Below are positions 1 to 64,000 of a DNA stretch of 64,000 bases, in pieces. The notes under the pieces were generated by a model. The model was given only the letters and a program-made list of their open reading frames with translations, was not told where the DNA came from and did not search any database. Within the stretch, counting starts at the first letter, position 1. Each line of letters begins with the position of its first letter. The position numbers and the translations under genes were made by a program. The DNA comes from Lentzea fradiae (lineage in GTDB: Bacteria > Actinomycetota > Actinomycetes > Mycobacteriales > Pseudonocardiaceae): contig NZ_FNCC01000005.1 in assembly GCF_900100955.1 (NCBI RefSeq), forward strand, positions 310,001-374,000. Direction: 5' to 3'.

Positions 1-1
1 G

Positions 2-295
2 ACGTACGGGTACGGCGAGCCCATCGCCTGCAACGCGACGACGGCGACGGTCTTCCTGGAGGAGGGCAGCAACTCGATCGTCGTGCGCGCCTTCGCGGCG
101 AGCGGTGCCGGGCAGGTCGACTCGGCCGCGCGGGTGCTGAACTTCACCTACGACGAGTGCAACGGGAAGCCGAACTGCATCCCGAAGAGGATGCCCGCGT
201 CGGTGGAGACCGCGCCGATGGGCGCGGGCGGGCTGGGCTTGCTGGTGTGCGCGTTCCTGCTGCGCATCGGTGTTCGGAGGGATGAGGACAAGTGA
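2..295 (+). CDS. C-terminal part of a secreted, membrane-anchored protein (5' end outside window)
   Basis: Only the last 97 codons are present. The visible part is Thr/Ala-rich and extracellular-looking, with three cysteines, followed by a short hydrophobic stretch (GLGLLVCAFLLRIGV) and a basic end (RRDEDK), which fits a C-terminal membrane anchor. Its stop codon overlaps the GTG start of the MoxR gene in GTGA, so it belongs to the same operon. MoxR-DUF58 operons often carry surface or von Willebrand-type proteins, but nothing seen here identifies the family. Confidence 0.6.
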   Translation, partial: TYGYGEPIACNATTATVFLEEGSNSIVVRAFAASGAGQVDSAARVLNFTYDECNGKPNCIPKRMPASVETAPMGAGGLGLLVCAFLLRIGVRRDEDK

Positions 296-1272
296 TCGAC
301 ACCGGTGAGGTCTCGGCGTTCCGCGACCTGCACACGCGGCTCGGCGACGCGGTGGAGGCCGCGGTGCGCGGCAAGCGCGACGTGGTCGACCTGGTGCTGG
401 TGGCGATGTTCGCGGGCGGCCACGTGCTGCTCGAGGACGTGCCCGGCACCGGCAAGACGACGCTCGCGCGGGCCGTCGCCGGCGCGCTGGGCGGCATCTC
501 CCGGCGCGTGCAGTTCACGCCGGACCTGCTGCCGTCCGACGTCACGGGCACGTCCGTCTACGACCCGCAGACCGGCCAGATCCGGTTCCGGCCGGGCCCG
601 GTGTTCGCGAACATCGTGCTGGCCGACGAGATCAACCGCGCCGCGGCGAAGACGCAGTCCGCGCTGCTGGAGGTCATGGAGGAGCGGACCGTCACGATCG
701 ACGGCGTCGGCCACGCGGTGCCCGACCCGTTCCTGGTGGTGGCGACGCAGAACCCGATCGACCTCGACGGCACGTACCGGCTGCCGGAGGCGCAGCTCGA
801 CCGGTTCATGATCCGCACGTCGATCGGCTACCCGTCCGCCGAGGACGAGCTCGACGTGCTGCGGCCCGGCAGCGGCGCGGGCAAGATCGCCGACGTGCGC
901 ACGGTGACGTCGCCGCGCGAGGTCAGCTCGTTCGGCGAACGGCTGGCGCAGCTGCACGTCGCCGACCCGATCCTGCACTACATCTCCGCCCTGGGCACGG
1001 GCACCCGCACCGACGACCGGCTGCGCCTGGGCACGTCGACCCGCGGCCTGCGGACGCTGGTCCGCTGCGCCCAGGTGTACGCGGCGTCGAAGGGCAGGCA
1101 CTTCGTGGTGCCGCAGGACGTCCAGGACATCGCCGACCCGGTGCTGGCGCACCGCCTGGTGCTCACCAGGGAGAGCGTGCTGGCGGGGGTGACGACGTCC
1201 GAGGTGCTGGCCGACGTGCTCTCGCGCGTGCCGGTGCCCAAGCCGGCGGCACCCAGCTCCACGGCACCATGA
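292..1272 (+). CDS. MoxR-family AAA+ ATPase
   Basis: A 326-residue AAA+ ATPase with Walker A GTGKTT (residues 52-57) and Walker B LADEINR (110-116), followed by the conserved ATQNP sensor segment. The length and motifs fit MoxR chaperone-like ATPases, which usually help metal or cofactor insertion or the assembly of vWA/DUF58 partner proteins at the membrane. It is translationally coupled on both sides (GTGA upstream, ATGA downstream) to a membrane-anchored protein and a DUF58 protein, the classical MoxR operon order. Its client is unknown. Confidence 0.93.
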   Translation: MIDTGEVSAFRDLHTRLGDAVEAAVRGKRDVVDLVLVAMFAGGHVLLEDVPGTGKTTLARAVAGALGGISRRVQFTPDLLPSDVTGTSVYDPQTGQIRFRPGPVFANIVLADEINRAAAKTQSALLEVMEERTVTIDGVGHAVPDPFLVVATQNPIDLDGTYRLPEAQLDRFMIRTSIGYPSAEDELDVLRPGSGAGKIADVRTVTSPREVSSFGERLAQLHVADPILHYISALGTGTRTDDRLRLGTSTRGLRTLVRCAQVYAASKGRHFVVPQDVQDIADPVLAHRLVLTRESVLAGVTTSEVLADVLSRVPVPKPAAPSSTAP

Positions 1273-2375
1273 GACTCACCCTGCGCGGCACCGGTGCGGC
1301 GGTGCTGGGCCTGCTGATGCTCGGCGTGGGCCTGTGGTGGCGCTATGCGGGAATGGCCGCGTTCGGCCTCGCGCTCACGGCGCTGGTGGTCGCCTCGGCC
1401 GTCTCGGTCCTGGTCGCCTCACCGCTGTCGGTGTCGCGCACCGTCCGCCCGCGCACCGTGCCGCGGCTCGCCCGGTGCAGCGGACGCCTGGAGCTGTCGG
1501 CCACCGGCCGCTGGCCCGTGGCGCTCGACGCGGTGGACATGGTCGCGGGCACGCCCATGTCCGTGGACGTGCCGCTGCTCAAGCCGGGCACGGTCGAGGC
1601 GGTCGACTACGCCATCCCGACCGAACGCCGCGGCGTCTTCGACGTGGGCCCGCTGACGTTGCGCCGCAAAGGAGTCGCGGGCCTGGCCCAGGCGCGGACG
1701 GTGCTCGGTGAGGTCGTGCGGGTGCGCGTCGTACCGCGCGTGCTGCCGGTGCGCGGCCTGCCTTCCGGCGCCCGCCGTGGCCAGGTCGGCGCCGACGAAC
1801 GCGTGGAACGCGGCGGCACGGACCTGGTGGGCCTGCGCGAGTACGTGCCGGGCGACGACCTGAGGCGCCTGCACTGGGCGACGTCCGCGCGCACCGGCAC
1901 GCTGATGATCCGCGAGGACGCCGACCCGGCCCGCCCGCACCTCGCCGTCCTGCTGGACGACACCCGTTCGTCCTATTCGGACGGACAACGCTTCGAGGAG
2001 GCCGTCGAGGTGGCCGCGTCCCTGGTCACCGCGGCGCTGGAACAGGGCCACCCGGTGCGGCTGCTGACGTCGTCCGGCGGCACCGACCTGGAGGAGAACC
2101 AGGACTCCGCCCCGATCCTCGCGGCACTGGCCGACCTGGAGCTGCGGGACACCGACGGCCGCCCCACCGTGCCGGTGCGCGACTTGGACGTGGTGGCCGT
2201 GGTGAGCGGCACGGCGGTCCCCGCTCTGCTGCTGGAGGCGGGGCGCGCCGCGTTCGGCGTTCTGCTGGTGGTGGACGAGAAGCGCCCGGCAGGCGCGGCC
2301 GGGTCGGTGCTGGTGCTCAGCGGGACCAGGGCGGAGGACCTGGTGGACTCGTGGAACGCGGTGGTGGCGCGATGA
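1269..2375 (+). CDS. DUF58 domain-containing membrane protein
   Basis: A 368-residue protein with two N-terminal membrane helices (about residues 8-50) and a long cytoplasmic part. The DUF58 hallmark REYVPGDDLRRLHW lies around residue 190, followed by a degenerate vWA-like fold (LAVLLDDTRSS). DUF58 proteins are the usual partners of MoxR ATPases. Its ATG overlaps the moxR stop (ATGA). The downstream transglutaminase-like protein completes the common three-gene set. Confidence 0.9.
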   Translation: MRLTLRGTGAAVLGLLMLGVGLWWRYAGMAAFGLALTALVVASAVSVLVASPLSVSRTVRPRTVPRLARCSGRLELSATGRWPVALDAVDMVAGTPMSVDVPLLKPGTVEAVDYAIPTERRGVFDVGPLTLRRKGVAGLAQARTVLGEVVRVRVVPRVLPVRGLPSGARRGQVGADERVERGGTDLVGLREYVPGDDLRRLHWATSARTGTLMIREDADPARPHLAVLLDDTRSSYSDGQRFEEAVEVAASLVTAALEQGHPVRLLTSSGGTDLEENQDSAPILAALADLELRDTDGRPTVPVRDLDVVAVVSGTAVPALLLEAGRAAFGVLLVVDEKRPAGAAGSVLVLSGTRAEDLVDSWNAVVAR

Positions 2376-2500
2376 GGCTGACGCGGATGGCGCCGGGGCG
2401 CGGTGGTGCGGCGGTGGTGGCGCCGAGTCGCGGTGCCGCGGCTCTGCGGACGCGCGCCGGCTCCGAGGCGGGCTCTCACCGGGAGGCGGGCCCGTGCTGA
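2372..2500 (+). CDS. Possible 42-residue coupling ORF
   Basis: An ATG overlapping the DUF58 stop (ATGA) opens a 42-codon frame that ends inside the first codons of the next gene (GTGCTGA at 2494-2500). The product is Arg/Ala/Gly-rich with no recognisable domain. The arrangement suggests a short leader ORF that carries ribosomes across the 118-base gap to the next gene. It may equally be chance in GC-rich DNA, because the next gene has its own good ribosome-binding site. Confidence 0.25.
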   Translation: MRLTRMAPGRGGAAVVAPSRGAAALRTRAGSEAGSHREAGPC

Positions 2501-4491
2501 AGTACGCGTGGGTCTGCGCCCTCCTCCTCGTCGCCTCCCTCCAGCTGGCCCAAGCCTGGGACGGCGCGACCGTCTACTTCGGACTCGCGGCCCTCACCGG
2601 GTTCCTGGCCCTGTCGCTCACCCGGCTCGTCCCGGCGGGCCTGGCCGGGCTCGCGGTCATGGTGCTCGCCATGACGGGCGGGTTCTTCGCGGCCAAGGGC
2701 GCGTCTCCCGAGCGAGATCCGGCCTGGGTCCTGCTGGACACCGTGCCGCGCCTGCTCACCGCCGCCCGCCCGGCCCCGGCGACGCCCGAGCTGCTCGTGT
2801 CCGGCCTGCTGCTGATCATCGGTGTCTCGACGGCGACGGTGCTGTCGGTGACCAAGCGCGGCACGGCGTTGTTCGTGCCGGCGCTCGGCGTGGCCGTGCT
2901 GTACGTGTCGGCGGCGTTGCTGACGACGGGCCGTGCGGACCGGTACGGGCTGGTCGCGCTGGCGCTCGTCGTCCTGCTGTCGCTGGGCTGGGTGATCATC
3001 GACCGGCGCGGGCCCGTCGTGCCGCCCGCGGTGCTCGCGACGGCGTTGGCGGCGTTGACGTTGCTGACGTTCGTCCTGCCCACCAACGGTTTCGAGCCCC
3101 GCAAGCTCGTCAAGCCGCCGGTCACCAACATCGCGATCACGAACCCGTTGCCGCAGCTCGCCTCGTGGGCGGCGCAGGGGGACGCGGAGCTGTTCCGGAT
3201 GCGCGGCCCCGAGGTCCCGGTGCGCCTGGTCACGCTCAGCCGCTACACCGGCGCGTCCTGGGAGGCCGCCGCGACCTACGGGCCGCTCGGCGTCGTCGAC
3301 CCGCCGGACCTGCCGATTGGAGGGAAGTTCCGGGACGCGAGCGCCGACCTGCGGATCACGGGGTTGCAGGGGGAGTGGCTGCCCGGTGTCGGCAAGCCGC
3401 AGGCGGTGTCGCTCAGCAACGCCATGGTCGACCCGGACAGCGGGTCGCTGGTGCTGGCGGAGGGACTCCGGACCGGCCTGAGCTACACGGTCCGCGGGGT
3501 CGTGGAGACGCCCGCCGACGCCGATCTCGCCGAGGCCCAGGTCCCGGCGAACGCGACCAGGTACACGGCGTTGCCGCGGTTGCCCTTCACCCTGGCCGAG
3601 TACGCGCGGCAGGCGACGGTCAACACGCGCACGGCGTACGAGAAAGCCGTTGCGCTGGAACAGGTCGTGCGTCTCAACAGGCGCCCGGACGCCGAGGCGC
3701 CGGTCGGGTCGTCGTACGCGCGGCTGGAGACGTTCCTGTTCGGCGCGGAAGGCGAGTCCGGGGCCGGAGCGGGCACCGCGGAGCAGTTCGCGTCGGCTTT
3801 CGCTGTCCTGGCACGGGCGGTCGGGTTGCCGACGCGCGTGGTCGTCGGGTTCCAGCCGGTGCCGGAGCAGGACGGCGAACGGATCGTGCGCGCCGCCGAC
3901 GCCACCGCCTGGCCGGAGGTGTACTTCAGCGGCTGGGGCTGGGTGCCGTTCGACCCGGTGTCGGGCAACGACAGCGGGCCCAGCGCCGCGTCCAAACGCG
4001 AGGTGCTGAACCGGCTCGCGTCCACCACGGCGAAGCCCACGCCGACCACGCTCGCGTCGGTGCCGCCGCTGGTGCAGCCGTCGGCCGTGCGACCGGATGC
4101 GGCGGCGCCCGCAGAGCCGGGGAGCTTCCCGCTCTGGGTGTTCTCGCCCGTGCTGGTGCTGCTCGTCCTCTACGTGGCGCGGACGTCACGCCGCCTGCGG
4201 CTGCGGGCAGCCGGACCGGTGGGAGCGTGGAACGAGGTGCTCGACTCGCTGCAGCTCGCCGGTCTCAGGCCGCGGCCCAGCCGCACCGTGCCGGACGTCG
4301 GCCGCGACTGGGGCGACGCCGGGCAGCGGCTCGCCGTGCTCGTCGACGAGGCGGCCTTCGGACCCCGGCCGGTGCGGCGGGACGACAGCTGGCAGCTCGC
4401 CCGCCAGGTGGGCAAGGCGGTGCGGCACAAGGCTTCCTGGTGGCGCCGCCTGGTGTGGGCGGTCGACCCGAGGCCGTTGTTCCGCCGCTGA
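2494..4491 (+). CDS. TgpA-type membrane transglutaminase-like protein, apparently catalytically dead
   Basis: This 665-residue protein has about seven N-terminal membrane helices (DUF3488 region, residues 1-205), an extracellular transglutaminase-like domain (about 380-500), a further helix near 545-565 and a basic cytoplasmic tail. The expected GxCEQFA motif reads GTAEQFA, with Ala429 where the catalytic Cys belongs. The expected HAWPEV motif reads TAWPEV, with Thr471 for the catalytic His; only the Asp of FDP remains. A structural or scaffold role therefore looks more likely than catalysis. Start: GTG 2494 with GGGAGG at 2481-2486. It closes the MoxR operon. Confidence 0.88.
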   Translation: MLKYAWVCALLLVASLQLAQAWDGATVYFGLAALTGFLALSLTRLVPAGLAGLAVMVLAMTGGFFAAKGASPERDPAWVLLDTVPRLLTAARPAPATPELLVSGLLLIIGVSTATVLSVTKRGTALFVPALGVAVLYVSAALLTTGRADRYGLVALALVVLLSLGWVIIDRRGPVVPPAVLATALAALTLLTFVLPTNGFEPRKLVKPPVTNIAITNPLPQLASWAAQGDAELFRMRGPEVPVRLVTLSRYTGASWEAAATYGPLGVVDPPDLPIGGKFRDASADLRITGLQGEWLPGVGKPQAVSLSNAMVDPDSGSLVLAEGLRTGLSYTVRGVVETPADADLAEAQVPANATRYTALPRLPFTLAEYARQATVNTRTAYEKAVALEQVVRLNRRPDAEAPVGSSYARLETFLFGAEGESGAGAGTAEQFASAFAVLARAVGLPTRVVVGFQPVPEQDGERIVRAADATAWPEVYFSGWGWVPFDPVSGNDSGPSAASKREVLNRLASTTAKPTPTTLASVPPLVQPSAVRPDAAAPAEPGSFPLWVFSPVLVLLVLYVARTSRRLRLRAAGPVGAWNEVLDSLQLAGLRPRPSRTVPDVGRDWGDAGQRLAVLVDEAAFGPRPVRRDDSWQLARQVGKAVRHKASWWRRLVWAVDPRPLFRR

Positions 4492-4518
4492 CCGCTGCGC
4501 CAGCTGCCCTGGCCCGCC

Positions 4519-4721
4519 GCTGAGCGCCGCGCCACATGCCCTGGCCCGCCGCTCCCTTTCCCACCCGCCCGCGCGTCATCCACCAGTGTTCACCGCTGCC
4601 TCCGCGTGACGTGGCTATAGGACGCGGGGGCCCCGCGTTCGAGCAGAAGGTACGCGGGGCCCCCGCGTACCCGGCGGGAAACACGAAAGAGAGTCGCGAG
4701 CGGGTGGGGCGTTACGGACAG
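4519..4721. repeat. Dispersed intergenic repeat, copy 1 (palindromic, terminator-like)
   Basis: It fills most of the 317-base gap between two convergent genes; no gene is visible there. The core holds two 17-base GC palindromes, ACGCGGGGGCCCCGCGT (4622-4638) and its exact reverse complement (4652-4668), so each can fold alone or both can pair. Flanking blocks GTGACGTGGCTATAGGACG, GGGAAACACGAAAGAGAGTC and GGGGCGTTACGGACAG recur almost unchanged in the copy at 31177-31395. Its position between converging genes suggests bidirectional termination. Confidence 0.8.
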
Positions 4722-4808
4722 CGCTGTTTCTGGGAGCGTGCTTGGACGGAACCGCGGCTGGTGGTACGGCACGGAACGAACCGCACCGGGGTCAGCGCGC
4801 CATCGGGG

Positions 4809-5327
4809 TCAGCGCACCACCTGGGCGGCGATGCAGTTGCGGCCCGGCACCTTCAGCAGCGCGTCGCACAACCCCGGCGCCACCACCGACGGGAACGGCC
4901 CGACCCAGATGAACTGGGCGAACCGGGTGTCGTCGGGGACGATGGCGGTGCAGACGTCGTCCCGCCTGCTCAGGAACGCGCTCTGGTCGCGCAGCGCGGG
5001 GTTCGCGGCGGAGCGGTACCGCACCCACAGCGCCTCGTAGTCCAGCAGCACCTTGACCTCCTCCGCCGACATCGCCCCCTCCAGCGAGTGCAGGACGAGG
5101 ACGGACGAGCCGGGGTCGCACGGCATGTCGCTGTACTCCAGCTGGACGGGCTCGTTGCGCGGTGTGGCCGCTGTGTCCGTGCCCCGGGGTGTCGGGGAGT
5201 CGAAGCCACCCCCGATCAGCAGCCCGATCCCGATCCCGATGACGAGCGGAACGGCTGCCAGCGCGACTGTTCGGCGGTTGTGTCCACGGGCGAACAACGG
5301 AGGGCCGGCGTAACGAGCGCTTTGCAC
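4809..5327 (-). CDS. Single-pass membrane protein of unknown function
   Basis: A 172-residue protein with a short cytoplasmic N-terminus, one membrane helix (about residues 20-42) and an extracytoplasmic domain with four cysteines (DMPCD, DDVCT, GLCDA, RNCIA) that could form two disulfides. No family recognised. It starts 52 bases after the Ser/Thr kinase gene on the same strand, so it is probably cotranscribed and may be a partner of the kinase's sensor domain. A 12-base direct repeat (CGGGGTCAGCGC) spans its stop. Confidence 0.7.
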   Translation of the reverse strand: MQSARYAGPPLFARGHNRRTVALAAVPLVIGIGIGLLIGGGFDSPTPRGTDTAATPRNEPVQLEYSDMPCDPGSSVLVLHSLEGAMSAEEVKVLLDYEALWVRYRSAANPALRDQSAFLSRRDDVCTAIVPDDTRFAQFIWVGPFPSVVAPGLCDALLKVPGRNCIAAQVVR

Positions 5328-5379
5328 GCCGGGGACCGTACGCCAGTCCGTGCACGCGCAACAACGGGGTCTCGAAACG

Positions 5380-6984
5380 TCAGTTCTTGGTGGCGCAGAC
5401 TTTCGCGGAGCTGCCGCGCTCCCCGCTGTAACCGAACGCCGCGATCTGGAAGCACCTTCGCGCGCCGCCGCCGTCGTCGATCACGTACTGCGTGCCGCCA
5501 CCGGTCACCCTGGTCACCGCGACCGGTTTCTCGCCGGTCACGTCGATGACGACGAACTCGGCCCCGCCGTCGCTCGGGTCGCTCCACTCCAGCTCGATCG
5601 TCTTCCCGCGGTACTCCGCGCGTTTGAGCACCGGCATGAACCTCGGGTCGCTGTTCGGCGGCGGTCCCGCGTCGGCGGTCTCCGAGGTCGGCACGGGCAG
5701 TGTCGTGGTGGTGGTGACGGGCGGCTGCGCCTGCTGACGGTCGTCCGGGCGGGCGAGGAGCAGGCTGACCACGACACCGGCGGTCACCGCGGCGACGCCC
5801 AGCAGCGCGAGCAGCCCGCCGCGCCTGGCCTTGCGCACCGGTGCCGTCATCGGCTCCGGCGGCGGCAGGCCGACGGTCGGCAGCACCGCGACCGGAGGAG
5901 GTGCGGGCGGCGCGGCCGGGAGGTCGTGCCGCCGGTAGGTCAGGTCCTCCAGCCGGCTTTGCCAGGAGTCGTCGGGCTCGGGTTCCGGGGCGGGTTCGGG
6001 CTCCGGTTCGGGAACGTACCCGCGCGGGCCGAAGCCGGGCGCCTCCGTGGGGCCCTCGGGGAAGAACTCCACGCGCTCGCCGAGCATCGCCGTCGAGTCG
6101 GGGTCCACAACGGACACCGCGGCACCGGATCGCACCGCCATCAGCGCGTCGCGCAGCTCCAGCGCCGAGCTGTAGCGGTCGGCGCGGTCCTTGCGCAGAC
6201 AGCGGTTGAGGACGGCGACGAGCGACGCGGGCACGTCGAACCGGGTCAGCGGACGGGGTTCCGCGGTGCTCACCCTGCCGACGTACGACAGCAGCGTGTC
6301 CTCGTCGGGGTTGTCGGAGGCGAACGGGGGTTTGCCCTCCAGCAACATGAACAGCGTCGAGCCCAGCGACCAGATGTCGTCGGCGAACGACGGCGTGGCG
6401 CCCTCGATCATCTGCGGCGCGGCGTGCCGGTAGCTGACCATCTGCAGCGACGCGGAGTGGCCCGCGTCGGCGCCGCGCGCGATGCCGAAGTCGGCCAGCA
6501 CGTAGGAAGTCGGCAGCACCAGGACGTTCTGCGGCTTCACGTCGCGGTGCAGGATGCCCTGGCCGTGCGCGAACGCCAGCGCGTCCGCCACCGCGATGCC
6601 CGCGGACACGACGTCCTGCACGGGCAACGGACCCAGGGCGCGCAGCCGGTCGTGCAGCGAGCCGCGTTCGTGGAACTCCATGACGATGCACGGACGGCCG
6701 TCGGGCAGCGTGCCGGTGTCGAGGACCGTGACGATGTGCGGGTGCTGGCGGCCGAGCTCGACGGTGATCGCCAGCTCGCGGCGGAACCTCGCCACCGTGG
6801 CCGGGTCGGTCACCTGCAACACCTTGACGGCGACGTCGCGGCCCAGACCGTCCTGGCGGGCCCGGTAGATCGTGCCCTCGCCGCCCTGGGCGATCACGCG
6901 GAAACCGCTGTAGCCGGGCAGCGCGATCTCGGGTGCCCGCCCGGCGCCCGGAGCGGGCGCCCACGCCATCAGATCGTCTTCCAC
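5380..6984 (-). CDS. Membrane Ser/Thr protein kinase (PknB-like) with extracellular FN3-like domain
   Basis: This 534-residue Hanks-type kinase has the glycine loop GGEGTIY (34-40), VAVK lysine (Lys54), catalytic loop HRDVKPQN (146-153) and DFG (165-167). The usual APE is APQ. A Pro/Glu-rich juxtamembrane linker follows, then one membrane helix (about 400-422), and a short extracellular Thr-rich stalk leading to a fibronectin-like module with a Cys pair. It lacks the PASTA repeats of PknB, so its ligand is likely different. It precedes a small membrane protein and lies 74 bases after a DUF4230 gene, all on the minus strand. Confidence 0.92.
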   Translation of the reverse strand: MEDDLMAWAPAPGAGRAPEIALPGYSGFRVIAQGGEGTIYRARQDGLGRDVAVKVLQVTDPATVARFRRELAITVELGRQHPHIVTVLDTGTLPDGRPCIVMEFHERGSLHDRLRALGPLPVQDVVSAGIAVADALAFAHGQGILHRDVKPQNVLVLPTSYVLADFGIARGADAGHSASLQMVSYRHAAPQMIEGATPSFADDIWSLGSTLFMLLEGKPPFASDNPDEDTLLSYVGRVSTAEPRPLTRFDVPASLVAVLNRCLRKDRADRYSSALELRDALMAVRSGAAVSVVDPDSTAMLGERVEFFPEGPTEAPGFGPRGYVPEPEPEPAPEPEPDDSWQSRLEDLTYRRHDLPAAPPAPPPVAVLPTVGLPPPEPMTAPVRKARRGGLLALLGVAAVTAGVVVSLLLARPDDRQQAQPPVTTTTTLPVPTSETADAGPPPNSDPRFMPVLKRAEYRGKTIELEWSDPSDGGAEFVVIDVTGEKPVAVTRVTGGGTQYVIDDGGGARRCFQIAAFGYSGERGSSAKVCATKN

Positions 6985-7058
6985 CGGCGGATCCTATCCC
7001 GGAGAGGTCGTGTCACCGCCTGACGTTCGCGGCGAGGGCCCCGTCCGGTTCGCGCGAG

Positions 7059-7715
7059 TCAGTCGCCGGTCACCTTCACCTGGAACCCCAACGACTGCAG
7101 CATCCCCGTCAGCATCACGCGGGTGTTGTCCTCCGCGCGCTCGAGCAGCTCCGACGACTTCGCCGCCTCCGCCAGCTTCGCCTCCGCCGCGACGTAGAAC
7201 CGTTGCTGGTCAGGGGCTCCGCCCAGCGCCTGCAGGTCGTTGATCAGGCCGCGTTCCTGGCTGAAGACGTAAGACCTGTCGTGGTGCAGGTTCGGCCTGT
7301 CCAGCCGCGGCTGCGGCAACCGGATCTCGACGGACTTGCCGTCCGGTGACACGATGAGACCGTCGTCCTGCAGACTCCCGAGGTCGACGTAGGCGTTGAC
7401 GGATCCGGCCGCGACGAACAACGTCCGTTCGCCGGCCAGTGCCGCGGGCACCCACTTCACGTCGTTCTCGATGTCGAGCACGACCTGGAACTCGCCCGCG
7501 GCGGCGTGGAACTGGCTGAGGTCGCGCACCGACTTCAGCACCGCGGGCTGGCTGCGGTCGATCGTCTCCTCTTCGCCGGCCGAGCCGAACGGCTTGAGCT
7601 GCCCGAAGGCGAACACGGCCGCGCCGAGCACGACGAGAACGGCCGCGACCAGAGCTCCACGCGTGATCCAGCGCCTGTACACCGCGTGGGAGTACCCGTG
7701 GGGTGATGCGCGCAC
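7059..7715 (-). CDS. DUF4230 domain membrane protein
   Basis: A 218-residue protein with one N-terminal membrane helix (about residues 18-40) and an extracytoplasmic domain matching the DUF4230 pattern: conserved LxxVRDLSQFHAAAGEFQVV, an LP(Q/E)P motif near the middle and a C-terminal amphipathic segment. The function of the family is unknown. It is first in the minus-strand group with the kinase and diverges from the PAC2 gene at 7812; the 96-base gap must hold both promoters. Confidence 0.85.
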   Translation of the reverse strand: MRASPHGYSHAVYRRWITRGALVAAVLVVLGAAVFAFGQLKPFGSAGEEETIDRSQPAVLKSVRDLSQFHAAAGEFQVVLDIENDVKWVPAALAGERTLFVAAGSVNAYVDLGSLQDDGLIVSPDGKSVEIRLPQPRLDRPNLHHDRSYVFSQERGLINDLQALGGAPDQQRFYVAAEAKLAEAAKSSELLERAEDNTRVMLTGMLQSLGFQVKVTGD

Positions 7716-7811
7716 ACGGTCCGTATGGGCTAATCGACCCGTGCGGAATCAGTTCCGTGTCCACATGGTTGGCTTGGACAAGACAGGAACGATTGCTTCA
7801 GGAGGCGTGCG

Positions 7812-8699
7812 GTGGACCCGGAGAACCTGTACGAGGTGGACTCGGAGGTGCCGGACCTGACGGGCACGGTGCTGCTGCACCACTTCGACGGTTTCATGGA
7901 CGCGGGAGCGGCGGGACGGCTGCTCGCCGAGCACCTGCTGGAGACCCTGGAGAGCCGCGTCATCGCCCGCTTCGACGTGGACGGCCTGATCGACTACCGG
8001 TCCCGCAGGCCGCTGATGACCTACGCGACCGACCACTGGGAGGACTACGCCGCCCCGGAGCTGGTCGTGCACCTGCTGTGGGACAGCGCGGGCCACCCGT
8101 TCCTGCTGCTCAAGGGTCCCGAGCCGGACCGCTCGTGGGAGGCGTTCATCGTCGCGGTGCGCGAGCTGGTCGACCGCTGGGGCGTGCGCCTCACGCTGGG
8201 CTTCCACGGCATCCCGATGGGCGTGCCGCACACCCGGCCGCTCAACGTGATCGGCCACGCGACCCGTCCCGAGCTCGTCTCGGAGTACCAGCCGTTCTTC
8301 AACCGCGTGCAGGTGCCCGGCAACGTGGCGGGCCTGCTGGAGCTGCGCCTCGGCCAGGCGGGCCACGACGCGATGGGCTTCGCCGCCCAGGTGCCGCACT
8401 ACCTCGCCCAGTCGCAGTACCCGACGGCCGCCGTGACGCTGCTCGACGCCGTCGCCCGCGCCACGGGCCTCGCCCTGCCGATCGGGTCCCTGATCGACGC
8501 CGCCCAGACCGCCGACGCGGAGATCCACCGCCAGGTCGCGGAGTCGGAGGAGGTCGCCCAGGTGGTGGAAGCGCTCGAGCGGCAGTACGACGCCTTCATC
8601 CAGACTGTGGGGACGACCGACATCCCCAGCGCGGACGAACTGGGCGCCGAGTTCGAACGGTTCCTGGCCGAGCAGCAGCGTCCGCCGGACCACCTGTAG
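7812..8699 (+). CDS. PAC2 family protein (proteasome-assembly-chaperone-like)
   Basis: This 295-residue protein shows the actinobacterial PAC2 pattern: an N-terminal LLHHFDGFMDAG, FDVDGLIDYRSRRP, and the GIPMGVPHTRP loop. Members are related to archaeal and eukaryotic proteasome assembly chaperones, but the bacterial role is not settled. GTG start at 7812 with AGGAGG nine bases upstream. It is followed after 10 bases by a YjbR-type gene. Confidence 0.9.
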   Translation: MDPENLYEVDSEVPDLTGTVLLHHFDGFMDAGAAGRLLAEHLLETLESRVIARFDVDGLIDYRSRRPLMTYATDHWEDYAAPELVVHLLWDSAGHPFLLLKGPEPDRSWEAFIVAVRELVDRWGVRLTLGFHGIPMGVPHTRPLNVIGHATRPELVSEYQPFFNRVQVPGNVAGLLELRLGQAGHDAMGFAAQVPHYLAQSQYPTAAVTLLDAVARATGLALPIGSLIDAAQTADAEIHRQVAESEEVAQVVEALERQYDAFIQTVGTTDIPSADELGAEFERFLAEQQRPPDHL

Positions 8700-8709
8700 G
8701 AGCTTCGCG

Positions 8710-9069
8710 ATGGCCACCTGGGACGACGTGCACAGGATCGCCACCTCCATGCCCGACGTGACGGAACGGGTGCGCGAGGGCGTCGTCGACTGGCGGGTCA
8801 AGGAGAAGCTCTTCGTCTGGGAACGGCCGCTGCGAGGGACCGACCTCGCGGCACTGGGCCCCACCGCGCCGTCCGGCCCGATCCTGGCGGCGCGGGTGCC
8901 GGACCTGGGGGCCAAGGAGGCGCTGCTCGCCTCGGACGGGTCCGTCTACTTCACGACGCCGCACTTCCACGGGTACCCGGCGGTGCTCGTGCGGCTGGAG
9001 CACATCGCGGTGGGGGAGCTGGAGGAGCTGATCGTGGAGGCGTGGCACGCACGGGCGCGGCGCCGGTAG
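8710..9069 (+). CDS. MmcQ/YjbR family protein
   Basis: A 119-residue protein of the MmcQ/YjbR (CyaY-like fold) family. It has the conserved acidic N-terminal helix (TWDDVHRIATSMP), an unusually short core, the FxTPHFHGYPAVLVRL strand and the C-terminal LEELIVEAWHARA helix. DNA binding is often assumed for this family but rarely shown. It follows PAC2 by 10 bases and is followed two bases later by a YciI-like gene, forming a three-gene unit. Confidence 0.85.
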   Translation: MATWDDVHRIATSMPDVTERVREGVVDWRVKEKLFVWERPLRGTDLAALGPTAPSGPILAARVPDLGAKEALLASDGSVYFTTPHFHGYPAVLVRLEHIAVGELEELIVEAWHARARRR

Positions 9070-9071
9070 CC

Positions 9072-9593
9072 GTGGAGTTCCTCTGCCACCACCGGGACCG
9101 GCCGGGGTCGATGCCGCTGCGGCAGCGGTTGCTCGAAGAGCACTGGTCCTACATGGACCGCTTCGAGCTGATCGCCCGCGGCCCGACGTTCTCCGGCGGC
9201 GTGCTCACCGGCAGCGTCCACGTCGTGGACGTGCCCAGTGCGGCGGCGGCGCGGGCGTTCGCCTTCGACGAGCCGTGCTACCAGGCCGGTGCCTACCGGG
9301 ACGTCCTGCTGCGCCGGTGGCGCAACGTGCTCGGGCGGACGATGTGGGACTTTCCCGGCGGTCGTGAAGGTGGTGGGCACCTCGTGCTCGGGTTCGGGGA
9401 GGGAGAGCCTGCGGATCTGGTGCCGCGCCGGGTGGACGAGTTGGTCGCGTATGGGCCGCTGCTGTCTGACGACGGTGTGGCGTGGCTTGGGACGGCGGCG
9501 TTGGTGCGGTCGGATGACCCGGGTGGCGTGCTGACAGCCGGGCGGTATGACGCTGTTGAGGTGTACGAGTGGGAGTTCGGGGGGCGTCGGTGA
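9072..9593 (+). CDS. YciI-like protein, two-domain
   Basis: A 173-residue protein. The N-terminal half matches the YciI/EthD-like ferredoxin fold (EHWSYMDRF, GPTFSGG, ARAFAFDEPCYQAGAY). The second half (from about residue 100) looks like a diverged second module ending in a YEWEFGG strand. I prefer the GTG at 9072, which does not overlap the previous gene, to the in-frame GTG at 9042. No catalytic assignment is possible. Confidence 0.75.
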   Translation: MEFLCHHRDRPGSMPLRQRLLEEHWSYMDRFELIARGPTFSGGVLTGSVHVVDVPSAAAARAFAFDEPCYQAGAYRDVLLRRWRNVLGRTMWDFPGGREGGGHLVLGFGEGEPADLVPRRVDELVAYGPLLSDDGVAWLGTAALVRSDDPGGVLTAGRYDAVEVYEWEFGGRR

Positions 9594-9708
9594 CCTCGCC
9601 GGTTGAGTCGGTGGTCTCGTCTCGCCCACTGCCTCGCCGGGCCGGGGTGTTCATCGCCGCTGCGCGACGATCGCGATTGGTGCTTGACGGGACGTCGACA
9701 AGCACGCG

Positions 9709-10080
9709 ATGGAGAACATGTGGATCCTCGGGACCGCGGAGGGCGAGTCGCCATCGGTGGCGGACGTCGTCGCCGCGTTCGAGGAGACCGCGCGCCTGCT
9801 GAGTGCCCGTGTGGCGGCGATGGGCAGGACCGCTGTGTTCTACGTCTGGTACGACGCGCAGGCGCTGCAGTTGCGGTGCTCGACTGCCTCGGTGACGAGG
9901 CGGACGCTGCCGTTCGGGGCGAAGGTCGATCCGGACGCGCCGCTTGCCGGGATCGTCGAGAACTACCTCTCCGGCTTCTGGCCGGAGACCGACGAGGGGT
10001 TCGTCCTCCCCGTGTGGTCGGTGGACCTCGGCTTACTGGTTACTCCCGTGGTCGGCTCAGCGACCTGTCGAACACGTTGA
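9709..10080 (+). CDS. Conserved-looking hypothetical protein
   Basis: A 123-residue product with an aromatic-rich middle (AVFYVWYDAQALQLR) and the motif SGFWPETDEGFVLPVWSVD, which look like real protein rather than shadow coding. No family recognised. Its last 41 bases overlap the 3' end of the convergent MFS gene, so the C-terminal tail (VGSATCRTR) may be unconstrained. An imperfect inverted repeat GCTTG..CAAGC lies about 20 bases before the start. An alternative ATG lies at 9718. Confidence 0.55.
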   Translation: MENMWILGTAEGESPSVADVVAAFEETARLLSARVAAMGRTAVFYVWYDAQALQLRCSTASVTRRTLPFGAKVDPDAPLAGIVENYLSGFWPETDEGFVLPVWSVDLGLLVTPVVGSATCRTR

Positions 10081-11224
10081 CCAGCAGGAACACCACGCTC
10101 GCCCCGAGCAGCACCGCGGTGAGCTCCCGCAGCCCGTCGGTGTCGACCCGGTCGCCGAACACCACCCCTTGCACGGCGCCCACCGCGATCGCGCCGACGT
10201 AGAGGAACGTGCGCATCATGCCCGTCGAGCCGGCGACGCGTGCCGGGTCGGCCTGGCGGTAGACGGCGTGCTGCAACGCCAGGTTGACGAGGCCCTGCGG
10301 CACACCGCTGACCAGCGTGACCAGCAGGATCAGCCACAGCGGGCTGGCCGGGGTCAGGGTGAGCATCAGCAGGCAGACGACCACCTGCCCGGCGGAGCCC
10401 AGGACGAGGTGGGCGCGCAACGCCTCGCTGCGCCCGGACACCGCCGCGACCACGATGGCGGTGGCGAACAGGGGTAACAGGACGAGGCCCGACTCACCGG
10501 CGGAGAACCCCCTGCCCGCTTGCAGCCACTGCGTGAACCCGTAGATGAACCCGTACGCGACGACGCTCGACAGCATCGCGCGGAAGTACGTGACCAGCAG
10601 CGGGGCGTTCAGGCCGCTCAGGGTGAACGACCGGGTGCGTTGCGGGCGGCGCGGGGCGCGGTCGCGCGGGAAGTGGCGCCAGCCCAGCACGAACGCCGCG
10701 AGCGCCAGCGGGACGTTGATCGCGAGGGTGGTGCGCCAGCCGCCGAGGTCGATCAGGACGCCGCCGAGCGGCGGGCCGATCACCGCCGTGGTCTGGGTGG
10801 CGACGGCGAGGATCGTGAGGACGCCGCCGGGACTGTCCTCGCCGGTGCGGTCGGCCTCGTCGCGCAGCAGGCGCATCGCGGCGGGGTAGCCGGCGCAGGT
10901 GCCGAGGCCGAGCAGCACGCGGGCCACCACGAGGACGGCGAGGTTCGGGGCGACGGTGCCCAGTGCGCCCGCGACGCCGACCAGTGCCGTCGCGGGCAGG
11001 AACAGCCTGCGGGGGCCGTAGCGGTCGATCAGCAGGCCCGCCACCGGCTGGCCGATCGCCGTCGAGACGTAGAGCGACGTCACGAGCCACGCGACGGCGG
11101 ACGGCGGCTCGCCGAGCGCGAGGCCGATCGGCACCAGCGCGACGGACAGGATCGTCGTGTTGACCGGGTTCAGGACCGCGCCCGCCACCAGCGGGGTGAT
11201 CAGGCGGCGGTCGAACCCGCTCAT
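10040..11224 (-). CDS. MFS transporter (drug-efflux type)
   Basis: A 394-residue polytopic protein with about 12 predicted helices. It has the MFS loop 2-3 signature (GLLIDRYGPRR), a helix-5 region with multidrug antiporter-like glycine and proline residues (TAVIGPPLGGVLIDLGGWR), and no soluble domain. Its ATG overlaps the stop of the upstream MarR regulator (ATGA), so the pair is one transcription unit. A regulator-controlled exporter of small toxic compounds is the most likely role; the substrate is unknown. Confidence 0.9.
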   Translation of the reverse strand: MSGFDRRLITPLVAGAVLNPVNTTILSVALVPIGLALGEPPSAVAWLVTSLYVSTAIGQPVAGLLIDRYGPRRLFLPATALVGVAGALGTVAPNLAVLVVARVLLGLGTCAGYPAAMRLLRDEADRTGEDSPGGVLTILAVATQTTAVIGPPLGGVLIDLGGWRTTLAINVPLALAAFVLGWRHFPRDRAPRRPQRTRSFTLSGLNAPLLVTYFRAMLSSVVAYGFIYGFTQWLQAGRGFSAGESGLVLLPLFATAIVVAAVSGRSEALRAHLVLGSAGQVVVCLLMLTLTPASPLWLILLVTLVSGVPQGLVNLALQHAVYRQADPARVAGSTGMMRTFLYVGAIAVGAVQGVVFGDRVDTDGLRELTAVLLGASVVFLLVNVFDRSLSRPRE

Positions 11225-11649
11225 TCGTCCACCACGCGCTCCAGCAGCGTGACGGCCTCGGCGATCACTCGCCGCTCGGAGTCGGTGAAGCGGTGGGCGA
11301 GGGTCTCGGTGAGCCAGCCGAGCCGGTGGTCCCGCGCGCCCCTGGCGGCGGCCTGGCCCGCCTCGGTGAGGCTGATCAGGGTGCGCCGCCCGTCGTCAGG
11401 GTCGGGCGAGCGCCGGATGAGGCCCTGCTCGTGCAGGGCGGCGAGCGTCTTCGCCATGGACTGCGGCTTGACGTTCTCCGCGCCCGCCAGCCTGCTCGCG
11501 GTCGACGGCTCGCCCAGCACCAGCAGCCGGGCCAGCGCCGACGCCTGCGGGGCGGTCAGGTCCCGCACCGACGACTCGTTCTGCAGCCTGCGCCGCAGCC
11601 GCTGGGTGACCACGCGCAGCCGCTGGTTCAGCTCGGCCGGATCCGTCAT
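11221..11649 (-). CDS. MarR family transcriptional regulator
   Basis: This 142-residue winged-helix repressor has the MarR core: LTAPQASALARLL recognition region, ENVKPQSMAKTLAALHEQGLI DNA-binding helices, and the wing DPDDGRRTLISLTEAG. It sits directly upstream of, and overlaps, an MFS exporter gene, which suggests autoregulated control of the exporter. An inverted repeat lies just upstream (11653-11684). Confidence 0.92.
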   Translation of the reverse strand: MTDPAELNQRLRVVTQRLRRRLQNESSVRDLTAPQASALARLLVLGEPSTASRLAGAENVKPQSMAKTLAALHEQGLIRRSPDPDDGRRTLISLTEAGQAAARGARDHRLGWLTETLAHRFTDSERRVIAEAVTLLERVVDE

Positions 11650-11652
11650 GAA

Positions 11653-11684
11653 AGCCAGCCTAAACTGAACAGCCTGGGCTGGCT
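11653..11684. promoter_or_regulatory. Inverted repeat between folA and marR
   Basis: AGCCAGCC (11653-11660) and GGCTGGCT (11677-11684) form perfect 8-base arms around 16 bases, ending four bases before the MarR start and three bases after the folA stop. It could be the MarR autoregulatory operator or a weak terminator for folA, both of which would read on the minus strand. Confidence 0.4.
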
Positions 11685-11687
11685 ATA

Positions 11688-12143
11688 TCAGTAGCGGACG
11701 AACCGGTAGTGCAGCCCGCTGCTCGACTCCCGCCACTTGCCGACGCTGACCGGTTCACGGCCGACCGGAGGCGCGTAGGTGTCGCCCTCGAACTCCTCGC
11801 GGATCTCGGTGACCTCGACGCGGTCGGCGAACGGCAGCGCCGCCGCGTAGACGGCCGAACCGCCCATCACCCACACGTCGCCGGTGACGTCCGCGAGCGC
11901 CTTCTCCAGCGAGTCGAACGTCTCCACGCCTTCCTGCGGCGTGCGCGACAGCACTAGGTTGCGCCGGCCCGGCAACGGGCGGAAGCGCGGCGGCAGCGAC
12001 TCCCACGTGCGGCGGCCCATGAGGACGGCCGCGCCCGCCGTCGTCTCACGGAAGTGCTTCATGTCCTCGGGGACGTGCCACGGGATGGCGTTGTCGCGGC
12101 CGATCACGCCGTTGGCCGCCTGGGCCCAGATCAGGCCGATCAC
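11688..12143 (-). CDS. folA: Dihydrofolate reductase
   Basis: This 151-residue enzyme shows the DHFR pattern: [22 protein letters not shown] at the N-terminus with the substrate Asp/Glu position in the PEDMKHF helix, the NADPH-binding GRRTWESLP segment and the [14 protein letters not shown] loop. It reduces dihydrofolate to tetrahydrofolate. Its GTG start overlaps the thyA stop (GTGA), so reductase and dihydrofolate-producing thymidylate synthase are translated together. Confidence 0.96.
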
Positions 12144-12937
12144 ACCGCCACCGGCGCCTTGATGCCGGGGTGCGGGTCGTAGCCGACGACCTCGAAGTCC
12201 TCGTAGCGGTAGTCGAACAGGCTGGGTGCCTGGGCGAGCTTCAGCGTGGGGAACTCGCGGGCGTCCCTGCTGAGCTGCAGCTCGACCTGCTCCAGGTGGT
12301 TGTCGTAGATGTGGCAGTCGCCGCCGGTCCAGATGAAGTCACCGACGCCGAGCCCGGTCTGCGCGGCGATCATGTGCGTGAGCAGGGCGTAGGAGGCGAT
12401 GTTGAACGGCACGCCCAGGAACAGGTCGGCGCTGCGCTGGTAGAGCTGGCACGACAGCTTGCCGTCGGCCACGTAGAACTGGAAGAACGCGTGGCACGGC
12501 GGGAGCGCCATCTGCGGGATCTCGCCGACGTTCCAGGCGGAGACGATGATGCGGCGCGAGTCCGGGTTCGTCCGCAGCGTCTCCAGGACCTGCGCGATCT
12601 GGTCGACGTGCCCGCCGTCCGGGGTCGGCCACGAACGCCACTGCACGCCGTAGACGGGGCCGAGCTCACCCTCGGGGGAGGCCCACTCGTCCCAGATGGA
12701 CACTCCGTGCTCCCGCAGCCACCGCACGTTCGAGTCGCCGCGCAGGAACCACAGCAGCTCGTACGCGATCGACTTGAAGTGCACCTTCTTCGTCGTGACC
12801 AGCGGGAAGCCGGCGGCGAGGGGGTAGCGCAGCTGGTGGCCGAAGATCGACCGGGTGCCGGTGCCGGTGCGGTCCTGCTTGCGCACACCTTCCTTCAGGA
12901 CGTGGCGGAGCAGGTCTTCGTACTGCGTGTCGGGCAT
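12140..12937 (-). CDS. thyA: Thymidylate synthase (ThyA type)
   Basis: At 265 residues it is close to the E. coli ThyA length. Visible are the dUMP phosphate-binding RTGTGT region near the N-terminus, the catalytic Cys in [13 protein letters not shown], and [20 protein letters not shown]. It methylates dUMP using methylene-tetrahydrofolate. I chose the ATG at 12937 ([10 protein letters not shown]); the frame is open further upstream but that part is Arg-rich shadow sequence antisense to the MarR gene. Upstream partner of folA. Confidence 0.96.
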
Positions 12938-12969
12938 GGGACGCACCTTAGTCCGAACGAGTGGTGCGG

Positions 12970-13407
12970 CTACAGCCTGGCGAGCGCGTCGACGAGCGGC
13001 TTGAGCTCGGGCACTCCGGCCGCCTCCTCCAGCGACGCGGCGAGCACCTCGTCGTGCGTGGGACGGGCGGCGGCGAGCAGCGCGTGGCCCTGCTCGGTGA
13101 CCTCGGTGTAGATGCCGCGCCGGTCGGTGGGGCAGAGGTAGCGCGCCAGCAGGCCGCGGTCCTCCAGCCGGGTGACGAGCCGCGTCGTGGCCGACTGGCT
13201 GAGCACGACCGCGTTGGAGAGCTGGTTCATCCGAAGGTGGAAACCGTCCTGACGGTTGAGGACGTCGAGAACGGTGTACTCGCTGACCGACAGCTGGTGG
13301 GCCTTCTGCAGCGCTCGTTCGAGGCGGTCCTCGATGCGCGCGTGCAGTGCCGCGAGCGTGCGCCAGCCCTGCGCGCGCGTCTGGACGGCGTCGTCGTCCA
13401 GTGACAT
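12970..13407 (-). CDS. MarR family transcriptional regulator
   Basis: A 145-residue winged-helix protein with [16 protein letters not shown], the recognition helix [19 protein letters not shown] and the wing [20 protein letters not shown]. It is divergent from an SDR oxidoreductase gene across 83 bases that contain a GCAA-N3-TTGC palindrome, the usual arrangement for a repressor of the neighbouring enzyme. The ligand may be a substrate of the SDR or the AKR downstream of it. Confidence 0.92.
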
Positions 13408-13437
13408 GGCTCAACCCTCCTCGAATAGACAGCGTCT

Positions 13438-13448
13438 GCAACTATTGC
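13438..13448. promoter_or_regulatory. Candidate MarR operator
   Basis: GCAACTATTGC (arms GCAA/TTGC around CTA) lies in the 83-base divergent region between the MarR and SDR genes, followed by GCGTACGC and an imperfect CTTGT...ACAAG repeat. A short palindrome in a divergent regulator promoter is typical of MarR sites, but the match is by eye only. Confidence 0.35.
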
Positions 13449-13490
13449 GTACGCTTGTAATCGTCTTCAACAAGTCTACCGGGGAGAACA

Positions 13491-14255
13491 ATGGATCTGT
13501 CGGGACGCACGGCACTGGTGACGGGCTCCACCGCGGGCATCGGCTTCGCCACCGCGGAAGCCCTGCTCAAGGCGGGTGCGCGCGTGGTCGTCAGCGGCCG
13601 TTCGCAGGAGCGCGTGGCCGAGGCGGTGGGCAAGCTCAGCGCCCACGGCGACGTGCGCGGCGTCGCGTCCGACATCTCGGCCGCCGAGGGCGTGGCCGAG
13701 CTGGTCGGACAGGTCCCGGACGTGGACGTGCTGGTCAACAACCTGGGCATCTACGGTGCCAAGCCGGTGTTCGAGATCGACGACGCCGAGTGGCAGCGGT
13801 TCTTCGACACCAACGTCATGTCCGGCGTCCGGCTCGCCCGCCACTACACGCCCCGCATGGTCGGCCGCGGCTGGGGCCGGGTGATCTTCGTGAGCAGCGA
13901 GTCGTCCGTCTTCACGCCCACCGAGATGGTCCACTACGGCATGACGAAGACCGCCCAGCTGGCGATCTCCCGCGGCATGGCCCAGGAGGTCAAGGGCACG
14001 GGCGTCACGGTGAACTCGGTGCTGCCCGGCCCGACCCTCACGCCGGGCGTCGAGGAGTTCATCCGCGACCGCGTGGGGGAGGGCGGCGAGGCGGAGTTCG
14101 TCCGCACGGAACGTCCGACCCTGCTGCTGGGCCGCCTGATCCGCCCCCACGAGGTGGCGAACCTCATCACCTACGTCGCGTCGGACCTGTCGTCCGCGAC
14201 GACCGGTGCCGCGTTGCGCGTCGACGGCGGCACCGCACCGACGCTGATCCCGTGA
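13491..14255 (+). CDS. SDR family oxidoreductase
   Basis: A 254-residue classical short-chain dehydrogenase with the TGSTAGIGFA nucleotide loop, NNLG, catalytic Ser in FVSSESS and YGMTK (Tyr/Lys). The usual C-terminal DGG follows (VDGGTAPTLIP). It is preceded by GGGGAG and diverges from the MarR gene. The aldo/keto reductase begins 19 bases downstream, so the two oxidoreductases probably form one operon under that regulator. Confidence 0.93.
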   Translation: MDLSGRTALVTGSTAGIGFATAEALLKAGARVVVSGRSQERVAEAVGKLSAHGDVRGVASDISAAEGVAELVGQVPDVDVLVNNLGIYGAKPVFEIDDAEWQRFFDTNVMSGVRLARHYTPRMVGRGWGRVIFVSSESSVFTPTEMVHYGMTKTAQLAISRGMAQEVKGTGVTVNSVLPGPTLTPGVEEFIRDRVGEGGEAEFVRTERPTLLLGRLIRPHEVANLITYVASDLSSATTGAALRVDGGTAPTLIP

Positions 14256-14274
14256 ACACCAGATAGGAACTGTC

Positions 14275-15096
14275 TTGGACAACGTCAAGCTCACCAACGG
14301 CATCACCATGCCCCAGCTCGGTTTCGGCGTCTGGCAGGTCCCCGACGCCGAGGCCACCCCCGCCGTCGCGGAGGCGCTGCGGGCGGGCTACCGCAGCATC
14401 GACACCGCGGCCGCCTACGGCAACGAGAGCGGCGTCGGCAAGGCCATCGCGCAGTCCGATGTGGACCGCGACGACATCTTCGTCACCACCAAGCTCTGGA
14501 ACGCCGACCACGGCCGCGACAAGACGCTGCGCTCGTTCGACGAGTCGATGAAGAGGCTCGGCCTCGACGTGCTCGACCTCTACCTGATCCACTGGCCGAC
14601 CCCGGCCCGCGACCTCTACGTCGACACCTGGAAGGCGTTCGTGCAGCTGCGGGAGGAGGGCCGCGTCCGCGCGATCGGCGTCTCCAACTTCCAGCCCGCG
14701 CACCTGCGCAGGCTGGTCGAGGAGACCGGCGTCGCCCCCGCGGTCAACCAGGTGGAGCTGCACCCGTACCTGCAGCAGGCCGACCTGCGCGCGTTCCACG
14801 CGGAGCACGGCATCCACACCGAGGCGTGGTCACCGCTCGGCCAGGGCGGCGAGCTGCTGAACGACCCGGTGGTCACCGAGATCGCCGCCAGGCACGGCAA
14901 GTCCGCCGCCCAGGTCGTGCTGCGCTGGCACCTGCAGATCGGCAACGTCGTCATCCCGAAGTCCGTCACGCCGGAGCGGATCCGGCAGAACATCGAGGTG
15001 TTCGACTTCGAGCTGGACGACGCCGAGCTGGCCGCGCTGTCCACTCTGGACCGCGGTGGCCGCATCGGGCCGAACCCGGACGAGTTCAACGGCTGA
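14275..15096 (+). CDS. Aldo/keto reductase (AKR5-like)
   Basis: This 273-residue (alpha/beta)8 reductase carries the AKR tetrad: Asp and Tyr in IDTAAAYGNE, Lys in TTKLWN and His in LIHWP. The NADPH-binding end VVIPKSVTPERIRQN is intact. The family-typical N-terminus MDNVKLTNGITMPQLGFGVW places the start at TTG 14275, with AGGAA about six bases upstream. A strong hairpin follows. Confidence 0.94.
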   Translation: MDNVKLTNGITMPQLGFGVWQVPDAEATPAVAEALRAGYRSIDTAAAYGNESGVGKAIAQSDVDRDDIFVTTKLWNADHGRDKTLRSFDESMKRLGLDVLDLYLIHWPTPARDLYVDTWKAFVQLREEGRVRAIGVSNFQPAHLRRLVEETGVAPAVNQVELHPYLQQADLRAFHAEHGIHTEAWSPLGQGGELLNDPVVTEIAARHGKSAAQVVLRWHLQIGNVVIPKSVTPERIRQNIEVFDFELDDAELAALSTLDRGGRIGPNPDEFNG

Positions 15097-15112
15097 GCGC
15101 CTGCGAACGGCA

Positions 15113-15153
15113 CGAAGCCCCGGTCCGCCTCTCCCGCGCGGTCCGGGGCTTCG
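15113..15153. terminator. Bidirectional terminator hairpin
   Basis: CGAAGCCCCGG (15113-15123) pairs perfectly with CCGGGGCTTCG (15143-15153); further pairing is possible inside the loop. It lies between the convergent aldo/keto reductase and ABC permease genes and can serve both. Confidence 0.8.
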
Positions 15154-15191
15154 CGGGCAACGAGCCGGAAGGACTCAGGCTCGCAGGTCTC

Positions 15192-16517
15192 TCATGCCCG
15201 CATGACCGTGGCGATCGGGATCCGCGCCGCCCGCACGGCCGGGATGAGCCCGCCCAGCACACCGGCGACCAGGCCCGCGATGACGCCCGCGACGCCCGCC
15301 TCCCACGGGAACGTGGTGCCCTCCAGCGACGGGAAGCGGCTGCCGAACAGCATGAGGCCCACCTGCAGTCCCGCCGCGCCCGCGCCGATCGCGATCGCCG
15401 CCGTCAGCAGGCCGGTGAGCAGGGTCTCGGCGAGCACGATGCCAGCGAGGAGCATCCGGGACATGCCCACCGCGCGGCGCAGGGCGAACTCCTCGACCCG
15501 TTCGCCGACGGTGGCGAGGCCGACGTTCAGGATGCCCGCGACGCCGATCAGCAGCACCAGGAACGCCATGCCCAGGAAGATCAGCCGCATGATCTTCAGC
15601 TGGGACTCCATCCGCTCCTTGTGGTCGATCGTGTTGAAGTGCAGCTGGTCCTGGGAGATGCCGGCGCCGACCAGCTTGGCCTGCAGCAGCCGGACCAGCT
15701 CGTCGCTTCCGGGCTTGAGGAAGACCTCCAGGCTCGTGCCGCCGCCCTGGAACCGCTGGGCCCTGGTGGGCTCGACCGTGGTCGGCATCCAGGTGCGCAG
15801 CTCGTCGAGCCGCATGTAGACCCGCGGGGAGGAGTCGCCGTCCGCGACCACGCCGACGATCTGTGGCGTCACGTGGTGCGACGCGCCGGTGATCATCATC
15901 TCGCCGGGGACCTTGTAGGTGTTCAGGCCGAACGCGGCCTCCTCGTTCAGCACGATCCGCGGCGCGAGGGACGGGGCGCTCGTGAAGTCGAGCCAGCTGC
16001 CGGAGACCGGGCGGAACGGCTTGAACGGGCGGATGTCGCCGGTGAGCGCGACGAGGGAGACGTCGATGGCCTGGCCGTCGGGCTTCTTCTCCTCCGCCTT
16101 CACCTCCTCGCAGCCGTTCTCGTCGCAGAACACCCGCGGGCCGTAGTCGCCGCGGCCCTGGCCCGCGTACTTGAACGGCATGCCGCCGTCGTTGATCGGG
16201 CGCACGCCCGGCTCGCCGATGACCGCCCGTGAGCTGATCATCGCGACCGCGTCGTCACGGCCCCGCAGCGTGGACTCGACGATGCCCGTCGCGCCCTTCT
16301 CACCGGGGATGTAGCCCGTCAGCGTGCCGTCCTTGCCGAACTGCAGCTCGACGTCGGTGAGCATCGCGCGTTCGGCGATCTCGGAGCCCGCCTGGACGGT
16401 CACGATCGCGAGCACGCCGAGGAACAGCGACACCATCGACAGGAACGTGCGCAGCTTCCGGGCACGGATGCCCTGTCCGCCGATGACCACGGCGGACCGG
16501 AACTTGCCGGAGAACAT
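15192..16517 (-). CDS. MacB-like ABC transporter permease
   Basis: A 441-residue FtsX/MacB-type permease: one N-terminal helix (LRTFLSMVSLFLGVLAIVTV), a periplasmic-core-like domain of about 250 residues, and three C-terminal helices with the conserved EEFALRRAVGMSR segment. The extracytoplasmic domain has a Cys pair (FCDENGC). Its ATG overlaps the ATPase stop by one base (TGATG). With the ATPase and lipoprotein adaptor it forms a tripartite MacAB-type exporter or mechanotransmission complex. Confidence 0.93.
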   Translation of the reverse strand: MFSGKFRSAVVIGGQGIRARKLRTFLSMVSLFLGVLAIVTVQAGSEIAERAMLTDVELQFGKDGTLTGYIPGEKGATGIVESTLRGRDDAVAMISSRAVIGEPGVRPINDGGMPFKYAGQGRGDYGPRVFCDENGCEEVKAEEKKPDGQAIDVSLVALTGDIRPFKPFRPVSGSWLDFTSAPSLAPRIVLNEEAAFGLNTYKVPGEMMITGASHHVTPQIVGVVADGDSSPRVYMRLDELRTWMPTTVEPTRAQRFQGGGTSLEVFLKPGSDELVRLLQAKLVGAGISQDQLHFNTIDHKERMESQLKIMRLIFLGMAFLVLLIGVAGILNVGLATVGERVEEFALRRAVGMSRMLLAGIVLAETLLTGLLTAAIAIGAGAAGLQVGLMLFGSRFPSLEGTTFPWEAGVAGVIAGLVAGVLGGLIPAVRAARIPIATVMRA

Positions 16518-17236
16518 CAGTTGAACCGCCCGTCGCGCAGCTCCAGCACGCGGCCCATCTTGCGCGCGTGGTCGTGGTCGTGGGTGACCAGCACGAGCCC
16601 GCAGCCCTGCCTGGTCGTGTTGAGCAGCACCTCGACGACGAGGTTGCCGGTCTCGGTGTCGAGCGCGCCGGTCGGCTCGTCGGCGAGGATGATCCGCGGC
16701 TTGCGGACCAGGGCGCGGGCGATCGCCACGCGCTGCTGCTCACCGCCGGAGAGCCGGGTGGGCTTGCTCTTCGCGAGGTGCGCGATGCCGACCTGCTCCA
16801 GCGCCTCCATCACCTGCTGCCTGCGCTTGCGGCGCGCGGACCAGCCCTGGCCGTTCACCAGCGCCATCGCCACGTTCTGCGCCGCGGTGAGGTGCTTGAG
16901 CAGGAAGAAGCGCTGGAACACGAACCCGAACTCGGCGCTGCGCAGCGCCGCCGCCCTGCGTTCGGCGACACGCGTGATGTCGTTGCCGTTCAGCAGGTAC
17001 TCGCCGGAGTCGGCGCGGTCGAACAGGCCGATGAGGCTCAGCAGCGTCGACTTGCCGGAGCCGGAGCGGCCGAGGATCGCCACGCTCTGGCCCGCGTGGA
17101 CGGTGAGGTCCACACCGGACAGGATGGTGCGCGGCTCCTCCTGCCCCTTCAGGACCTTCGTGATGCCGGTGAGCTGGAGCAGCGGTGCCTGCGGACGGAT
17201 GATCTCGGTCGCGTCGGTCATCTGGGGCGCGGTCAT
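16517..17236 (-). CDS. MacB-like ABC transporter ATP-binding protein
   Basis: A 239-residue nucleotide-binding protein with Walker A GRSGSGKST, ABC signature LSGGEQQR, Walker B ILADEPTGALD and the H-loop VTHDHDHA. It matches the LolD/MacB NBD class. The ATG at 17236 overlaps the adaptor stop by one base; a GTG one codon earlier is also possible. The reading frame is open far upstream, but that is antisense shadow of the adaptor. Confidence 0.95.
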   Translation of the reverse strand: MTAPQMTDATEIIRPQAPLLQLTGITKVLKGQEEPRTILSGVDLTVHAGQSVAILGRSGSGKSTLLSLIGLFDRADSGEYLLNGNDITRVAERRAAALRSAEFGFVFQRFFLLKHLTAAQNVAMALVNGQGWSARRKRRQQVMEALEQVGIAHLAKSKPTRLSGGEQQRVAIARALVRKPRIILADEPTGALDTETGNLVVEVLLNTTRQGCGLVLVTHDHDHARKMGRVLELRDGRFN

Positions 17237-18228
17237 CACGACCCGGCCGGCTTGGCGTCGTCGCCCTGCTTCGGCTCCGGCAGGTTCGGGCCGGGCACCG
17301 CGAGCTCCTCGTCGCCGGTGAGACCGGACTTGACCTCGACGACCTTGCCGTCGGTGAGACCCAGCACCACGTCGACGGTGCGGCGCGTGCCGTCCTCCTG
17401 CAGCACGTCGACCTTGCCCCTGCCCTGCTGGCCCGCGACGGCCTCGACCGGGACGACCAGCGCCTGCGCGGACTTGCCGGTGGTGACCTCGATCGACGCG
17501 GTGGCGCCGTTGATCATCTGCACGTCCGCGGGAGCGGTGCACACGACGCGCAGGCCGGTCGGCGAGGTCGGCTGCTGCTGCGGCTCCTCGTTGCGCTGCT
17601 GCTGCGGGGGAGCCTGCTGCTCGCCGGTGCCCTGCGTCCTGGTCTCCGGCGTCTGCGTGGGCTTCTCCGGGACGGTGCCCTGCGGCAGCGCGGCGACGGT
17701 GCCGAGCACGGTGCACGGGAACGGGCCGGGCCCGTTCTTGATCTGCGCCGTCACGTCGGTGAGCGCACCGCTGATCTTGTACGCCTGCGTGCCGTCGATG
17801 TCGCCGACCAGCGCGTAGCCCACGTGCTTGGCCGACGCGACCGGCATTCCCTCGGTCACCGTCGCCTTGTCGTCGACCAGCCGGCCGCCGAACGTCGACC
17901 CCGCGGGCGCCTCCACGTAGTGCGGCGCGCCGTCCTTCCACACCGTCGCCACCCTGGTGGGCTTGGTCGGCGTGGCGGTGGGCGTCGCGACGTCGAAGTA
18001 CCTGACCTGGCCCGCGACCGGGGCGACGAGCCCGAACGTCGGGTTCATCTCGACCTTGCCCGCGATGGTCAGCTTGGTCGTCAGGTCCTGCCTCGTCGGC
18101 TTGACCTTCGTCATCGTCGTGCCGCGCGGGGCCAGCTCCGGGTTGGTCTGCTCGGGACCTGACGGACTGCACGCAGCCACACCGATCGTGACCAGCGCGC
18201 ACAGCGGCGCGAGAACAATTTTGCGCAC
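17236..18228 (-). CDS. Lipoprotein efflux adaptor (HlyD/MacA-like)
   Basis: A 330-residue lipoprotein precursor with a signal peptide and lipobox VAAC (Cys20). The body resembles bacterial peptidoglycan-facing HlyD-type adaptors: a lipoyl-like part (TIAGKVEMNP.FGLVAPVAGQV), an insertion with a PTQTPETRTQ/Gln-rich linker (about 185-220), and a beta-barrel segment (ALVVPVEAVAGQQGRGKVDVL). It leads the adaptor-ATPase-permease operon; GGGGGA precedes its start. Gram-positive versions act without an outer-membrane channel. Confidence 0.85.
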   Translation of the reverse strand: MRKIVLAPLCALVTIGVAACSPSGPEQTNPELAPRGTTMTKVKPTRQDLTTKLTIAGKVEMNPTFGLVAPVAGQVRYFDVATPTATPTKPTRVATVWKDGAPHYVEAPAGSTFGGRLVDDKATVTEGMPVASAKHVGYALVGDIDGTQAYKISGALTDVTAQIKNGPGPFPCTVLGTVAALPQGTVPEKPTQTPETRTQGTGEQQAPPQQQRNEEPQQQPTSPTGLRVVCTAPADVQMINGATASIEVTTGKSAQALVVPVEAVAGQQGRGKVDVLQEDGTRRTVDVVLGLTDGKVVEVKSGLTGDEELAVPGPNLPEPKQGDDAKPAGS

Positions 18229-18368
18229 GAACGTCCCCCATGTCGTTTAGACCAACTGTTGATAAGGACACCTCATGACCCGTAGGGGTTGCATCGGACT
18301 TTCGGCCGATGTCGCATCGACCGCGTGGCCACGGGTATCCGGTCGTCGAACCGGAAGGAGAAACGCCT

Positions 18369-19163
18369 GTGAATGCGCTTGCCGTGGTGACCGGTGCGTC
18401 CAGTGGAATCGGGTACGAGCTCGCGAAGGTGTTCGGCGACAACGGCTTCGACGTCGTGGTCGTGGCGGAGGACGAGAGGGTGTCCGACGCGGCGTCCCAG
18501 CTCGCGCTGCGCTGCGGGGGAGTGCGGATCGAGGCCGTGCGCGCCGACCTGACCACCTACGACGGGGTCGAGACGGTGGTCAGCGCCCTGCGGGCGAAGG
18601 GCCAGCCGGTGTCCGTGCTCGCGGTGAACGCGGGCGTCGGCGTCGGCGGGGACTTCGCGCGCGACACCTCGCTCGACGACAACCTGGAGATCATCGACCT
18701 CAACGTCCGCTCGGCCGTGCACCTGACGCACCGCCTGCTGGGCGACATGGTGGAGCGCAAGGAGGGCAAGGTCCTCTTCACCTCCTCCATCGCGGCCACC
18801 GGGCCGGGCCCGTTCCACTCCGTCTACGCGGCGTCGAAGGCGTTCCTCGCCTCGTTCGCCCAGAGCCTGCGGGAGGAGCTGCGCGACTCCGGCGTCACGG
18901 TGACGTCGCTGATGCCGGGGCCGACGGACACGGAGTTCTTCGACCGCGCGGGCATGCAGGACACGAAGGTCGCCAACAGCGACCTGGACGACCCGGCGGA
19001 GGTCGCGCGCCAAGGCTTCGAGGCGCTGATGAAGGGCGACGACCACGTGGTGGCGGGCTCGCTGCGCAACAAGGTGCAGGCCGTCGCGGGCAAGGTCGCC
19101 TCGGACCCCGTCAAGGCGAAGATGATGCGCACCATGACCGAGCCGGGTTCGGCCGAGTCCTGA
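18369..19163 (+). CDS. SDR family oxidoreductase
   Basis: A 264-residue short-chain dehydrogenase with TGASSGIGYE, NAGVG, FTSSIA and YAASK. The start is GTG 18369, eight bases after GGAAGGAG; the frame is open further upstream without a better signal. It diverges from the adaptor gene and is followed by a DUF1360 gene 16 bases downstream. The C-terminal part (VAGSLRNKVQAVAGKV) resembles SDRs annotated for fatty-acyl or polyketide-like substrates, but none can be named. Confidence 0.9.
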   Translation: MNALAVVTGASSGIGYELAKVFGDNGFDVVVVAEDERVSDAASQLALRCGGVRIEAVRADLTTYDGVETVVSALRAKGQPVSVLAVNAGVGVGGDFARDTSLDDNLEIIDLNVRSAVHLTHRLLGDMVERKEGKVLFTSSIAATGPGPFHSVYAASKAFLASFAQSLREELRDSGVTVTSLMPGPTDTEFFDRAGMQDTKVANSDLDDPAEVARQGFEALMKGDDHVVAGSLRNKVQAVAGKVASDPVKAKMMRTMTEPGSAES

Positions 19164-19179
19164 CGGGTACTCGCGATCC

Positions 19180-19692
19180 GTGGTGAAACGAGAAGAACGC
19201 GGGGGGTACGAGCGGGTGAAGCGCATCTGGAAGGCGTACGGGGAGGGCAGGCCGCTGCCCGGCTACCTCGTCGCGATGGGCAGCTACGCCGTCCTCGTGG
19301 GCACCGTCTCGGCGGTCGGGCGCCTCACCGGCGCCCGGCTGCCCGACGGGTTCTCCCTGGGAGACACGGCACTGGTGTCCGTCGCGACGCACAAGGCCAG
19401 CCGGTTGCTCACCAAGGAGGCGGTGACGAGCCCGTTGAGGGCCCCGTTCACCCGCTACGAGGCTCCGGCGGGCCACGCGGAGCTGAAGGAGTCGCCGCGC
19501 AAGGACCACCCGGCGCAGCACGCGATCGGGGAGCTCATCACCTGCCCGTTCTGCGCGGGCGTGTGGATCGCGAGCGGCCTGACGGCGGGCCTGGTGTTCG
19601 CGCCGCGGCTCACCAGGCTGGTGGCGACGGCGCTGACCGCCGTCGCAGCGTCGGACGCGCTCAACCTGGCGTACGACAAGCTGAGGTCATGA
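19180..19692 (+). CDS. DUF1360 membrane protein
   Basis: A 170-residue protein with hydrophobic segments and the family hallmarks: ATHKASRLLTKEAVTSPLRAPF, the HAIGELITCPFCAGVWI motif with a CPFC Cys pair, and a final helix. DUF1360 proteins occur near sporulation or envelope genes; their function is unknown. Its end overlaps the 3' end of the minus-strand neighbour by six bases. Confidence 0.88.
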   Translation: MVKREERGGYERVKRIWKAYGEGRPLPGYLVAMGSYAVLVGTVSAVGRLTGARLPDGFSLGDTALVSVATHKASRLLTKEAVTSPLRAPFTRYEAPAGHAELKESPRKDHPAQHAIGELITCPFCAGVWIASGLTAGLVFAPRLTRLVATALTAVAASDALNLAYDKLRS

Positions 19693-20286
19693 CCCCCGGT
19701 GTCCGCGCCGGCTGCCCTCGTACGCCTTCTCGCGCGCGACGGCCAGCCAGCGCGGCGCCAGCTCCAGCTCGGCCGGCCGGGTGCGCACCGGGTCGAACGC
19801 CACGGGCACGTCGTCGTCGCGGGCGTGCGGGCCGAGGGGGTGCAGCGTCAGCTCGGCGACCCGCTGCCAGCCGGTGTCCCCGCCGGAGCGGTGGACGGCG
19901 AACCGGACGGGCACCTCGCGGTCGTCGGGCACGGCCATGAACCACACGAGCTCGCCGCGGTAGCGGTAGGGCGCCAGCGTGCCCAGGCGGGCGTCGCGCC
20001 AGCGCCGCACGAACCTCGGCACCAGCCGCGACCAGCGCCCGGTGCCGGTGCTCGACAGCAGCAGGTCCCAGTCGCCGGACTCGGTGGGCACGCGCAGCGC
20101 GAGGCCGAGCACGTCCGGCCACCCCGGACGGGTACCGGCCCCTTTGGACAGCCGCACGGTCACGGTGGCCTCCGCCGGGAACGGCGGGACGCCGCCGCGC
20201 AGCTCGCCGGTCCGCCACACCCCGCGCGGGTGCAGCGCACGAGCGCCGCGCGTCTTGGCCAGCAGGCGGAACACGGTGGTCAGCAC
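19687..20286 (-). CDS. Catalase-fold-like conserved protein (often labelled phosphodiesterase)
   Basis: This 199-residue product resembles an actinobacterial family with RALHPRGVWRTGEL at the start, a DVLGLALRVP strand and a C-terminal LAVAREKAYEGSR helix. The pattern recalls shortened catalase-related proteins; databases often call the family phosphodiesterase without evidence. I place the start at GTG 20286 (VLTTVFRLLAKTRG); upstream sequence in frame is not protein-like. No catalytic residues can be assigned. Confidence 0.6.
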   Translation of the reverse strand: MLTTVFRLLAKTRGARALHPRGVWRTGELRGGVPPFPAEATVTVRLSKGAGTRPGWPDVLGLALRVPTESGDWDLLLSSTGTGRWSRLVPRFVRRWRDARLGTLAPYRYRGELVWFMAVPDDREVPVRFAVHRSGGDTGWQRVAELTLHPLGPHARDDDVPVAFDPVRTRPAELELAPRWLAVAREKAYEGSRRGHRGS

Positions 20287-20311
20287 ATCCTCGTGTACCC
20301 GCGAAAAGTGG

Positions 20312-20330
20312 TTGAAAACGCTTGTTTCAA
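20312..20330. promoter_or_regulatory. Inverted repeat in a divergent promoter
   Basis: TTGAAA-N7-TTTCAA sits between the minus-strand gene ending upstream at 20286 and the methyltransferase starting at 20358. It is unusually AT-rich for this DNA and contains a TTGAAA that could be a -35 element on either strand. Candidate operator. Confidence 0.4.
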
Positions 20331-20357
20331 GGCAATTCGACGGGGGACTCCACGAGG

Positions 20358-21053
20358 GTGAGGCTGCTACGAGCACCTGGCGTGTACGCGCCACAAGACG
20401 ACACCGACCTCCTCGTCGAGGCGATGCACGCCGCCGCGATCCCCGCGGGTGCCCGCGTGCTCGACATCGGCACGGGCACCGGCGCGCTCGCCATCGCGGC
20501 GATCCGCGCGGGCGCCGCGGAGGTGACCGGTGTGGACGTTTCCCGGCGTGCGGTGTGGACCGCACGGGTCAACGCCGTCCTGCAACGGATGCCCGTCAGG
20601 GTCAGGCTCGGCAACGCGCTGGAGGTCGTCGCGGACGAGAGCTTCGACCTCGTCCTCGCCAACCCCCCGTACGTCCCGGCGGCGAGCGCCTGCACCGCCA
20701 CGGGCCCCGCCAGGGCCTGGGACGCGGGCCTGGACGGACGCCAGCTGCTCGATCCGCTGTGCGCCAGGATGTACGACATCCTCGTGCCCGGCGGCGTCCT
20801 GCTGATGGTCCACTCCGCACTGTGCGGAGTGGACACGACGCTGCGGCAGCTGCGCGACTGCGGCCTGAAGGCGTCGGTGGTGCAGCGCCGCTCGATCCCG
20901 TTCGGCCCGGTCATGCGGGGGCGGATCGACTACCTGGAGAGCAACGGTCTGATCGAGCCCGGTCAGCGGTACGAGGAACTGGTGGTGATCCGGGGTGACC
21001 GGCCAGAACGCCCGCAAGGTGACGGTGGTGCCGAACGGGCCGGTGCTCGTTGA
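20358..21053 (+). CDS. HemK-like class I SAM-dependent methyltransferase
   Basis: A 231-residue methyltransferase with motif I VLDIGTGTGALAI, the acidic VTGVDVS loop and the NPPYVP motif typical of enzymes acting on a planar amide or base nitrogen (HemK/PrmC, RlmG). It lacks the N-terminal helical bundle of PrmC, and YAPQDDTDLL stands at the start. GTG 20358 is preferred to an in-frame TTG 12 codons earlier. The CDGSH gene overlaps its 3' end by 59 bases. Confidence 0.85.
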   Translation: MRLLRAPGVYAPQDDTDLLVEAMHAAAIPAGARVLDIGTGTGALAIAAIRAGAAEVTGVDVSRRAVWTARVNAVLQRMPVRVRLGNALEVVADESFDLVLANPPYVPAASACTATGPARAWDAGLDGRQLLDPLCARMYDILVPGGVLLMVHSALCGVDTTLRQLRDCGLKASVVQRRSIPFGPVMRGRIDYLESNGLIEPGQRYEELVVIRGDRPERPQGDGGAERAGAR

Positions 21054-21198
21054 GGGACCGGTGACGCTCACGACCGACGACGGCGTGACGCACACCAGCG
21101 ACAGGTTCGTGGTCGCGGTGTGCGCCTGCCGCCGCAGCAAGCGTTTTCCGTTCTGCGACACCAGCCACCGCAAGAGAGTGCGCGACGACAAGAACTGA
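20995..21198 (+). CDS. CDGSH iron-sulfur domain protein
   Basis: A 67-residue protein with the CDGSH [2Fe-2S] signature: CACRRSKRFPFCDTSH supplies three Cys and one His. Small bacterial CDGSH proteins are presumed electron-transfer or redox-sensing proteins. It overlaps the methyltransferase 3' end by 59 bases in another frame and is followed by a strong terminator. Another redox protein of the haem-oxygenase fold lies just beyond. Confidence 0.88.
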   Translation: MTGQNARKVTVVPNGPVLVEGPVTLTTDDGVTHTSDRFVVAVCACRRSKRFPFCDTSHRKRVRDDKN

Positions 21199-21200
21199 GA

Positions 21201-21227
21201 ACGGCCGGGGCGCGCAGCCCCGGCCGT
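21201..21227. terminator. Bidirectional terminator hairpin
   Basis: ACGGCCGGGGC and GCCCCGGCCGT form a perfect 11-base stem around GCGCA, followed by TTTC. It lies between the CDGSH gene and the convergent redox-enzyme gene. Confidence 0.85.
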
Positions 21228-21263
21228 TTCGCGTTCAGGAGGACGTGGCCAGGCTTCGCGTCG

Positions 21264-22232
21264 TCACAGCAGCGGCTTGCGCAGCGACGTCTCGCCGGCC
21301 CGCCACGACGCCAGCAGGTGGTCCGCCAGCCGCTGTTCCAGCAGCTCGGTGGCCTGGATGCCGAACACCACGTCCGGGCACAGCGACGGTTCCTGCTCCA
21401 GCAGCGACCCGATGACGTCCCGCCGCATGATCTGCTCGTGCACGGCGTCGGCCTCGATGTGCTCGGTGAAGAACTCGACGCAGCGCGGGTCGGCCTCCAG
21501 CCGGTCGAGCGCCTGCGCCATCCGCTGCGCGCTGGGGGCCGTGGTGATCTCCGCGGCGGCGAAGTGCCCGACGAGCGCGCCGCGCAGCGACCGGTGCAGG
21601 CCGAACAGCGACATCATGTTGACGATCGCGATGGCGGGCGCGGGCACGTCGTCGAGGTAGGCCAGGTACTCCGCCGACATGCCGGCGCCTTCCAGCAGGT
21701 CCGCGTAGAGGCGCGAGTGCATCCGGTCGGCCTTGCCGCCGCCGAACTCGTCGAACTCGACGGCCACCAGGGCGGCCTTCGCGGTGCCGCGCAGCCGGGG
21801 GATCACCCACGCGTGCGGGTCGGCCTCCTTGTGGTGGTAGACCGACCGGTGCGCGAAGTACTCGCGCATCTCGTCCCAGGTGCCCTCGTCCCGCAGGTGG
21901 TGCGAGACGCCGCTGCCGGGCACGTGCTCGACCAGCAGGGCCTCCAGCTCGGCCGTGAGGTCGTCGCCTCCGGCCACACCGGCCCGCAGCGCCCCGAGGA
22001 ACGCGTGTTCGATCTGACCGCGCAGCCGCAGCAGCTCCGGGTCCCACTCCCACGCGGGATCGACGCCCTCGAAGCCGCCGTAGTGCAGTTCGTAGAGCAC
22101 GTGCAGGGCGATCGTCAGGTCTTCGCCGAACGGGTCCGCGACGGCGAACGGGAGCGTGCGGCCGGTGCGGTCCCGGCTCAGCGTGTCAACGACGGACTCG
22201 GACAACGGCCCGCGCGGCGTGGGAAGCTTCAC
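21264..22232 (-). CDS. Iron-containing redox enzyme family (haem-oxygenase fold)
   Basis: A 322-residue helical protein with Glu/His-rich segments typical of haem-oxygenase-like di-iron proteins (LYELHYGGF, HLRDEGTWDEMREYFAHRSVYHHKEADPH split over two helices, AVEFDEFGGGK, FFTEHIEADAVHE). The start GTG 22232 gives the family-typical VKLPTPRGPLSE. It begins seven bases after the carboxylate-amine ligase stop, with a GGAGG fused to the start. The reaction is unknown; some relatives are N-oxygenases or C-C cleaving enzymes. Confidence 0.85.
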   Translation of the reverse strand: MKLPTPRGPLSESVVDTLSRDRTGRTLPFAVADPFGEDLTIALHVLYELHYGGFEGVDPAWEWDPELLRLRGQIEHAFLGALRAGVAGGDDLTAELEALLVEHVPGSGVSHHLRDEGTWDEMREYFAHRSVYHHKEADPHAWVIPRLRGTAKAALVAVEFDEFGGGKADRMHSRLYADLLEGAGMSAEYLAYLDDVPAPAIAIVNMMSLFGLHRSLRGALVGHFAAAEITTAPSAQRMAQALDRLEADPRCVEFFTEHIEADAVHEQIMRRDVIGSLLEQEPSLCPDVVFGIQATELLEQRLADHLLASWRAGETSLRKPLL

Positions 22233-22239
22233 CTCCGGG

Positions 22240-23226
22240 TCATACCCGCCGTTGCACCAGCTCATGCACCAGGTCGAGCTCGCCACGTCCGGCCAGCGCC
22301 GGTGTCACGTGCTCCACCAGCCGTTCCAGCAGCGCGGTCGCGGGCACCCGGCGTTCGTGCCACGGGTCGACGGCGGGGCCGTCCAGGCCGTACCGGGAGG
22401 CCGTCCAGACGGCCGCCGCGCACACGTCGTCACGCACCGGCGGCAGCTTGTCGCCCTGGCACGCCGTGTGCACCAGCGCGCGGCTCAGCGCCGCTTGCAG
22501 CACCGCGTCCTCGACCGTCTCGGCGGCGTCGGCGCAGCGGAACTCGACGGTCGGCAGCTTCGGCGAGAGCCGGGCCAGCCAGAACGTCTGGGCGGTGTCC
22601 ACGATCGTGCCGCACGCGACCAGCCTGGCCACGGCGGCGTCGTACTCCGCCGCGGTCGCGAACTCGGGCGCCACCCCGGAACCGGGGAAGCGGGACTGCT
22701 GGACCATCCGCCAGCTCGCGTAGCCGCGGTCCGGCGAGTTGGCCGACAGCGCGAGCAGCGTCGGCAGCCACGGCCGGACGTGGTTGAGGACGCGGACGCC
22801 CGTCTCCCGGTCCGGCACGCCGACGTGCACGTGGCACCCGCTGGCCTCGTAGTGCTCGACGACACCCGCGTAGGTGTCCAGCACCCGGCGGAACCGGGGG
22901 TTGGACCGGCTCACGATCGGCTGCTTCGACGGCTTCGGCGGGGTGCCGCGGGAGAGCAGCCCGAGCCCGAGCTCCGCGGCCGCCTCGGAGAGCGTCTTGC
23001 GGGCCAGCCGCAGCGCGTCGCCGAGAGCGGCGACGGACGTGCACGGCCCGGTCGCGGCCTCGACCTGCGTTCCCGCCAGCTCGGCGTGGAACTTCGTCAG
23101 GTCGGTGTCCGCCACGCGCGCCAGCACGGCGTCGGCGCGCACCGTGGTGCGGCCGGACGCCGTGTCGACGAGCAAGAATTCTTCTTCGACGCCGACCGTG
23201 TCAGCGCACTGCGGCACGCTTGCCAA
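22240..23226 (-). CDS. Carboxylate-amine ligase (glutamate-cysteine ligase 2 type)
   Basis: A 328-residue GCS2-family ligase with TVGVEEEFLLVD near the N-terminus, the HVHVGVPDRETG metal/substrate motif, NSPDRGYASWRMVQQSRFP and PTVEFRCADAAETVEDA. It resembles YbdK and EgtA-like enzymes that form gamma-glutamyl amides. In organisms with mycothiol its real amine substrate is unclear. The ATG at 23226 overlaps the DUF4383 gene by 26 bases; GTG at 23217 is an alternative. It is followed closely by the redox enzyme. Confidence 0.9.
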   Translation of the reverse strand: MASVPQCADTVGVEEEFLLVDTASGRTTVRADAVLARVADTDLTKFHAELAGTQVEAATGPCTSVAALGDALRLARKTLSEAAAELGLGLLSRGTPPKPSKQPIVSRSNPRFRRVLDTYAGVVEHYEASGCHVHVGVPDRETGVRVLNHVRPWLPTLLALSANSPDRGYASWRMVQQSRFPGSGVAPEFATAAEYDAAVARLVACGTIVDTAQTFWLARLSPKLPTVEFRCADAAETVEDAVLQAALSRALVHTACQGDKLPPVRDDVCAAAVWTASRYGLDGPAVDPWHERRVPATALLERLVEHVTPALAGRGELDLVHELVQRRV

Positions 23227-23632
23227 GCGCGACTCCCAGTCCGATCATGCCGACGCCGAGGACGAAGTGCAGCCAGTCGTCGGCGCTGTTCAGCGGCACG
23301 AAGTTCGCGTCGCTGGTCTTGTCGATGACCAGACCGTACAGCCACAGCACGAGGTACACCGCGCCGCCGCCGATCAGGTACGCCCGCGCGCCCGGCGCCG
23401 TGCGCGCCATCAGGAACCCGGCGACGCCGAACAGCAGGTGCACGATGTTGTGCAGGATCGACACCATGAAGACACCGAGCAGCATCGCCCCGGACTCGTG
23501 GCCCGCGAAACTCATCTTGTCGTAGTCCGTCGTGACGCCGGGGATGAACCCGAGCACGCCGACCAGGGCGAACACGGCCGCCACGGCTAACGCGGCCTGC
23601 TGGACCTTCGTGCGCGTTGCGACTTCGACCAT
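23201..23632 (-). CDS. DUF4383 membrane protein
   Basis: This 143-residue protein has four predicted membrane helices and the DUF4383 pattern (FIPGVTTDYDKM.FAGHESGAMLLGVF.VSILHNIVHLLFGVAG). The start ATG at 23632 (MVEVATRTKVQQ) has GAGGTGAG upstream. Its function is unknown. It is first in a minus-strand unit with the ligase and the redox enzyme. Confidence 0.9.
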   Translation of the reverse strand: MVEVATRTKVQQAALAVAAVFALVGVLGFIPGVTTDYDKMSFAGHESGAMLLGVFMVSILHNIVHLLFGVAGFLMARTAPGARAYLIGGGAVYLVLWLYGLVIDKTSDANFVPLNSADDWLHFVLGVGMIGLGVALGKRAAVR

Positions 23633-23726
23633 CGGTCTCACCTCGGAAGTTTGGTCGTGAACGTTGGTCGGTGTGCGGCTACCCGGCGAAGGTAGACACA
23701 AACGCGCTCCGGGTACTCCATTCGGC

Positions 23727-24128
23727 ATGGACGACGACAAGACCACCGAAGCGCTCGGCAAGCTCGGCAAGGCGCTCGAGACCGTGGAACGGGCCCGTGG
23801 CCACCTCTACTCGTTCCACCAGCTCACCGGCACCGCCGACTTCCTGCTGGACGACGCCATCGCGGCGTTGCGCGAGGCGGGCCACCACGAGCACGCCGAC
23901 CGCGTGCAGCGGGAGCTGCTCGGCCGCAACGTGCTGCCGGGCAAGTGGACCTTCGAGGTCGTGGAGCAGTTCGACGACACCTACTACGACGTCTTCCGCC
24001 AGGTCACCCGTGACGCCCGCGACCAGCTCGGTGGCGGCAGGCGGCACGAGCACGAGGCGCGGCTCAAGCGGGAACGTCAGCGGCTCAGCGCGGCGGCGTA
24101 CGCGGACAGGGACTCGCGGTCGGGCTGA
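23727..24128 (+). CDS. Small conserved actinobacterial protein
   Basis: A 133-residue, highly charged, helical protein (KALETVERARGHLYSFHQLTGTADFLLDDAIAALREAGH) of the type widespread in actinobacteria without an assigned role. It is divergent from DUF4383 and its last 52 bases overlap the 3' end of the convergent LAL regulator. No enzyme motif is visible. Confidence 0.8.
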   Translation: MDDDKTTEALGKLGKALETVERARGHLYSFHQLTGTADFLLDDAIAALREAGHHEHADRVQRELLGRNVLPGKWTFEVVEQFDDTYYDVFRQVTRDARDQLGGGRRHEHEARLKRERQRLSAAAYADRDSRSG

Positions 24129-26953
24129 CCGGTCTTCGCGATCAGCGAGGCGACGTGCTTCTCCACCGTGCGCGGGGAGATGTGCAGGCGGGTCCCGATG
24201 GCCTTGTTGCCCATCCGGTCGGCCAGCAGCACGAACACCTCGAACTCCCGGACCGTCACACCGTGCCCGCGCAGCTGCCGCGGCACCTGCTCCGTGCCCG
24301 TGCGGCGTTGCTGCACGGGCACACCGGCCTGCCGCAGCAGCCCGCGGCAGGCCGACGCCACGGCCGGGATGCCCGCCTCGTGGAAGTACTCCTCCGCGGT
24401 GCGCAGCCAGCCCACCGGGTCGCCCCAGCCCTCGGCCTCCGGCGCAACGAGCCGCAGGCCGAGGTGCCGCGCCAGCGGGTACGGTGCCGCGGCCTCCTGC
24501 GCGCTCCTGAACGCCTCCGCCGCCTCCTGGTAGCGGCCGTCCCTGCCGAGCAGCACAGCGTGCGCGAGGTCGGTGAACTGCCGGTTCCACCGCATCTCCG
24601 AGGCGGAGATCGCCGACAGCACGCGGTGTTCCTCCCAGCCGAAGCGGCCGTCGAGCACGCCGAGCAGCAGGCGGGTGCCGTGCGTGCCGGAGAGGTGGAA
24701 CGTGGTGGGGTTCTGCGACTCGAACGCCAGCGCCCGGTCGATCTCCTGCACGGCCAGCGGCTGGTTCTCCTCCAGCAGCGCGCAGAACGCGAGCGCGAGC
24801 CCGTAGCAGAGCGGGTACTCCTGCGTCCCGCTGCGCGCCACCGCCTCGAACCGCGCGAAGGCTTCCTCGGTGCCCGCCCGGTCGCCCCGGTGCGCGTGCA
24901 GCGTCGCCTTCACCATCAGCAGGTACCGGGTCAGCGCGTGGATCTTCAGCCGCTCCACGGCCTGCAGGCAGGTCTCGACCTGCTCGGCCGCCTGCTCGTA
25001 GCGGCCGGTGAGCACCAGCTGCAGCGAGAGGATGGCTTCCACGTTGTGCGCCACCGTGATCGCGCCCGCCTGGTACGCCTCGGCGTAGGTGCGGTCCAGC
25101 GCGGCGGTGGTGCCGTGCGCGAGCCATTCGTTGCCCGCCAGGCGGACCATCGCGTAGATGTGCTGGATCGGCATGTGGTGCTCGTGCGCCAGCGCGAGCG
25201 CCCTGCCGAAGCACGCGGTGGCCTCGTCGATGTCCTGCTCGCGCGCGATGATCCCGAGCAGCTGCCACGCCTCGCACGCCACGGAGGGCAGCCCGGCGCG
25301 GTCCGCGGACAGCGCGGCCTGCCTCGCGAGCCCCGCCGCCGACGCGATCCGGCCGGGGCTCGGGATGTTCAGCGTCAGGTAGGCGGAGATGACGTCCAGC
25401 TGCGCGGACAGCTCGTCCGGCACGTCCCGGCCGAGCAGCGTGCGGGCGTGCCGCACCTGCTCCACGCCCTCGGTGAACCGTCCGGCGAGATAGGCCACTT
25501 TGGACAGTCGGGTGTGGAGCATCGCGCGGCGAGGAGCGTCCAGCCCCGGCAGCAGAGCGGGGTCGAAGGCGAACGCGCGTTCGAACTCGCCGGTCTCGGC
25601 CAGCGCGGGCAGCAGCACGTCCAGCACGTCGGCCCGTTCGGCGACCTCGCCCGCCAGCAGGCTCTGCGCGCGGTCCAGCAGCGTCACGGCCGACCCGGCG
25701 GCACCACCGGCCAGCGCCCGCCTGCCCGCCTCCGCGAACAACCGGCCCGCCAGCGCCGGTGACCCGCCGTCGAGGCGCAGCTTCGCGACGAGCGGGCACC
25801 AGTCGCCGGGCAGGCCGGGGTGCAGCTCCTCGACGACGTCGGCGGTGCGCGACGACAGGTCCGCGCGTTCGGCGGGGGTGAGCTGGGCGAGCAGCGCGTC
25901 CGCGGTGAGGGGGTGCCGGAACGCGTACCAGTCCGGTGCGGGCTCGTCCGGTGTCACGAGCTGCGCGGCGACGCCGGCGTGCAGGTGGCTGAGCAGCCCT
26001 CGGTCGTCGGTGCCGGTCACCTTCTGCACCACCGAGAGCGGGAACCGGTGGCCCAGCACCGCCGCGATCGACAGCACCTCCCGCCCCTGCGGCCCCAGCC
26101 GGTCCGTGCGGTGCGCGACGCTGCGCACGAACGCCGCCGGCACGGGCAGCTTCAGCTCGCCCAGCACCTCCCAGCCGCGCGCGCCGGACACGAGCAGGCC
26201 GCCGCTCACCATGCCGTGCAGCAGTTCCTCGATGATGAACGGGTTGCCGGCGCTGTCCGTCCACAGCCGATCGGTCAGCTCCTGCGGCACCCCGGCGCTC
26301 TCCAGGCACGCGGCCGTCATCTGGTCGACCTCGTGCCGCGAGAGCCGGTGCAGCTCCAGCAGTCCGCCGGAACCCCGTTGCGCGGCCCGGTGGGCGAGCT
26401 CCAGCGCCGGTCCCGGCTCGGTGCGGATGGTGGCGAGCAGCAGGACCGGCTGGTCCTCCAGGTTGTCCACCAGGTAGTCGACGACCGCGAGCGTCTCGGC
26501 GTCGGCCTCGTGCAGGTCCTCCAGCACCAGCAGCACCGGCGTCTTGCGCCCGACGGACGCGAGCAGCCGCAGCACCGCCTCCGCGAGCACGACCATCGAC
26601 TCCTTGGTGGAGCGGTGGTCCTGCCAGTCGGGGATCAGCGTGCCCAGCACGGGCTTGTAGGGCCCGAGCTCCGCGTCGTCGGGAGGGTCGCCGCGGAACA
26701 GGCCGAGGAGGGCCTCCGCGAGCGGGCGGAACGGCACCATCGGGCCGATCGTCGTGCCGCGGCCCTTGAGCACCCGCAGGCCCTCGTCGTAGGCGTGACC
26801 GGCCGCGTACCTGGCGAGCCGGCTCTTGCCGATCCCCGCCTCGCCGGTCAGGAAGAGGGCGCCACCACGCCCCTGTCCGGTGCGTCCCAGGGCCCCGGTG
26901 AGTGCCGCGGTCTCTCGATCACGGCCGACCAGGTGAGGCGCTCGGGTCTGCAT
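24077..26953 (-). CDS. LAL-type LuxR family transcriptional regulator with AAA ATPase
   Basis: A 958-residue large ATP-binding LuxR regulator: N-terminal LVGRDRETAAL, Walker A GEAGIGKSRLA, Walker B-like LLVLEDLHEAD, a long TPR-like helical middle, and a C-terminal LuxR HTH (TVREFEVFVLLADRMGNKAIGTRLHISPRTVEKHV) ending in LSAYAAALSR. Such proteins are often pathway activators of specialised metabolism. It lies 176 bases downstream, on the same strand, of the lanthipeptide precursor, separated by a terminator, so it may regulate that locus. Confidence 0.93.
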   Translation of the reverse strand: MQTRAPHLVGRDRETAALTGALGRTGQGRGGALFLTGEAGIGKSRLARYAAGHAYDEGLRVLKGRGTTIGPMVPFRPLAEALLGLFRGDPPDDAELGPYKPVLGTLIPDWQDHRSTKESMVVLAEAVLRLLASVGRKTPVLLVLEDLHEADAETLAVVDYLVDNLEDQPVLLLATIRTEPGPALELAHRAAQRGSGGLLELHRLSRHEVDQMTAACLESAGVPQELTDRLWTDSAGNPFIIEELLHGMVSGGLLVSGARGWEVLGELKLPVPAAFVRSVAHRTDRLGPQGREVLSIAAVLGHRFPLSVVQKVTGTDDRGLLSHLHAGVAAQLVTPDEPAPDWYAFRHPLTADALLAQLTPAERADLSSRTADVVEELHPGLPGDWCPLVAKLRLDGGSPALAGRLFAEAGRRALAGGAAGSAVTLLDRAQSLLAGEVAERADVLDVLLPALAETGEFERAFAFDPALLPGLDAPRRAMLHTRLSKVAYLAGRFTEGVEQVRHARTLLGRDVPDELSAQLDVISAYLTLNIPSPGRIASAAGLARQAALSADRAGLPSVACEAWQLLGIIAREQDIDEATACFGRALALAHEHHMPIQHIYAMVRLAGNEWLAHGTTAALDRTYAEAYQAGAITVAHNVEAILSLQLVLTGRYEQAAEQVETCLQAVERLKIHALTRYLLMVKATLHAHRGDRAGTEEAFARFEAVARSGTQEYPLCYGLALAFCALLEENQPLAVQEIDRALAFESQNPTTFHLSGTHGTRLLLGVLDGRFGWEEHRVLSAISASEMRWNRQFTDLAHAVLLGRDGRYQEAAEAFRSAQEAAAPYPLARHLGLRLVAPEAEGWGDPVGWLRTAEEYFHEAGIPAVASACRGLLRQAGVPVQQRRTGTEQVPRQLRGHGVTVREFEVFVLLADRMGNKAIGTRLHISPRTVEKHVASLIAKTGQPDRESLSAYAAALSR

Positions 26954-27063
26954 GTGTGGACCCTAACTGTCTCGTTTGCTTCTCCCTATCGGCTGCCCAG
27001 GGGTATTCGACGTGAGAGTGCTGCGCTGTCACGGTTTCGGCACGGTCGTGCACGCAGAGCGAC

Positions 27064-27099
27064 GCCGCCCCCACGACCGGCGGTGGTCGTGGGGGCGGC
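27064..27099 (-). terminator. Terminator after the lanthipeptide genes
   Basis: GCCGCCCCCACGACC (27064-27078) pairs perfectly with GGTCGTGGGGGCGGC (27085-27099) around six bases. It lies 30 bases beyond the stop of the precursor-peptide gene and before the LAL regulator start. Confidence 0.85.
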
Positions 27100-27129
27100 G
27101 CCGGGGGACGTGCTCGGCGGAGGCCGGGG

Positions 27130-27315
27130 TCAGTCGATGCTGACCGTCGTGTCCGACAGGGTGGGGACGATCGACGCGAACGCCGTCGCCGCCAGGGTCA
27201 GGCCCATCAGGGCGCGTGCCCTCGCTCCCGCGAAGACCGTCGGAGCGAGCTCCATCTCCCCGATCGCGTCCTCGGCCTCGGGCTGCGCGTCCGAGTGGTG
27301 CAGGGACTCGTTCAT
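27130..27315 (-). CDS. Candidate LanM precursor peptide lacking cysteine
   Basis: A 61-residue peptide whose ATG overlaps the LanM stop (ATGA), so it is translationally coupled. An acidic N-terminal half (DAQPEAEDAIGEMELAP) looks like a class II leader and TVFAG could be the cleavage region. The presumed core is hydrophobic then Ser/Thr-rich (AATAFASIVPTLSDTTVSID) with about eight Ser/Thr and no Cys anywhere. Thioether rings therefore cannot form within it. It may end as a dehydrated linear peptide, or cyclise with another nucleophile. The call rests on size, leader-like composition and coupling to LanM. Confidence 0.7.
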   Translation of the reverse strand: MNESLHHSDAQPEAEDAIGEMELAPTVFAGARARALMGLTLAATAFASIVPTLSDTTVSID

Positions 27316-29921
27316 CTGATGCACTCCTTGGTTCGGTGTGGGGGTTCGAGAGCGAGGACGGACGGCACCGGGAAGCCCTGGCGCAGCAGCCCGAGGCCGA
27401 TGCCGGACAACCCGGTGAGCAGGCCGGGCGACGGGACGCCGCCGGGGGTGGCGCACCGCGCGCCGTGTTCGTCCAGCGCTCCCAGCACTAGGGCGGTGCG
27501 CCGGGCGGCGGCACCGGGGTGGTGGGCGGAGAGGGCTTCGACGACGCCCAGCTCGCCGTGGCAGAGGCTCATGTCCCGCAACGGTTCGCGGGACGCGAGC
27601 AGCCCGGCCAGCCGGTCGTCGCCGCGGGCCAGTGCCACGCCGGCGAGGCCGGTGCACCAGCCGACGTCGGTCGGGTCGATCGCGTCGCTCTCCAGGAACG
27701 CCGTCGCCGCCACGTCCGCGGGCTCGTCGTGCAGGGCCTCCGCGTACCGCCGCAGCGCCCACCCGATGCCCGCGTTGCCCCGCGCGAAGCCGTGGGCGGC
27801 GGCGGCCGAGCCCCGCAGCACGGTCGCGTAGTGACGGGCCAGGTCGAGCGCCTCCGGCGTGCCGACGGACAGCATCGCGGCCAGCGAGCCGGCGACCCCG
27901 TCCACGACGCCCGTCGCCGTGTCCTCCCGCGGCATCACCGCGACGGCGTTCGCGAGCAGCGAGGGGTCGAGCTCCAGCAACGGGGTGAGCCGGGCGAGGC
28001 CGAGGCAGATGCCGCCCAGACCGTGCAGGCCGCCGCCCGCCAGCGCGGCCAGCGCGGGCTCCTCGGCGAACACCTCCAGCAGCGACGGCAACGGCCGCAA
28101 GGCGTTGCGCGCGAAGTCCACGTACCGCGCGGCACCGGTCAGCGCGCCCAGCTCCGCCAGGAACAGCGCGACGCCCGTGTAGCCGTTGGACAGACCGGCG
28201 CCGAGCGGCTGCACCGTCCAGTGCCGGTCGTCGACGAGCTCCAGGCCGATCCAGTTGACCCGGTCGCCGCCGGTGACGGCGTGCGCGAGCACCTGGTCGG
28301 CGATCCCGCACGCGGCGACGAGCAGCCGCGCGGGGTCGGGGTCGACGGCGGCGACGTGGCCCGGCAGCGCCGCGCCGGAGTGGTGCGAGACGGGCCGCGG
28401 CCGTGAGGCCAGCAGCGCGGTGACGACCCACTGCTGGTCGTGCCGGTCGACCTCGCTCATCGTCGTGATCTTGCGTTCGACGGCGTGCAGCCCGGGCTCC
28501 GGCAGCATCCCCGGCAGCCGGAGCCCGGACGCGGTCCACAGGTCTCGCGACCCCGGCCGGCACGTGAACAGCGGCACGTCGCCGCGCCACAGGTCGGCCA
28601 CCTCGAACGGCACGAGCCGGTCGAGCAGCGGGTCGTCCGCGACGAGGACGCCGAACGCCAGGTCGCGGTCGAGCGCGTCGGCCAGCACGGACGGGTGCGT
28701 CGACTCGTCGAGCAGCTTCGCGTACTGCCGGGTCGCCCTCGGCACGAACCGCACCTCGTCGTCGGCCGCCTCGCGGACGAGCCGCAGCAGCTCGTCGCGG
28801 TGCGCCACGATCGCGTCGTAGCCGGTGCGGAACCCCGCCAGCAGCGAGTCCTGGTAGTCGGCGGGCTCGGCGGGGACGCCGCCCAGCACCGGCCGGTTCC
28901 CGGCGCCCGTCGACTCCTTCGGACGCCGGACCAGGCGCATCCGGTCCGTTCCCGGGTCGGCCCAGTCGACGACGTCGAGCGGTGACGGCACCCCGTGGTC
29001 CCCGCCGACGCCGGACACGTCCGCGGCGCCGTTGTCGCCCAGCAGCACGTGGGGGAGCAGGGCCGTCCGGTGCACCGACCTGACCAGCGCCGCCGCGGCC
29101 GGGTCGCTGTCCTGGATGGACGTCGGGTGGAACAGCGTCTCGACGTCCACGAGCACCGGCTGGTCGCCGCACGCGATCAGGTTCTCGTAGTGCATGTCCG
29201 TGCCGTCGAGGGCGTAGAGCAGGGCGAGCAGCGCGCCCAGCCGCCGGTAGAACTCGGCGACCCCGGCGACGTCCGCGCACGGTTCGTGCTCGACGTGCTC
29301 CAGCCAGCCGTAGCCGTCCCTGACGAGCATCCGGGGCGTGCGGAAGTCGATGCCGGTCCGCGCGGAGAACCACCGCAGCTGGCCGGTGAACCGCGCGTGC
29401 AGCTCGACCGGCCGCGGCCGGTGCACGAGCCTGGCGCCCGACTCGAAGGTCAGCACCGCGACCGTCCGGCCCTGCTGGTGCGCGTCACCCAGGCCGGTCC
29501 GCACGGACACCAGCTCGCCGGGGTCGCGGCCCTGGAAGACGGTGGCGACAACGTCCTCGCGGTCGCGTGCCAGCCGCTCGGTCAGCTCGCGGTGCGCGGC
29601 GACGGACTGCTCGCACGCCTGGGCGAGCAGCCGGGCGAGCACCGGGTAGCGCCGGAAGAGGCCGGACAGGTCGAGGGTGCGGGTGAACTCGACGAACCGC
29701 TCCTCGCTCGTCGGGCTCACCAGGGTCCCGCGCGCCCGGTGCAGCTCCAGCACCAGCGTCCGCGCCGCGATGGCGACGAGCCGCCGTCCGAGCTGCTCCG
29801 CGAACATCGCGTCGAGGGGCGGCGCGATCTCGGTGCGCGCGGCGTCGACGAGCGGCCGGAGTGCGTGCGCGAAGGCCGCTCTCCAGCTCTCACCTGTGCT
29901 CGTCTCGGGCGCTGAGGTCAC
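27312..29921 (-). CDS. lanM: Class II lanthipeptide synthetase (LanM)
   Basis: An 869-residue bifunctional LanM. The dehydratase part has VHRPRP, the kinase-like DMHYEN (about residue 241) with its downstream VDVETLF, and PRATRQYAKLLDESTHP. The LanC-like cyclase part has repeated G-G motifs (NGYTGVALFLAEL, HGLGGICLGLARL), the HGFARGNAG loop, and zinc ligands WCTG (near 755) and CHGE (near 785). All key positions look intact except a conservative Lys-to-Arg in the YKPR-like motif. Start GTG 29921 is preferred; an ATG lies at 29957. It is divergent from an XRE regulator; no transporter or protease gene is adjacent. Confidence 0.93.
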   Translation of the reverse strand: MTSAPETSTGESWRAAFAHALRPLVDAARTEIAPPLDAMFAEQLGRRLVAIAARTLVLELHRARGTLVSPTSEERFVEFTRTLDLSGLFRRYPVLARLLAQACEQSVAAHRELTERLARDREDVVATVFQGRDPGELVSVRTGLGDAHQQGRTVAVLTFESGARLVHRPRPVELHARFTGQLRWFSARTGIDFRTPRMLVRDGYGWLEHVEHEPCADVAGVAEFYRRLGALLALLYALDGTDMHYENLIACGDQPVLVDVETLFHPTSIQDSDPAAAALVRSVHRTALLPHVLLGDNGAADVSGVGGDHGVPSPLDVVDWADPGTDRMRLVRRPKESTGAGNRPVLGGVPAEPADYQDSLLAGFRTGYDAIVAHRDELLRLVREAADDEVRFVPRATRQYAKLLDESTHPSVLADALDRDLAFGVLVADDPLLDRLVPFEVADLWRGDVPLFTCRPGSRDLWTASGLRLPGMLPEPGLHAVERKITTMSEVDRHDQQWVVTALLASRPRPVSHHSGAALPGHVAAVDPDPARLLVAACGIADQVLAHAVTGGDRVNWIGLELVDDRHWTVQPLGAGLSNGYTGVALFLAELGALTGAARYVDFARNALRPLPSLLEVFAEEPALAALAGGGLHGLGGICLGLARLTPLLELDPSLLANAVAVMPREDTATGVVDGVAGSLAAMLSVGTPEALDLARHYATVLRGSAAAAHGFARGNAGIGWALRRYAEALHDEPADVAATAFLESDAIDPTDVGWCTGLAGVALARGDDRLAGLLASREPLRDMSLCHGELGVVEALSAHHPGAAARRTALVLGALDEHGARCATPGGVPSPGLLTGLSGIGLGLLRQGFPVPSVLALEPPHRTKECIR

Positions 29922-29954
29922 GGCAAGAACCTGACACGGGTCCGCGCACCCGCA

Positions 29955-30009
29955 CATGGGGGCGAATCCCCCAGATTTGCGCGCGGGGCGAATATGGGGG
30001 TCCGCCACC
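29955..30009. promoter_or_regulatory. Symmetric and repeated sites in the lanM/regulator divergent promoter
   Basis: The 140-base divergent region contains a direct repeat GGGGCGAAT (29959-29967 and 29985-29993, 26 bases apart), GGGGG-CGAAT-CCCCC, and an ATGGGGG...CCACCCAT repeat. Spacing of about two and a half helical turns suggests a regulator site; the XRE protein encoded at 30062 is the obvious candidate to bind it. Confidence 0.35.
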
Positions 30010-30061
30010 CATGTTCCGCTCGAGCCCGCGCCCCGACACTCAGTGCCGAGGAGGAACGGCG

Positions 30062-31120
30062 ATGAGGGACTTCGGCGAACTACTGCGCACGCACCGGATC
30101 CGCGCGGGACTGACCCAGCAGCAGCTGGCGGACTTCGCGATGGTGAGCGTCCGGGCGATCCGCGACCTGGAGTGCGGGCGCACCCGCACGCCGCGGGCCG
30201 AGACGGTGCGCCTGCTCGCGGAGGGCCTGCGGCTGGACGAGACCAGCCGCGCGGACCTGGCGAAGGCCGGCGGGCGGACGGCGGCGCGAGCGGGTGCCGC
30301 ACCCCCGGCACCGGCGGGGGCGATCGTGGGCAGGGAGGTCGAGACGGCGGCGCTGGTGGCGCTGCTGTCGGGCTGCGCGGCGGGTGGGCAGCGGCGGCTG
30401 GTCACCATCACCGGCCTGAGCGGCGTCGGCAAGACCCGCCTGGCCCTGGAGGCCGCGGGCGAGCTGCACTTCCGGCACGGCTGGTCGGTGCTGTGGCACC
30501 CGGCCTCGCCGCCGTCGGCCGACGACGACCAGGACACCGTCCTCGTCACCGACCGGTGCCCGGAGCCGCGCCTGCTCGCCGAGCACCCCCGGCTGCGCGT
30601 CCTGGTGACCGCGCTGGCCCCGACCGGCCTGCCCGGCGAGCACGTGTTCCCGCTGTCGCCGCTGTCCGACGAGGCGGCGGTGCGGCTGCTCCTCACGCAC
30701 GTGCACCGGGTGCGGCCGGGGTTCCGCGCGGAGCCCGCGAACCAGGCGGCGCTGACCGGCCTGGTCAAGGAGCTGGACGGCCTGCCGTCGGCGCTGGAGT
30801 TCGCGGCGGGCTGGTTCATGGTGTACTCGCCGCAGCACCTGCTGGAACGCCTGCGCGCCAACCCGGTGGACCCCACCTCGGCCCACCTGCGCGACGCGCT
30901 GCGCCGTTCACTGTCCACTTTGGACGAGGACGGGCGGCGCAGGCTCGTGGACGTGATCGAGAACAGGGCGCACGGCGACCTGCGCGATCTGGTCGTCCGC
31001 GGCCTCGTGCGGCGGGCCGGGATGCGCTACGAGGCGCTCAACCTGGTGCGCGCGGCGGTGCTCGAACCCCAGCCGGACCGCGACTTCACCGGAGGCGTCG
31101 CCCTGTCCTGGCCCTGTTAG
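30062..31120 (+). CDS. XRE-family regulator with STAND-type ATPase domain
   Basis: A 352-residue protein with an N-terminal XRE HTH (about 5-60, LTQQQLADFAMVSVRAIRDLE) and a P-loop GLSGVGKT (118-125) with NB-ARC-like continuation (FPLSPLSDEAAVRLLL, ELDGLPSALEFAAGW). Relatives usually carry a long TPR tail; this one stops soon after the ATPase arm, so it is a short form. GAGGA precedes the ATG. Its position divergent from lanM suggests pathway control. Confidence 0.85.
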   Translation: MRDFGELLRTHRIRAGLTQQQLADFAMVSVRAIRDLECGRTRTPRAETVRLLAEGLRLDETSRADLAKAGGRTAARAGAAPPAPAGAIVGREVETAALVALLSGCAAGGQRRLVTITGLSGVGKTRLALEAAGELHFRHGWSVLWHPASPPSADDDQDTVLVTDRCPEPRLLAEHPRLRVLVTALAPTGLPGEHVFPLSPLSDEAAVRLLLTHVHRVRPGFRAEPANQAALTGLVKELDGLPSALEFAAGWFMVYSPQHLLERLRANPVDPTSAHLRDALRRSLSTLDEDGRRRLVDVIENRAHGDLRDLVVRGLVRRAGMRYEALNLVRAAVLEPQPDRDFTGGVALSWPC

Positions 31121-31176
31121 CGCACGGCACCGCTGGCGCGCTCCGGGAGTGGCCGGTCCGCCGATAGGCAGGAACA

Positions 31177-31395
31177 GCTGGGCGCCGCGCCAGAGGTGCC
31201 GTCCCGCCGTTCCCTTCCCGCCCGCCCACCCGCCCACCCGCCCGAGTGTCATCCGCCAGTGTTCACCCCCTCCTCAACGTGACGTGGCTATAGGACGCGG
31301 GGGCCCCGCGTATCACTGGAGGGAACGCGGGGCTCCCGCGTTCCCGACGGGAAACACGAAAGAGAGTCGCGGGCGGGGTGGGGCGTTACGGACAG
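31177..31395. repeat. Dispersed intergenic repeat, copy 2 (palindromic, terminator-like)
   Basis: It shares with 4519-4721 the GTGACGTGGCTATAGGACG block, the palindrome ACGCGGGGGCCCCGCGT (31295-31311), GGGAAACACGAAAGAGAGTC and GGGGCGTTACGGACAG. Its second hairpin differs: GGGAACGCGGG-GCT-CCCGCGTTCCC (31321-31345). Stems differ in sequence but stay paired, which points to selection for structure. It follows the XRE-ATPase regulator and abuts a decayed gene fragment. Confidence 0.8.
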
Positions 31396-31403
31396 TACTT
31401 CGG

Positions 31404-31665
31404 CGAGGGACAGGGCCGCAGGCTGTGCCGCGACGGCGACACCGAGGTGTGGGGTGAAGGGCATGTCCGGCGGGCCGGTGGTGACGCTGCTCAACCGGGG
31501 CGCGGACCCACGCCCGTCACGGCGGCGGAGATCGGCGTGCCCGCCGCCGCGTCGTACCGGGTGCTCGGCCTGTGGAACGGCGAGCTGCCCGCCACGCCGG
31601 GACCGCTCGGCGGTGAGGTGGCCGGGCACGGCGTCCTGGCGCTGCGGGTGTGGCCGGTGGGCTGA
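31404..31665 (+). pseudogene. Decayed C-terminal fragment of a GH27-like alpha-galactosidase
   Basis: Three short stretches in two alternating frames spell a GH27 C-terminal beta-sandwich: GQGRRLCRDGDTEVW (first frame), SGGPVVTLLNRGADPRP (shifted frame), then VTAAEIGVPAAASYRVLGLW and GGEVAGHGVLALRV (first frame again). These correspond to the usual GdtevWak, vvaLlNRg, LW and HGvalLrv elements. Two compensating frameshifts and a missing catalytic barrel show it is a relic. Its 5' break coincides with the end of repeat copy 2. Confidence 0.65.
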
Positions 31666-31678
31666 GGGACCCGCGAGG

Positions 31679-32287
31679 TCAGAACGCGGCGGTGAGGCAG
31701 GCGAGGCGGTCGCCCGCGGTGCCGGCCTTGCCGTGCTCGGTGCTGGTGTGCGCGGCGTGCAGGACCACCGAGTTCGCCTCGCCCCGGCGGAACTCCCAGG
31801 CCACGGTCGACGACGCGGAACCCGCTCCCTGCGCGTCGGTGGTGAGGTCGAGCCAGATCTCGTTGCGCGCGTTGGCGTACGCCGGGTCGACGCTCGGCGT
31901 CACCGGGTCCTTCTCGTGCTGGTAGTGCGGGCCGGAGTCGGCGGGCGCGGCACCGCACGGCTTGGTGTGCACGTGTGAGCCGTACCGGGTGCCCGGCAGC
32001 AGGCCGGAGACCCGCAGCACGACCGTCGTCCGTCCATTCGAGACGGACGAGGAGGTGGAGATCCTGGCGCCCGGCGGGACCCGGCCCACGTCGTGGGTGA
32101 TGCCCTTGGGCTGCTCACCCGACTCGGCGGGCGCCGCCACCGCGGTCTCGGCCACCGGAGTGGTGGTCGTCGACGTGGTGGAGGCCGACGGGCCGGACGC
32201 CGGGACGTCCTGTGCGGAGCCGGAGTCCGAGCAGGCGGGCAGCGTGAGCAGAGCGGCTCCGGCGAGGGCAGCCACGGTCGTGCGCAT
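31679..32287 (-). CDS. Cu/Zn superoxide dismutase-like lipoprotein
   Basis: This 202-residue lipoprotein has a signal peptide with lipobox LPAC, a Ser/Thr-rich linker, and a SOD_Cu-like domain: GSHVHTKPCG (metal His pair and the disulfide Cys) and LHAAHTSTEHGKAGTAGDRLACL near the end. The metal set looks partly altered compared with classical SodC, as in many actinobacterial surface homologues. GGAGAA precedes the ATG. It starts 13 bases after the large hydrolase-like membrane protein gene and is probably cotranscribed. Confidence 0.85.
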   Translation of the reverse strand: MRTTVAALAGAALLTLPACSDSGSAQDVPASGPSASTTSTTTTPVAETAVAAPAESGEQPKGITHDVGRVPPGARISTSSSVSNGRTTVVLRVSGLLPGTRYGSHVHTKPCGAAPADSGPHYQHEKDPVTPSVDPAYANARNEIWLDLTTDAQGAGSASSTVAWEFRRGEANSVVLHAAHTSTEHGKAGTAGDRLACLTAAF

Positions 32288-32300
32288 GGTTCTCCTTGGG

Positions 32301-34685
32301 TCAGCTGTCCTCCAGGTTCCCATTCCTCTCTCCGCCACGAACGGGTGACCGGGGCTTCGCGACGAGCTCCGCGAACGCCTCGCGGTAGGCGGCGCACAGG
32401 TGGTAGTCGCTGTGGGTCTCCACCTTGTCCGGTGCGCCGCCGGTCTCGCCCGCGCGGCGGTCGACGGTGTTCTCCGCCCAGCCGTGCACCGGGAAACCGA
32501 GATAGTCGGTGCGCCGCCACAGGTTGATCCAGTGCCCCTCCAGCAGCGCGCTGAGCCCGGAACCCCCGGCAGGACCGGGAGCACGCCGCCACGGGTCGCA
32601 CGAGAACATCGCGCCCGCCCGCACCGGCGGCGTGCCCAGGACGGCGGGACCCAGCAGCTCGGGGAAGATCCGGCCGAAGTACGGGCGCAGCTGCACGCCG
32701 TATGTCAGCAACTGGACACGGTCGAGGTATCCGGCGGGCAACGCGTACAGCGCCGCCACGGCCAGCACGGCGCCCAGGCTGTGCGCCGAGAGCACCACGC
32801 GGTTCGACTCCGACTCGTCGAGGAACTCCCTGGTGCGGTCGGCGATCTCGGGTACGGCCCGTTCCGCGTAGCACGGCGGCGCGAACGGGTGGGCGGTGCG
32901 CGGCAGGAAGCACATCAGGTCCCACAGCAGTCCCAGCGGCCTGCGGTTGGTGAGCATCCCGGCGCCGACGAACGACCCGACCACCGCGACCCCGGCGAGG
33001 CCGGTGACCCAGTCGCCCTTGCCCACGACCCAGGTGACGCCCTCCCACCGGGCCCATTCCGGGGAGGCGAACGTCAGGTAGCACGTCAGCGCCACCGCCA
33101 GCACGCCCAGCGTGGACAGCACCCCCACGACGTTCTCGGCCCGGTGCGCGACGGCGACGACGTGCCGTGCCCGCACGACGAGCACCGAGGCGTCGTCGTC
33201 CAGCACCGCGGGCGGCACGACCCGCTTCAGCAGCACCGCTGCCTGCGCGAGGACCAGCAGCACCAGCGGGACCAGCGCGCAGGCGAACGCCGCGCTGAAC
33301 CACGAGTAGAACGCGGGCGCCACGAGCCCCGTCCCGGCCCAGCCCCGGAACGTCAGCACCAGCACGGTCGACGACATCACCGAGGTGAGCAGCGACAGTC
33401 CCAGCAGCACACCGGGTCCCGCGCCGTGCCACGCCTGCCACCGGTCACCGATGCGCGGCCGGGCCCGCCACGCCAGCGCGCCGCCGGACGCGGCGGCGCC
33501 GGCCCACGCGAGCGGAACCCAGTACGTGGCGACCATGAACGCCACGAACAGCAGGAGCAGCACCAACGGTCCCTTGGCGTCGTTGCGCCGCCACGACCAC
33601 GCCGCGAGCACCGAGCCGAGCAGCGCCGTCGTCACCACCGCGGGACCCCATGACGCCAGCCACAGCGGTCCGGTGAAGACGGGCGCGAAGCCGTAGAGCC
33701 CGAAGCCGTGCGCCACCAGGACGACCACCGCGGACACCATCAGCAGCCACGACCACAGCCCGCCCTTCTCGTGGGACGGCACGTCCGGGCAGTCCGCCGC
33801 GGTCACCACGACCCTGCCCACCACGACCGCCAGCACCCCGGCGGCCAGCACGGTGAGGGCCAGGAAGAAGCCGTGCCGCCACAGCTGTGCGCTCGTCACC
33901 AGCACCACCACGCAGCACCCCGCCGCGATGTGCAGCCGGGTGAGCCGCCGGATGCGCGGGCTGCCCTCCCACATGGACGGCCGGCTGAGCACGACGCCGG
34001 GCCGCGGCTCGGGAACGCGCCGCATCGCCGTCATCTCGTACCGGCTGCGCGCCAGCGAGGTCAGCACCATCAACCCGAGCAGCAGCACCACCGGCACGGC
34101 CGACGCGGCGAGCACCCGGACGTGCTGCGGAGGGCCGCCGAGCAGGTCCATGAACTCCGGCAGCCGCCTGCACGTGGTGCCCGGCAGCGAGCACTGCACC
34201 GCGTAGAGGTCGACGGCCACCTCGCAGACGGCGAGCACGAGCAGCATCGTGAGGCCCAGCCCGAACAACCGGGTGGAGGCCGCACCGCGTCCGTTGTTCC
34301 ACCAGACTCCGCGCCGCGCCGTTCCCGAGTCGTCCGGCAGCTTGCGCGACCAGTAGGCGACGTTCGCGAGCCCGAACGGCAGCAGCAACGCCCATCCGAC
34401 GCGCCCCAGCGCGTTCGCGAGCACCGACGGCACCCCGCTGCCGGGAACACCGGGGCTGCTGCGCGCCATGCCGCCCCACGAGTACGCCTCCCGCCGCACC
34501 TCGGCGGGCACGCGGCCGGGGTGGTCGGGCGGCAGGTCGGCGAGCTTGTCCTGCCGGGGACGCCAGAAGCTGCCGAACCGGTCGCCGCGGAACTGCTCCA
34601 CCGCGTGGTCGGGGAGCGCCAGCATCGCCGTCGGGGGTGTGTTGTTGACGCCGTGGATGCGCAGTTCCAGGACGCGTGGACTCAT
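32301..34685 (-). CDS. Large polytopic membrane protein with alpha/beta-hydrolase-like ends
   Basis: A 794-residue protein. The N-terminus (LELRIHGVNNTPP) resembles the first strand and oxyanion region of an alpha/beta hydrolase. Roughly eleven membrane helices occupy residues 85-590. Then a C-terminal segment carries VVLSAHSLGAVLAV (near 630), a lipase-like nucleophile elbow, and later Asp (TDYLG) and His (ETHSDYHL) candidates for a triad. The hydrolase thus seems split around a membrane insert. No named family; possibly an intramembrane lipase or esterase. Confidence 0.75.
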   Translation of the reverse strand: MSPRVLELRIHGVNNTPPTAMLALPDHAVEQFRGDRFGSFWRPRQDKLADLPPDHPGRVPAEVRREAYSWGGMARSSPGVPGSGVPSVLANALGRVGWALLLPFGLANVAYWSRKLPDDSGTARRGVWWNNGRGAASTRLFGLGLTMLLVLAVCEVAVDLYAVQCSLPGTTCRRLPEFMDLLGGPPQHVRVLAASAVPVVLLLGLMVLTSLARSRYEMTAMRRVPEPRPGVVLSRPSMWEGSPRIRRLTRLHIAAGCCVVVLVTSAQLWRHGFFLALTVLAAGVLAVVVGRVVVTAADCPDVPSHEKGGLWSWLLMVSAVVVLVAHGFGLYGFAPVFTGPLWLASWGPAVVTTALLGSVLAAWSWRRNDAKGPLVLLLLFVAFMVATYWVPLAWAGAAASGGALAWRARPRIGDRWQAWHGAGPGVLLGLSLLTSVMSSTVLVLTFRGWAGTGLVAPAFYSWFSAAFACALVPLVLLVLAQAAVLLKRVVPPAVLDDDASVLVVRARHVVAVAHRAENVVGVLSTLGVLAVALTCYLTFASPEWARWEGVTWVVGKGDWVTGLAGVAVVGSFVGAGMLTNRRPLGLLWDLMCFLPRTAHPFAPPCYAERAVPEIADRTREFLDESESNRVVLSAHSLGAVLAVAALYALPAGYLDRVQLLTYGVQLRPYFGRIFPELLGPAVLGTPPVRAGAMFSCDPWRRAPGPAGGSGLSALLEGHWINLWRRTDYLGFPVHGWAENTVDRRAGETGGAPDKVETHSDYHLCAAYREAFAELVAKPRSPVRGGERNGNLEDS

Positions 34686-34804
34686 CGCCGGCCTCCCTTT
34701 ACTCCGGTTGTCGTCATGGAGGTGCCGCCGGTTAGCGGCCGAACGGGTGAAAAGGGTGTATCCCGGCGCCTGCGGAAGCCTCTACTTGGCAAGGAGGCCC
34801 CACC

Positions 34805-36682
34805 ATGACCACAACAGCTCACCCGAACGTCGCAAACTCCGTCGGACTCGCCGAGTTCCTGGCCACCGCGGGCACGCTCACCCTGGCGCAGCGCAAGCTC
34901 ATCGTCGACCAGGCGCTCGTCCTGCTGGAGCAGAACTACGCGCATCTGCCTCTGAAGGTCGCCATGCACGCGGTGAACCCGGTGCAACGCCTCAGAGTCC
35001 TGAGAGCCAGACTCGAACGGCAGACCGACGCCACGGCCGAGCCCGAGTGGCAGTTCCACCGCGAACTGTCGAGCACCTTCCACTCGGTGCGCGACCTGCA
35101 CACGAACTACCTGCTGCCCGCGCCGTTCGCGGGCAAGATCGCCTTCCTGCCGTTCCAGCTGGAGCGGTGCTTCGCCGCGGACGGCACCGAGCAGTACCTC
35201 GTCACCCGCGTGGTCGAAGGCTTCGACGGCCTGTCCGTCGGCACGGAGGTGACGCACTGGAACGGCACGCCGGTCGCGCGGGCCGTCGCGTTGAACGGCG
35301 CGGTCTTCGCGGGCAGCAACACCGCCGCGAACCTCGCCCGCGGCCTGGAGTCGCTCACGTTGCGCCCCTTGGTGATCCAGCTCCCGCCGGACGAGGACTG
35401 GGTCGTCGTCACCTACCGCGGCGAGGACGGCACGCGCGAGGACGTCCGCGTCGAGTGGCAGGTCACCGAGAACCTGCCGCCGATGACCGACGTCGACTCG
35501 CTGTCCCCGGCCGCGGCGGCGCAGGGCGTCGACCTCGACTCCGACGAGAAGGCGCGCGCCAAGAAGCTGTTGCACGCGCCCAAGGTCGTGCGCGCGGAGG
35601 CCGCGGGCGGCGCCGTCGCGATGGGGACGCAGGACGTCCCGACGACGATGCCCGGCGTGTTCCGCGCGCGTCCGGTCGTGACGCCGTCCGGCACGTTCGG
35701 GCACCTGCGGATCTTCACGTTCAGCGTCGACGACCCGGACGCGTTCCTCGCCGAGTTCGTGCGGCTCGCGGCCCTGCTGCCGCAGAACGGGCTCATCGTC
35801 GACGTGCGCGACAACGGGGGCGGCCACATCTTCGCCTCGGAGTTCCTGCTGCAGACCATGACCCCGCGCCGCGTCGACCCGGAACCCGTGCAGTTCCTCA
35901 GCACCCCGCTGAACCTGCGGATCTGCCGCCGCCACGCGGACGACCCGACCGGGCAGATCGACCTGGGCCCGTGGTTCCCCTCGCTCGACTCGTCGACCGA
36001 GACGGGACAGGCGTTCTCCTGCTCGCACACCATCACGCCGGTCGAGGGCGCGAACGCCGTGGGCCAGACCTACCACGGCCCGGTCGTGCTCGTGACGGAC
36101 GCGCGCTGCTACTCCGCGACCGACATCTTCGCGGCGGGCTGGGCCGACCACGAGCTGGGCCCGATCCTCGGCGTGGACGACAACACCGGCGCGGGCGGCG
36201 CGAACGTGTGGACGCACGGCCTGTTGATGACGCTGCTGAAGATCCCGGCGCCCGGCGACACCGAGTCGCCGTACAAGCCGTTGCCCAACAAGGCGAACAT
36301 GCGCGTGTCGATCCGCCGCACGTTGCGCGTCGGCAAGCTCGCCGGCACGCCCGTCGAGGACCTGGGCGTGCGGCCGACGCACCAGCACAAGCTGACGCGC
36401 GCGGACCTGTTGCAGGGCAACGTGGACCTGCTCGCACGGGCGGGCGAGCTGCTGGCGGAGCAGCCGGTGCGAAGGCTGGGCGTGGCGGTCGACGGCACGA
36501 CCGTCTCACTGGACACCGTGAACCTCGACCGGGTGGACGTCTACGTCGACGGCCGCCCCATGACGTCCCTGGACGTGGCCGACGGCGTGCACACCGTGCC
36601 GCTGACCACGACCGGCGAGGAAGTGCGCGTCGACGGTTTCGCGCAAGGACGACTGGTGGCCGCGCGCAAGGTCACCGGTTGA
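34805..36682 (+). CDS. S41 family (tail-specific-like) peptidase
   Basis: A 625-residue protein with an N-terminal helical region, FHRELSSTFHSVRDLHTNY (typical S41 entry), a PDZ-like portion, VDVRDNGGGHIFASEFLLQ and the nucleophile region VTDARCYSATDIFAAGW (Ser near 436), followed by GVDDNTGAGGANV. No signal peptide is visible, so it is probably cytoplasmic, unlike many CtpA-like peptidases. A strong AAGGAGG precedes the ATG. It ends in a shared terminator with the convergent secreted-protein gene. Confidence 0.9.
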   Translation: MTTTAHPNVANSVGLAEFLATAGTLTLAQRKLIVDQALVLLEQNYAHLPLKVAMHAVNPVQRLRVLRARLERQTDATAEPEWQFHRELSSTFHSVRDLHTNYLLPAPFAGKIAFLPFQLERCFAADGTEQYLVTRVVEGFDGLSVGTEVTHWNGTPVARAVALNGAVFAGSNTAANLARGLESLTLRPLVIQLPPDEDWVVVTYRGEDGTREDVRVEWQVTENLPPMTDVDSLSPAAAAQGVDLDSDEKARAKKLLHAPKVVRAEAAGGAVAMGTQDVPTTMPGVFRARPVVTPSGTFGHLRIFTFSVDDPDAFLAEFVRLAALLPQNGLIVDVRDNGGGHIFASEFLLQTMTPRRVDPEPVQFLSTPLNLRICRRHADDPTGQIDLGPWFPSLDSSTETGQAFSCSHTITPVEGANAVGQTYHGPVVLVTDARCYSATDIFAAGWADHELGPILGVDDNTGAGGANVWTHGLLMTLLKIPAPGDTESPYKPLPNKANMRVSIRRTLRVGKLAGTPVEDLGVRPTHQHKLTRADLLQGNVDLLARAGELLAEQPVRRLGVAVDGTTVSLDTVNLDRVDVYVDGRPMTSLDVADGVHTVPLTTTGEEVRVDGFAQGRLVAARKVTG

Positions 36683-36685
36683 GGG

Positions 36686-36728
36686 GAGCGGGCGCTTCCG
36701 GTGGCACCACGACCGGAAGCGCCCGCTC
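36686..36728. terminator. Bidirectional terminator hairpin
   Basis: A perfect 17-base stem, 36686-36702 with 36712-36728, around a nine-base loop. The inner stem GGGCGCTTCCGG is the same as in the hairpin at 37354-37384. It lies between the S41 gene and the convergent secreted-protein gene. Confidence 0.9.
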
Positions 36729-36744
36729 GCCTGCTACCGGTTCG

Positions 36745-37284
36745 CTACCCGGTGAAGGTGTACGCGCGGTCGGTGGCGACCGCGGTGAGCTCCGTGCCGA
36801 GGCCGAGCCGCCACGCCTGTGCCGTGACGACCTCGCCGTTCGGACGGAAGCTCGTCACCAGCTGCGTCCTGGACTCCTCGTCCTCCGCGACCACGACGAC
36901 GCCGCCGAGCAGGTCGTCCTCGACCGAGACGCACTTCGTCCGTTCGCAGACCTGCGCGGGGGAGTCGGTGCGGAAGCCGGGGGCGAAGATCTCCAGGTAC
37001 ACGGAGGTGTACCGGTCGCCCTGGTACGTGAACCTGATCTGGTTGCCCACGAACTGCATCCCGTCGAACAGGCCCGCCGCCAGACCGCCCCACGCTCCCG
37101 GCGTGACGCGCTCGGCGCCGGGGAAGATCAGCGGGAACGTCGTGCTTTCGTGCGCTGACAACGCTTCCGTCATCACCTGGAGCTCTTCTTTGGTCTTGTG
37201 GATCGGTGTCACGTCCGCGACGGCCGTGCCCGCCAGTCCTGCGAGCGCGAGTCCTGCGAGAGCCATCGCGATCACTGTGCGCAT
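36745..37284 (-). CDS. Secreted protein, paralogue A
   Basis: A 179-residue secreted protein with a Sec signal peptide (LAGLALAGLAGTAVA) and mature domain beginning VTPIHKTKEEL. It shares with its neighbour VTPxxHKTKxEL, GxFDGMQxxGN, Cys pair (VCERTKC), SFRPNGEVVxAQAWR and the C-terminal ATDRAYTFTG. No known family; a small beta-rich domain with one disulfide is likely. Tandem duplicate of the 37393-37962 gene. Confidence 0.8.
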   Translation of the reverse strand: MRTVIAMALAGLALAGLAGTAVADVTPIHKTKEELQVMTEALSAHESTTFPLIFPGAERVTPGAWGGLAAGLFDGMQFVGNQIRFTYQGDRYTSVYLEIFAPGFRTDSPAQVCERTKCVSVEDDLLGGVVVVAEDEESRTQLVTSFRPNGEVVTAQAWRLGLGTELTAVATDRAYTFTG

Positions 37285-37353
37285 GTTTCCCCCAAGCGGT
37301 TGTTTGCTTGCTTACGAGGACACAAACGCCCGCAAAGCCGTGGGAGGTTGCAA

Positions 37354-37384
37354 GGGCGCTTCCGGCACTGGACCGGAAGCGCCC
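37354..37384 (-). terminator. Terminator hairpin of paralogue B
   Basis: GGGCGCTTCCGG (37354-37365) pairs perfectly with CCGGAAGCGCCC (37373-37384) around seven bases, just beyond the stop of the second secreted paralogue. It repeats the stem found after paralogue A. Confidence 0.85.
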
Positions 37385-37392
37385 GTCAGCGA

Positions 37393-37962
37393 CTACCTGG
37401 TGAAGGTGTACGCGCGGTCGGAGGCCACGGCCGCCAGCTGCGGGTACACGTCAGCACGCCACGCCTGTGCCCACACGACCTCGCCGTTGGGGCGGAAGTT
37501 GTACGCCGCCGCGATGTTGAACGGCTCGAACTCGGTGAGCACCGTGACACCGCCGCGGTGGTCGGTGAACTCGCCGACGCACTTGTCGCGCTTGCACAGC
37601 TCCTCCGGCGAGTCCACGAACTCACCGGGGGCGTTGACCTGCGTGTAGACCTGCGTGTCCTCGCCCCGGTAGCGGAACGACACCACGTTGCCCATGTACT
37701 GCATGCCGTCGAACACGCCCTCGGACTCGCCACCCCAGTTGCCGGGAGTGACGTCCGCGGCGCCGCGGAAGGTCCGCGGGAACGTCTTCTCCTGGCGTTC
37801 GGAGAACTCGGCGGCCTGCTTTTCCAGCTCCGCCTTGGTCTTGTGGACCGGAGTGACGTCCTGCGGCGGCCACGTGAGGCCAGTGTCCGCCGAGGCCGTG
37901 CCGGCGAGACCCACGAGGGCCAGTCCCGTCAGAGCGGCCGCCATCACCTTGTGCATGCGCAT
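37393..37962 (-). CDS. Secreted protein, paralogue B
   Basis: A 189-residue secreted protein with signal peptide (AALTGLALVGLAGTASA). Its mature part parallels paralogue A: DVTPVHKTKAEL, GVFDGMQYMGN, LCKRDKC, NFRPNGEVVWAQAWR and ASDRAYTFTR. Each copy has its own promoter gap and the same terminator stem, so the duplicated unit was gene plus terminator. The role is unknown; perhaps an extracellular inhibitor or matrix protein. Confidence 0.8.
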   Translation of the reverse strand: MRMHKVMAAALTGLALVGLAGTASADTGLTWPPQDVTPVHKTKAELEKQAAEFSERQEKTFPRTFRGAADVTPGNWGGESEGVFDGMQYMGNVVSFRYRGEDTQVYTQVNAPGEFVDSPEELCKRDKCVGEFTDHRGGVTVLTEFEPFNIAAAYNFRPNGEVVWAQAWRADVYPQLAAVASDRAYTFTR

Positions 37963-38075
37963 TAATCCCCCTAGTGATCGGAAAACGCGTGCACCTGTTC
38001 AGAGGCCGGCGATGATCAAAAGGTTGTCAGCCGTCTTGAGATGGCCGATGTGCGGTGCCGTCCACGGTTCCCGCC

Positions 38076-39020
38076 TCACAGCCAGCCGCGGCGCATCGCC
38101 TGCACCCCTGCCTGGAACCGGGTCTGCGCGCCGCACCTGTCCATCAGCTGCCGCACCCGCCGCTGCACGGTCCGCGGTGCCAGCCCGAGCTGCCGCGCGA
38201 TCGACTCGTCGGTCAGCCCGGCCGCGAGCAGGCCGAGCAGGTTCGGGTCCACACCGGACTCGGCCGCGTAGATCCCGCCGGGGCTGAACGGGATCCCCTT
38301 GTCCCAGTACAGCTCGAACGTCGAGCGCAGCACGTCCAGCAACGGCGACGGGCGGACCAGCAGCACCTTGTCGATCACGTCGCCGTTGACGACCGGCAGC
38401 ACGGCGGCGTGCGTGTCGACGACGGCCAGCTTGAACGGCAGCGTCGGCGTGACGCGCGCCCGTTCGCCGGCCGCGACCAGCTCGATGATCTCGGTGACGC
38501 GGCCGGGCAGGTCCACGGCGGACCGGTCGTAGACGACGCGCCACCGCACGTCGCGCTGCCGCGTCGAGTCCTCCAGCACGGCGTGCTCCTCCTGCGGCGA
38601 GAGGTAGGGCGGCTGGTCGAGCACGCGGACCTCCTCCCGCGCACCGCGCAGCAGCGTCCGCCACAGGTCGAGCACGGCGTCCCGGCCGGACACCACCTCG
38701 ACGAACGCGTTGTCCGCCAGCTCCTCGTCGCGGTTGCGCAGGTACAGCTCCATCAACGGGCCGACGTCCGCCCGCGCCCGGCGGTGCTCCTCCTCGCGTG
38801 CCGCGATCACCGCCTCGACCGCGAGGTCGGGGGCGACGGCCTGCCACACGTCGCCGGGCAGGTGCCGGACCACGCCGAGCTCCCGCAGCCGTTGCAGCTG
38901 GGCGCCGGAGACGCCGATCTCGTCGGTGGTGCGGCTGCCGCCGGTGACGAGGAGCTCGTAGACCGCCGTCAGCTCCGGCGAGACGCCCAGATGTCCGAAC
39001 ACGGCGCCATTCTGCTCCAT
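38076..39020 (-). CDS. TrmB-like / LuxR-HTH transcriptional regulator
   Basis: A 314-residue regulator with an N-terminal winged-helix (LGVSPELTAVYELL), a central effector-binding domain similar to TrmB or phospholipase-D-like folds (VRVLDQPPYL, RWRVVYDRSAVD) and a C-terminal LuxR HTH (LLAAGLTDESIARQLGLAPRTVQRRVRQLMDR). I use the ATG at 39020; an in-frame GTG at 39047 adds nine residues. It is divergent from the secreted subtilisin gene and may control it. Confidence 0.85.
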   Translation of the reverse strand: MEQNGAVFGHLGVSPELTAVYELLVTGGSRTTDEIGVSGAQLQRLRELGVVRHLPGDVWQAVAPDLAVEAVIAAREEEHRRARADVGPLMELYLRNRDEELADNAFVEVVSGRDAVLDLWRTLLRGAREEVRVLDQPPYLSPQEEHAVLEDSTRQRDVRWRVVYDRSAVDLPGRVTEIIELVAAGERARVTPTLPFKLAVVDTHAAVLPVVNGDVIDKVLLVRPSPLLDVLRSTFELYWDKGIPFSPGGIYAAESGVDPNLLGLLAAGLTDESIARQLGLAPRTVQRRVRQLMDRCGAQTRFQAGVQAMRRGWL

Positions 39021-39185
39021 TCGGGGCAACCGGGGTGTCGTGAACACGCCACTGTCGCCAATCGGTCTCCGCGAGACCTGTCTTCGCGGGTGTGGCCCGA
39101 CTTACGGTCCTCGTCACCTCCGCAGCCGGTTCAGAACCCTGACGCCCTCAACGGCACGCGGAGGCCCTGCGTGGAAGGACCTCAC

Positions 39186-40988
39186 GTGACCGGATTGCGA
39201 CGCACGAGCCTGTGCGCCGCGGCGGTGTCCGCCGCCGTGCTCAGCATCGTCACCCCCGCCGGGGCGGCTCCCGCCCAGCCCCAGGCCCAGCCCGACTCGA
39301 CTCAGCCCGGCCCGGCCCAGGCGGCCCGCCCGTTCGAACGGCTGATCGTCGGCTACAAGCCCGGCACCGCCGAAGCGATGTCCGACTCCGCTGCCTCGGA
39401 CGACGTGCGCAGCAAGGGCAAGTCCCTGCACCGCCGCATGTCCGGCGGCGCCGTCGTCGTGAACCTCGGCGTGAAGACCGCCAATGCCGACGCGGCGATC
39501 CAGGCGTTCAAGAACGACCCCGATGTCGCCTACGTCGAGCCGGACCTGCTCATGCAGCCGTTCGCCGACCCGAACGACACCGAGTACTCCCGCCAGTGGG
39601 ACCTGTTCGAGGCCACCGCGGGCATGAACGTGCCCGGCGCGTGGAACAGCAGCACCGGCGCGGGCGTGACCGTCGCCGTGATCGACACCGGCTACGTCGC
39701 CCACAGCGACCTGGCCTCCAAGGTCGTGGCGGGCTACGACTTCGTGTCCGACTCGGCCCGTGCCCGCGACAACAACGGCCGTGACGCCAACCCTGCCGAC
39801 GAAGGCGACTGGGTGGCGCGCGGTGAGTGCGGCGTCGACGCCCAGGGCAACCCGGTGCCCGCCTCCGACCAGTCGTCGTCGTGGCACGGCACGCACGTGG
39901 CCGGCACGATCGCCGCCGCCACCAACAACGGCAAGGGCATCGCGGGCATCGCCTACGACGCCAAGATCCAGCCGTTGCGCGTGCTGGCGAAGTGCGGTGG
40001 CGCCACCTCCGACATCGCCGACGCGATCACCTGGGCCTCTGGCGGCACGGTCAGCGGCGTCCCCGCCAACGCCACGCCCGCCAAGGTCATCAACATGTCG
40101 CTGGGCGGCCAGTCGTCCTGCTCGACGACCTACCAGAACGCCATCAACGGCGCGGTCAACCGCGGCACCACGGTCGTCGTCGCGGCCGGCAACTCGAACC
40201 TGAACGTCGCGAACTTCACCCCGGCCAACTGCAACGGCGTCATCACCGTCGCGGCGTCGTCCCGTGAGGGCAACAAGGCGTTCTACTCGAACTACGGCAC
40301 CCGCATCGACATCGCGGCACCCGGCGGCGAGACCCGCCGCGGCACCGACACCCCCGGCACGATCACCACGCCGCAGAACGGCATCTGGTCGACGCTGAAC
40401 GCGGGCGCCACCACCCCCGGAGCGGAGAACTACCAGCCGTACCAGGGCACGTCGATGGCGGCACCGCACATCGCGGGCCTCGCGGCGCTGCTGATCGCGA
40501 AGAAGCCCTCCCTGACCCCGGCCCAGGTGAAGGACCTGATCAAGATCAACGCCCGCGCGCTGCCCGGCACCTGCTCCGGCGGCTGCGGCGCGGGTCTCGC
40601 CGACGCGGCGAAGACCGTCGCGGCAGTGGACTCGGCGCCGTCGACCGGCTTGGAGAACACGACGGACGTGGCGATCCCGGACCGCGGCGCCGCCGTCACG
40701 TCCTCGATCACCTCGACCTTGTCCGGCAACGCCTCCTCGGCGACCAAGGTGGGTGTGAACATCGTCCACACCTACCGCGGCGACCTGGTGATCGACCTGG
40801 TCGCGCCGGACGGCACCGCCTACCGGCTGAAGAACTCGTCCTCTTCGGACAGTGCGGACAACGTGGTGGCGACCTACACGGTCAACGCCTCGTCCGAGGT
40901 CGCGGCGGGCACGTGGAAGCTGCGGGTCCAGGACGTCTACTCCGGTGACACCGGGTACGTCGACTCCTGGAACCTGACCCTGCGATAG
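39186..40988 (+). CDS. Secreted subtilisin-like serine protease (S8) with P domain
   Basis: A 600-residue preproprotein: signal peptide ending at APA, an I9-type propeptide (RLIVGYKPGTAEA...YVEPD, residues about 50-125), the S8 domain with Asp (VAVIDTGY, near 166), His (HGTHVAG, near 235) and Ser (GTSMAAPH, near 423), and a C-terminal proprotein-convertase P domain (about 495-600). The GTG start at 39186 follows AAGGA. It is an extracellular protease, divergent from a LuxR/TrmB-type regulator. Confidence 0.95.
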   Translation: MTGLRRTSLCAAAVSAAVLSIVTPAGAAPAQPQAQPDSTQPGPAQAARPFERLIVGYKPGTAEAMSDSAASDDVRSKGKSLHRRMSGGAVVVNLGVKTANADAAIQAFKNDPDVAYVEPDLLMQPFADPNDTEYSRQWDLFEATAGMNVPGAWNSSTGAGVTVAVIDTGYVAHSDLASKVVAGYDFVSDSARARDNNGRDANPADEGDWVARGECGVDAQGNPVPASDQSSSWHGTHVAGTIAAATNNGKGIAGIAYDAKIQPLRVLAKCGGATSDIADAITWASGGTVSGVPANATPAKVINMSLGGQSSCSTTYQNAINGAVNRGTTVVVAAGNSNLNVANFTPANCNGVITVAASSREGNKAFYSNYGTRIDIAAPGGETRRGTDTPGTITTPQNGIWSTLNAGATTPGAENYQPYQGTSMAAPHIAGLAALLIAKKPSLTPAQVKDLIKINARALPGTCSGGCGAGLADAAKTVAAVDSAPSTGLENTTDVAIPDRGAAVTSSITSTLSGNASSATKVGVNIVHTYRGDLVIDLVAPDGTAYRLKNSSSSDSADNVVATYTVNASSEVAAGTWKLRVQDVYSGDTGYVDSWNLTLR

Positions 40989-41005
40989 CTCCGCGGGTTC
41001 GCCGT

Positions 41006-41044
41006 GGGCGGCGCCTCCTCCCCAGTCCAGTGGAGGCGCCGCCC
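41006..41044. terminator. Terminator hairpin after the protease gene
   Basis: GGGCGGCGCCTCC (41006-41018) pairs perfectly with GGAGGCGCCGCCC (41032-41044) around 13 bases, between the protease stop and the PIG-L start. Confidence 0.8.
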
Positions 41045-41073
41045 GTTCACGTTCCGCGGGTACCGTCGCGATC

Positions 41074-41820
41074 ATGGCGACTTTGGTGACGTTCCACGCG
41101 CATCCGGACGACGAGTGCATCCTGACCGGTGGCGTGATGCGCAAGGCGTTCGAAGAGGGACACCGGGTCGTGCTCGTCGTCGCGACCCGCGGCGAGGCGG
41201 GCCTCGTCCCGGACTTCCTGGAGCCCGGCGAGGACCTGCCGCGACGCCGGGTCGCCGAGACGCACGCGTCAGCCGAGCTGCTCGGCGCGGCCCGCGTGGA
41301 GTTCCTGGGCTACCGCGACTCCGGGATGATGGGCGACGACCTCAACGACGCGCCCGGTTCGTTCTGGACGGCCGACGCCGAGGAGGCGGCACGCCGGCTC
41401 GCGGCGATCCTCACCGAGGAGAACGCCGACGTGCTCACGATCTACGACAGCTTCGGCGGCTACGGCCACCCCGACCACATCCAGGTGCACCGCGTCGGCA
41501 GGCGGGCGGCGGAGATCGCCGGGACCTCGAAGGTCTACCAGGCGATGGCGCGCAGGTCGGAGATCATCGAGGCGCACCGGCGTGCGGGGATGGAAGTGCC
41601 GGACGTCTTCGACGACGGCGTGCCGGAGTCCGAGATCAACGTCGGTGTCGACGTCCGGAAGTACCTGGACGTGAAGCGCAAGGCGATGCGCGCCCACGCC
41701 TCGCAGATCACCGAGGACTCGTTCTTCCTGTCGCTCGACGAGGAGACGTTCGCGCTCGCGTTCGGCACGGAGTGGTTCATCGGGGACGGCGAAGGCCCGT
41801 CCGACGCCTTGGCTCTCTAG
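41074..41820 (+). CDS. PIG-L family deacetylase (MshB/Mca-like)
   Basis: A 248-residue zinc amidohydrolase of the PIG-L family, with HAHPDDE at residues 8-14 and the second His motif GGYGHPDHIQVHRVGRRA. It resembles MshB and Mca of mycothiol metabolism and LmbE-like deacetylases. Mca normally has a longer lid region, so the exact substrate is uncertain. Monocistronic between two terminators. Confidence 0.88.
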   Translation: MATLVTFHAHPDDECILTGGVMRKAFEEGHRVVLVVATRGEAGLVPDFLEPGEDLPRRRVAETHASAELLGAARVEFLGYRDSGMMGDDLNDAPGSFWTADAEEAARRLAAILTEENADVLTIYDSFGGYGHPDHIQVHRVGRRAAEIAGTSKVYQAMARRSEIIEAHRRAGMEVPDVFDDGVPESEINVGVDVRKYLDVKRKAMRAHASQITEDSFFLSLDEETFALAFGTEWFIGDGEGPSDALAL

Positions 41821-41828
41821 CAAGCAGA

Positions 41829-41857
41829 ACGGGGGCGGCCTCCTCGGCCGCCCCCGT
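41829..41857. terminator. Bidirectional terminator hairpin
   Basis: ACGGGGGCGGCC and GGCCGCCCCCGT form a perfect 12-base stem around TCCTC, between the convergent PIG-L and surface-protein genes. Confidence 0.88.
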
Positions 41858-41874
41858 CCCTTCACTCAGCTAGC

Positions 41875-42558
41875 TCACGCCGAACGGCGGCGGCGCAGGA
41901 ACAGCAGGGTGCCGGCACCGGCACCCACGAGGCCGACGCCCGACAGCAGCATCACCATCGGGGCGGCACCGGTGGACGCGAGCGGCTCGTCCGGGGTGCT
42001 GCCACCCGGCGCGGGGGCCGGGGTGGTCGACGGAGCCTCGGAGGACGAGGGCTCCTCCGAAACCGAGGTGCTCGGCGCCGTCGACTCCGAGACCGTGGTG
42101 GTCTCGACCGGCGGGGTCGTCGTCTCGACCGGCGGGGTCGTGGTGGTCGTCTCCACCGGCTTCGTGGTGGTCGTCGTGGTCGGCTTGACGCACGGCGGGG
42201 TCGTGTGGGTCTTCTCGTAGTTGTACTGCTTGCCGTCGGACGCGGTCACCTTGATGGTGAACGTGTGCCCGACGGTGCCGTCCGCTTCGAACGTCTTCGG
42301 CTCCAGCTTGTTGCCGACCTGAACACCCCAGTTCTGGCCGAACTTCTCGTCGGCCAGAACCGTGTCACCGTCCTTGATCAGCACGGTGTTCTTGTTGCCG
42401 CCCGCGTACTGGGTCAGCTTGACCTTCAGCACAGCCTTGTCCTTGACGCACTCCGCTGACGACACCGGGGTGTGCGCGCTGGCCGGGGTGGCCAGCGCCA
42501 GCGAAGCGAGGGTCGCGGTCGCCGCCACCGCGAACGCGCCGAGAACTCTGCTTGCCAT
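41875..42558 (-). CDS. LAXTG-anchored cell-wall protein
   Basis: A 227-residue surface protein precursor: signal peptide ending ASA, a beta-rich domain of about 100 residues with a likely disulfide (AECVKDK...PPCVKP), a Thr/Pro stalk with VETTT/PPVETTT repeats, the sortase motif LASTG, a membrane helix and an RRRR tail. LAXTG is typical of class E sortase substrates. No sortase gene lies in this window. AGGAG precedes the ATG at 42558. Confidence 0.92.
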   Translation of the reverse strand: MASRVLGAFAVAATATLASLALATPASAHTPVSSAECVKDKAVLKVKLTQYAGGNKNTVLIKDGDTVLADEKFGQNWGVQVGNKLEPKTFEADGTVGHTFTIKVTASDGKQYNYEKTHTTPPCVKPTTTTTTKPVETTTTTPPVETTTPPVETTTVSESTAPSTSVSEEPSSSEAPSTTPAPAPGGSTPDEPLASTGAAPMVMLLSGVGLVGAGAGTLLFLRRRRSA

Positions 42559-42614
42559 GGAAACTCCTGCTCTGCATTGGTGCGTTGGCGGTTCAAACAC
42601 AATGAACTACTAAA

Positions 42615-42630
42615 TCACCCGACCGGGTGA
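42615..42630. promoter_or_regulatory. Palindrome upstream of the LAXTG gene
   Basis: TCACCC-GACC-GGGTGA lies 57 bases upstream of the surface-protein start, in a 132-base gap that also contains the palindrome GCAACGTTGC (42677-42686). Candidate operator or weak terminator of the nuclease-helicase. Confidence 0.3.
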
Positions 42631-42690
42631 ATCGCGTCACGCTAGCAATCCATAGCGCTCGAAAGGTCACCGTATGGCAACGTTGCGGTG

Positions 42691-45561
42691 TCACCACGGA
42701 TAGCGCGGCATGTTTTCTGTTAATCCGATGACCCCCGCTACCAAGCGCATCTGCTCGACTCCGCGCGCGTCGGCGTCCAGCAGGCGGGGCGAGCAGATCA
42801 TCACGGCGAGCACCTGGGCGCGCGAGAGCGCCACGTTGATTCTGTTTCGTGACAAAAGAAAGTCCAGGCCACGCGGCAGGTCCACGGTGGACGACGACGT
42901 CATGGACATGACGACCGCGGGTGCCTCCTGGCCCTGGAAGCGGTCCACAGTGCCCACGCGGGTGTTCTCGAACCCCGCCTCGGCGAGCTTTCTGCGGATG
43001 ACCCGCACCTGGAGGTTGTACGGGGCCACCACCAGCACGTCCGCGTCGGTGAGCTCCCGTGAGCTGCCGTTGTCCGTCCACGTGCGACCGACTAGCCGCC
43101 GCACGGTGTCCACGACCGCGTCGGCCTCCTCTGTGGACGACGTGATGTTGTGGCGGTGATCGACTTCCCGCAGGTAGATGCCCGGCTCGATGCCCGCGAT
43201 ACTCCGTTCGGACGCGGACTCGTGCGAACGGAGCAATCCGGCGTAAGAAAGTTTCGAAACAGGTTCGCAGACGGCCGGGTGCATTCTTCTGGTCTCGGCC
43301 AGGAAATAGCCGAGATGCTCCGGAATGACGTCCGCGTCGCCCAGCAAATGGCCCAGGGCGGATGCGTCCGATCCCGGTGGGTGGACGCCCTGGACGACCT
43401 GGGGCAGCTGCTGCGGGTCGCCCAGCAGGACGAGGTTGCGCGCCGCGGTCGCCACCGCCACGGCGTCGGCGAGCGCGAACTGACCGGCCTCGTCGATGAT
43501 CATCACGTCGAACGGCTGCGCCTTGATCACGGCGTTGGAGAAGGTCCACGCCGTGCCGCCGACCAGGTGTCCCTGCGGGTGCTCCTCACGCCAGCGGGCC
43601 AGCGCGCCGTTGTCCTTCGGCTGGTCCCACGGCACGCCCTCCTCGGGCTTCTTCCCCTTGTGGCGCTTGGCCATCGGGATGTCCGGGTCGACCGACGACA
43701 GCACGTTCTCCACGGCCTTGTGCGACGTGGACGTCACCGCGACCGTCTGGCCCTGGTCGATCAGGTGCTTCACGAGCTTGGTCGCGAGGTACGTCTTGCC
43801 CGCGCCGGGCGGCCCCTGCACCGCGAGCGTGCCGCCGTCGAGCTGGTCGACCGCCTTGATCACGGCCTGCACCACGTCGGGGTGCTGCGGCAGCGGCTGC
43901 GCGGGCGGGGTGCGCAGCAGCAGGTCGATGCCGGGGTTGCGGGGCAGCAGCGGCAGCAGGTGCACGGCCTGTTCGGCCAGCTCCGCGACGGCCTCGTCCT
44001 TCGGCGACGCGGGCACCGGGCTGCCCGGCAGCACCGCGAGCGGCAGGTCGCCGTGCTCCTGCGCCGCGCTCTCGGTCACCACCAGCTCGTACGGGTTGTC
44101 GTCGGCCACCACGGCCGGGCGCGTGACGCCGCCGGGGTAGAGCAGCCGCACCTGCTCGTCCTTGCCGAACGGGTGGGGCCGCTCCGGGTCGATCCGCGCC
44201 TTCACCTCGCGCTTGTGCGTGCGGACCCGTCCCTTGGGCGGCACCCAGTCCTCGGCCCTGAGCGTGATCGGCACCGCGCAGTTCGAGTCGGTCTCCAGGT
44301 CCGAGATCGGCGCGCTCGCCTGCCGGAAGAAGTCGCCCCACGCGGGGCTGGCCTCCCGCCGGTGGTACCCGACCGTCGCCGCGAACAGCGTGTGCCCCTC
44401 CGCCAGCAACGGCTCGGTGAGCGCCGCCATCCGCCGCGCCCGCTCGGCCGCCTTCTCCAGCGCGGCCTCGTCCCGCTCCGGCGGCGGCGCCGTCTCGACC
44501 TCGTGCTCGTGCTTGACCCGCACCAGCAGGTCGCGAATGCCGCGCGTGGGGTTCTCGTCGTCCAGCAACGGTTTCAACGCCTGCAGCGTGTACTCCCGCG
44601 TCGACACCCGAAGCGCCCGCCGCGTCAACGCGCCGAGGTCGACGCACCGCCGCACCAATTCGTCCACTTCGGACTCCTTGGTGGCACTGCGCGCCGCCCG
44701 GCCGGTGAGGTCGTGCGGCGTGAAGTGGTAGACCGTGCCGGTGGGCGTCCGTTCGACGAACTCCGCGAACGTCCCTTGCCAGCCCGGCGTCCGGAACGTG
44801 TCGCCGTCGACCTCCAGGAACACGTCGTCCTCGGCGGGCTCCGGCAGCACCGCCAGCGCTTCCGGCGCGACGACCTCGTAGCTGGTCACGCCCGTGCGTT
44901 CCTGCCGCACCTGCAACCGCGCCTGCGCCGCGAGCGCCGCGAAGCTGGCGGGGGAGAGCGTGGCGGGCCGCTCCTCGGTCTCCGCAAGCGCGTCGATGGT
45001 TTCAATGCCGACCGAAACCAGCTTCCGTCGCTGGTCCGCCCGCAACCCGGCCACCAGCGACAGGTCCCGCGCCTCCTCGCGACCGGAAGCGCAATGACGG
45101 GCGAACCGGCACCCCGTGCACGCCGCCCGCACCTCACCCCACGACCGCTCCGGCGCGGGGCCGGGCGTCGCGAGGCGGTTCTTCAACCGCCCGAGCAACG
45201 GCGCGAAGTCGGCGACGCGGAACGCGGTGCGCCGCCCGTCCACGATCAGATGTGCCCGCTCGGCCCCCAGCGCCTGCGCCGCCGCCACCAGCGACAGCAC
45301 GGCCAGCGGAGTCGCCTCACCGGCCTCGTCGCACGGCTCATAGCCCTCCGGCGTGCGGACGAGCGTCCGCGCCGAGCAGTGGAACGTGCCGTCGAAGAAC
45401 ACGGCGTCCTCGACGAGGTCCTTGCCCGCCCGCATCTCCTCGGCGGTCCGCGCGGCCCGTCGGCGCAGCTCAGCCGGGTCGCCCCGCCGTTCCGCACGCG
45501 CCAGGTGGCTGCGGTGCTCGCATTCGAGCAGGTCGACGAGGTCGGACGGGCTGACGAGCAT
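42691..45561 (-). CDS. TM0106-type RecB-like nuclease fused to an SF1 helicase
   Basis: A 956-residue protein. The N-terminal RecB-like part carries a probable four-Cys Fe-S cluster (CEHRSHL near the start; CTGCRFARHC near 150). A middle segment starting DVFLEVDGDTF corresponds to the RNase H-like domain of the family but is much shorter, with DxEGDPF changed. The C-terminal SF1 helicase has GPPGAGKT (near 580), IIDEAGQ, GDPQQLPQ, ETRRMHP, VDRFQGQE and NVALSRA. Helicase motifs are intact; the nuclease function of the middle domain is doubtful. Confidence 0.9.
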   Translation of the reverse strand: MLVSPSDLVDLLECEHRSHLARAERRGDPAELRRRAARTAEEMRAGKDLVEDAVFFDGTFHCSARTLVRTPEGYEPCDEAGEATPLAVLSLVAAAQALGAERAHLIVDGRRTAFRVADFAPLLGRLKNRLATPGPAPERSWGEVRAACTGCRFARHCASGREEARDLSLVAGLRADQRRKLVSVGIETIDALAETEERPATLSPASFAALAAQARLQVRQERTGVTSYEVVAPEALAVLPEPAEDDVFLEVDGDTFRTPGWQGTFAEFVERTPTGTVYHFTPHDLTGRAARSATKESEVDELVRRCVDLGALTRRALRVSTREYTLQALKPLLDDENPTRGIRDLLVRVKHEHEVETAPPPERDEAALEKAAERARRMAALTEPLLAEGHTLFAATVGYHRREASPAWGDFFRQASAPISDLETDSNCAVPITLRAEDWVPPKGRVRTHKREVKARIDPERPHPFGKDEQVRLLYPGGVTRPAVVADDNPYELVVTESAAQEHGDLPLAVLPGSPVPASPKDEAVAELAEQAVHLLPLLPRNPGIDLLLRTPPAQPLPQHPDVVQAVIKAVDQLDGGTLAVQGPPGAGKTYLATKLVKHLIDQGQTVAVTSTSHKAVENVLSSVDPDIPMAKRHKGKKPEEGVPWDQPKDNGALARWREEHPQGHLVGGTAWTFSNAVIKAQPFDVMIIDEAGQFALADAVAVATAARNLVLLGDPQQLPQVVQGVHPPGSDASALGHLLGDADVIPEHLGYFLAETRRMHPAVCEPVSKLSYAGLLRSHESASERSIAGIEPGIYLREVDHRHNITSSTEEADAVVDTVRRLVGRTWTDNGSSRELTDADVLVVAPYNLQVRVIRRKLAEAGFENTRVGTVDRFQGQEAPAVVMSMTSSSTVDLPRGLDFLLSRNRINVALSRAQVLAVMICSPRLLDADARGVEQMRLVAGVIGLTENMPRYPW

Positions 45562-45606
45562 GGGGACCGATGGTAGTGCGCCGGTCCGGCGGAACCGGGA
45601 GGCGCG

Positions 45607-46065
45607 TCACCCGCGAGAGGCGAGTGCTCCCTCGACCACGGCCCGCCGCGGCACCCCGGCTCGCCGGCGCAGGAGCGAGACGACGAGAACGATCGCGAAT
45701 ACGGTACCCAGCACCGCGTGGTAGGCGACGTTGAACGCGGACTCCGGCACCACGTTCACCCAGAAGAGCAGCTCCCGGCTCAGGACACCGGTGCCCACGA
45801 GCAACGCGAAGCCGTGCCACGCCAGGGAAGGCAGGACGGCCGCCGCCGTCGCCCCGTCGGGACCCCGCTTCTTCGAGATCTGCCATCCCAGCAGGCCGAC
45901 GGTGCCGGCGTTGACCGCGAGCGCGACCAGCGCCGTCAGGGCGATGAGCAGGTAGTGCCCCTGGTTCATCTCGGTGGCGGGCCGGCTCACCCACGCGGCC
46001 ACCGCCTGCACGCACATCGCGGTCAGGGCCGCCCAGTGGAAGGCAGTGGTGCGCTGGTCGTTCAC
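45607..46065 (-). CDS. Four-helix membrane protein of unknown function
   Basis: A 152-residue protein with four predicted membrane helices (WAALTAMCVQAVAAWV, YLLIALTALVALAVN, AWHGFALLVGTGVL, AVLGTVFAIVLVVSLL) and a basic C-terminus. No family recognised. It lies 45 bases upstream of the nuclease-helicase on the same strand and may be cotranscribed with it. Confidence 0.7.
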   Translation of the reverse strand: MNDQRTTAFHWAALTAMCVQAVAAWVSRPATEMNQGHYLLIALTALVALAVNAGTVGLLGWQISKKRGPDGATAAAVLPSLAWHGFALLVGTGVLSRELLFWVNVVPESAFNVAYHAVLGTVFAIVLVVSLLRRRAGVPRRAVVEGALASRG

Positions 46066-46150
46066 GGTTCCCCATTCGAACGCGGTGGCGGCAACTCACC
46101 CGGCACCACGATCATGCCGCAAGACCGGCGGAGAGCCCCGCACCGCGACT

Positions 46151-46217
46151 CCTGGCGGCACGGGCGGACGACCCGCGTCCATCCCCGGGACGCGGGTCGT
46201 CCACCCGTACCGCCAGG
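46151..46217 (-). terminator. Long terminator hairpin downstream of ku
   Basis: Arms 46151-46180 and 46188-46217 form a 30-base stem around seven bases with only two imperfect pairs. Those two are C-A on a plus-strand transcript but G-U on a minus-strand transcript, so the structure fits RNA from ku, which ends at 46244. Confidence 0.85.
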
Positions 46218-46243
46218 CCCCGCACGGCCCGGCGGCGAGGTCC

Positions 46244-46906
46244 TCAGACGTTCGCCTCCACGAGGTGCAGCAACGCCTCGTGGTGCGTGTCCGGGTAGTC
46301 GCGCGGCTTGAACGGACGCGTCTGCGCCCGCACGAGGGCCGCCGCGGCGGCCAGCTCCCCGGTCCGCACCTCGGTGTCCCGGTGCAGGAACGCGAAGTGC
46401 GGCTCACGGACCTCATCGGGCCAGAGAAGCGTGTGCAGGACGAGAACACCATGCTGTGGGCGGATGGCGGCGAGCGTCTCGCGTCCGCGCAGCGCGAACT
46501 TCACGATCGCCGCGGCTTTCGTCCGTTCGAGGGTCTCGCGCAGCAGCACGTACGACCTGACCGCCAGGTCGTCCGGCTCGACGTAGTACGGCCGGTGCAG
46601 CGCCACCGGGTCCAGGTCGCCCTGCGGCGCGAACTGCTGGACGTCGATCACGCCGTCCTCCGGCGCCGGCAGGTCGCCGGGGTCTATCTGCACGATGCGC
46701 CCGTCTTCGAGCTCGTAGCCGCGCCCTATGTCGTCAGGTGTCAGGCGCAGCGAGCATTCGCCGCACACCTGCTGGTGCCGCACGCGCCCGCTGTCCTCGC
46801 GGTGCACCAGGTGCATCCTGCTGCGGTGTTCGGTCGCGGCCGAGACCAGCCGGACCGTCATCGTCGTCATCCCGAACCGAAGTGCTCCCCGCCACACAGT
46901 CCTCAT
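46244..46906 (-). CDS. ku: Ku-like protein (non-homologous end joining)
   Basis: A 220-residue bacterial Ku core: MRTVWRGALRFGMTTMTVRLVSA, RMHLVHREDSGRVRHQQVC, GRGYELEDGRIVQID and HRPYYVEPDD, then the dimer and ring segment through KFALRGRETLAAIRP. It is shorter than usual (about 270-300) and lacks the basic C-terminal extension that recruits LigD in many species. No ligase D is in the window. An SOS-box-like palindrome lies 13 bases upstream. Confidence 0.92.
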   Translation of the reverse strand: MRTVWRGALRFGMTTMTVRLVSAATEHRSRMHLVHREDSGRVRHQQVCGECSLRLTPDDIGRGYELEDGRIVQIDPGDLPAPEDGVIDVQQFAPQGDLDPVALHRPYYVEPDDLAVRSYVLLRETLERTKAAAIVKFALRGRETLAAIRPQHGVLVLHTLLWPDEVREPHFAFLHRDTEVRTGELAAAAALVRAQTRPFKPRDYPDTHHEALLHLVEANV

Positions 46907-46919
46907 GACAAATGAGTAC

Positions 46920-46935
46920 TCGAACAGGTGTTCAA
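46920..46935 (-). promoter_or_regulatory. LexA/SOS-box-like palindrome before ku
   Basis: TCGAACAGGTGTTCAA matches the actinobacterial LexA pattern TCGAAC-N4-GTTCGA with one outer mismatch and lies 13 bases upstream of the ku start, where a repressor would block transcription. Confidence 0.5.
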
Positions 46936-47014
46936 ATAGACCTGCTCAGTGACGAAACGGCTCGTTCGGGTGCGTCCGACGGGTACCCCGGACGCGTGCG
47001 TCACCAGCTCTGCC

Positions 47015-47077
47015 GGGGAACGCGGGGGCCCTACGTTTCCTTCAGGGGAACGCAGGGCCCCCGCGTTCCCCTGAAGG
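47015..47077. repeat. Interlocking inverted repeats with alternative folds
   Basis: Two perfect hairpins share sequence: stem 1 pairs 47015-47032 with 47054-47071 (18 bases), and stem 2 pairs 47039-47053 with 47063-47077 (15 bases). Only one can form at a time. The GGGGAACGCGGGGGCCC element is related to the palindromes of the dispersed repeats at 4519 and 31177. It lies downstream of the SDR stop (minus strand), so one role is termination. Confidence 0.75.
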
Positions 47078-47108
47078 ACGGCGGTCAGCGGAGGGCGCCG
47101 GCCAGGGG

Positions 47109-48494
47109 TCACCAGGCGGCGGGGGCGTAGTCCTTCAGGAAGCAGCCGTACACGTCCTCACCGGCCTCGCCGCGCACGATCGGGTCGTACACCCGTGCCG
47201 CGCCGTCGACCAGGTCGAGCGGGGCGTGGAAGCCCTCGTCGGCCAGGCGCATCTTCAACGGGTGCGGGCGCTCGTCGGTGATCCAGCCGGTGTCGACGGC
47301 GGTCATCAGGATGCCGTCGCTGTGCAGCATCTCCTCGGCACTGGTGCGGGTCAGCATGTTCAGCGCGGCCTTGGCCATGTTCGTGTGCGGGTGGCCGGAA
47401 CCCTTGTAGGCGCGGGAGAACTGGCCCTCCATCGCGGACACGTTCACCACGTACTTGCGGCGGTGCGACGACTTGGCCATCGCCGGGCGCAGCCGCGAGA
47501 TCAGCAGGAACGGCGCCGTCGAGTTGCACAGCTGCACTTCCAGCAGCTCCACCGGGTCGACCTCGTCGACGTTCTGCACCCACGAGTTCGTGTCCGCGGT
47601 GTCGGGCACCAGGCCGCCCGCGTCGATGTCCTTCGACCCGGCCATCAGCGCGAGCGTCGTGACGGAATGCGCCTCCGGGACGGCGGTGCCCGGCAGGGCG
47701 AGCTGGCCGTGGCCGCCGAACGAGATCAGCTCGGGGCGGCGGGCGTCGCCGGTCAGCGCCTCGTGCTCGGCGGCGGCCAGCGGCGCGTAGGCGCCGGGGG
47801 AGCGGCGGACGGTCTGCGCGGCGTTGTTGATCAGCACGTCGAGCGGGCCGTGGGCGGCGACCTCGTCGGCGAGCGCCAGCACCTGCGACGGGTCACGCAG
47901 GTCGATGCCGACGATCTTGAGCCGGTCGATCCAGTCGGCCGCGTCGGGCATCGAGGCGAACCGGCGGGCGGCGTCCTTGGGGAAGCGGGTGGTGATCGTG
48001 GTGTGCGCGCCGTCACGCAGCAGGCGCAGCGCGATGTACATGCCGATCTTCGCCCTGCCACCGGTCAGCAGCGCGTTGCGGCCGGTCAGGTCCGTGCGGG
48101 CGTCGCGCTTGGCGTGGTTGAACGCGGCGCAGGACGGGCACAGGTTGTGGTAGAAGGCGTCCACCTCGACGAACCGCGTGCGGCACGTGTAGCAGGAACG
48201 CGCGCGCATCAGCGTGCCGGCGGTGGCGCCCTGCGCGTTCGACACGAGCGGCAGGCCCTGCGTCTCGTCGTCGATGCGGTCGGGCGAGCCGGTGGCGGTC
48301 AGCGCCGTCACCGCCCGGTCGTTGGCCACGATGGCGGCCTTGCGCTCGGACTTCCGGAACTTCTTCGCGGCCTTGAAGATCTTCGCGGTGGCCCGGCGGA
48401 CGCGCACCGCGTCCTCGTGCTCCGCGGGCAGGTCCTCGACCTGGGCAAGCACGCGCAGGCAGACTTCCAGCTCTGCGGGGTCGATCGAGGTCAT
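47109..48494 (-). CDS. SDR-family protein with N-terminal zinc ribbon and altered active site
   Basis: A 461-residue protein. Residues 1-95 are helical and basic; CYTC...CPSC (about 100-123) forms a zinc-ribbon-like element; from about 135 a Rossmann SDR domain follows (LLTGGRAKIGMYIA, LINNAAQTV). The usual YxxxK becomes TNMAK, so the catalytic Tyr is replaced by Thr, while Lys and the SAMEG Ser remain. The frame is open far upstream to 50633, but the true start is the ATG at 48494 (MTSIDPAELEV). The function is unknown; ligand binding or unusual catalysis is possible. Confidence 0.85.
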   Translation of the reverse strand: MTSIDPAELEVCLRVLAQVEDLPAEHEDAVRVRRATAKIFKAAKKFRKSERKAAIVANDRAVTALTATGSPDRIDDETQGLPLVSNAQGATAGTLMRARSCYTCRTRFVEVDAFYHNLCPSCAAFNHAKRDARTDLTGRNALLTGGRAKIGMYIALRLLRDGAHTTITTRFPKDAARRFASMPDAADWIDRLKIVGIDLRDPSQVLALADEVAAHGPLDVLINNAAQTVRRSPGAYAPLAAAEHEALTGDARRPELISFGGHGQLALPGTAVPEAHSVTTLALMAGSKDIDAGGLVPDTADTNSWVQNVDEVDPVELLEVQLCNSTAPFLLISRLRPAMAKSSHRRKYVVNVSAMEGQFSRAYKGSGHPHTNMAKAALNMLTRTSAEEMLHSDGILMTAVDTGWITDERPHPLKMRLADEGFHAPLDLVDGAARVYDPIVRGEAGEDVYGCFLKDYAPAAW

Positions 48495-48530
48495 GAGCAG
48501 GAATTTTACGCGTGGAGGGGTGGTGGTCCG

Positions 48531-49250
48531 GTGACCGGGCCTGAACTGCTGGTGCTGTGGGACATCGACAACACGCTGATCACGGCGCGCGGCTTCGGCC
48601 ACCGGATGTACCGGCTGGCGTTCCGGGACGCGTTCGGCAGGGAGCTGAGCGGCCCCGTCGACCTGGGCGGACGCACCGAGCTGGACGTCATCGCCGAGAT
48701 CTTGCGCGAGCACGGCATCGAGCACACCGACGAGTCGTCGCGGCTGCTCGCCGACGCGCTCGCCGGCTCGTTCCACAGCCGCCGCCACGAGCTGCCCGAC
48801 CACGCCACCGTGCTGCCCGGCGCGCTGCGGGCGCTGGAGCACTTCGCGGCCGACCCGCGGGTGCACCAGGGTGTGCTGACCGCGAACCTGCGCAGCGTCG
48901 CGCTGCTCAAGCTGGAGGCCGTCGGGCTGGCGCACCTCGTCGACTGGGACGTGAGCGCGTTCGGCGACGAGCACCTGGACCGCGCGGGGCTCGTGACGCT
49001 CGCCCGCGACCGCGCCCGGCACCTGCGCCCGTTCGGCGCCGACGAGGTCGTGCTGGTGGGGGACACCCCGCACGACGTCCGCGCGGCTCTGAACGCGGGG
49101 GTGCGGGTGGTCGCGGTGGCCACCGGCCGCAACACGCCCGGCGAGCTCCGCGAGGCGGGCGCCGGGGCGGTGGTGGACGACCTGAGCGACCTCGGCGAGC
49201 TGGTCCGGCAGGTGTGGAAGGGCGTGCGGGAGGGAAACCGCACGACATGA
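48531..49250 (+). CDS. HAD family hydrolase
   Basis: A 239-residue HAD phosphatase with motif I LWDIDNTLI, a helical cap, the Thr of QGVLTANLRS (motif II) and LVGDTPHDVRAA (motif IV). It resembles phosphoglycolate- or nucleotide-type phosphatases. GTG 48531 follows GGAGGGG. It is divergent from the SDR gene, and its stop overlaps the acidic micro-protein ATG (ATGA), starting a run of overlapping genes that leads into the SLOG-SLATT pair. Confidence 0.92.
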   Translation: MTGPELLVLWDIDNTLITARGFGHRMYRLAFRDAFGRELSGPVDLGGRTELDVIAEILREHGIEHTDESSRLLADALAGSFHSRRHELPDHATVLPGALRALEHFAADPRVHQGVLTANLRSVALLKLEAVGLAHLVDWDVSAFGDEHLDRAGLVTLARDRARHLRPFGADEVVLVGDTPHDVRAALNAGVRVVAVATGRNTPGELREAGAGAVVDDLSDLGELVRQVWKGVREGNRTT

Positions 49251-49405
49251 ACCCTGAAGCACCCGACGCCGACGTCCAGGAGCAGCGGCAGGAGGTCGTC
49301 CCGGAGCCCGCGGAGCCGTCCGGCGCCGCGCCGCTGGAGGCGAACGAGGCCGACGCGTACGAGCAGCACCAGGAGGTCCCGCTCGACGAGGAGGATGGCG
49401 TCTAA
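49247..49405 (+). CDS. Acidic 52-residue micro-protein with duplicated motif
   Basis: This short, strongly acidic protein contains two copies of a motif: ADVQEQRQEV near the start and ADAYEQHQEVPLDEED at the end. Proteins with this EQ(x)QEVPLD pattern are familiar small actinobacterial proteins without a known role. It overlaps the HAD stop (ATGA) and the next start by 11 bases, so it is translated inside the operon. Confidence 0.75.
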   Translation: MNPEAPDADVQEQRQEVVPEPAEPSGAAPLEANEADAYEQHQEVPLDEEDGV

Positions 49406-50651
49406 CGGCCTCTTCTCCTCCGACGATCACGGCGTTATCGTGCGCGGCATGCCCACAGCAGGCGGCCCGACAGTCAAACGGCTGTCCGAGCCGGACGCCG
49501 ACATCAAACCCAAGGCCCTCGGGTTGCCCAGGGGCCGGGCGGTGATCTCGGTCTTCGGCTCCACACAGGACATCGAGACGGATCTCGCGGCGAAGTTGTT
49601 GCCCGTGCTCAGATCCGTGGTCGTGACGGCGGCGCGCAACGGCGCCGTGTTCGTCACCGAAGGCACCGACAGAGGCGTTGTCCACTTGCTGGGCATGGCT
49701 TTGCAGGCGTGCGAGCAACGCTGGCCCGTCGTCGTCGGTGTCGCGCCGAGCAGCAAGGTGCACGACCTCACCGAGACCTCCACCAACGGCCAGGTCGCGC
49801 TGGAGCCCCACCACAGCGTCGCCGTCATCGTCCCCGGTTCGGAGTGGACGGACGCGACACCGGTGCTGTTCCGCACGATCGACGCCGTCCGGCACAAGAA
49901 GCCGGTGGTCGCTCTCGTCATCGGAGGCGAGAACGAGAAGGAGGTCGTCGACCACCTCAGCGGCGACAACCCGTTGCTGGTGCTCGCCGGGACGGGGGGA
50001 CTCGCGGACCGCATCGCGACGGGTGACCTCACCGGCGACCTGGCGGTGCTCGTGCGCAGCGGCAGGATCTTCGTCGTCCACGTCGACGAGGGTGCCGGCA
50101 AGGCGGTCACCGCGCTGGAACGGTTGCTGGGCAAGGAGAAGCCCGTCCGTCCACCGAGGATCTGGCCGCGCCTGCGGTACCGGGCGCCGGAACCGCGCCC
50201 GCTCGTGGACCCCGGTTTCGTCGTGGCCTACCCGTTGCTCGCCGACGCGATCCACGACGCCAACCAGGTCGTGGCGCCCGCGTTCCACGAGCTCGACGCG
50301 CAGGCCGACGTGGAGCAGAACCGCTACCGGCTGATGGCCGTGCTGGCCATCGCGGGCGGGCTCACCACGACAGTGTTCGCCGCTCTGCAGACGTGGCTCA
50401 AGGACACGCCGTGGCCCGGTGTCCTGGTCGTGGCCGGTGGTGCGTTCGCGGCCGCCATCACGATCGTGGCGCGCAAGCGGGAGTCGCTCGACAAGTACCT
50501 CGCCGCCCGCTACCGCGCGGAACGCTTGCGGGCGTTGTACTTCGCGCACCTCGCGTCCCCGCCGCCGGGCACCGAGGAGGAACGTCAGGACAAGGTGGCG
50601 GACCTGGAGGCCGCGGTCAGCGACCGCAAGCACGAGGTGGTCAGGACATGA
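49395..50651 (+). CDS. SLOG (TRPM/LSDAT-like) - SLATT membrane sensor/effector
   Basis: A 418-residue protein. Residues about 47-215 form a SLOG/LSDAT-like Rossmannoid nucleotide-binding domain (VISVFGSTQD, FVTEGTDRGVVHLLG, PVVVGVAPSSKVHD, GTGGLADRIA). Residues about 290-405 are SLATT-like: two adjacent membrane helices (AVLAIAGGLTTTVFAAL, GVLVVAGGAFAAAITIVA) flanked by long helices (YLAARYRAERLRALYF). Such fusions are predicted to sense a nucleotide and act on the membrane. ATG 49395 has AGGAGG directly before it; ATG 49449 is an alternative. Confidence 0.85.
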   Translation: MASNGLFSSDDHGVIVRGMPTAGGPTVKRLSEPDADIKPKALGLPRGRAVISVFGSTQDIETDLAAKLLPVLRSVVVTAARNGAVFVTEGTDRGVVHLLGMALQACEQRWPVVVGVAPSSKVHDLTETSTNGQVALEPHHSVAVIVPGSEWTDATPVLFRTIDAVRHKKPVVALVIGGENEKEVVDHLSGDNPLLVLAGTGGLADRIATGDLTGDLAVLVRSGRIFVVHVDEGAGKAVTALERLLGKEKPVRPPRIWPRLRYRAPEPRPLVDPGFVVAYPLLADAIHDANQVVAPAFHELDAQADVEQNRYRLMAVLAIAGGLTTTVFAALQTWLKDTPWPGVLVVAGGAFAAAITIVARKRESLDKYLAARYRAERLRALYFAHLASPPPGTEEERQDKVADLEAAVSDRKHEVVRT

Positions 50652-51064
50652 GCGACAAGCAGCGCCAGGCCCAGTTCGTCGACGCCTACCTGCGCCACCG
50701 CTTCCAGGACCGGCTCGAGCACTTCGAACGCGGCCGCAAGCGCTACTCCTCCGCTCGCACGTGGACGGTCGCGGTGTCCGCGGCCTGCTTCATCGCCGCC
50801 GCCGCTGCCGCCGCGGTGGGGATGGCCGACGGGCCGCGCAGGGCGATGTGGGGCTTCGCCGCCACGACCCTGGCCGCGCTGGGCACCGCGATGGCGCTCT
50901 ACGAGGCCACGTTCGGATTCCGCCGCCTGGCACGGGAGAGCGCGACCACGTCCGTCGCGCTGCAACGTCTCGCGGTGGACGGTCCCACGCCGGACGACGT
51001 GGACGACGAACGGCTCGTCGCATTTGTGACCGAAGTGGAGTCCGTGCTGCGGTACGGCAGGTAA
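50648..51064 (+). CDS. Stand-alone SLATT-like two-helix membrane protein
   Basis: A 138-residue protein with a basic N-terminal helix, two closely spaced membrane helices (TVAVSAACFIAAAAAAAVGM and MWGFAATTLAALGTAMALYE) and a long C-terminal helix, the SLATT layout. It is translationally coupled to the SLOG-SLATT gene (ATGA) and followed by a terminator. Together they may form a mixed membrane oligomer. Confidence 0.8.
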   Translation: MSDKQRQAQFVDAYLRHRFQDRLEHFERGRKRYSSARTWTVAVSAACFIAAAAAAAVGMADGPRRAMWGFAATTLAALGTAMALYEATFGFRRLARESATTSVALQRLAVDGPTPDDVDDERLVAFVTEVESVLRYGR

Positions 51065-51071
51065 AGCGAAA

Positions 51072-51102
51072 TCCTGGCGCCGAATGATCAACTCGGCGCC
51101 AG
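51072..51102 (+). terminator. Terminator of the HAD-SLOG-SLATT operon
   Basis: CCTGGCGCCGA (51072-51082) pairs perfectly with TCGGCGCCAGG (51092-51102) around nine bases; outer AAAGCG/CGCTTT can extend it. Located 8 bases after the SLATT stop. Confidence 0.88.
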
Positions 51103-51223
51103 GAAAACGCTTTCGGCGATTGCACGCTGTGTGGACGGCTGATTACGGAAAGCACAAGTTCTGGTGTTTCGGTGGTCCCGTTGTCATGATGGCCTCATCC
51201 CCCGATGCGGAAGCAGGCACGAC

Positions 51224-51424
51224 ATGACTTGGGCGCGTCCCGCGATCGCCGAGCCGGAAACCGGCACGTTTGCCGAGGCCAAGGCTCTGGAGAAGGAGCA
51301 CAGCGAGATCCAGAACAGCAAGGCCGCCCGTACCGTGGCCTGTCACGCCACGGACGCGCTCGACTGCGCTGACCTGCTCGAGATGCTCGGGCTCAGCGCG
51401 GCGGAGGGCAAGGTGCGGGTGTAG
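51224..51424 (+). CDS. Small conserved actinobacterial protein (LLEMLGL type)
   Basis: A 66-residue protein ending CHATDALDCADLLEMLGL plus a short tail, a pattern seen in small actinobacterial proteins often found near regulators. The ATG at 51224 has GGAAG upstream. Its 3' third overlaps the convergent DUF2306 gene by 82 bases. Function unknown. Confidence 0.65.
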   Translation: MTWARPAIAEPETGTFAEAKALEKEHSEIQNSKAARTVACHATDALDCADLLEMLGLSAAEGKVRV

Positions 51425-52026
51425 CCCCGCGACTGGATCCACCACTCGGCGACCAGCAGGTTCACCACGAACGACAGCCAGTTCGCGGTGACGAAGACCA
51501 TCAGCCCGTCCGCTTCGGGCAGCAGGCCGCCGAGCAGCAGGCCCCACAGCCGGCCGGTCACGGCGGCGCCCGTCAGCGCGAACCCGCGGATCATCCAGAC
51601 GCGGTGCGCGGCGAACCGGCGCCGCCGGGCGGTCCGCAACCCCTGCACGGCGCTGACGAACCACAGCACCGAGAGCACGCTCAACGGCCCGGCCGACGCC
51701 AGTCCGGCGAGGGCGAGCTGCGCGCAGACCAGGCCGAGCACCGACGACGGCAGAACGGCGGCGAAGTAGACGCGGCCCATGACCCGGTGCACGCGCGGGT
51801 GTTTCGCGCGCAGACCCGGCCAGAACTGCGATACACCCGTGAGGACCGCGACCGTTCCGGTGAAGATGTGCGCGACCAGGAGCCCGTAGTGCACCGGTCC
51901 GTGCAGCGGCGGTCTTGCCTGGTCCATGTCCAGTGTGACGTACGCGCTCGCGGCGAAGGCCGTGATGCCCGCGCAGACGAGTCCCGACACCGCCAGCCAG
52001 GCGGTGTACCCCCAAGAAGTTCTCAT
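51343..52026 (-). CDS. DUF2306 membrane protein
   Basis: A 227-residue protein with about six membrane helices and the DUF2306 pattern (HGPVHYGLLVAHIFTGTVAVLTGVSQF, HRVMGRVYF, AAHRVWMIRGFALTGAAV). The last 25-30 residues (RTLPSAALSPSISSRSAQSS) look unlike the family and are the antisense of the small convergent gene, so the functional protein probably ends near EWWIQSRGY. Function unknown. Confidence 0.8.
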   Translation of the reverse strand: MRTSWGYTAWLAVSGLVCAGITAFAASAYVTLDMDQARPPLHGPVHYGLLVAHIFTGTVAVLTGVSQFWPGLRAKHPRVHRVMGRVYFAAVLPSSVLGLVCAQLALAGLASAGPLSVLSVLWFVSAVQGLRTARRRRFAAHRVWMIRGFALTGAAVTGRLWGLLLGGLLPEADGLMVFVTANWLSFVVNLLVAEWWIQSRGYTRTLPSAALSPSISSRSAQSSASVA

Positions 52027-52116
52027 GCACCTCAGCGTGGCTGCTCCGTCACCCGAACGCGGTGGGGAACGCCCCCGAGCGCGCGGTGGGGTGCCCCCTA
52101 CTGAGATGATGCGCTC

Positions 52117-52332
52117 ATGCGGACGGTGGAGATCTCCGAAGAGCCGATCAGGCTAGGGCAGTTCCTCAAGCTGGCGGCGTTCGCCGAGGACGGCGCGCAC
52201 GCCAAGGAGCTGATCGAGGACGGGGAAGTCCACGTCAACGGCGCTGTCGAGCTGCGCCGCGGCGCACAGCTGCGCGCGGGCGACGTCGTGGTGGTCGGAA
52301 CCGACGAGGTCCGCATTTCCGTCCGGCCGTAG
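52117..52332 (+). CDS. S4-like RNA-binding protein (YbcJ type)
   Basis: A 71-residue S4 domain protein: IRLGQFLKLAAFAEDGAHAKELIEDGEVHVNGAVELRRGAQL is the standard S4 helix-strand pattern with the VNG turn, and a final strand follows. Stand-alone S4 proteins bind structured RNA, often ribosome-associated. It is the last gene before the glycan cluster. Confidence 0.9.
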   Translation: MRTVEISEEPIRLGQFLKLAAFAEDGAHAKELIEDGEVHVNGAVELRRGAQLRAGDVVVVGTDEVRISVRP

Positions 52333-52700
52333 CTCATTACTCCGTTCAGCCGCAAGAACATGCAATTTTGCAGACGTTCGGCCTAGTGCCCGGCGGGCTC
52401 TCCTGCGCTATTTCGCGCGAGCCATAGACCCCTTTTATGTCCCTTGTGGACATGAGGATTCGTCTTGTGCGCCACCGTTTCCCGGTGGGTGAGACGGGAG
52501 TCACGTCCACTATTCGCACCGAGGGCAAACTTTTTTCGCCGTCGTGTAACACCGGTGCCGGACGGGGCGAATCACCGGTTGCGAGCTCCGGTGGCCGAGC
52601 CCTTCTGTCGCCCTGCCGGAGATCGGAAATCCAAAGGTCTTCGGGGTGACCTGCGTATGTGCATGTCCGAAATCGCCGCTGAGCCGGGGAGATCAGAACG
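52333..52700 (+). promoter_or_regulatory. Long structured leader region of the glycan cluster
   Basis: A 368-base stretch with no gene. It holds ATGTCC-N5-GGACAT (52437-52453), the small hairpin CCACCG-TTTCC-CGGTGG (52472-52488), and CACCGG-N9-CCGGTG (52573-52593), plus AT-richer patches such as CTTTTTTCG. This looks like a promoter and structured 5' leader rather than filler. I cannot assign it to a known riboswitch class. Confidence 0.4.
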
Positions 52701-54194
52701 ATGAGTGAGCAGGTCCGCGCGGCCCGTGATGTCGACGGGACGCGCTCCACGCTCAATCCGCTGACCGCACACAGACCTACGCACCCTCCCGTCGCCCGCT
52801 GGGAGAGCCGTTACCGCTACGCCGTGATCACGGCCGACGTGCTGACCGTGGTGCTGGTGGTCATCGCCACCGGTGCGGTCATGAGCATGCGTCACGCGGC
52901 CTTCGGGCCGCTTTCCCTCGTGCTGCTGGACGTACTCACAGTGGTTCTCGTGGTCGCGTCGCTCGCGATCAACCGCGTGTGGACTCCGGCCGTCCTCGGG
53001 CAGGGCGCGGAGGAGTTCCGAAGACTCGGCCGGGGTTTGTTCGGTGCCGTCGTGGCGCTCGGTCTCGGAGCGCTCGCCGTCGACATCCCCGGCGCCCGCT
53101 TGTGGGTCTTCGTCGTAGTCCCCGCGATCGCCCTGGTCGCGTTCCCCATGCGCTACCTCCTTCGCCGCCCGCTGCACCGCGGCCGCAGTGAAGGGCGCTT
53201 CCTGCTCTCCGTCCTCGCCGCGGGCAACCTGGAGACGGTCGAGGACCTCATCCACCGCACCCGCCGCCTCGCCCACCTGGGCTGGCGCGTGGACGCCGTC
53301 TGCACCATCGACGGCCGCGGCCGTGAAGGCACCGTGGTCGAGGACGTGCCCGTCGTCGGCCAGCTGCGCGAGCTCGCCGAGCACGTCCGCCGCGGCGGCT
53401 ACCGCATCGTCGCCGTCACCCCCGACGCCTACTGGACACCTCGCCGTCTCCAGCAGCTCGCCTGGGCCCTCGAAGGCTCCGGAGCCGAGATGGTCGTCTC
53501 GCCCGGCCTCATGGAGGTCGCCGGCCCGCGCCTGCACATGAGCGCCGTGCTCGGCATGCCGCTGCTGCGCGTGAGCGAACCGGCCCTGAGCGGGTTCCGC
53601 CGCCTGGTCAAGGAGGCCGTGGACCGCGTCGGCGCCTTCCTCCTGCTGCTCCTGCTGGCCCCGCTGATGTTCGCCGTCGCCGCCTTCGTGATGATCGACA
53701 GCCGCGGCCCCGTCTTCTACCGCCAGAAACGGGTCGGCAAGGGCGGCGCGCCGTTCACGATCATCAAGTTCCGCACGATGGTCACCAACGCCGACGCGCT
53801 GCGCGCCCGGCTGGCCGAGGCCAACGAGGGGCACGGCCTGCTGTTCAAGGTGAAGAAGGACCCGCGCATCACCAAGGTCGGCTCCTTCCTGCGCCGGTAC
53901 TCGATCGACGAGCTGCCCCAGCTGTTCAACGTCCTCGCGGGCAGCATGTCGCTCGTCGGACCGCGCCCGCCGCTGCCGGAGGAGACCGCGAGGTACTCCT
54001 CCGACGTGCGCCGCCGGCTGCTCGTGAAGCCGGGGCTGACCGGCCTGTGGCAGGTGAGCGGGCGCAGCGACCTGTCGTGGGAGGAGTCGGTGCGGCTCGA
54101 CCTGCGCTACGTCGAGGACTGGTCGCTCGCGCTCGACCTCGTGATCATGTGGAAGACCTTCCGCGCCGTCTTCGGCGGGCAGGGGGCTTACTGA
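52701..54194 (+). CDS. Priming phosphoglycosyltransferase (WbaP/EpsE-like)
   Basis: A 497-residue polyisoprenyl-phosphate sugar-1-phosphate transferase. Four N-terminal helices precede a Rossmann-like middle (ETVEDLIHRTRRLAHLGWRV), a fifth helix (GAFLLLLLLAPLMFAVAAF) and the catalytic C-terminal bacterial sugar transferase domain with GPVFYRQKRVGKGG, FKVKKDPRITKVGSFLRRYSIDELPQL and MSLVGPRP. It starts lipid-linked glycan assembly at the membrane. GGGGAGA precedes the ATG. First gene of the cluster, overlapping the next by one base (TGATG). Confidence 0.95.
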   Translation: MSEQVRAARDVDGTRSTLNPLTAHRPTHPPVARWESRYRYAVITADVLTVVLVVIATGAVMSMRHAAFGPLSLVLLDVLTVVLVVASLAINRVWTPAVLGQGAEEFRRLGRGLFGAVVALGLGALAVDIPGARLWVFVVVPAIALVAFPMRYLLRRPLHRGRSEGRFLLSVLAAGNLETVEDLIHRTRRLAHLGWRVDAVCTIDGRGREGTVVEDVPVVGQLRELAEHVRRGGYRIVAVTPDAYWTPRRLQQLAWALEGSGAEMVVSPGLMEVAGPRLHMSAVLGMPLLRVSEPALSGFRRLVKEAVDRVGAFLLLLLLAPLMFAVAAFVMIDSRGPVFYRQKRVGKGGAPFTIIKFRTMVTNADALRARLAEANEGHGLLFKVKKDPRITKVGSFLRRYSIDELPQLFNVLAGSMSLVGPRPPLPEETARYSSDVRRRLLVKPGLTGLWQVSGRSDLSWEESVRLDLRYVEDWSLALDLVIMWKTFRAVFGGQGAY

Positions 54195-55234
54195 TGGGGA
54201 CCTCACCTGTGGTTGGAATCGCTGTCATCGGCGCCGGGTACTGGGGCCCGAACCTCGTCCGCAACGCCCAGGCCACGCCGTCGCTGCGGCTGCGGTACCT
54301 GTGCGACCTCGACCTCGCCAAGGCCCGCCGCGTGCTGGGGGAGTACTCGACGGTGCGCGCCACGGCGTCGCTGGACGAGGTGCTCGCCGACCCCGAGGTC
54401 CACGCGGTCGCCATCGCGACCCCGGCGGCCACGCACCTGCCCGTCGCGCTGGCGGCGCTGGAGGCGGGCAAGCACGTCCTGGTGGAGAAGCCGCTCGCGG
54501 CCAACTTCGAGGACGGCCTCAAGCTCGTCGAGACCGCCGACCAGCGCGGCCTCACGCTGATGCTGGACCACACGTTCGCCTACACCTCGGCCGTGCAGCA
54601 CCTGCGCCAGATCATCCGGGGCGGCGAGATCGGCGACATCCAGTACATCGACTCGGTGCGCATCAACCTCGGGCTGGTGCAGCCGGACGTGGACGTGCTG
54701 TGGGACCTCGCCCCGCACGACCTCTCGATCTTCGAGGCGATCCTGCCCGACGACGTGCGCCCGGTGGAGGTCGCCGCCCACGGCTCCGACCCGATCGGCG
54801 CGGGCGTCGCCTGCGTCGGCCACCTCACGGTCCGCCTGTCGAACGGCGCCATCACGCACGTGCACGTCAACTGGCTGTCGCCGACCAAGATCCGCACGAT
54901 GGTCATCGGCGGCTCGCAGCGCACGGTGGTGTGGGACGACAACAACCCGGCGCAGCGACTGTCCATTTACGACCGGGGCGTGGACCGGTCGGTGGAGCAG
55001 CAGAAGATCTCCTACCGCACCGGCGACATGGTGGCGCCGGCGCTGGTCGAACGCGAGGCGCTGCGCACGATGATGGCCGAGTTCGCCGCCGCGATCACGG
55101 AGAAGCGCCCCCCGCTCACCGACGGCCGCGCGGGTCTGCGCGTGCTGGCGGTGCTGGAGGCCGCGTCGGAGTCGTTGCGCTCCGGCGGCTCGTTCGTTCC
55201 CGTTCAACAAGTCGAAAGCAGGGTTTCCTCATGA
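54194..55234 (+). CDS. Gfo/Idh/MocA family sugar dehydrogenase
   Basis: A 346-residue NAD-dependent oxidoreductase with IAVIGAGYWGPNLVRN nucleotide fold, the HVLVEKPLA motif and the catalytic DHTFAYTSAV / LWDLAPHDL segment. It resembles WlbA/WbpB-type 3-dehydrogenases that act on UDP-sugars before 3-amination. The aminotransferase and acyltransferase later in the cluster fit such a pathway. Overlaps both neighbours by 1 and 4 bases. Confidence 0.9.
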   Translation: MGTSPVVGIAVIGAGYWGPNLVRNAQATPSLRLRYLCDLDLAKARRVLGEYSTVRATASLDEVLADPEVHAVAIATPAATHLPVALAALEAGKHVLVEKPLAANFEDGLKLVETADQRGLTLMLDHTFAYTSAVQHLRQIIRGGEIGDIQYIDSVRINLGLVQPDVDVLWDLAPHDLSIFEAILPDDVRPVEVAAHGSDPIGAGVACVGHLTVRLSNGAITHVHVNWLSPTKIRTMVIGGSQRTVVWDDNNPAQRLSIYDRGVDRSVEQQKISYRTGDMVAPALVEREALRTMMAEFAAAITEKRPPLTDGRAGLRVLAVLEAASESLRSGGSFVPVQQVESRVSS

Positions 55235-56277
55235 CCGCCCAGAAGGAGCTCGCGCAGCCGATCACCGGGCAGCGTGCTCTCGTCACCGGTGGCGCCGGCA
55301 CGATCGGCTCCGCGGTGGTGGACCAGCTGGTCGCGGCCGGCGCCGCCGAGGTCGTGGTGCTGGACAACTTCGTGCGCGGCCGCCGGGAGAACCTGGCCGC
55401 GGCACTGGAGTCCGGCGTCGTGAAGATCGTCGAAGGCGACATCAACGACAAGGCGCTGGTGCGGGAGCTGACCGAGGGTGTGGACCTCGTCTTCCACCTC
55501 GCGGCTATCCGCATCACGCAGTGCGCGGAGGAACCCCGCCTGGCGCTGGAATGCCTGGTCGACGGCACGTTCACCGTGCTGGAGGCCGCCGCTGCCGCCG
55601 GGGTGAAGAAGGTGGTCGCGTCGTCGTCGGCGTCGATCTACGGCCTCGCGGAGTCGTTCCCCACCGACGAACGGCACCACCCGTACAACAACGACACCTT
55701 CTACGGCGCCGCGAAGGCGTTCAACGAAGGCATGTTGCGCAGCTTCAAGGCCATGTACGACCTGGACTACGTGGCGTTGCGCTACTTCAACGTGTACGGC
55801 CCGCGGATGGACGTCCACGGCCTGTACACCGAGGTGCTCATCCGCTGGATGGAGCGCATCGCCGACGGCAAGTCACCGCTGATCTTCGGTGACGGGGCGC
55901 AGACGATGGACTTCGTGCACGTGCACGACATCGCCCGCGCGAACATCCTCGCTGCCAAGGCGCCCGTCACGGACACGGTCTACAACATCGCGTCCTCGCA
56001 GGAGACCTCGCTCAAGGAGCTCGCGCTCGCGCTGCTCGCCGCGATGGACTCCAACCTGCCGCTGGAACACGGCCGGGAGCGCAAGGTGAACGGCGTGACG
56101 CGCCGGCTCGCCGACATCAGCCTCGCGGCCGCCGAGCTCGGGTGGAAGCCCGAGATCGAGATGGACGGCGGGCTGCGCGACCTCGTCGCGTGGTGGCGCG
56201 CGGAGAAGACCGCCGCCGAGAAGACCGCCGCCGAGAAGACCGCCGCCGAGAAGACCGCCGCGGAGCAGGGCGCCTGA
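55231..56277 (+). CDS. NAD-dependent epimerase/dehydratase with EKTAA tail
   Basis: A 348-residue extended SDR: ALVTGGAGTIGSAV, HLAAIRITQCAEEP, catalytic SSSASIYG and YGAAK, and RYFNVYGPRMDVHG. It is probably a UDP-sugar 4-epimerase or dehydratase. The C-terminus carries four exact EKTAA units and a partial one that are not part of the fold. Coupled to the dehydrogenase by ATGA; a strong hairpin follows the stop. Confidence 0.9.
   Translation: MTAQKELAQPITGQRALVTGGAGTIGSAVVDQLVAAGAAEVVVLDNFVRGRRENLAAALESGVVKIVEGDINDKALVRELTEGVDLVFHLAAIRITQCAEEPRLALECLVDGTFTVLEAAAAAGVKKVVASSSASIYGLAESFPTDERHHPYNNDTFYGAAKAFNEGMLRSFKAMYDLDYVALRYFNVYGPRMDVHGLYTEVLIRWMERIADGKSPLIFGDGAQTMDFVHVHDIARANILAAKAPVTDTVYNIASSQETSLKELALALLAAMDSNLPLEHGRERKVNGVTRRLADISLAAAELGWKPEIEMDGGLRDLVAWWRAEKTAAEKTAAEKTAAEKTAAEQGA
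56203..56262 (+). repeat. Four tandem 15-bp repeats inside the epimerase gene
   Basis: Units GAGAAGACCGCCGCC repeated four times in frame (last base of the last unit differs) encode (EKTAA)4. The length is a multiple of three, so unit loss or gain keeps the frame. Likely slippage-prone. Confidence 0.95.
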
Positions 56278-56312
56278 CGTCGGCGGGCGAAGAGCCGCTC
56301 CACCCCTGAACC

Positions 56313-56360
56313 GCGGCCGCGACGCCGCCGATTCCCCCAGATCGGCGGCGTCGCGGCCGC
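56313..56360. terminator. Perfect 20-bp hairpin inside the glycan cluster
   Basis: Arms 56313-56332 and 56341-56360 are perfectly complementary around eight bases (TCCCCCAG), in the 139-base gap between the epimerase and the first aminotransferase. It may end or attenuate transcription of the first three genes or stabilise a processed mRNA end. Confidence 0.8.
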
Positions 56361-56416
56361 ACCTGCACCGCCATCCCCAGCACGCACGTTCGTCCGCGAA
56401 GCGAAGAGGTTGAACA

Positions 56417-57541
56417 GTGATTCCGGTTATGCGGCCGTTCCTCGGCGAAGAAGAGGCACTCGCGGCCGCCGAGGCCGTGCGGTCCGGCTGGGTCGCCCAG
56501 GGCCCGCGCGTCCGCGAGTTCGAGGAGTCCTTCGCCGCGTCGGTCGGCGCCCTGCACGGCGTCGCGGTGTCGTCCTGCACCACCGGCCTGCACCTCGCGG
56601 TGCACGTCCTCGGCATCGGTCCCGGTGACGAGGTCGTCGTGCCGTCGCTGTCGTTCATCGCCACCGCCAACTCGGTCCGCTACGTCGGCGCGACCCCGGT
56701 CTTCGCCGACATCGAGGCCGAGACCGGCAACCTGACCGCGGCCACCGTGGAACCGGTCCTCACCGATCGCACCCGCGCGGTCATGGTCGTGCACCAGGCC
56801 GGTGTGCCCGCGGACGTCGACGCCATCAAGGCGCTGTGCGAACCGCGCGGGATCGCGGTCATCGAGGACGCCGCCTGCGCGTCCGGCTCCACCTACAAGG
56901 GCAAGCCGGTCGGGGCGGGCGCGCTGCTGGCCGCCTGGTCGTTCCACCCGCGCAAGCTCCTCACCACCGGTGAGGGCGGCATGGTCACCACGGACGACGC
57001 CGACTGGGCCGTTCGGCTCAAGCGTCTGCGGGAGCACGGGATGAGCGTCTCCGCGGCGGACCGCCACCACGGCGGGTCGGCGGTGATCGAGCAGTACCTG
57101 GAGACGGCGTTCAACTACCGGATGACCGACATCCAGGCCGCCGTCGGTCTCGTGCAGCTGTCCAGAATGGACGCGGTGATCGCCCGTCGCCGTGAGCTGG
57201 CCGCGCGTTACCACGAGCTGCTGGACGGCATCGGCGTCAGCGCCGTCACCGATCCCGAGTACGGCACGACGAACTACCAGTCCTTCTGGATCCGGCTGCC
57301 GGAGGACGGCCCTGACCAGCTCCAGGTCCTTTCGGGACTCGCCGAACGCGGTGTCAGCGCGCGGCGCGGGATCATGGCCTCGCACCTGGAGCCCGCCTAC
57401 GACGGACACCCGAGCGCACCGCTTCCGGTGACGGAGGTCTTCACGGCCAGGACCGTGATCCTGCCGCTGTTCCACGAGCTGACGGAGTCCGAACAGGACA
57501 AGGTCGTCTCGGCGCTGGCGGACACGCTCCACACATCCTGA
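56417..57541 (+). CDS. DegT/DnrJ/EryC1/StrS aminotransferase
   Basis: A 374-residue PLP-dependent sugar aminotransferase: VPSLSFIATANSVRYVGATPVFADIE, VIEDAAC, and the PLP lysine in FHPRKLLTTGEGGMV, followed by FNYRMTDIQAAVGLVQLSRM. GTG start at 56417 after GAAGAGG. It would convert a keto sugar nucleotide to an amino sugar. First gene after the internal hairpin. Confidence 0.94.
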   Translation: MIPVMRPFLGEEEALAAAEAVRSGWVAQGPRVREFEESFAASVGALHGVAVSSCTTGLHLAVHVLGIGPGDEVVVPSLSFIATANSVRYVGATPVFADIEAETGNLTAATVEPVLTDRTRAVMVVHQAGVPADVDAIKALCEPRGIAVIEDAACASGSTYKGKPVGAGALLAAWSFHPRKLLTTGEGGMVTTDDADWAVRLKRLREHGMSVSAADRHHGGSAVIEQYLETAFNYRMTDIQAAVGLVQLSRMDAVIARRRELAARYHELLDGIGVSAVTDPEYGTTNYQSFWIRLPEDGPDQLQVLSGLAERGVSARRGIMASHLEPAYDGHPSAPLPVTEVFTARTVILPLFHELTESEQDKVVSALADTLHTS

Positions 57542-57708
57542 CTGACCGTCCGTGGTGGAACCATAAAAATTTCGGAAACACCAGCACTTTCTTCCGTTGA
57601 CACGTAACAGCTTTGACCGGATCGCCGACGTTCGGAGTAGCAGCCCTGTGCTGTCCAGCGTAGTGCGCGGATCACACACGGTAACTCCCGTTCGAGAGGT
57701 GAAACCCC
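57542..57708 (+). promoter_or_regulatory. Probable promoter region of the large exported protein gene
   Basis: The 167-base gap is AT-richer than its surroundings (CCATAAAAATTTCGG) and contains TTGACA (57597-57602) and GGAAAC-N15-CGTT (57574-57598), the latter resembling an ECF sigma-factor promoter. This suggests separate expression of the exported protein. Confidence 0.35.
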
Positions 57709-60700
57709 ATGGTGGCTCAGCAGTCGCGTCTCGTGCGGTTGCTTGTGATCGCGGCCTTAGTCGCATCGACGATCTTCGCGCTCGGCGTCTTCAACGCACC
57801 CAACGCCAACGCTGCTCCGTGTGACTTCCCCGTCACCAACAAGGTCGCGTGCGAGAACACCCAGGCCGGTGCCGACAACTGGCAGGCCACCTACCGCGAC
57901 GACGCGATCCTCGGCTACACCACGGACATCAGCTACAACGTCGGGCAGACCGTCAGCTTCAAGATGCTGACGTCCGCGTCGTCGTACAAGCTCGACATCT
58001 ACCGGATGGGTTGGTACAACGGCAAAGGTGCCCGCTACATGGGCACCGTCCAGCGCAACACGCCGCAGAACCAGCCGCCGTGCCTGCGTGAGCAGGAGAG
58101 CGCCCTCATCGACTGCGGCAACTGGGCGGTCTCGCTCACCTGGACCATCCCGTCCAACGCGGTCTCCGGCATCTACTACGTGCGCATGACGCGCAACGAC
58201 ACCGGCGCCGAGAACGAGATGGCGTTCGTCGTCCGCGACGACAGCTCGACCTCGAAGATCTTCTTCCAGACCTCCGACGCCACCTGGGTCGCCTACAACC
58301 GCTACGGCGGCAACAGCCTCTACTTCGGTGACGGCCCCGGCCAGGGCGGCAGCTCGTACAAGGTCAGCTACAACCGCCCGTACACCGGCGGCGACGGCGA
58401 CGAGAACTTCATCTTCAACGCCGAGTACCCGATGCTGCGGTTCCTGGAGCGCAACGGGTACGACCTGAGCTACACCACCGACGTCGACTCAGCGCGGCGC
58501 GGTCACCTGATCAAGAACCACAAGGTCTTCATGGCCGTCGGCCACGACGAGTACTGGTCGAACGAGCAGTGGAACAACGTGATGGCCGCCCGCGACGCGG
58601 GCGTGCACATGGCGTTCCTCACCGGCAACGAGATCTTCTGGAAGACCAAGTACGCCAAGAGCATCGACTCGTCCCAAACGGACTGGCGCACCATCGTCTG
58701 CTACAAGGAGACGAAGGGCACGCAGAACGACGGCGAGAACACGTGGACCGGCACGTGGCGCGACCCGCGCTACAGCCCGCCGCAGGACGGCGGCAGGCCG
58801 GAGAACGCGTTGCTCGGCAACATGTTCACCGTCAACGGCCGGCGTGACGACTCGCTCCAGGTCCCGGCCGCCTACGGCAAGATGCGGCTCTGGCGCAACA
58901 CGGACCTGCAGAGCATGACCGCGGGCTCCACCTACACGTTCGAGCCCGGCACGCTCGGCTACGAGTGGAACACCGTGTACGACAACGGCTTCCAGCCTGC
59001 CGGTGTCGCCCAGATGTCGCGCACCACGGTGCAGCTCGACGGCTACTACGCGCTGAAGAACTACGGCGACGAGTACGGCTCCAGCACCGAGACGCACGCG
59101 ATCACCTACTACCGCGCCCCGTCCGGCGCGCTGGTGTTCGGCGCGGGCACGGTCCAGTGGGCGTGGGGCGTCGACGACGAGCACGCGTTCCTCACCAACA
59201 CGCCGACGTCGGACAAGCGGATCAAGCAGGCGACGGTCAACTTCCTCGCGGACATGGGCGTGCAGCCCTACCAGCTGTGGGGACCGGACCAGCTGACGAT
59301 CTCCGGCGCCATCACCGACACCGCGCCACCGGGCGTGCAGATCACGAACCTGCCGTCGCAGTCGACGGTCGGCCAGCCCTACACCTTCGGCGGCACCGTG
59401 ATCGACGCTGCGGGCCGCGTGGCGGGCGTCGAGGTCTCCACCGACGGCGGCAACCGCTGGCACTACGCGGACTGGCAGGCCGGTCAGACGACGTGGAGCT
59501 ACACCTACACGCCGTCGCAGTCCGGCACGGCGCAGCTCAGGGTCCGCGCTGTCGACGACTCGCTGAACCTCTCCTCACCCGTCTCGGCGACCCCGAGCGT
59601 CGGCGCCAAGACCTGCCCGTGCGGCATGTTCTCCGGCCTGGAGGTCCCGAAGGTCACCTCCGCGGACGACAGCTCGCAACTGGAGCTCGGCGCGAAGTGG
59701 CGGGCCGCCACCGACGGCTACGTCCGGGGCGTCAAGTTCTACAAGGGCACGGGCAACACCGGCACGCACACCGGATCGCTGTGGTCGGCCAACGGTGACC
59801 TGCTCGCCACCGGTACGTTCACCAACGAGACCGCGACCGGCTGGCAGACGCTGCTGTTCCCGGTGCCGGTCCCGGTGCAGGGCAACACGACCTACATCGT
59901 CTCGTACTTCACGCCGACCGGTCACTTCGCGTACGACTCCGGCGGGTTCTACCAGCAGCAGGCGTACATGCAGCCGATCACCGGGCTGATGTCCGGTGTG
60001 GACGGGCCGAACGGCGTGTTCCGCTTCGGCGCGGGCTTCCCGAACAGCACGTTCGACCACACGAACTACTGGGTCGACGTGGTGTGGGCACCGGACCCCG
60101 GTCCCGACACCCGCGCCCCGCTGCAGACGGAGAAGTCCCCGGTGGCCGACGCCGGTTCCGTCGCCCTCACCGCCGCGGTGTCCGGCACGTTCGACGAGAA
60201 CGTGACGCTCAGCTCGGCGCAGGTCACCGTCACCGGCCCGAACGGCGCGGTCACCGGAACCAAGTCGATCTCCAACGACGCCCGCACGATCACGTTCACG
60301 CCGTCCGCGCCACTGGCGGCGGCCACGGCCTACACGGTGACCATGAGGGCGGCCGACACGGCGGGCAACCTGTCCGCGCAGACGAGCTGGACGTTCACGA
60401 CCGGCTCGCCCAGGCCGGCGGCCTGCCCGTGCACGATCTGGGACGACTTCGCTTCCCCCGCGGTCGTCGACGCGGGCGACGCGAACCCGGTCGAGGTCGG
60501 CACGAAGGTCCGCTTCGACGGCAAGGGCGAGGTCCTCGGCGTCCGCTTCTACAAGGGCACCGGCAACACCGGCACGCACACCGGTTCACTGTGGACGGCC
60601 AACGGCCTGCTCCTCGCGACCGGCACGTTCTCCGGTGAGACGACGTCCGGCTGGCAGAAGCTGATGTTCAACCAGCCGGTCCAGGTGCAGGCGAACACGA

Positions 60701-62490
60701 CCTACGTCGTGTCGTACTACGCACCGAACGGCCGTTACTCCGTCAGTTCCGGCTTCTTCAACGGCCAGGGCGCGGACTACAAGTCGCTGCACGCCCTGCC
60801 CAACGGCACGGATGGCGCGAACGGCGTCTACAAGTACGCGAGTGGTGGCGGGTTCCCGGACTCGTCGTACAACGCCACGAACTACTGGGTCGACGTCATC
60901 TACCGCAACGGCCTCAACGGTGACACCACGCCGCCGACGATCACGAACCGCACTCCGGCCGTGAACGCGACGAACGTGGGCTTGCAGAGCGCTCTCACCG
61001 TGACGTTCAGCGAACCGGTCGACCCCGCGTCGGCGCAGATCTGGCTGCTGGACCCGAAGGGCGCCAAGCTGACCGGCTCGGTGTCGCTGTCCGGCGACCA
61101 GAAGACGGTGACCTGGACGCCGTCCGGCAAGCTCGTGTCCGGCACGCAGTACAAGGCGCACGTCGGCATCGCGGACGCCAACGGCATCGCCATGCCGGAG
61201 GCCGCGGAGTGGACGTTCACGACGACGACCACGCCGACCTGCCCGTGCTCGATGTTCAGCACGGCGACGACACCGGACGTGCAGGCCGCCGACGACTCCG
61301 GCGCGTACGAGCTGGGTGTGCGGTTCAGCCCGACCCAGTCCGGCCAGATCACCGGCGTCCGCTTCTACAAGGGCGCGGGCAACACCGGCACGCACACCGG
61401 CTCGCTGTGGAACGCGAGCGGCACGCGCCTGGCCACCGGCACGTTCTCCAACGAGACCGCGACCGGCTGGCAGACGCTGACGTTCTCGCAACCGGTGATC
61501 GTCAGCGCGGGGCAGACCTACACCGCCTCGTACACGACCACCACCGGCCACTACGCGGTCAACAGCGGCTACTTCGGCACCGGACCGGTGAACTCCGGCC
61601 CGCTGACCGGGTTGCAGGAGCAGAACGGCGTCTTCACGGCAGGCAGCGGGTTCCCGACGATGACCTACGGCTCCAGCAACTACTGGGTCGACGTCGTCTA
61701 CCAGCCCAATGCCGACAACGACGCCCCGGTGCTGCAAAGCCGCACCCCGCTGCCGGGCGCGTCCGAGGTGGAGCTGACGTCGACCGTCACCGCGTCGTTC
61801 GACGAGCCCGTCGACCTGACCGGCGCGCAGTTCACCGTCACCGACCCCGGTGGCGCGAAGATCGCCGGCACGCTGTCGCTCTCACCGGACTCGCGGATGG
61901 TCACGTTCACCCCGGCAGCGAGGTTCGCGGCGTCCACTGTGTACTCGGTGAGCGTCAGGATGGCGGACACGTTCGGCAACATGATGGCGAGCCCGCAGAC
62001 GTGGTCGTTCACGTCGGCGACGACGCAGACGTGCCCGTGCTCGCTGTTCAGCGGCGCGACGGTGCCGACGGAGACCTCCTCCGACGACACCAGCCCGTAC
62101 GAGCTGGGCGTGAAGTTCACCTCCGGCACCAACGGCCAGATCACCGGGGTGAAGTTCTACAAGGGCGCCGCCAACACCGGCACCCACACCGGGTCGCTCT
62201 GGACCGAGGACGGGCAGCGCCTCGCGACCGGCACGTTCACCAACGAGACGGAGACGGGCTGGCAGACGCTCGTGTTCGACCAGCCGGTGCAGATCACGGC
62301 CGGGACCACGTACGTGGCCTCGTACACGACCACCGTGGGCCGTTACGCCGTCACGCCGGGATACTTCGGTTCGGTGACCTCGCCGCCGCTGGCAGCCACT
62401 GCCTCGGCCGGTGTGTTCACGGCCGGCTCCGGGTTCCCGGCGTCGAGCTACGGCGGCTCCAACTACTGGGTGGACGTGGTCTTCGAGTGA
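57709..62490 (+). CDS. Large exported protein: N,N-dimethylformamidase-like domain plus four DUF4082 and Ig-like modules
   Basis: A 1593-residue secreted protein. A signal peptide (about 1-35, NANAA) is followed by a domain of about 480 residues resembling the large subunit of N,N-dimethylformamidase (YRMGWYNGKGARYMG, VGHDEYWSNEQW, GNEIFWK, GAGTVQWAWGVDDEH). An Ig-like module follows. Then four DUF4082 modules, each opened by a CPC motif (near residues 635, 905, 1178, 1441), alternate with three SbsA-type Ig domains. Each DUF4082 repeats FYKG(T/A)(G/A)NTGTHTGSLW and NYWVDV. It may bind or modify the glycan made by the cluster. Confidence 0.88.
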   Translation: MVAQQSRLVRLLVIAALVASTIFALGVFNAPNANAAPCDFPVTNKVACENTQAGADNWQATYRDDAILGYTTDISYNVGQTVSFKMLTSASSYKLDIYRMGWYNGKGARYMGTVQRNTPQNQPPCLREQESALIDCGNWAVSLTWTIPSNAVSGIYYVRMTRNDTGAENEMAFVVRDDSSTSKIFFQTSDATWVAYNRYGGNSLYFGDGPGQGGSSYKVSYNRPYTGGDGDENFIFNAEYPMLRFLERNGYDLSYTTDVDSARRGHLIKNHKVFMAVGHDEYWSNEQWNNVMAARDAGVHMAFLTGNEIFWKTKYAKSIDSSQTDWRTIVCYKETKGTQNDGENTWTGTWRDPRYSPPQDGGRPENALLGNMFTVNGRRDDSLQVPAAYGKMRLWRNTDLQSMTAGSTYTFEPGTLGYEWNTVYDNGFQPAGVAQMSRTTVQLDGYYALKNYGDEYGSSTETHAITYYRAPSGALVFGAGTVQWAWGVDDEHAFLTNTPTSDKRIKQATVNFLADMGVQPYQLWGPDQLTISGAITDTAPPGVQITNLPSQSTVGQPYTFGGTVIDAAGRVAGVEVSTDGGNRWHYADWQAGQTTWSYTYTPSQSGTAQLRVRAVDDSLNLSSPVSATPSVGAKTCPCGMFSGLEVPKVTSADDSSQLELGAKWRAATDGYVRGVKFYKGTGNTGTHTGSLWSANGDLLATGTFTNETATGWQTLLFPVPVPVQGNTTYIVSYFTPTGHFAYDSGGFYQQQAYMQPITGLMSGVDGPNGVFRFGAGFPNSTFDHTNYWVDVVWAPDPGPDTRAPLQTEKSPVADAGSVALTAAVSGTFDENVTLSSAQVTVTGPNGAVTGTKSISNDARTITFTPSAPLAAATAYTVTMRAADTAGNLSAQTSWTFTTGSPRPAACPCTIWDDFASPAVVDAGDANPVEVGTKVRFDGKGEVLGVRFYKGTGNTGTHTGSLWTANGLLLATGTFSGETTSGWQKLMFNQPVQVQANTTYVVSYYAPNGRYSVSSGFFNGQGADYKSLHALPNGTDGANGVYKYASGGGFPDSSYNATNYWVDVIYRNGLNGDTTPPTITNRTPAVNATNVGLQSALTVTFSEPVDPASAQIWLLDPKGAKLTGSVSLSGDQKTVTWTPSGKLVSGTQYKAHVGIADANGIAMPEAAEWTFTTTTTPTCPCSMFSTATTPDVQAADDSGAYELGVRFSPTQSGQITGVRFYKGAGNTGTHTGSLWNASGTRLATGTFSNETATGWQTLTFSQPVIVSAGQTYTASYTTTTGHYAVNSGYFGTGPVNSGPLTGLQEQNGVFTAGSGFPTMTYGSSNYWVDVVYQPNADNDAPVLQSRTPLPGASEVELTSTVTASFDEPVDLTGAQFTVTDPGGAKIAGTLSLSPDSRMVTFTPAARFAASTVYSVSVRMADTFGNMMASPQTWSFTSATTQTCPCSLFSGATVPTETSSDDTSPYELGVKFTSGTNGQITGVKFYKGAANTGTHTGSLWTEDGQRLATGTFTNETETGWQTLVFDQPVQITAGTTYVASYTTTVGRYAVTPGYFGSVTSPPLAATASAGVFTAGSGFPASSYGGSNYWVDVVFE

Positions 62491-63131
62491 CCAGACCGTT
62501 GCTGCTGATCGGAGCAGGTGGACTCGCCCGCGAGGTGCTCGCGGCGGTCCGCCTCCTCCCGGACGTCTGGAACCCCGTCGGGGCGCTGGACGACTCCGCC
62601 GCCCTGCACGGCACCCTGGTCGACGGGGTGCCCGTGCTGGGCGGGCTCGACCGCATCGGTGACCACCCGGACGCGGCCGTCGTGGCGTGCATCGCCAACG
62701 CGCGGCGGCCGTTGTCCCGGCTCAACCTGGTGTCCACACTGGACCTGCCGGACGAACGATGGGCGACCGTCGTGCACCCGGCGGCCGTCACGTCCGGCGC
62801 TTCCCTGGGCGCCGGAACGGTTCTGCTCGCGGGGGTCGTGATCACGACCCCCCTTTCTGTCGGCCGGCACGTCGTGGCGATGCCGCACGTGCTGATCACC
62901 CACGACGACGAGGTGTCGGACGGCGTCACGTTCGCCGGCCGCGCCTCGCTCGGCGGGGGAGTGTTCGTGGGGGAGTCCGCGTACCTGGGACAGGGATCGA
63001 TGGTGCGCGAGGGAGTGAGGATCGGCGCCGGTGCCGTGGTCGGCATGGGCGCCGTCGTCCTGCGGGACGTGCCCGCGGGTCAGACGTGGGCCGGTGTCCC
63101 GGCCCGCCCGTTGCTTGGGGAGAGCGCGTGA
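62487..63131 (+). CDS. NeuD/PglD-family sugar O- or N-acyltransferase
   Basis: A 214-residue acyltransferase: an N-terminal PglD-like Rossmann domain (LLLIGAGGLAREVLAAV) and a left-handed beta-helix of hexapeptide repeats with the catalytic His in MPHVLITHDDEV, ending AGVPARPL. GTG overlaps the previous stop (GTGA). It would acetylate an amino sugar made by the flanking aminotransferases. Confidence 0.92.
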   Translation: MTRPLLLIGAGGLAREVLAAVRLLPDVWNPVGALDDSAALHGTLVDGVPVLGGLDRIGDHPDAAVVACIANARRPLSRLNLVSTLDLPDERWATVVHPAAVTSGASLGAGTVLLAGVVITTPLSVGRHVVAMPHVLITHDDEVSDGVTFAGRASLGGGVFVGESAYLGQGSMVREGVRIGAGAVVGMGAVVLRDVPAGQTWAGVPARPLLGESA

Positions 63132-64000
63132 TCGAGATTCCGCTGGTGGACCTGCGAGCCCAGCACGAGCAGGTCGCCGACGAGGTGGCCGACGGCTGGG
63201 CGGAGGTGCTCAAGACGACGGCCTTCATCAACGGCCCGCAGGTCGCCAGGTTCGAGTCGGAGTTCGCCGCCTACCAGGAGGTCCCGCACGCCATCGGCGT
63301 CGCCAACGGCACCGACGCCATCGAGCTGGCGCTGCGCGCACTGGGGGTCGGCCACGGCGACGAGGTCGTCCTGCCCGCCAACACGTTCATCGCCACGGCC
63401 GAGGCCGTCGCCCGCTGCGGCGCGACCCCCGTGCTCGTGGACTGCACAGATGACACGCTCCTGATCGACGTCACCCAAGTGTCCTCTGTGGTCACTTCGC
63501 GGACGAAGGCCGTGGTGCCCGTGCACCTCTACGGCCAGGCCGCCCCGGTCGAGCTGCTGCCGCACGGCCTGCCGGTCGTCGAGGACGCCGCCCAGGCCCA
63601 GGGCGCCCGCCGCAACGGCGTCGCCGTCGGCGGCCTCGGCGTGGCCGCCGCGACCTCGTTCTACCCCGGCAAGAACCTCGGTGCGTACGGCGACGGCGGC
63701 GCCGTCCTGACGACGTCCGACGCCGTCAACGAGTCCGTCCGCCTGCTGCGCGAACACGGCTCGCCGCGCAAGTACGAGCACCCGGTCCTCGGCTTCAACA
63801 GCCGCCTCGACACGCTGCAAGCCGTTGTCCTGTCAGCGAAGCTGCGCCGCCTGGAGGGCTGGAACCAGGCCCGCCGCGCCGCCGCCCAGCGCTACACGGA
63901 CATGCTGGCCTCCGTCGAACGCGTCCGCACCCCTGTCGTCATGGACGGCAACCTGCCCGTCTGGCACCTCTACGTCGTGCGCGTCCCCGACCGCGACCGC
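63128..64000 (+). CDS. DegT/DnrJ family aminotransferase (3' end outside window)
   Basis: The first 291 codons of a PLP-dependent sugar aminotransferase: IPLVDLRAQHEQV, GVANGTDAIELALRALGVG, VVEDAAQAQGA and the PLP lysine in SFYPGKNLGAYGDGGAV. It resembles 3-keto-sugar aminotransferases (QdtB/WbpE type). GTG overlaps the acyltransferase stop (GTGA). With the Gfo/Idh dehydrogenase and acyltransferase it suggests a 3-acylamino sugar. Confidence 0.93.
   Translation, partial: MIEIPLVDLRAQHEQVADEVADGWAEVLKTTAFINGPQVARFESEFAAYQEVPHAIGVANGTDAIELALRALGVGHGDEVVLPANTFIATAEAVARCGATPVLVDCTDDTLLIDVTQVSSVVTSRTKAVVPVHLYGQAAPVELLPHGLPVVEDAAQAQGARRNGVAVGGLGVAAATSFYPGKNLGAYGDGGAVLTTSDAVNESVRLLREHGSPRKYEHPVLGFNSRLDTLQAVVLSAKLRRLEGWNQARRAAAQRYTDMLASVERVRTPVVMDGNLPVWHLYVVRVPDRDR

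Follow-up and report, generated by a model that had tools for sequence, protein, structure and literature searches.

A putative three-gene module of unusual composition is encoded in the window, a stretch of 64,000 nucleotides from the soil bacterium Lentzea fradiae. It comprises a lanM gene, a gene for a Cys-free precursor peptide and a gene for a LAL-type regulator, and lanM is preceded by an operator of its own. The best reading of the sequence data, to which we give a probability of about 0.5, is that the LanM makes a linear Dhb/Dha peptide devoid of lanthionine, that lanM is autoregulated through the LAL protein, and that the peptide is the likely input of this regulator. The locus was compared with its homologues at 81 LanM loci from about 20 labelled actinobacterial groups. 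Gene order, conservation, operator and residue changes are observed directly and are described first.

The Cys-Free Peptide

The peptide ORF (27130..27315, minus strand) runs from an ATG at 27315 to a stop at 27130, its start overlapping the lanM stop by ATGA. The encoded 61-residue sequence, MNESLHHSDAQPEAEDAIGEMELAPTVFAGARARALMGLTLAATAFASIVPTLSDTTVSID, contains no Cys and has eight Ser/Thr within residues 40-59, as the first-pass annotation had described. It thus lacks the core Cys expected of a class II lanthipeptide. No family in Pfam or NCBIfam matches this peptide, and a search of 72,556 plasmid records left it unmatched.

Two segments of the peptide are strongly conserved. Over 21 Lentzea sequences the overall pN/pS ratio is 0.40, which falls to 0.04 for IGEMEL, containing the leader motif GEMEL (residues 19-23; 27247..27261, minus strand), and to 0.15 for DTTVS. 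The leader motif in many groups outside Lentzea resembles [NHD]PAGE[MI]. The C-terminal core motif TTVS (residues 56-59; 27139..27150, minus strand), whose hydroxyl residues are the putative dehydration sites, is under purifying selection: V58 and S59 are found in 21/21 sequences, T56 and T57 in 19/21. The last two residues of the Lentzea peptides are unconstrained (pN/pS 1.38). As regards leader removal, for which class II systems use a LanT peptidase-transporter cutting at a GG/GA site, inspection by eye revealed no GG motif in the peptide, and the AxA-like positions that could suggest a signal-peptidase site are not conserved across Lentzea.

The LanM Enzyme and Its Cyclase Site

The lanM gene (27312..29921, minus strand) extends from a GTG at 29921 to a stop at 27312 and encodes a full-length protein of 869 residues. 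It is a type 2 lanthipeptide synthetase according to the curated family model TIGR03897, which is matched over nearly its full length (636 bits for a cut-off of 304; model positions 32-930 of 932). The DUF4135 and LANC_like domains score 418 and 56 bits, respectively. Alignment bears out the earlier statement that the dehydratase residues (D242-x-H244-xx-N247 and D259-x-E261) and the three cyclase zinc ligands, C756 (27654-27656) and C787-H788 (27558..27563, minus strand), are all kept. Both sets are nearly invariant in the Cys-poor clade to which this LanM belongs, where D242, H244, N247, D259 and E261 are each present in 68/68 proteins, H788 also in 68/68, and C756 and C787 in 67/68 each.

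The cyclase is nevertheless altered, a point that had been missed at first. Where the active-site acid His is expected (NisC His212, located by motif), alignments with LicM2 and control LanMs place Arg714 (27780..27782, minus strand), the local sequence being GFARG as opposed to GFSHG in LicM2. This position is occupied by Arg in 56/68 members of the clade and by His in 11 of 12 control LanMs. This His is described as the enolate-protonating acid, and its mutation as harmful in NisC, SpaC, LctM, ProcM and LanCL1/2 (PMC9934072). The enolate-stabilising position is also modified: it is Thr757 here and Ser/Thr in 53/68 of the clade, whereas His or Asn is found in 10 of 13 control rows. A GLSNG change at the position resembling NisC Asp141 was considered as a further lost catalytic residue and rejected, because in our alignment the 13 control rows are themselves mixed (seven Asp, four Gly, two Ser) and LicM2 has Gly.

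These substitutions do not amount to proof of a dead cyclase. The metal-independent class III cyclase ThurKC, according to PMC10604976, has an Arg610 salt-bridged to Asp667 near the place of His212, and still forms rings. The near-perfect retention of the zinc ligands also counts against a dead cyclase, which would not need them. Loss of the His is spread across the whole LAL-linked clade; several Cys-bearing members have lost it too, and 8 of the 58 Cys-free members have kept it. Once relatedness is allowed for, no association appears between loss of Cys and loss of His (median p 1 over 8 independent pairs, with too few informative pairs for significance).

A zinc site that is maintained although most peptides of the clade lack Cys could be used in another way, namely to couple the dehydrated residues to a thiol supplied from outside (mycothiol, free cysteine or another Cys peptide). 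LanCL proteins, which act in this manner with glutathione, provide a precedent (PMC9934072). Such a reaction would however have to proceed with Arg as the enolate-protonating residue and with Thr or Ser at the enolate-stabilising position, as in the window LanM and most of its clade, and we regard it as rather unlikely.

The LAL Regulator and the Operator

The third gene of the module (24077..26953, minus strand) encodes a 958-residue protein with an N-terminal AAA_16 NTPase domain (residues 8-172) and a C-terminal GerE LuxR-type HTH (residues 900-946), the Pfam combination that characterises LAL regulators. MalT and the other LAL regulators indeed associate an NTPase, a long middle part and a LuxR HTH in one protein, and MalT is activated by a small ligand. 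We know of no LAL protein that senses a modified peptide. All 81 loci (77 detected by the gene caller and 4 by tblastn) have a LAL gene after lanM in the same orientation, and none of 13 distant control LanMs is followed by one. LanM and LAL distances are closely correlated over 77 loci (r = 0.958; Mantel test, 0 of 999). An ORF of 51 residues with a single Cys (26919-27074, minus strand) stands between the peptide and LAL genes; among the downstream ORFs listed for the loci, it was seen in the window alone.

The locus had been annotated as consisting of two genes with their own divergent regulator, a description to which the LAL gene must be added. The divergent gene does exist (30062..31120, plus strand) and encodes a 352-residue XRE-type regulator with an NTPase domain (HTH_31, AAA_16), but by a distance test it was detected in Lentzea alone, in 16/20 loci of this genus and in 0/60 others. 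Apart from LanM and LAL, no family within about 10 kb recurs in more than 6 of 20 labelled groups, as judged with a simple gene caller. The earlier remark that no transporter or protease lies nearby is thus valid for families conserved across groups, but not for the window itself, which carries a Peptidase_S41 gene (34805-36682, plus strand) at a distance of 4.9 kb from the lanM start. This peptidase family is recovered by the gene caller at 13 loci, all of them in Lentzea.

Two operator copies separate lanM from the XRE gene. Operator 1, AATCTGGGGGATTCGCCCCCATG (29955..29977, minus strand), is an exact AATNTGGG-N9-CCCATG located 33 bp before the lanM start, and operator 2, AATATGGGGGTCCGCCACCCATG (29991..30013, plus strand), faces the XRE gene. 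Only 0.02 matches to this pattern are expected in the window. The exact pattern precedes lanM in 66 of the 80 loci with enough upstream DNA; the 14 loci without it belong mostly to the TTCC and basal groups. Elsewhere in the same loci it occurs twice in 1.70 Mb, and none of the 20 control LanM loci has it. There are three copies in the entire genome of 8.5 Mb, and the only one outside the lanM locus stands at an unlinked LanKC cluster. When one mismatch is allowed, a reversed control pattern gives 2 genome matches. The regulator of the LanKC cluster also shows, by eye, a LuxR-like HTH and could be the operator binder instead of the LAL protein.

The coupling to a regulator at every locus raises another question, namely whether the LanM could be a pseudo-enzyme or a plain peptide kinase working in regulation, with a peptide that is not dehydrated. 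A parallel is offered by CA_C0082 of Clostridium acetobutylicum, an agr-signalling effector described in PMC10301443, which is also related to LanM and connected with a regulatory system. That protein, however, is short, lacks the zinc and dehydratase residues and, as described there, has no other lanthipeptide genes in its genome, whereas the present locus has both residue sets and a precursor. Together with the purifying selection acting on the Thr/Ser motif of the peptide, these differences make a non-dehydrating LanM unlikely.

Conservation of the Peptide Partner

A leader-related peptide is encoded directly after LanM in 80/81 loci, so that the small ORF is not a peculiarity of the window. 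All 21 Lentzea loci keep the core motif and are Cys-free, and at least two Ser/Thr are present in the last 22 residues of all 85 peptides scored. To the first-pass question whether a Cys-free peptide always follows LanM homologues, the answer is mixed: the peptide is nearly constant, but Cys is absent from the last 22 residues at 60 of 80 loci, and from the whole part between leader motif and C-terminus at 58. A Cys falls within these 22 residues at 18/80 loci, and 2 more loci have one such peptide of two.

Within the genus, the family profile (E up to 0.01; out of about 155-223 first-look candidates in a genome, 67 or fewer were scored) retrieves a single peptide homologue, always beside LanM, in 23 of the 24 genomes. 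The remaining genome gives no peptide match among the candidates scored and lacks the orthologous LanM. When the peptide was searched against its own genome, only weak matches besides itself were obtained (E 0.19 or worse). A second precursor elsewhere in the genome was thus rejected as far as leader-related peptides are concerned, and no further peptide with the same leader has come to light among the candidates scored in the 23 genomes. Neither of the refuting outcomes named at first, absence of the small ORF beside related LanMs and a Cys-containing precursor elsewhere, was thus encountered in this search of leader-related peptides.

The conserved partner of LanM is therefore the Cys-free peptide. 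Two alternatives had been put forward initially, a dehydrated product without lanthionine and action of the LanM on a distant precursor, and this conserved partnership favours the former. Prochlorosin-type LanMs do act on distant precursors (PMC7268733), and our search covered leader-related peptides. Yet with a single such peptide per genome among the candidates scored, placed at the LanM locus, and adjacency in nearly all loci, it is very unlikely that the LanM mainly serves another, Cys-containing precursor with the linked peptide as an accessory. A non-thioether ring, for example through addition of an amine to Dha/Dhb (lysinoalanine-like), is highly improbable, since the Lys that ends 5/21 Lentzea peptides lies in the unconstrained last two residues and the core has no conserved Lys or His.

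Proposed Function and Known Systems

The favoured reading, a linear dehydropeptide, can be laid out as a sequence of steps. The leader GEMEL...GARARAL would dock on LanM, and the kinase/lyase domain would convert the C-terminal TTVS to Dhb-Dhb-Val-Dha. No lanthionine would form, because the peptide offers no Cys and Arg replaces the catalytic acid of the cyclase, and the product would remain linear. The LAL protein would bind the operator and activate lanM, and in some Lentzea may also activate the distant LanKC/radical-SAM/M16-peptidase cluster. Its likely input would be the modified peptide or a processing product thereof. Linaridins are likewise linear RiPPs rich in dehydroamino acids, but their enzymes are not LanM.

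The present LanM shares with the class II enzymes LicM2 and CylM the domain order, a TIGR03897 score above cut-off, the dehydratase residues and the zinc ligands. It differs from these systems by Arg714, its Cys-free partner peptide, its LAL regulator and its own operator. The initial statement that class II lanthipeptides need Cys holds by definition, but precursors that accompany a LanM and lack Cys have been noted before, namely cyanotins and the LanM precursors of LanM+LanKC clusters (PMC7268733). Both resemble the present system in pairing a LanM with a Cys-free precursor. According to the same source, however, the core peptides of cyanotins are highly diverse, some without Cys, whereas the present family has a conserved core motif and is Cys-free in most of its clade. 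The passages of PMC7268733 on cyanotins and LanM+LanKC precursors mention neither a LAL regulator nor an operator. The Cys-free precursors of the LanM+LanKC clusters and the present peptides may be the same family. No description of the LanM/Cys-free peptide/LAL module was found in the titles or abstract starts of the literature matches listed.

The survey in PMC7268733 states that Cys-free ORFs were "not considered lanthipeptides", and its mining method drops any ORF whose estimated core contains no Cys; the present family would thus escape it. The module delineates a defined set of full-length LanMs with a Cys-free linked peptide, in which the usual cyclase acid is lost and zinc is kept. This set offers a direct test of the roles of LanC domains besides ring closure, and, thanks to the conserved operator and LAL partner, a single genetic experiment could test for a regulatory role. 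A broader hypothesis, which we put forward tentatively and at well below even odds, is that a signalling module is widely shared among actinobacteria: a dehydratase-only LanM would convert the Cys-free precursor to a linear dehydroamino-acid peptide serving as the ligand of a STAND-type LAL, and this regulator would control the operon to which it belongs as well as, in some species, a class III lanthipeptide cluster at an unlinked site. If true, this would add a new type of peptide signal and show a way in which a lanthipeptide enzyme can become a producer of pheromones.

Locus Layout and Conservation of the Precursor Peptide

The lanM gene of the window, which encodes a class II lanthipeptide synthetase-like protein of 869 residues from a GTG start, runs from 29921 to 27312 on the minus strand and matches TIGR03897 with 636 bits (cut-off 304). 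It overlaps through an ATGA with the gene of a 61-residue peptide (27315 to 27130, minus strand), which contains no cysteine, ends in LSDTTVSID and is matched by none of the Pfam and NCBIfam models. A LAL-type (LuxR-type) regulator of 958 residues is encoded on the same strand (26953 to 24077), 176 bp beyond the peptide gene. Some 4 kb farther on from the peptide gene, at 22240-23226 on the minus strand, is a gene of the glutamate-cysteine ligase family 2 (GCS2).

LanM matches were found in 55 of the 149 related genomes searched, with 78–84% identity to the window protein for the orthologues of the same genus, 47–62% in other genera of the family, and weaker matches below. The 81 loci compared are the window and 80 named loci with their flanks, retained as the best 80 of 200 relatives, a choice that over-represents close relatives; 20 of these 80 are Lentzea by sequence, one of them under a Nocardia title. 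Two titles may be wrong: L051 (Nocardia sp. NRRL S-836) carries a LanM locus of Lentzea type, and L076 (Rhodococcus rhodnii NRRL B-16535) one of Kibdelosporangium type.

A related peptide, detected with a leader-based profile, directly follows LanM in 80 of the 81 loci, with weak matches in a few of them (E 0.0075 in L106, 0.001 in L071); the LanM match is itself partial in the sole exception, L102. Cysteine is absent from the leader motif onward in 58 of these 80 loci. In 2 loci it is restricted to the leader part and in 18 it is present within the last 22 residues; 2 others are mixed, with a core Cys in one of their two peptides. Of the 38 loci with a TVS-like core, 36 lack a core Cys, and the peptide is Cys-free in all 21 Lentzea loci, window counted. 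The peptide family profile was also run on 89 related genomes, where at most 67 candidates were scored per genome, so that a weakly matching peptide in another place may have escaped it. Exactly one peptide per genome was retrieved in 23 of the genus's 24 genomes, each at the LanM locus; G023 has no peptide among the candidates scored and no orthologous LanM.

Over the 21 Lentzea coding sequences of the peptide, pN/pS is 0.40 overall and 1.01 for residues 1-17. It falls to 0.04 in IGEMEL and 0.17 in AGARARALMGLTL, rises to 0.54 in the hydrophobic spacer and is 0.15 in DTTVS. The low values indicate purifying selection on the leader and on the core motif with its TTVS, and the value of 1.38 at the last two residues indicates that these are free to change.

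The LAL Regulator and Other Neighbors

A simple gene caller places the LAL gene downstream of LanM, in the same orientation, in 77 of the 81 loci, and tblastn found it in the remaining four (L071, L074, L076, and L078). The locus, initially described as a minimal two-gene unit, thus has a third gene in 81 of 81 cases. Of the controls (20 other LanM loci fetched for comparison), 7 are sister LanMs, 5 of them with LAL, and 13 are more distant, none with LAL. When genes within about 10 kb were clustered over 20 labelled groups, only LanM and LAL span 19 groups, the next best reaching 6, and no conserved transporter or protease was found. The LanM and LAL distance matrices are strongly correlated (r = 0.958, Mantel 0/999, 77 loci), as shared descent alone would likewise give.

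The absence of a nearby transporter or protease holds in the sense that none is conserved, but a Peptidase_S41 gene (34805-36682, plus strand) lies 4.9 kb from LanM; this family occurs in 13 loci, none outside Lentzea with the gene caller. The divergent regulator attributed to the locus, of the XRE type, was found only in Lentzea: by a distance test, 16 of the 20 Lentzea loci have it, against 0 of 60 others; L036, one of the four misses, does show it in the neighbor listing.

Distribution of Cysteine in the LanM Tree

A FastTree tree was built from 91 LanMs, omitting eight close Lentzea rows and the partial L102; its support values are FastTree's only, and the control branches are long (tool warning). 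The LanMs of this gene order form one clade (support 100) together with two LAL-less sisters (L115 and L119). Within it, 12 rows form a subclade; the peptide was found in 10 of them (L100, L106, L110, L112, L114, L116–118, L120, and L131), always with a TTCC or STCC core. The Cys-poor subclade, to which the window belongs, has 60 rows, 46 without Cys, 2 with leader Cys, 2 mixed and 10 with core Cys, and 7 further rows are basal in the clade (support 83). Cysteine is scattered within the Cys-poor clade, for example with CSTWPTI beside FGSTWPTI in Kribbella or as last residue in one Saccharothrix. In our reading, cysteine would be dispensable in these peptides and Ser/Thr retained.

L115 is a second LanM of the Lentzea fradiae genome (contig 17, about 130310-132268), about 39% identical, with no LAL match, no recognized adjoining precursor and a missing cyclase GFxHG stretch. 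A LanKC-like stretch, about 30% identical to the N-terminal and kinase part, lies near four sister LanMs (L116, L117, L118, and L120) that have STCC peptides and are accompanied by a LAL gene. The distant LanM L127 (G056 contig 1) is preceded by a 72-residue ORF with a NPAGAVEL motif, also without Cys.

An Altered Cyclase Site

The dehydratase residues D242, H244, N247, D259, and E261 are invariant in the 68 loci of the Cys-poor clade, and the zinc ligands nearly so (C756 in 67, C787 in 67, H788 in 68). The enzyme thus keeps both sets of residues, as was noted at first; its cyclase is nonetheless altered. Arg714 of the window LanM aligns to the His of the GFxHG motif (GFSHG in LicM2), a position occupied by Arg in 56, His in 9 and other residues in 3 of the 68 loci, and by His in 11 of 12 control LanMs. 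From the motif, this position appears to correspond to His212 of NisC. A His of this type is described as protonating the enolate, its mutation being harmful in NisC, SpaC, LctM, ProcM, LanCL1, and LanCL2 (PMC9934072), and as functionally essential (PMC10604976). ThurKC, a zinc-free class III cyclase that closes rings, is reported to have an Arg near the His212 place (PMC10604976).

Thr757, at an enolate-stabilizing position, adjoins the first zinc Cys; the 68 loci have Ser (42), Thr (11), Gly (8), Ala (6) or His (1) there, and the controls His or Asn in 10 of 13 rows, of which L131 belongs to the TTCC group. L105 (Streptomyces katrae) has both zinc Cys replaced by His (WHTG and LHHG).

Over the whole set, the GFxHG His position is Arg in 47, His in 8, Asp in 2 and Thr in 1 of the loci without Cys, and Arg in 6, His in 5 and another residue in 12 of those with core Cys. 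Loss of Cys and loss of His do not track each other over this set, and 8 independent pairs, too few to exclude an association, show none. As judged from these alignments, Cys loss by itself does not account for the altered cyclase, which characterizes the LAL-linked clade.

A Putative Operator Shared with a LanKC Cluster

The upstream sequences have in common the 23-bp motif AATNTGGG-N9-CCCATG, a putative operator. Two exact copies are found in the window (29955-29977, minus strand; 29991-30013, plus strand), against 0.02 expected with one mismatch allowed. Upstream DNA was sufficient in 80 loci (all but L095), and 66 of these have an exact copy within 600 bp before LanM (Lentzea 21/21, others 45/59); the motif being derived from the same loci, its presence there is partly built in, which does not apply to its rarity elsewhere. 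Within 1.70 Mb of sequence from these loci there are two further copies, both about 1.1 kb ahead of a Catellatospora LanM, and none precedes the 20 control LanMs. With one mismatch allowed, the whole Lentzea fradiae genome (8.5 Mb) contains three sites, all exact, and 2 of the reversed control pattern. The 109 related genomes gave 53 exact sites in 30 genomes, and the reversed pattern 0 in every genome listed. By comparison with the LanM places, 46 of the 53 fall on LanM loci; of the other seven, 4 belong to a LanKC cluster and 3 lie in other places. Extra exact copies away from LanM occur in corresponding regions of two same-genus genomes (L142, G019 contig 1; L143, G022 contig 112).

In the LAL DNA-binding domain, Lys917 (40 Lys, 2 Arg) and His924 (41) are conserved in the 42 operator-bearing loci outside Lentzea, and retained in only 3 and 7, respectively, of 14 operator-free loci. 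This suggests, without more, that their conservation goes with operator presence.

The third Lentzea fradiae site (contig 32, 192158) lies between a pair of M16 peptidase genes and a regulator gene with a LuxR-like HTH by eye and no Pfam match. Adjoining genes encode a LanKC that reaches 740 bits against NF038151 (cut-off 575), a radical SAM protein, a FAD-NAD(P)-binding protein, and a transporter of the MFS type. This cluster (L138 4176-15390, on contig 32) is unlinked to lanM. The LanKC (88-100% identity) is present in 4 of 24 genomes of the genus (G000, the window's own, G005, G009, and G010), and the operator accompanies the cluster in the same four. In the three loci readable, LanKC is preceded by an ORF of 21-23 residues that has a strong ribosome-binding site and AFGWD as its last residues; it has 23 residues in L138 (MFHKASTNGIGEDDDVIGAFGWD). 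An M16B peptidase pair is described to mature class III lanthipeptides of Bacillus and Paenibacillus (PMC8960859).

Relation to Known Systems and Possible Mechanism

Cys-free precursors associated with LanM have been described, namely some cyanotins and the LanM precursors of clusters with both LanM and LanKC, set aside as not lanthipeptides (PMC7268733); the mining method of that study discards ORFs without Cys in the estimated core. Among the titles and abstract starts of the literature matches listed, neither the LanM/Cys-free peptide/LAL module nor the operator is described, and an earlier survey of Actinobacteria may cover part of the family.

The Arg-rich and hydrophobic stretch before the core resembles, by eye only, a secretion signal. 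Dehydration of TTVS by LanM would give a linear segment, Dhb-Dhb-Val-Dha. The operator would be bound by the LAL protein, for which the peptide may serve as the input.
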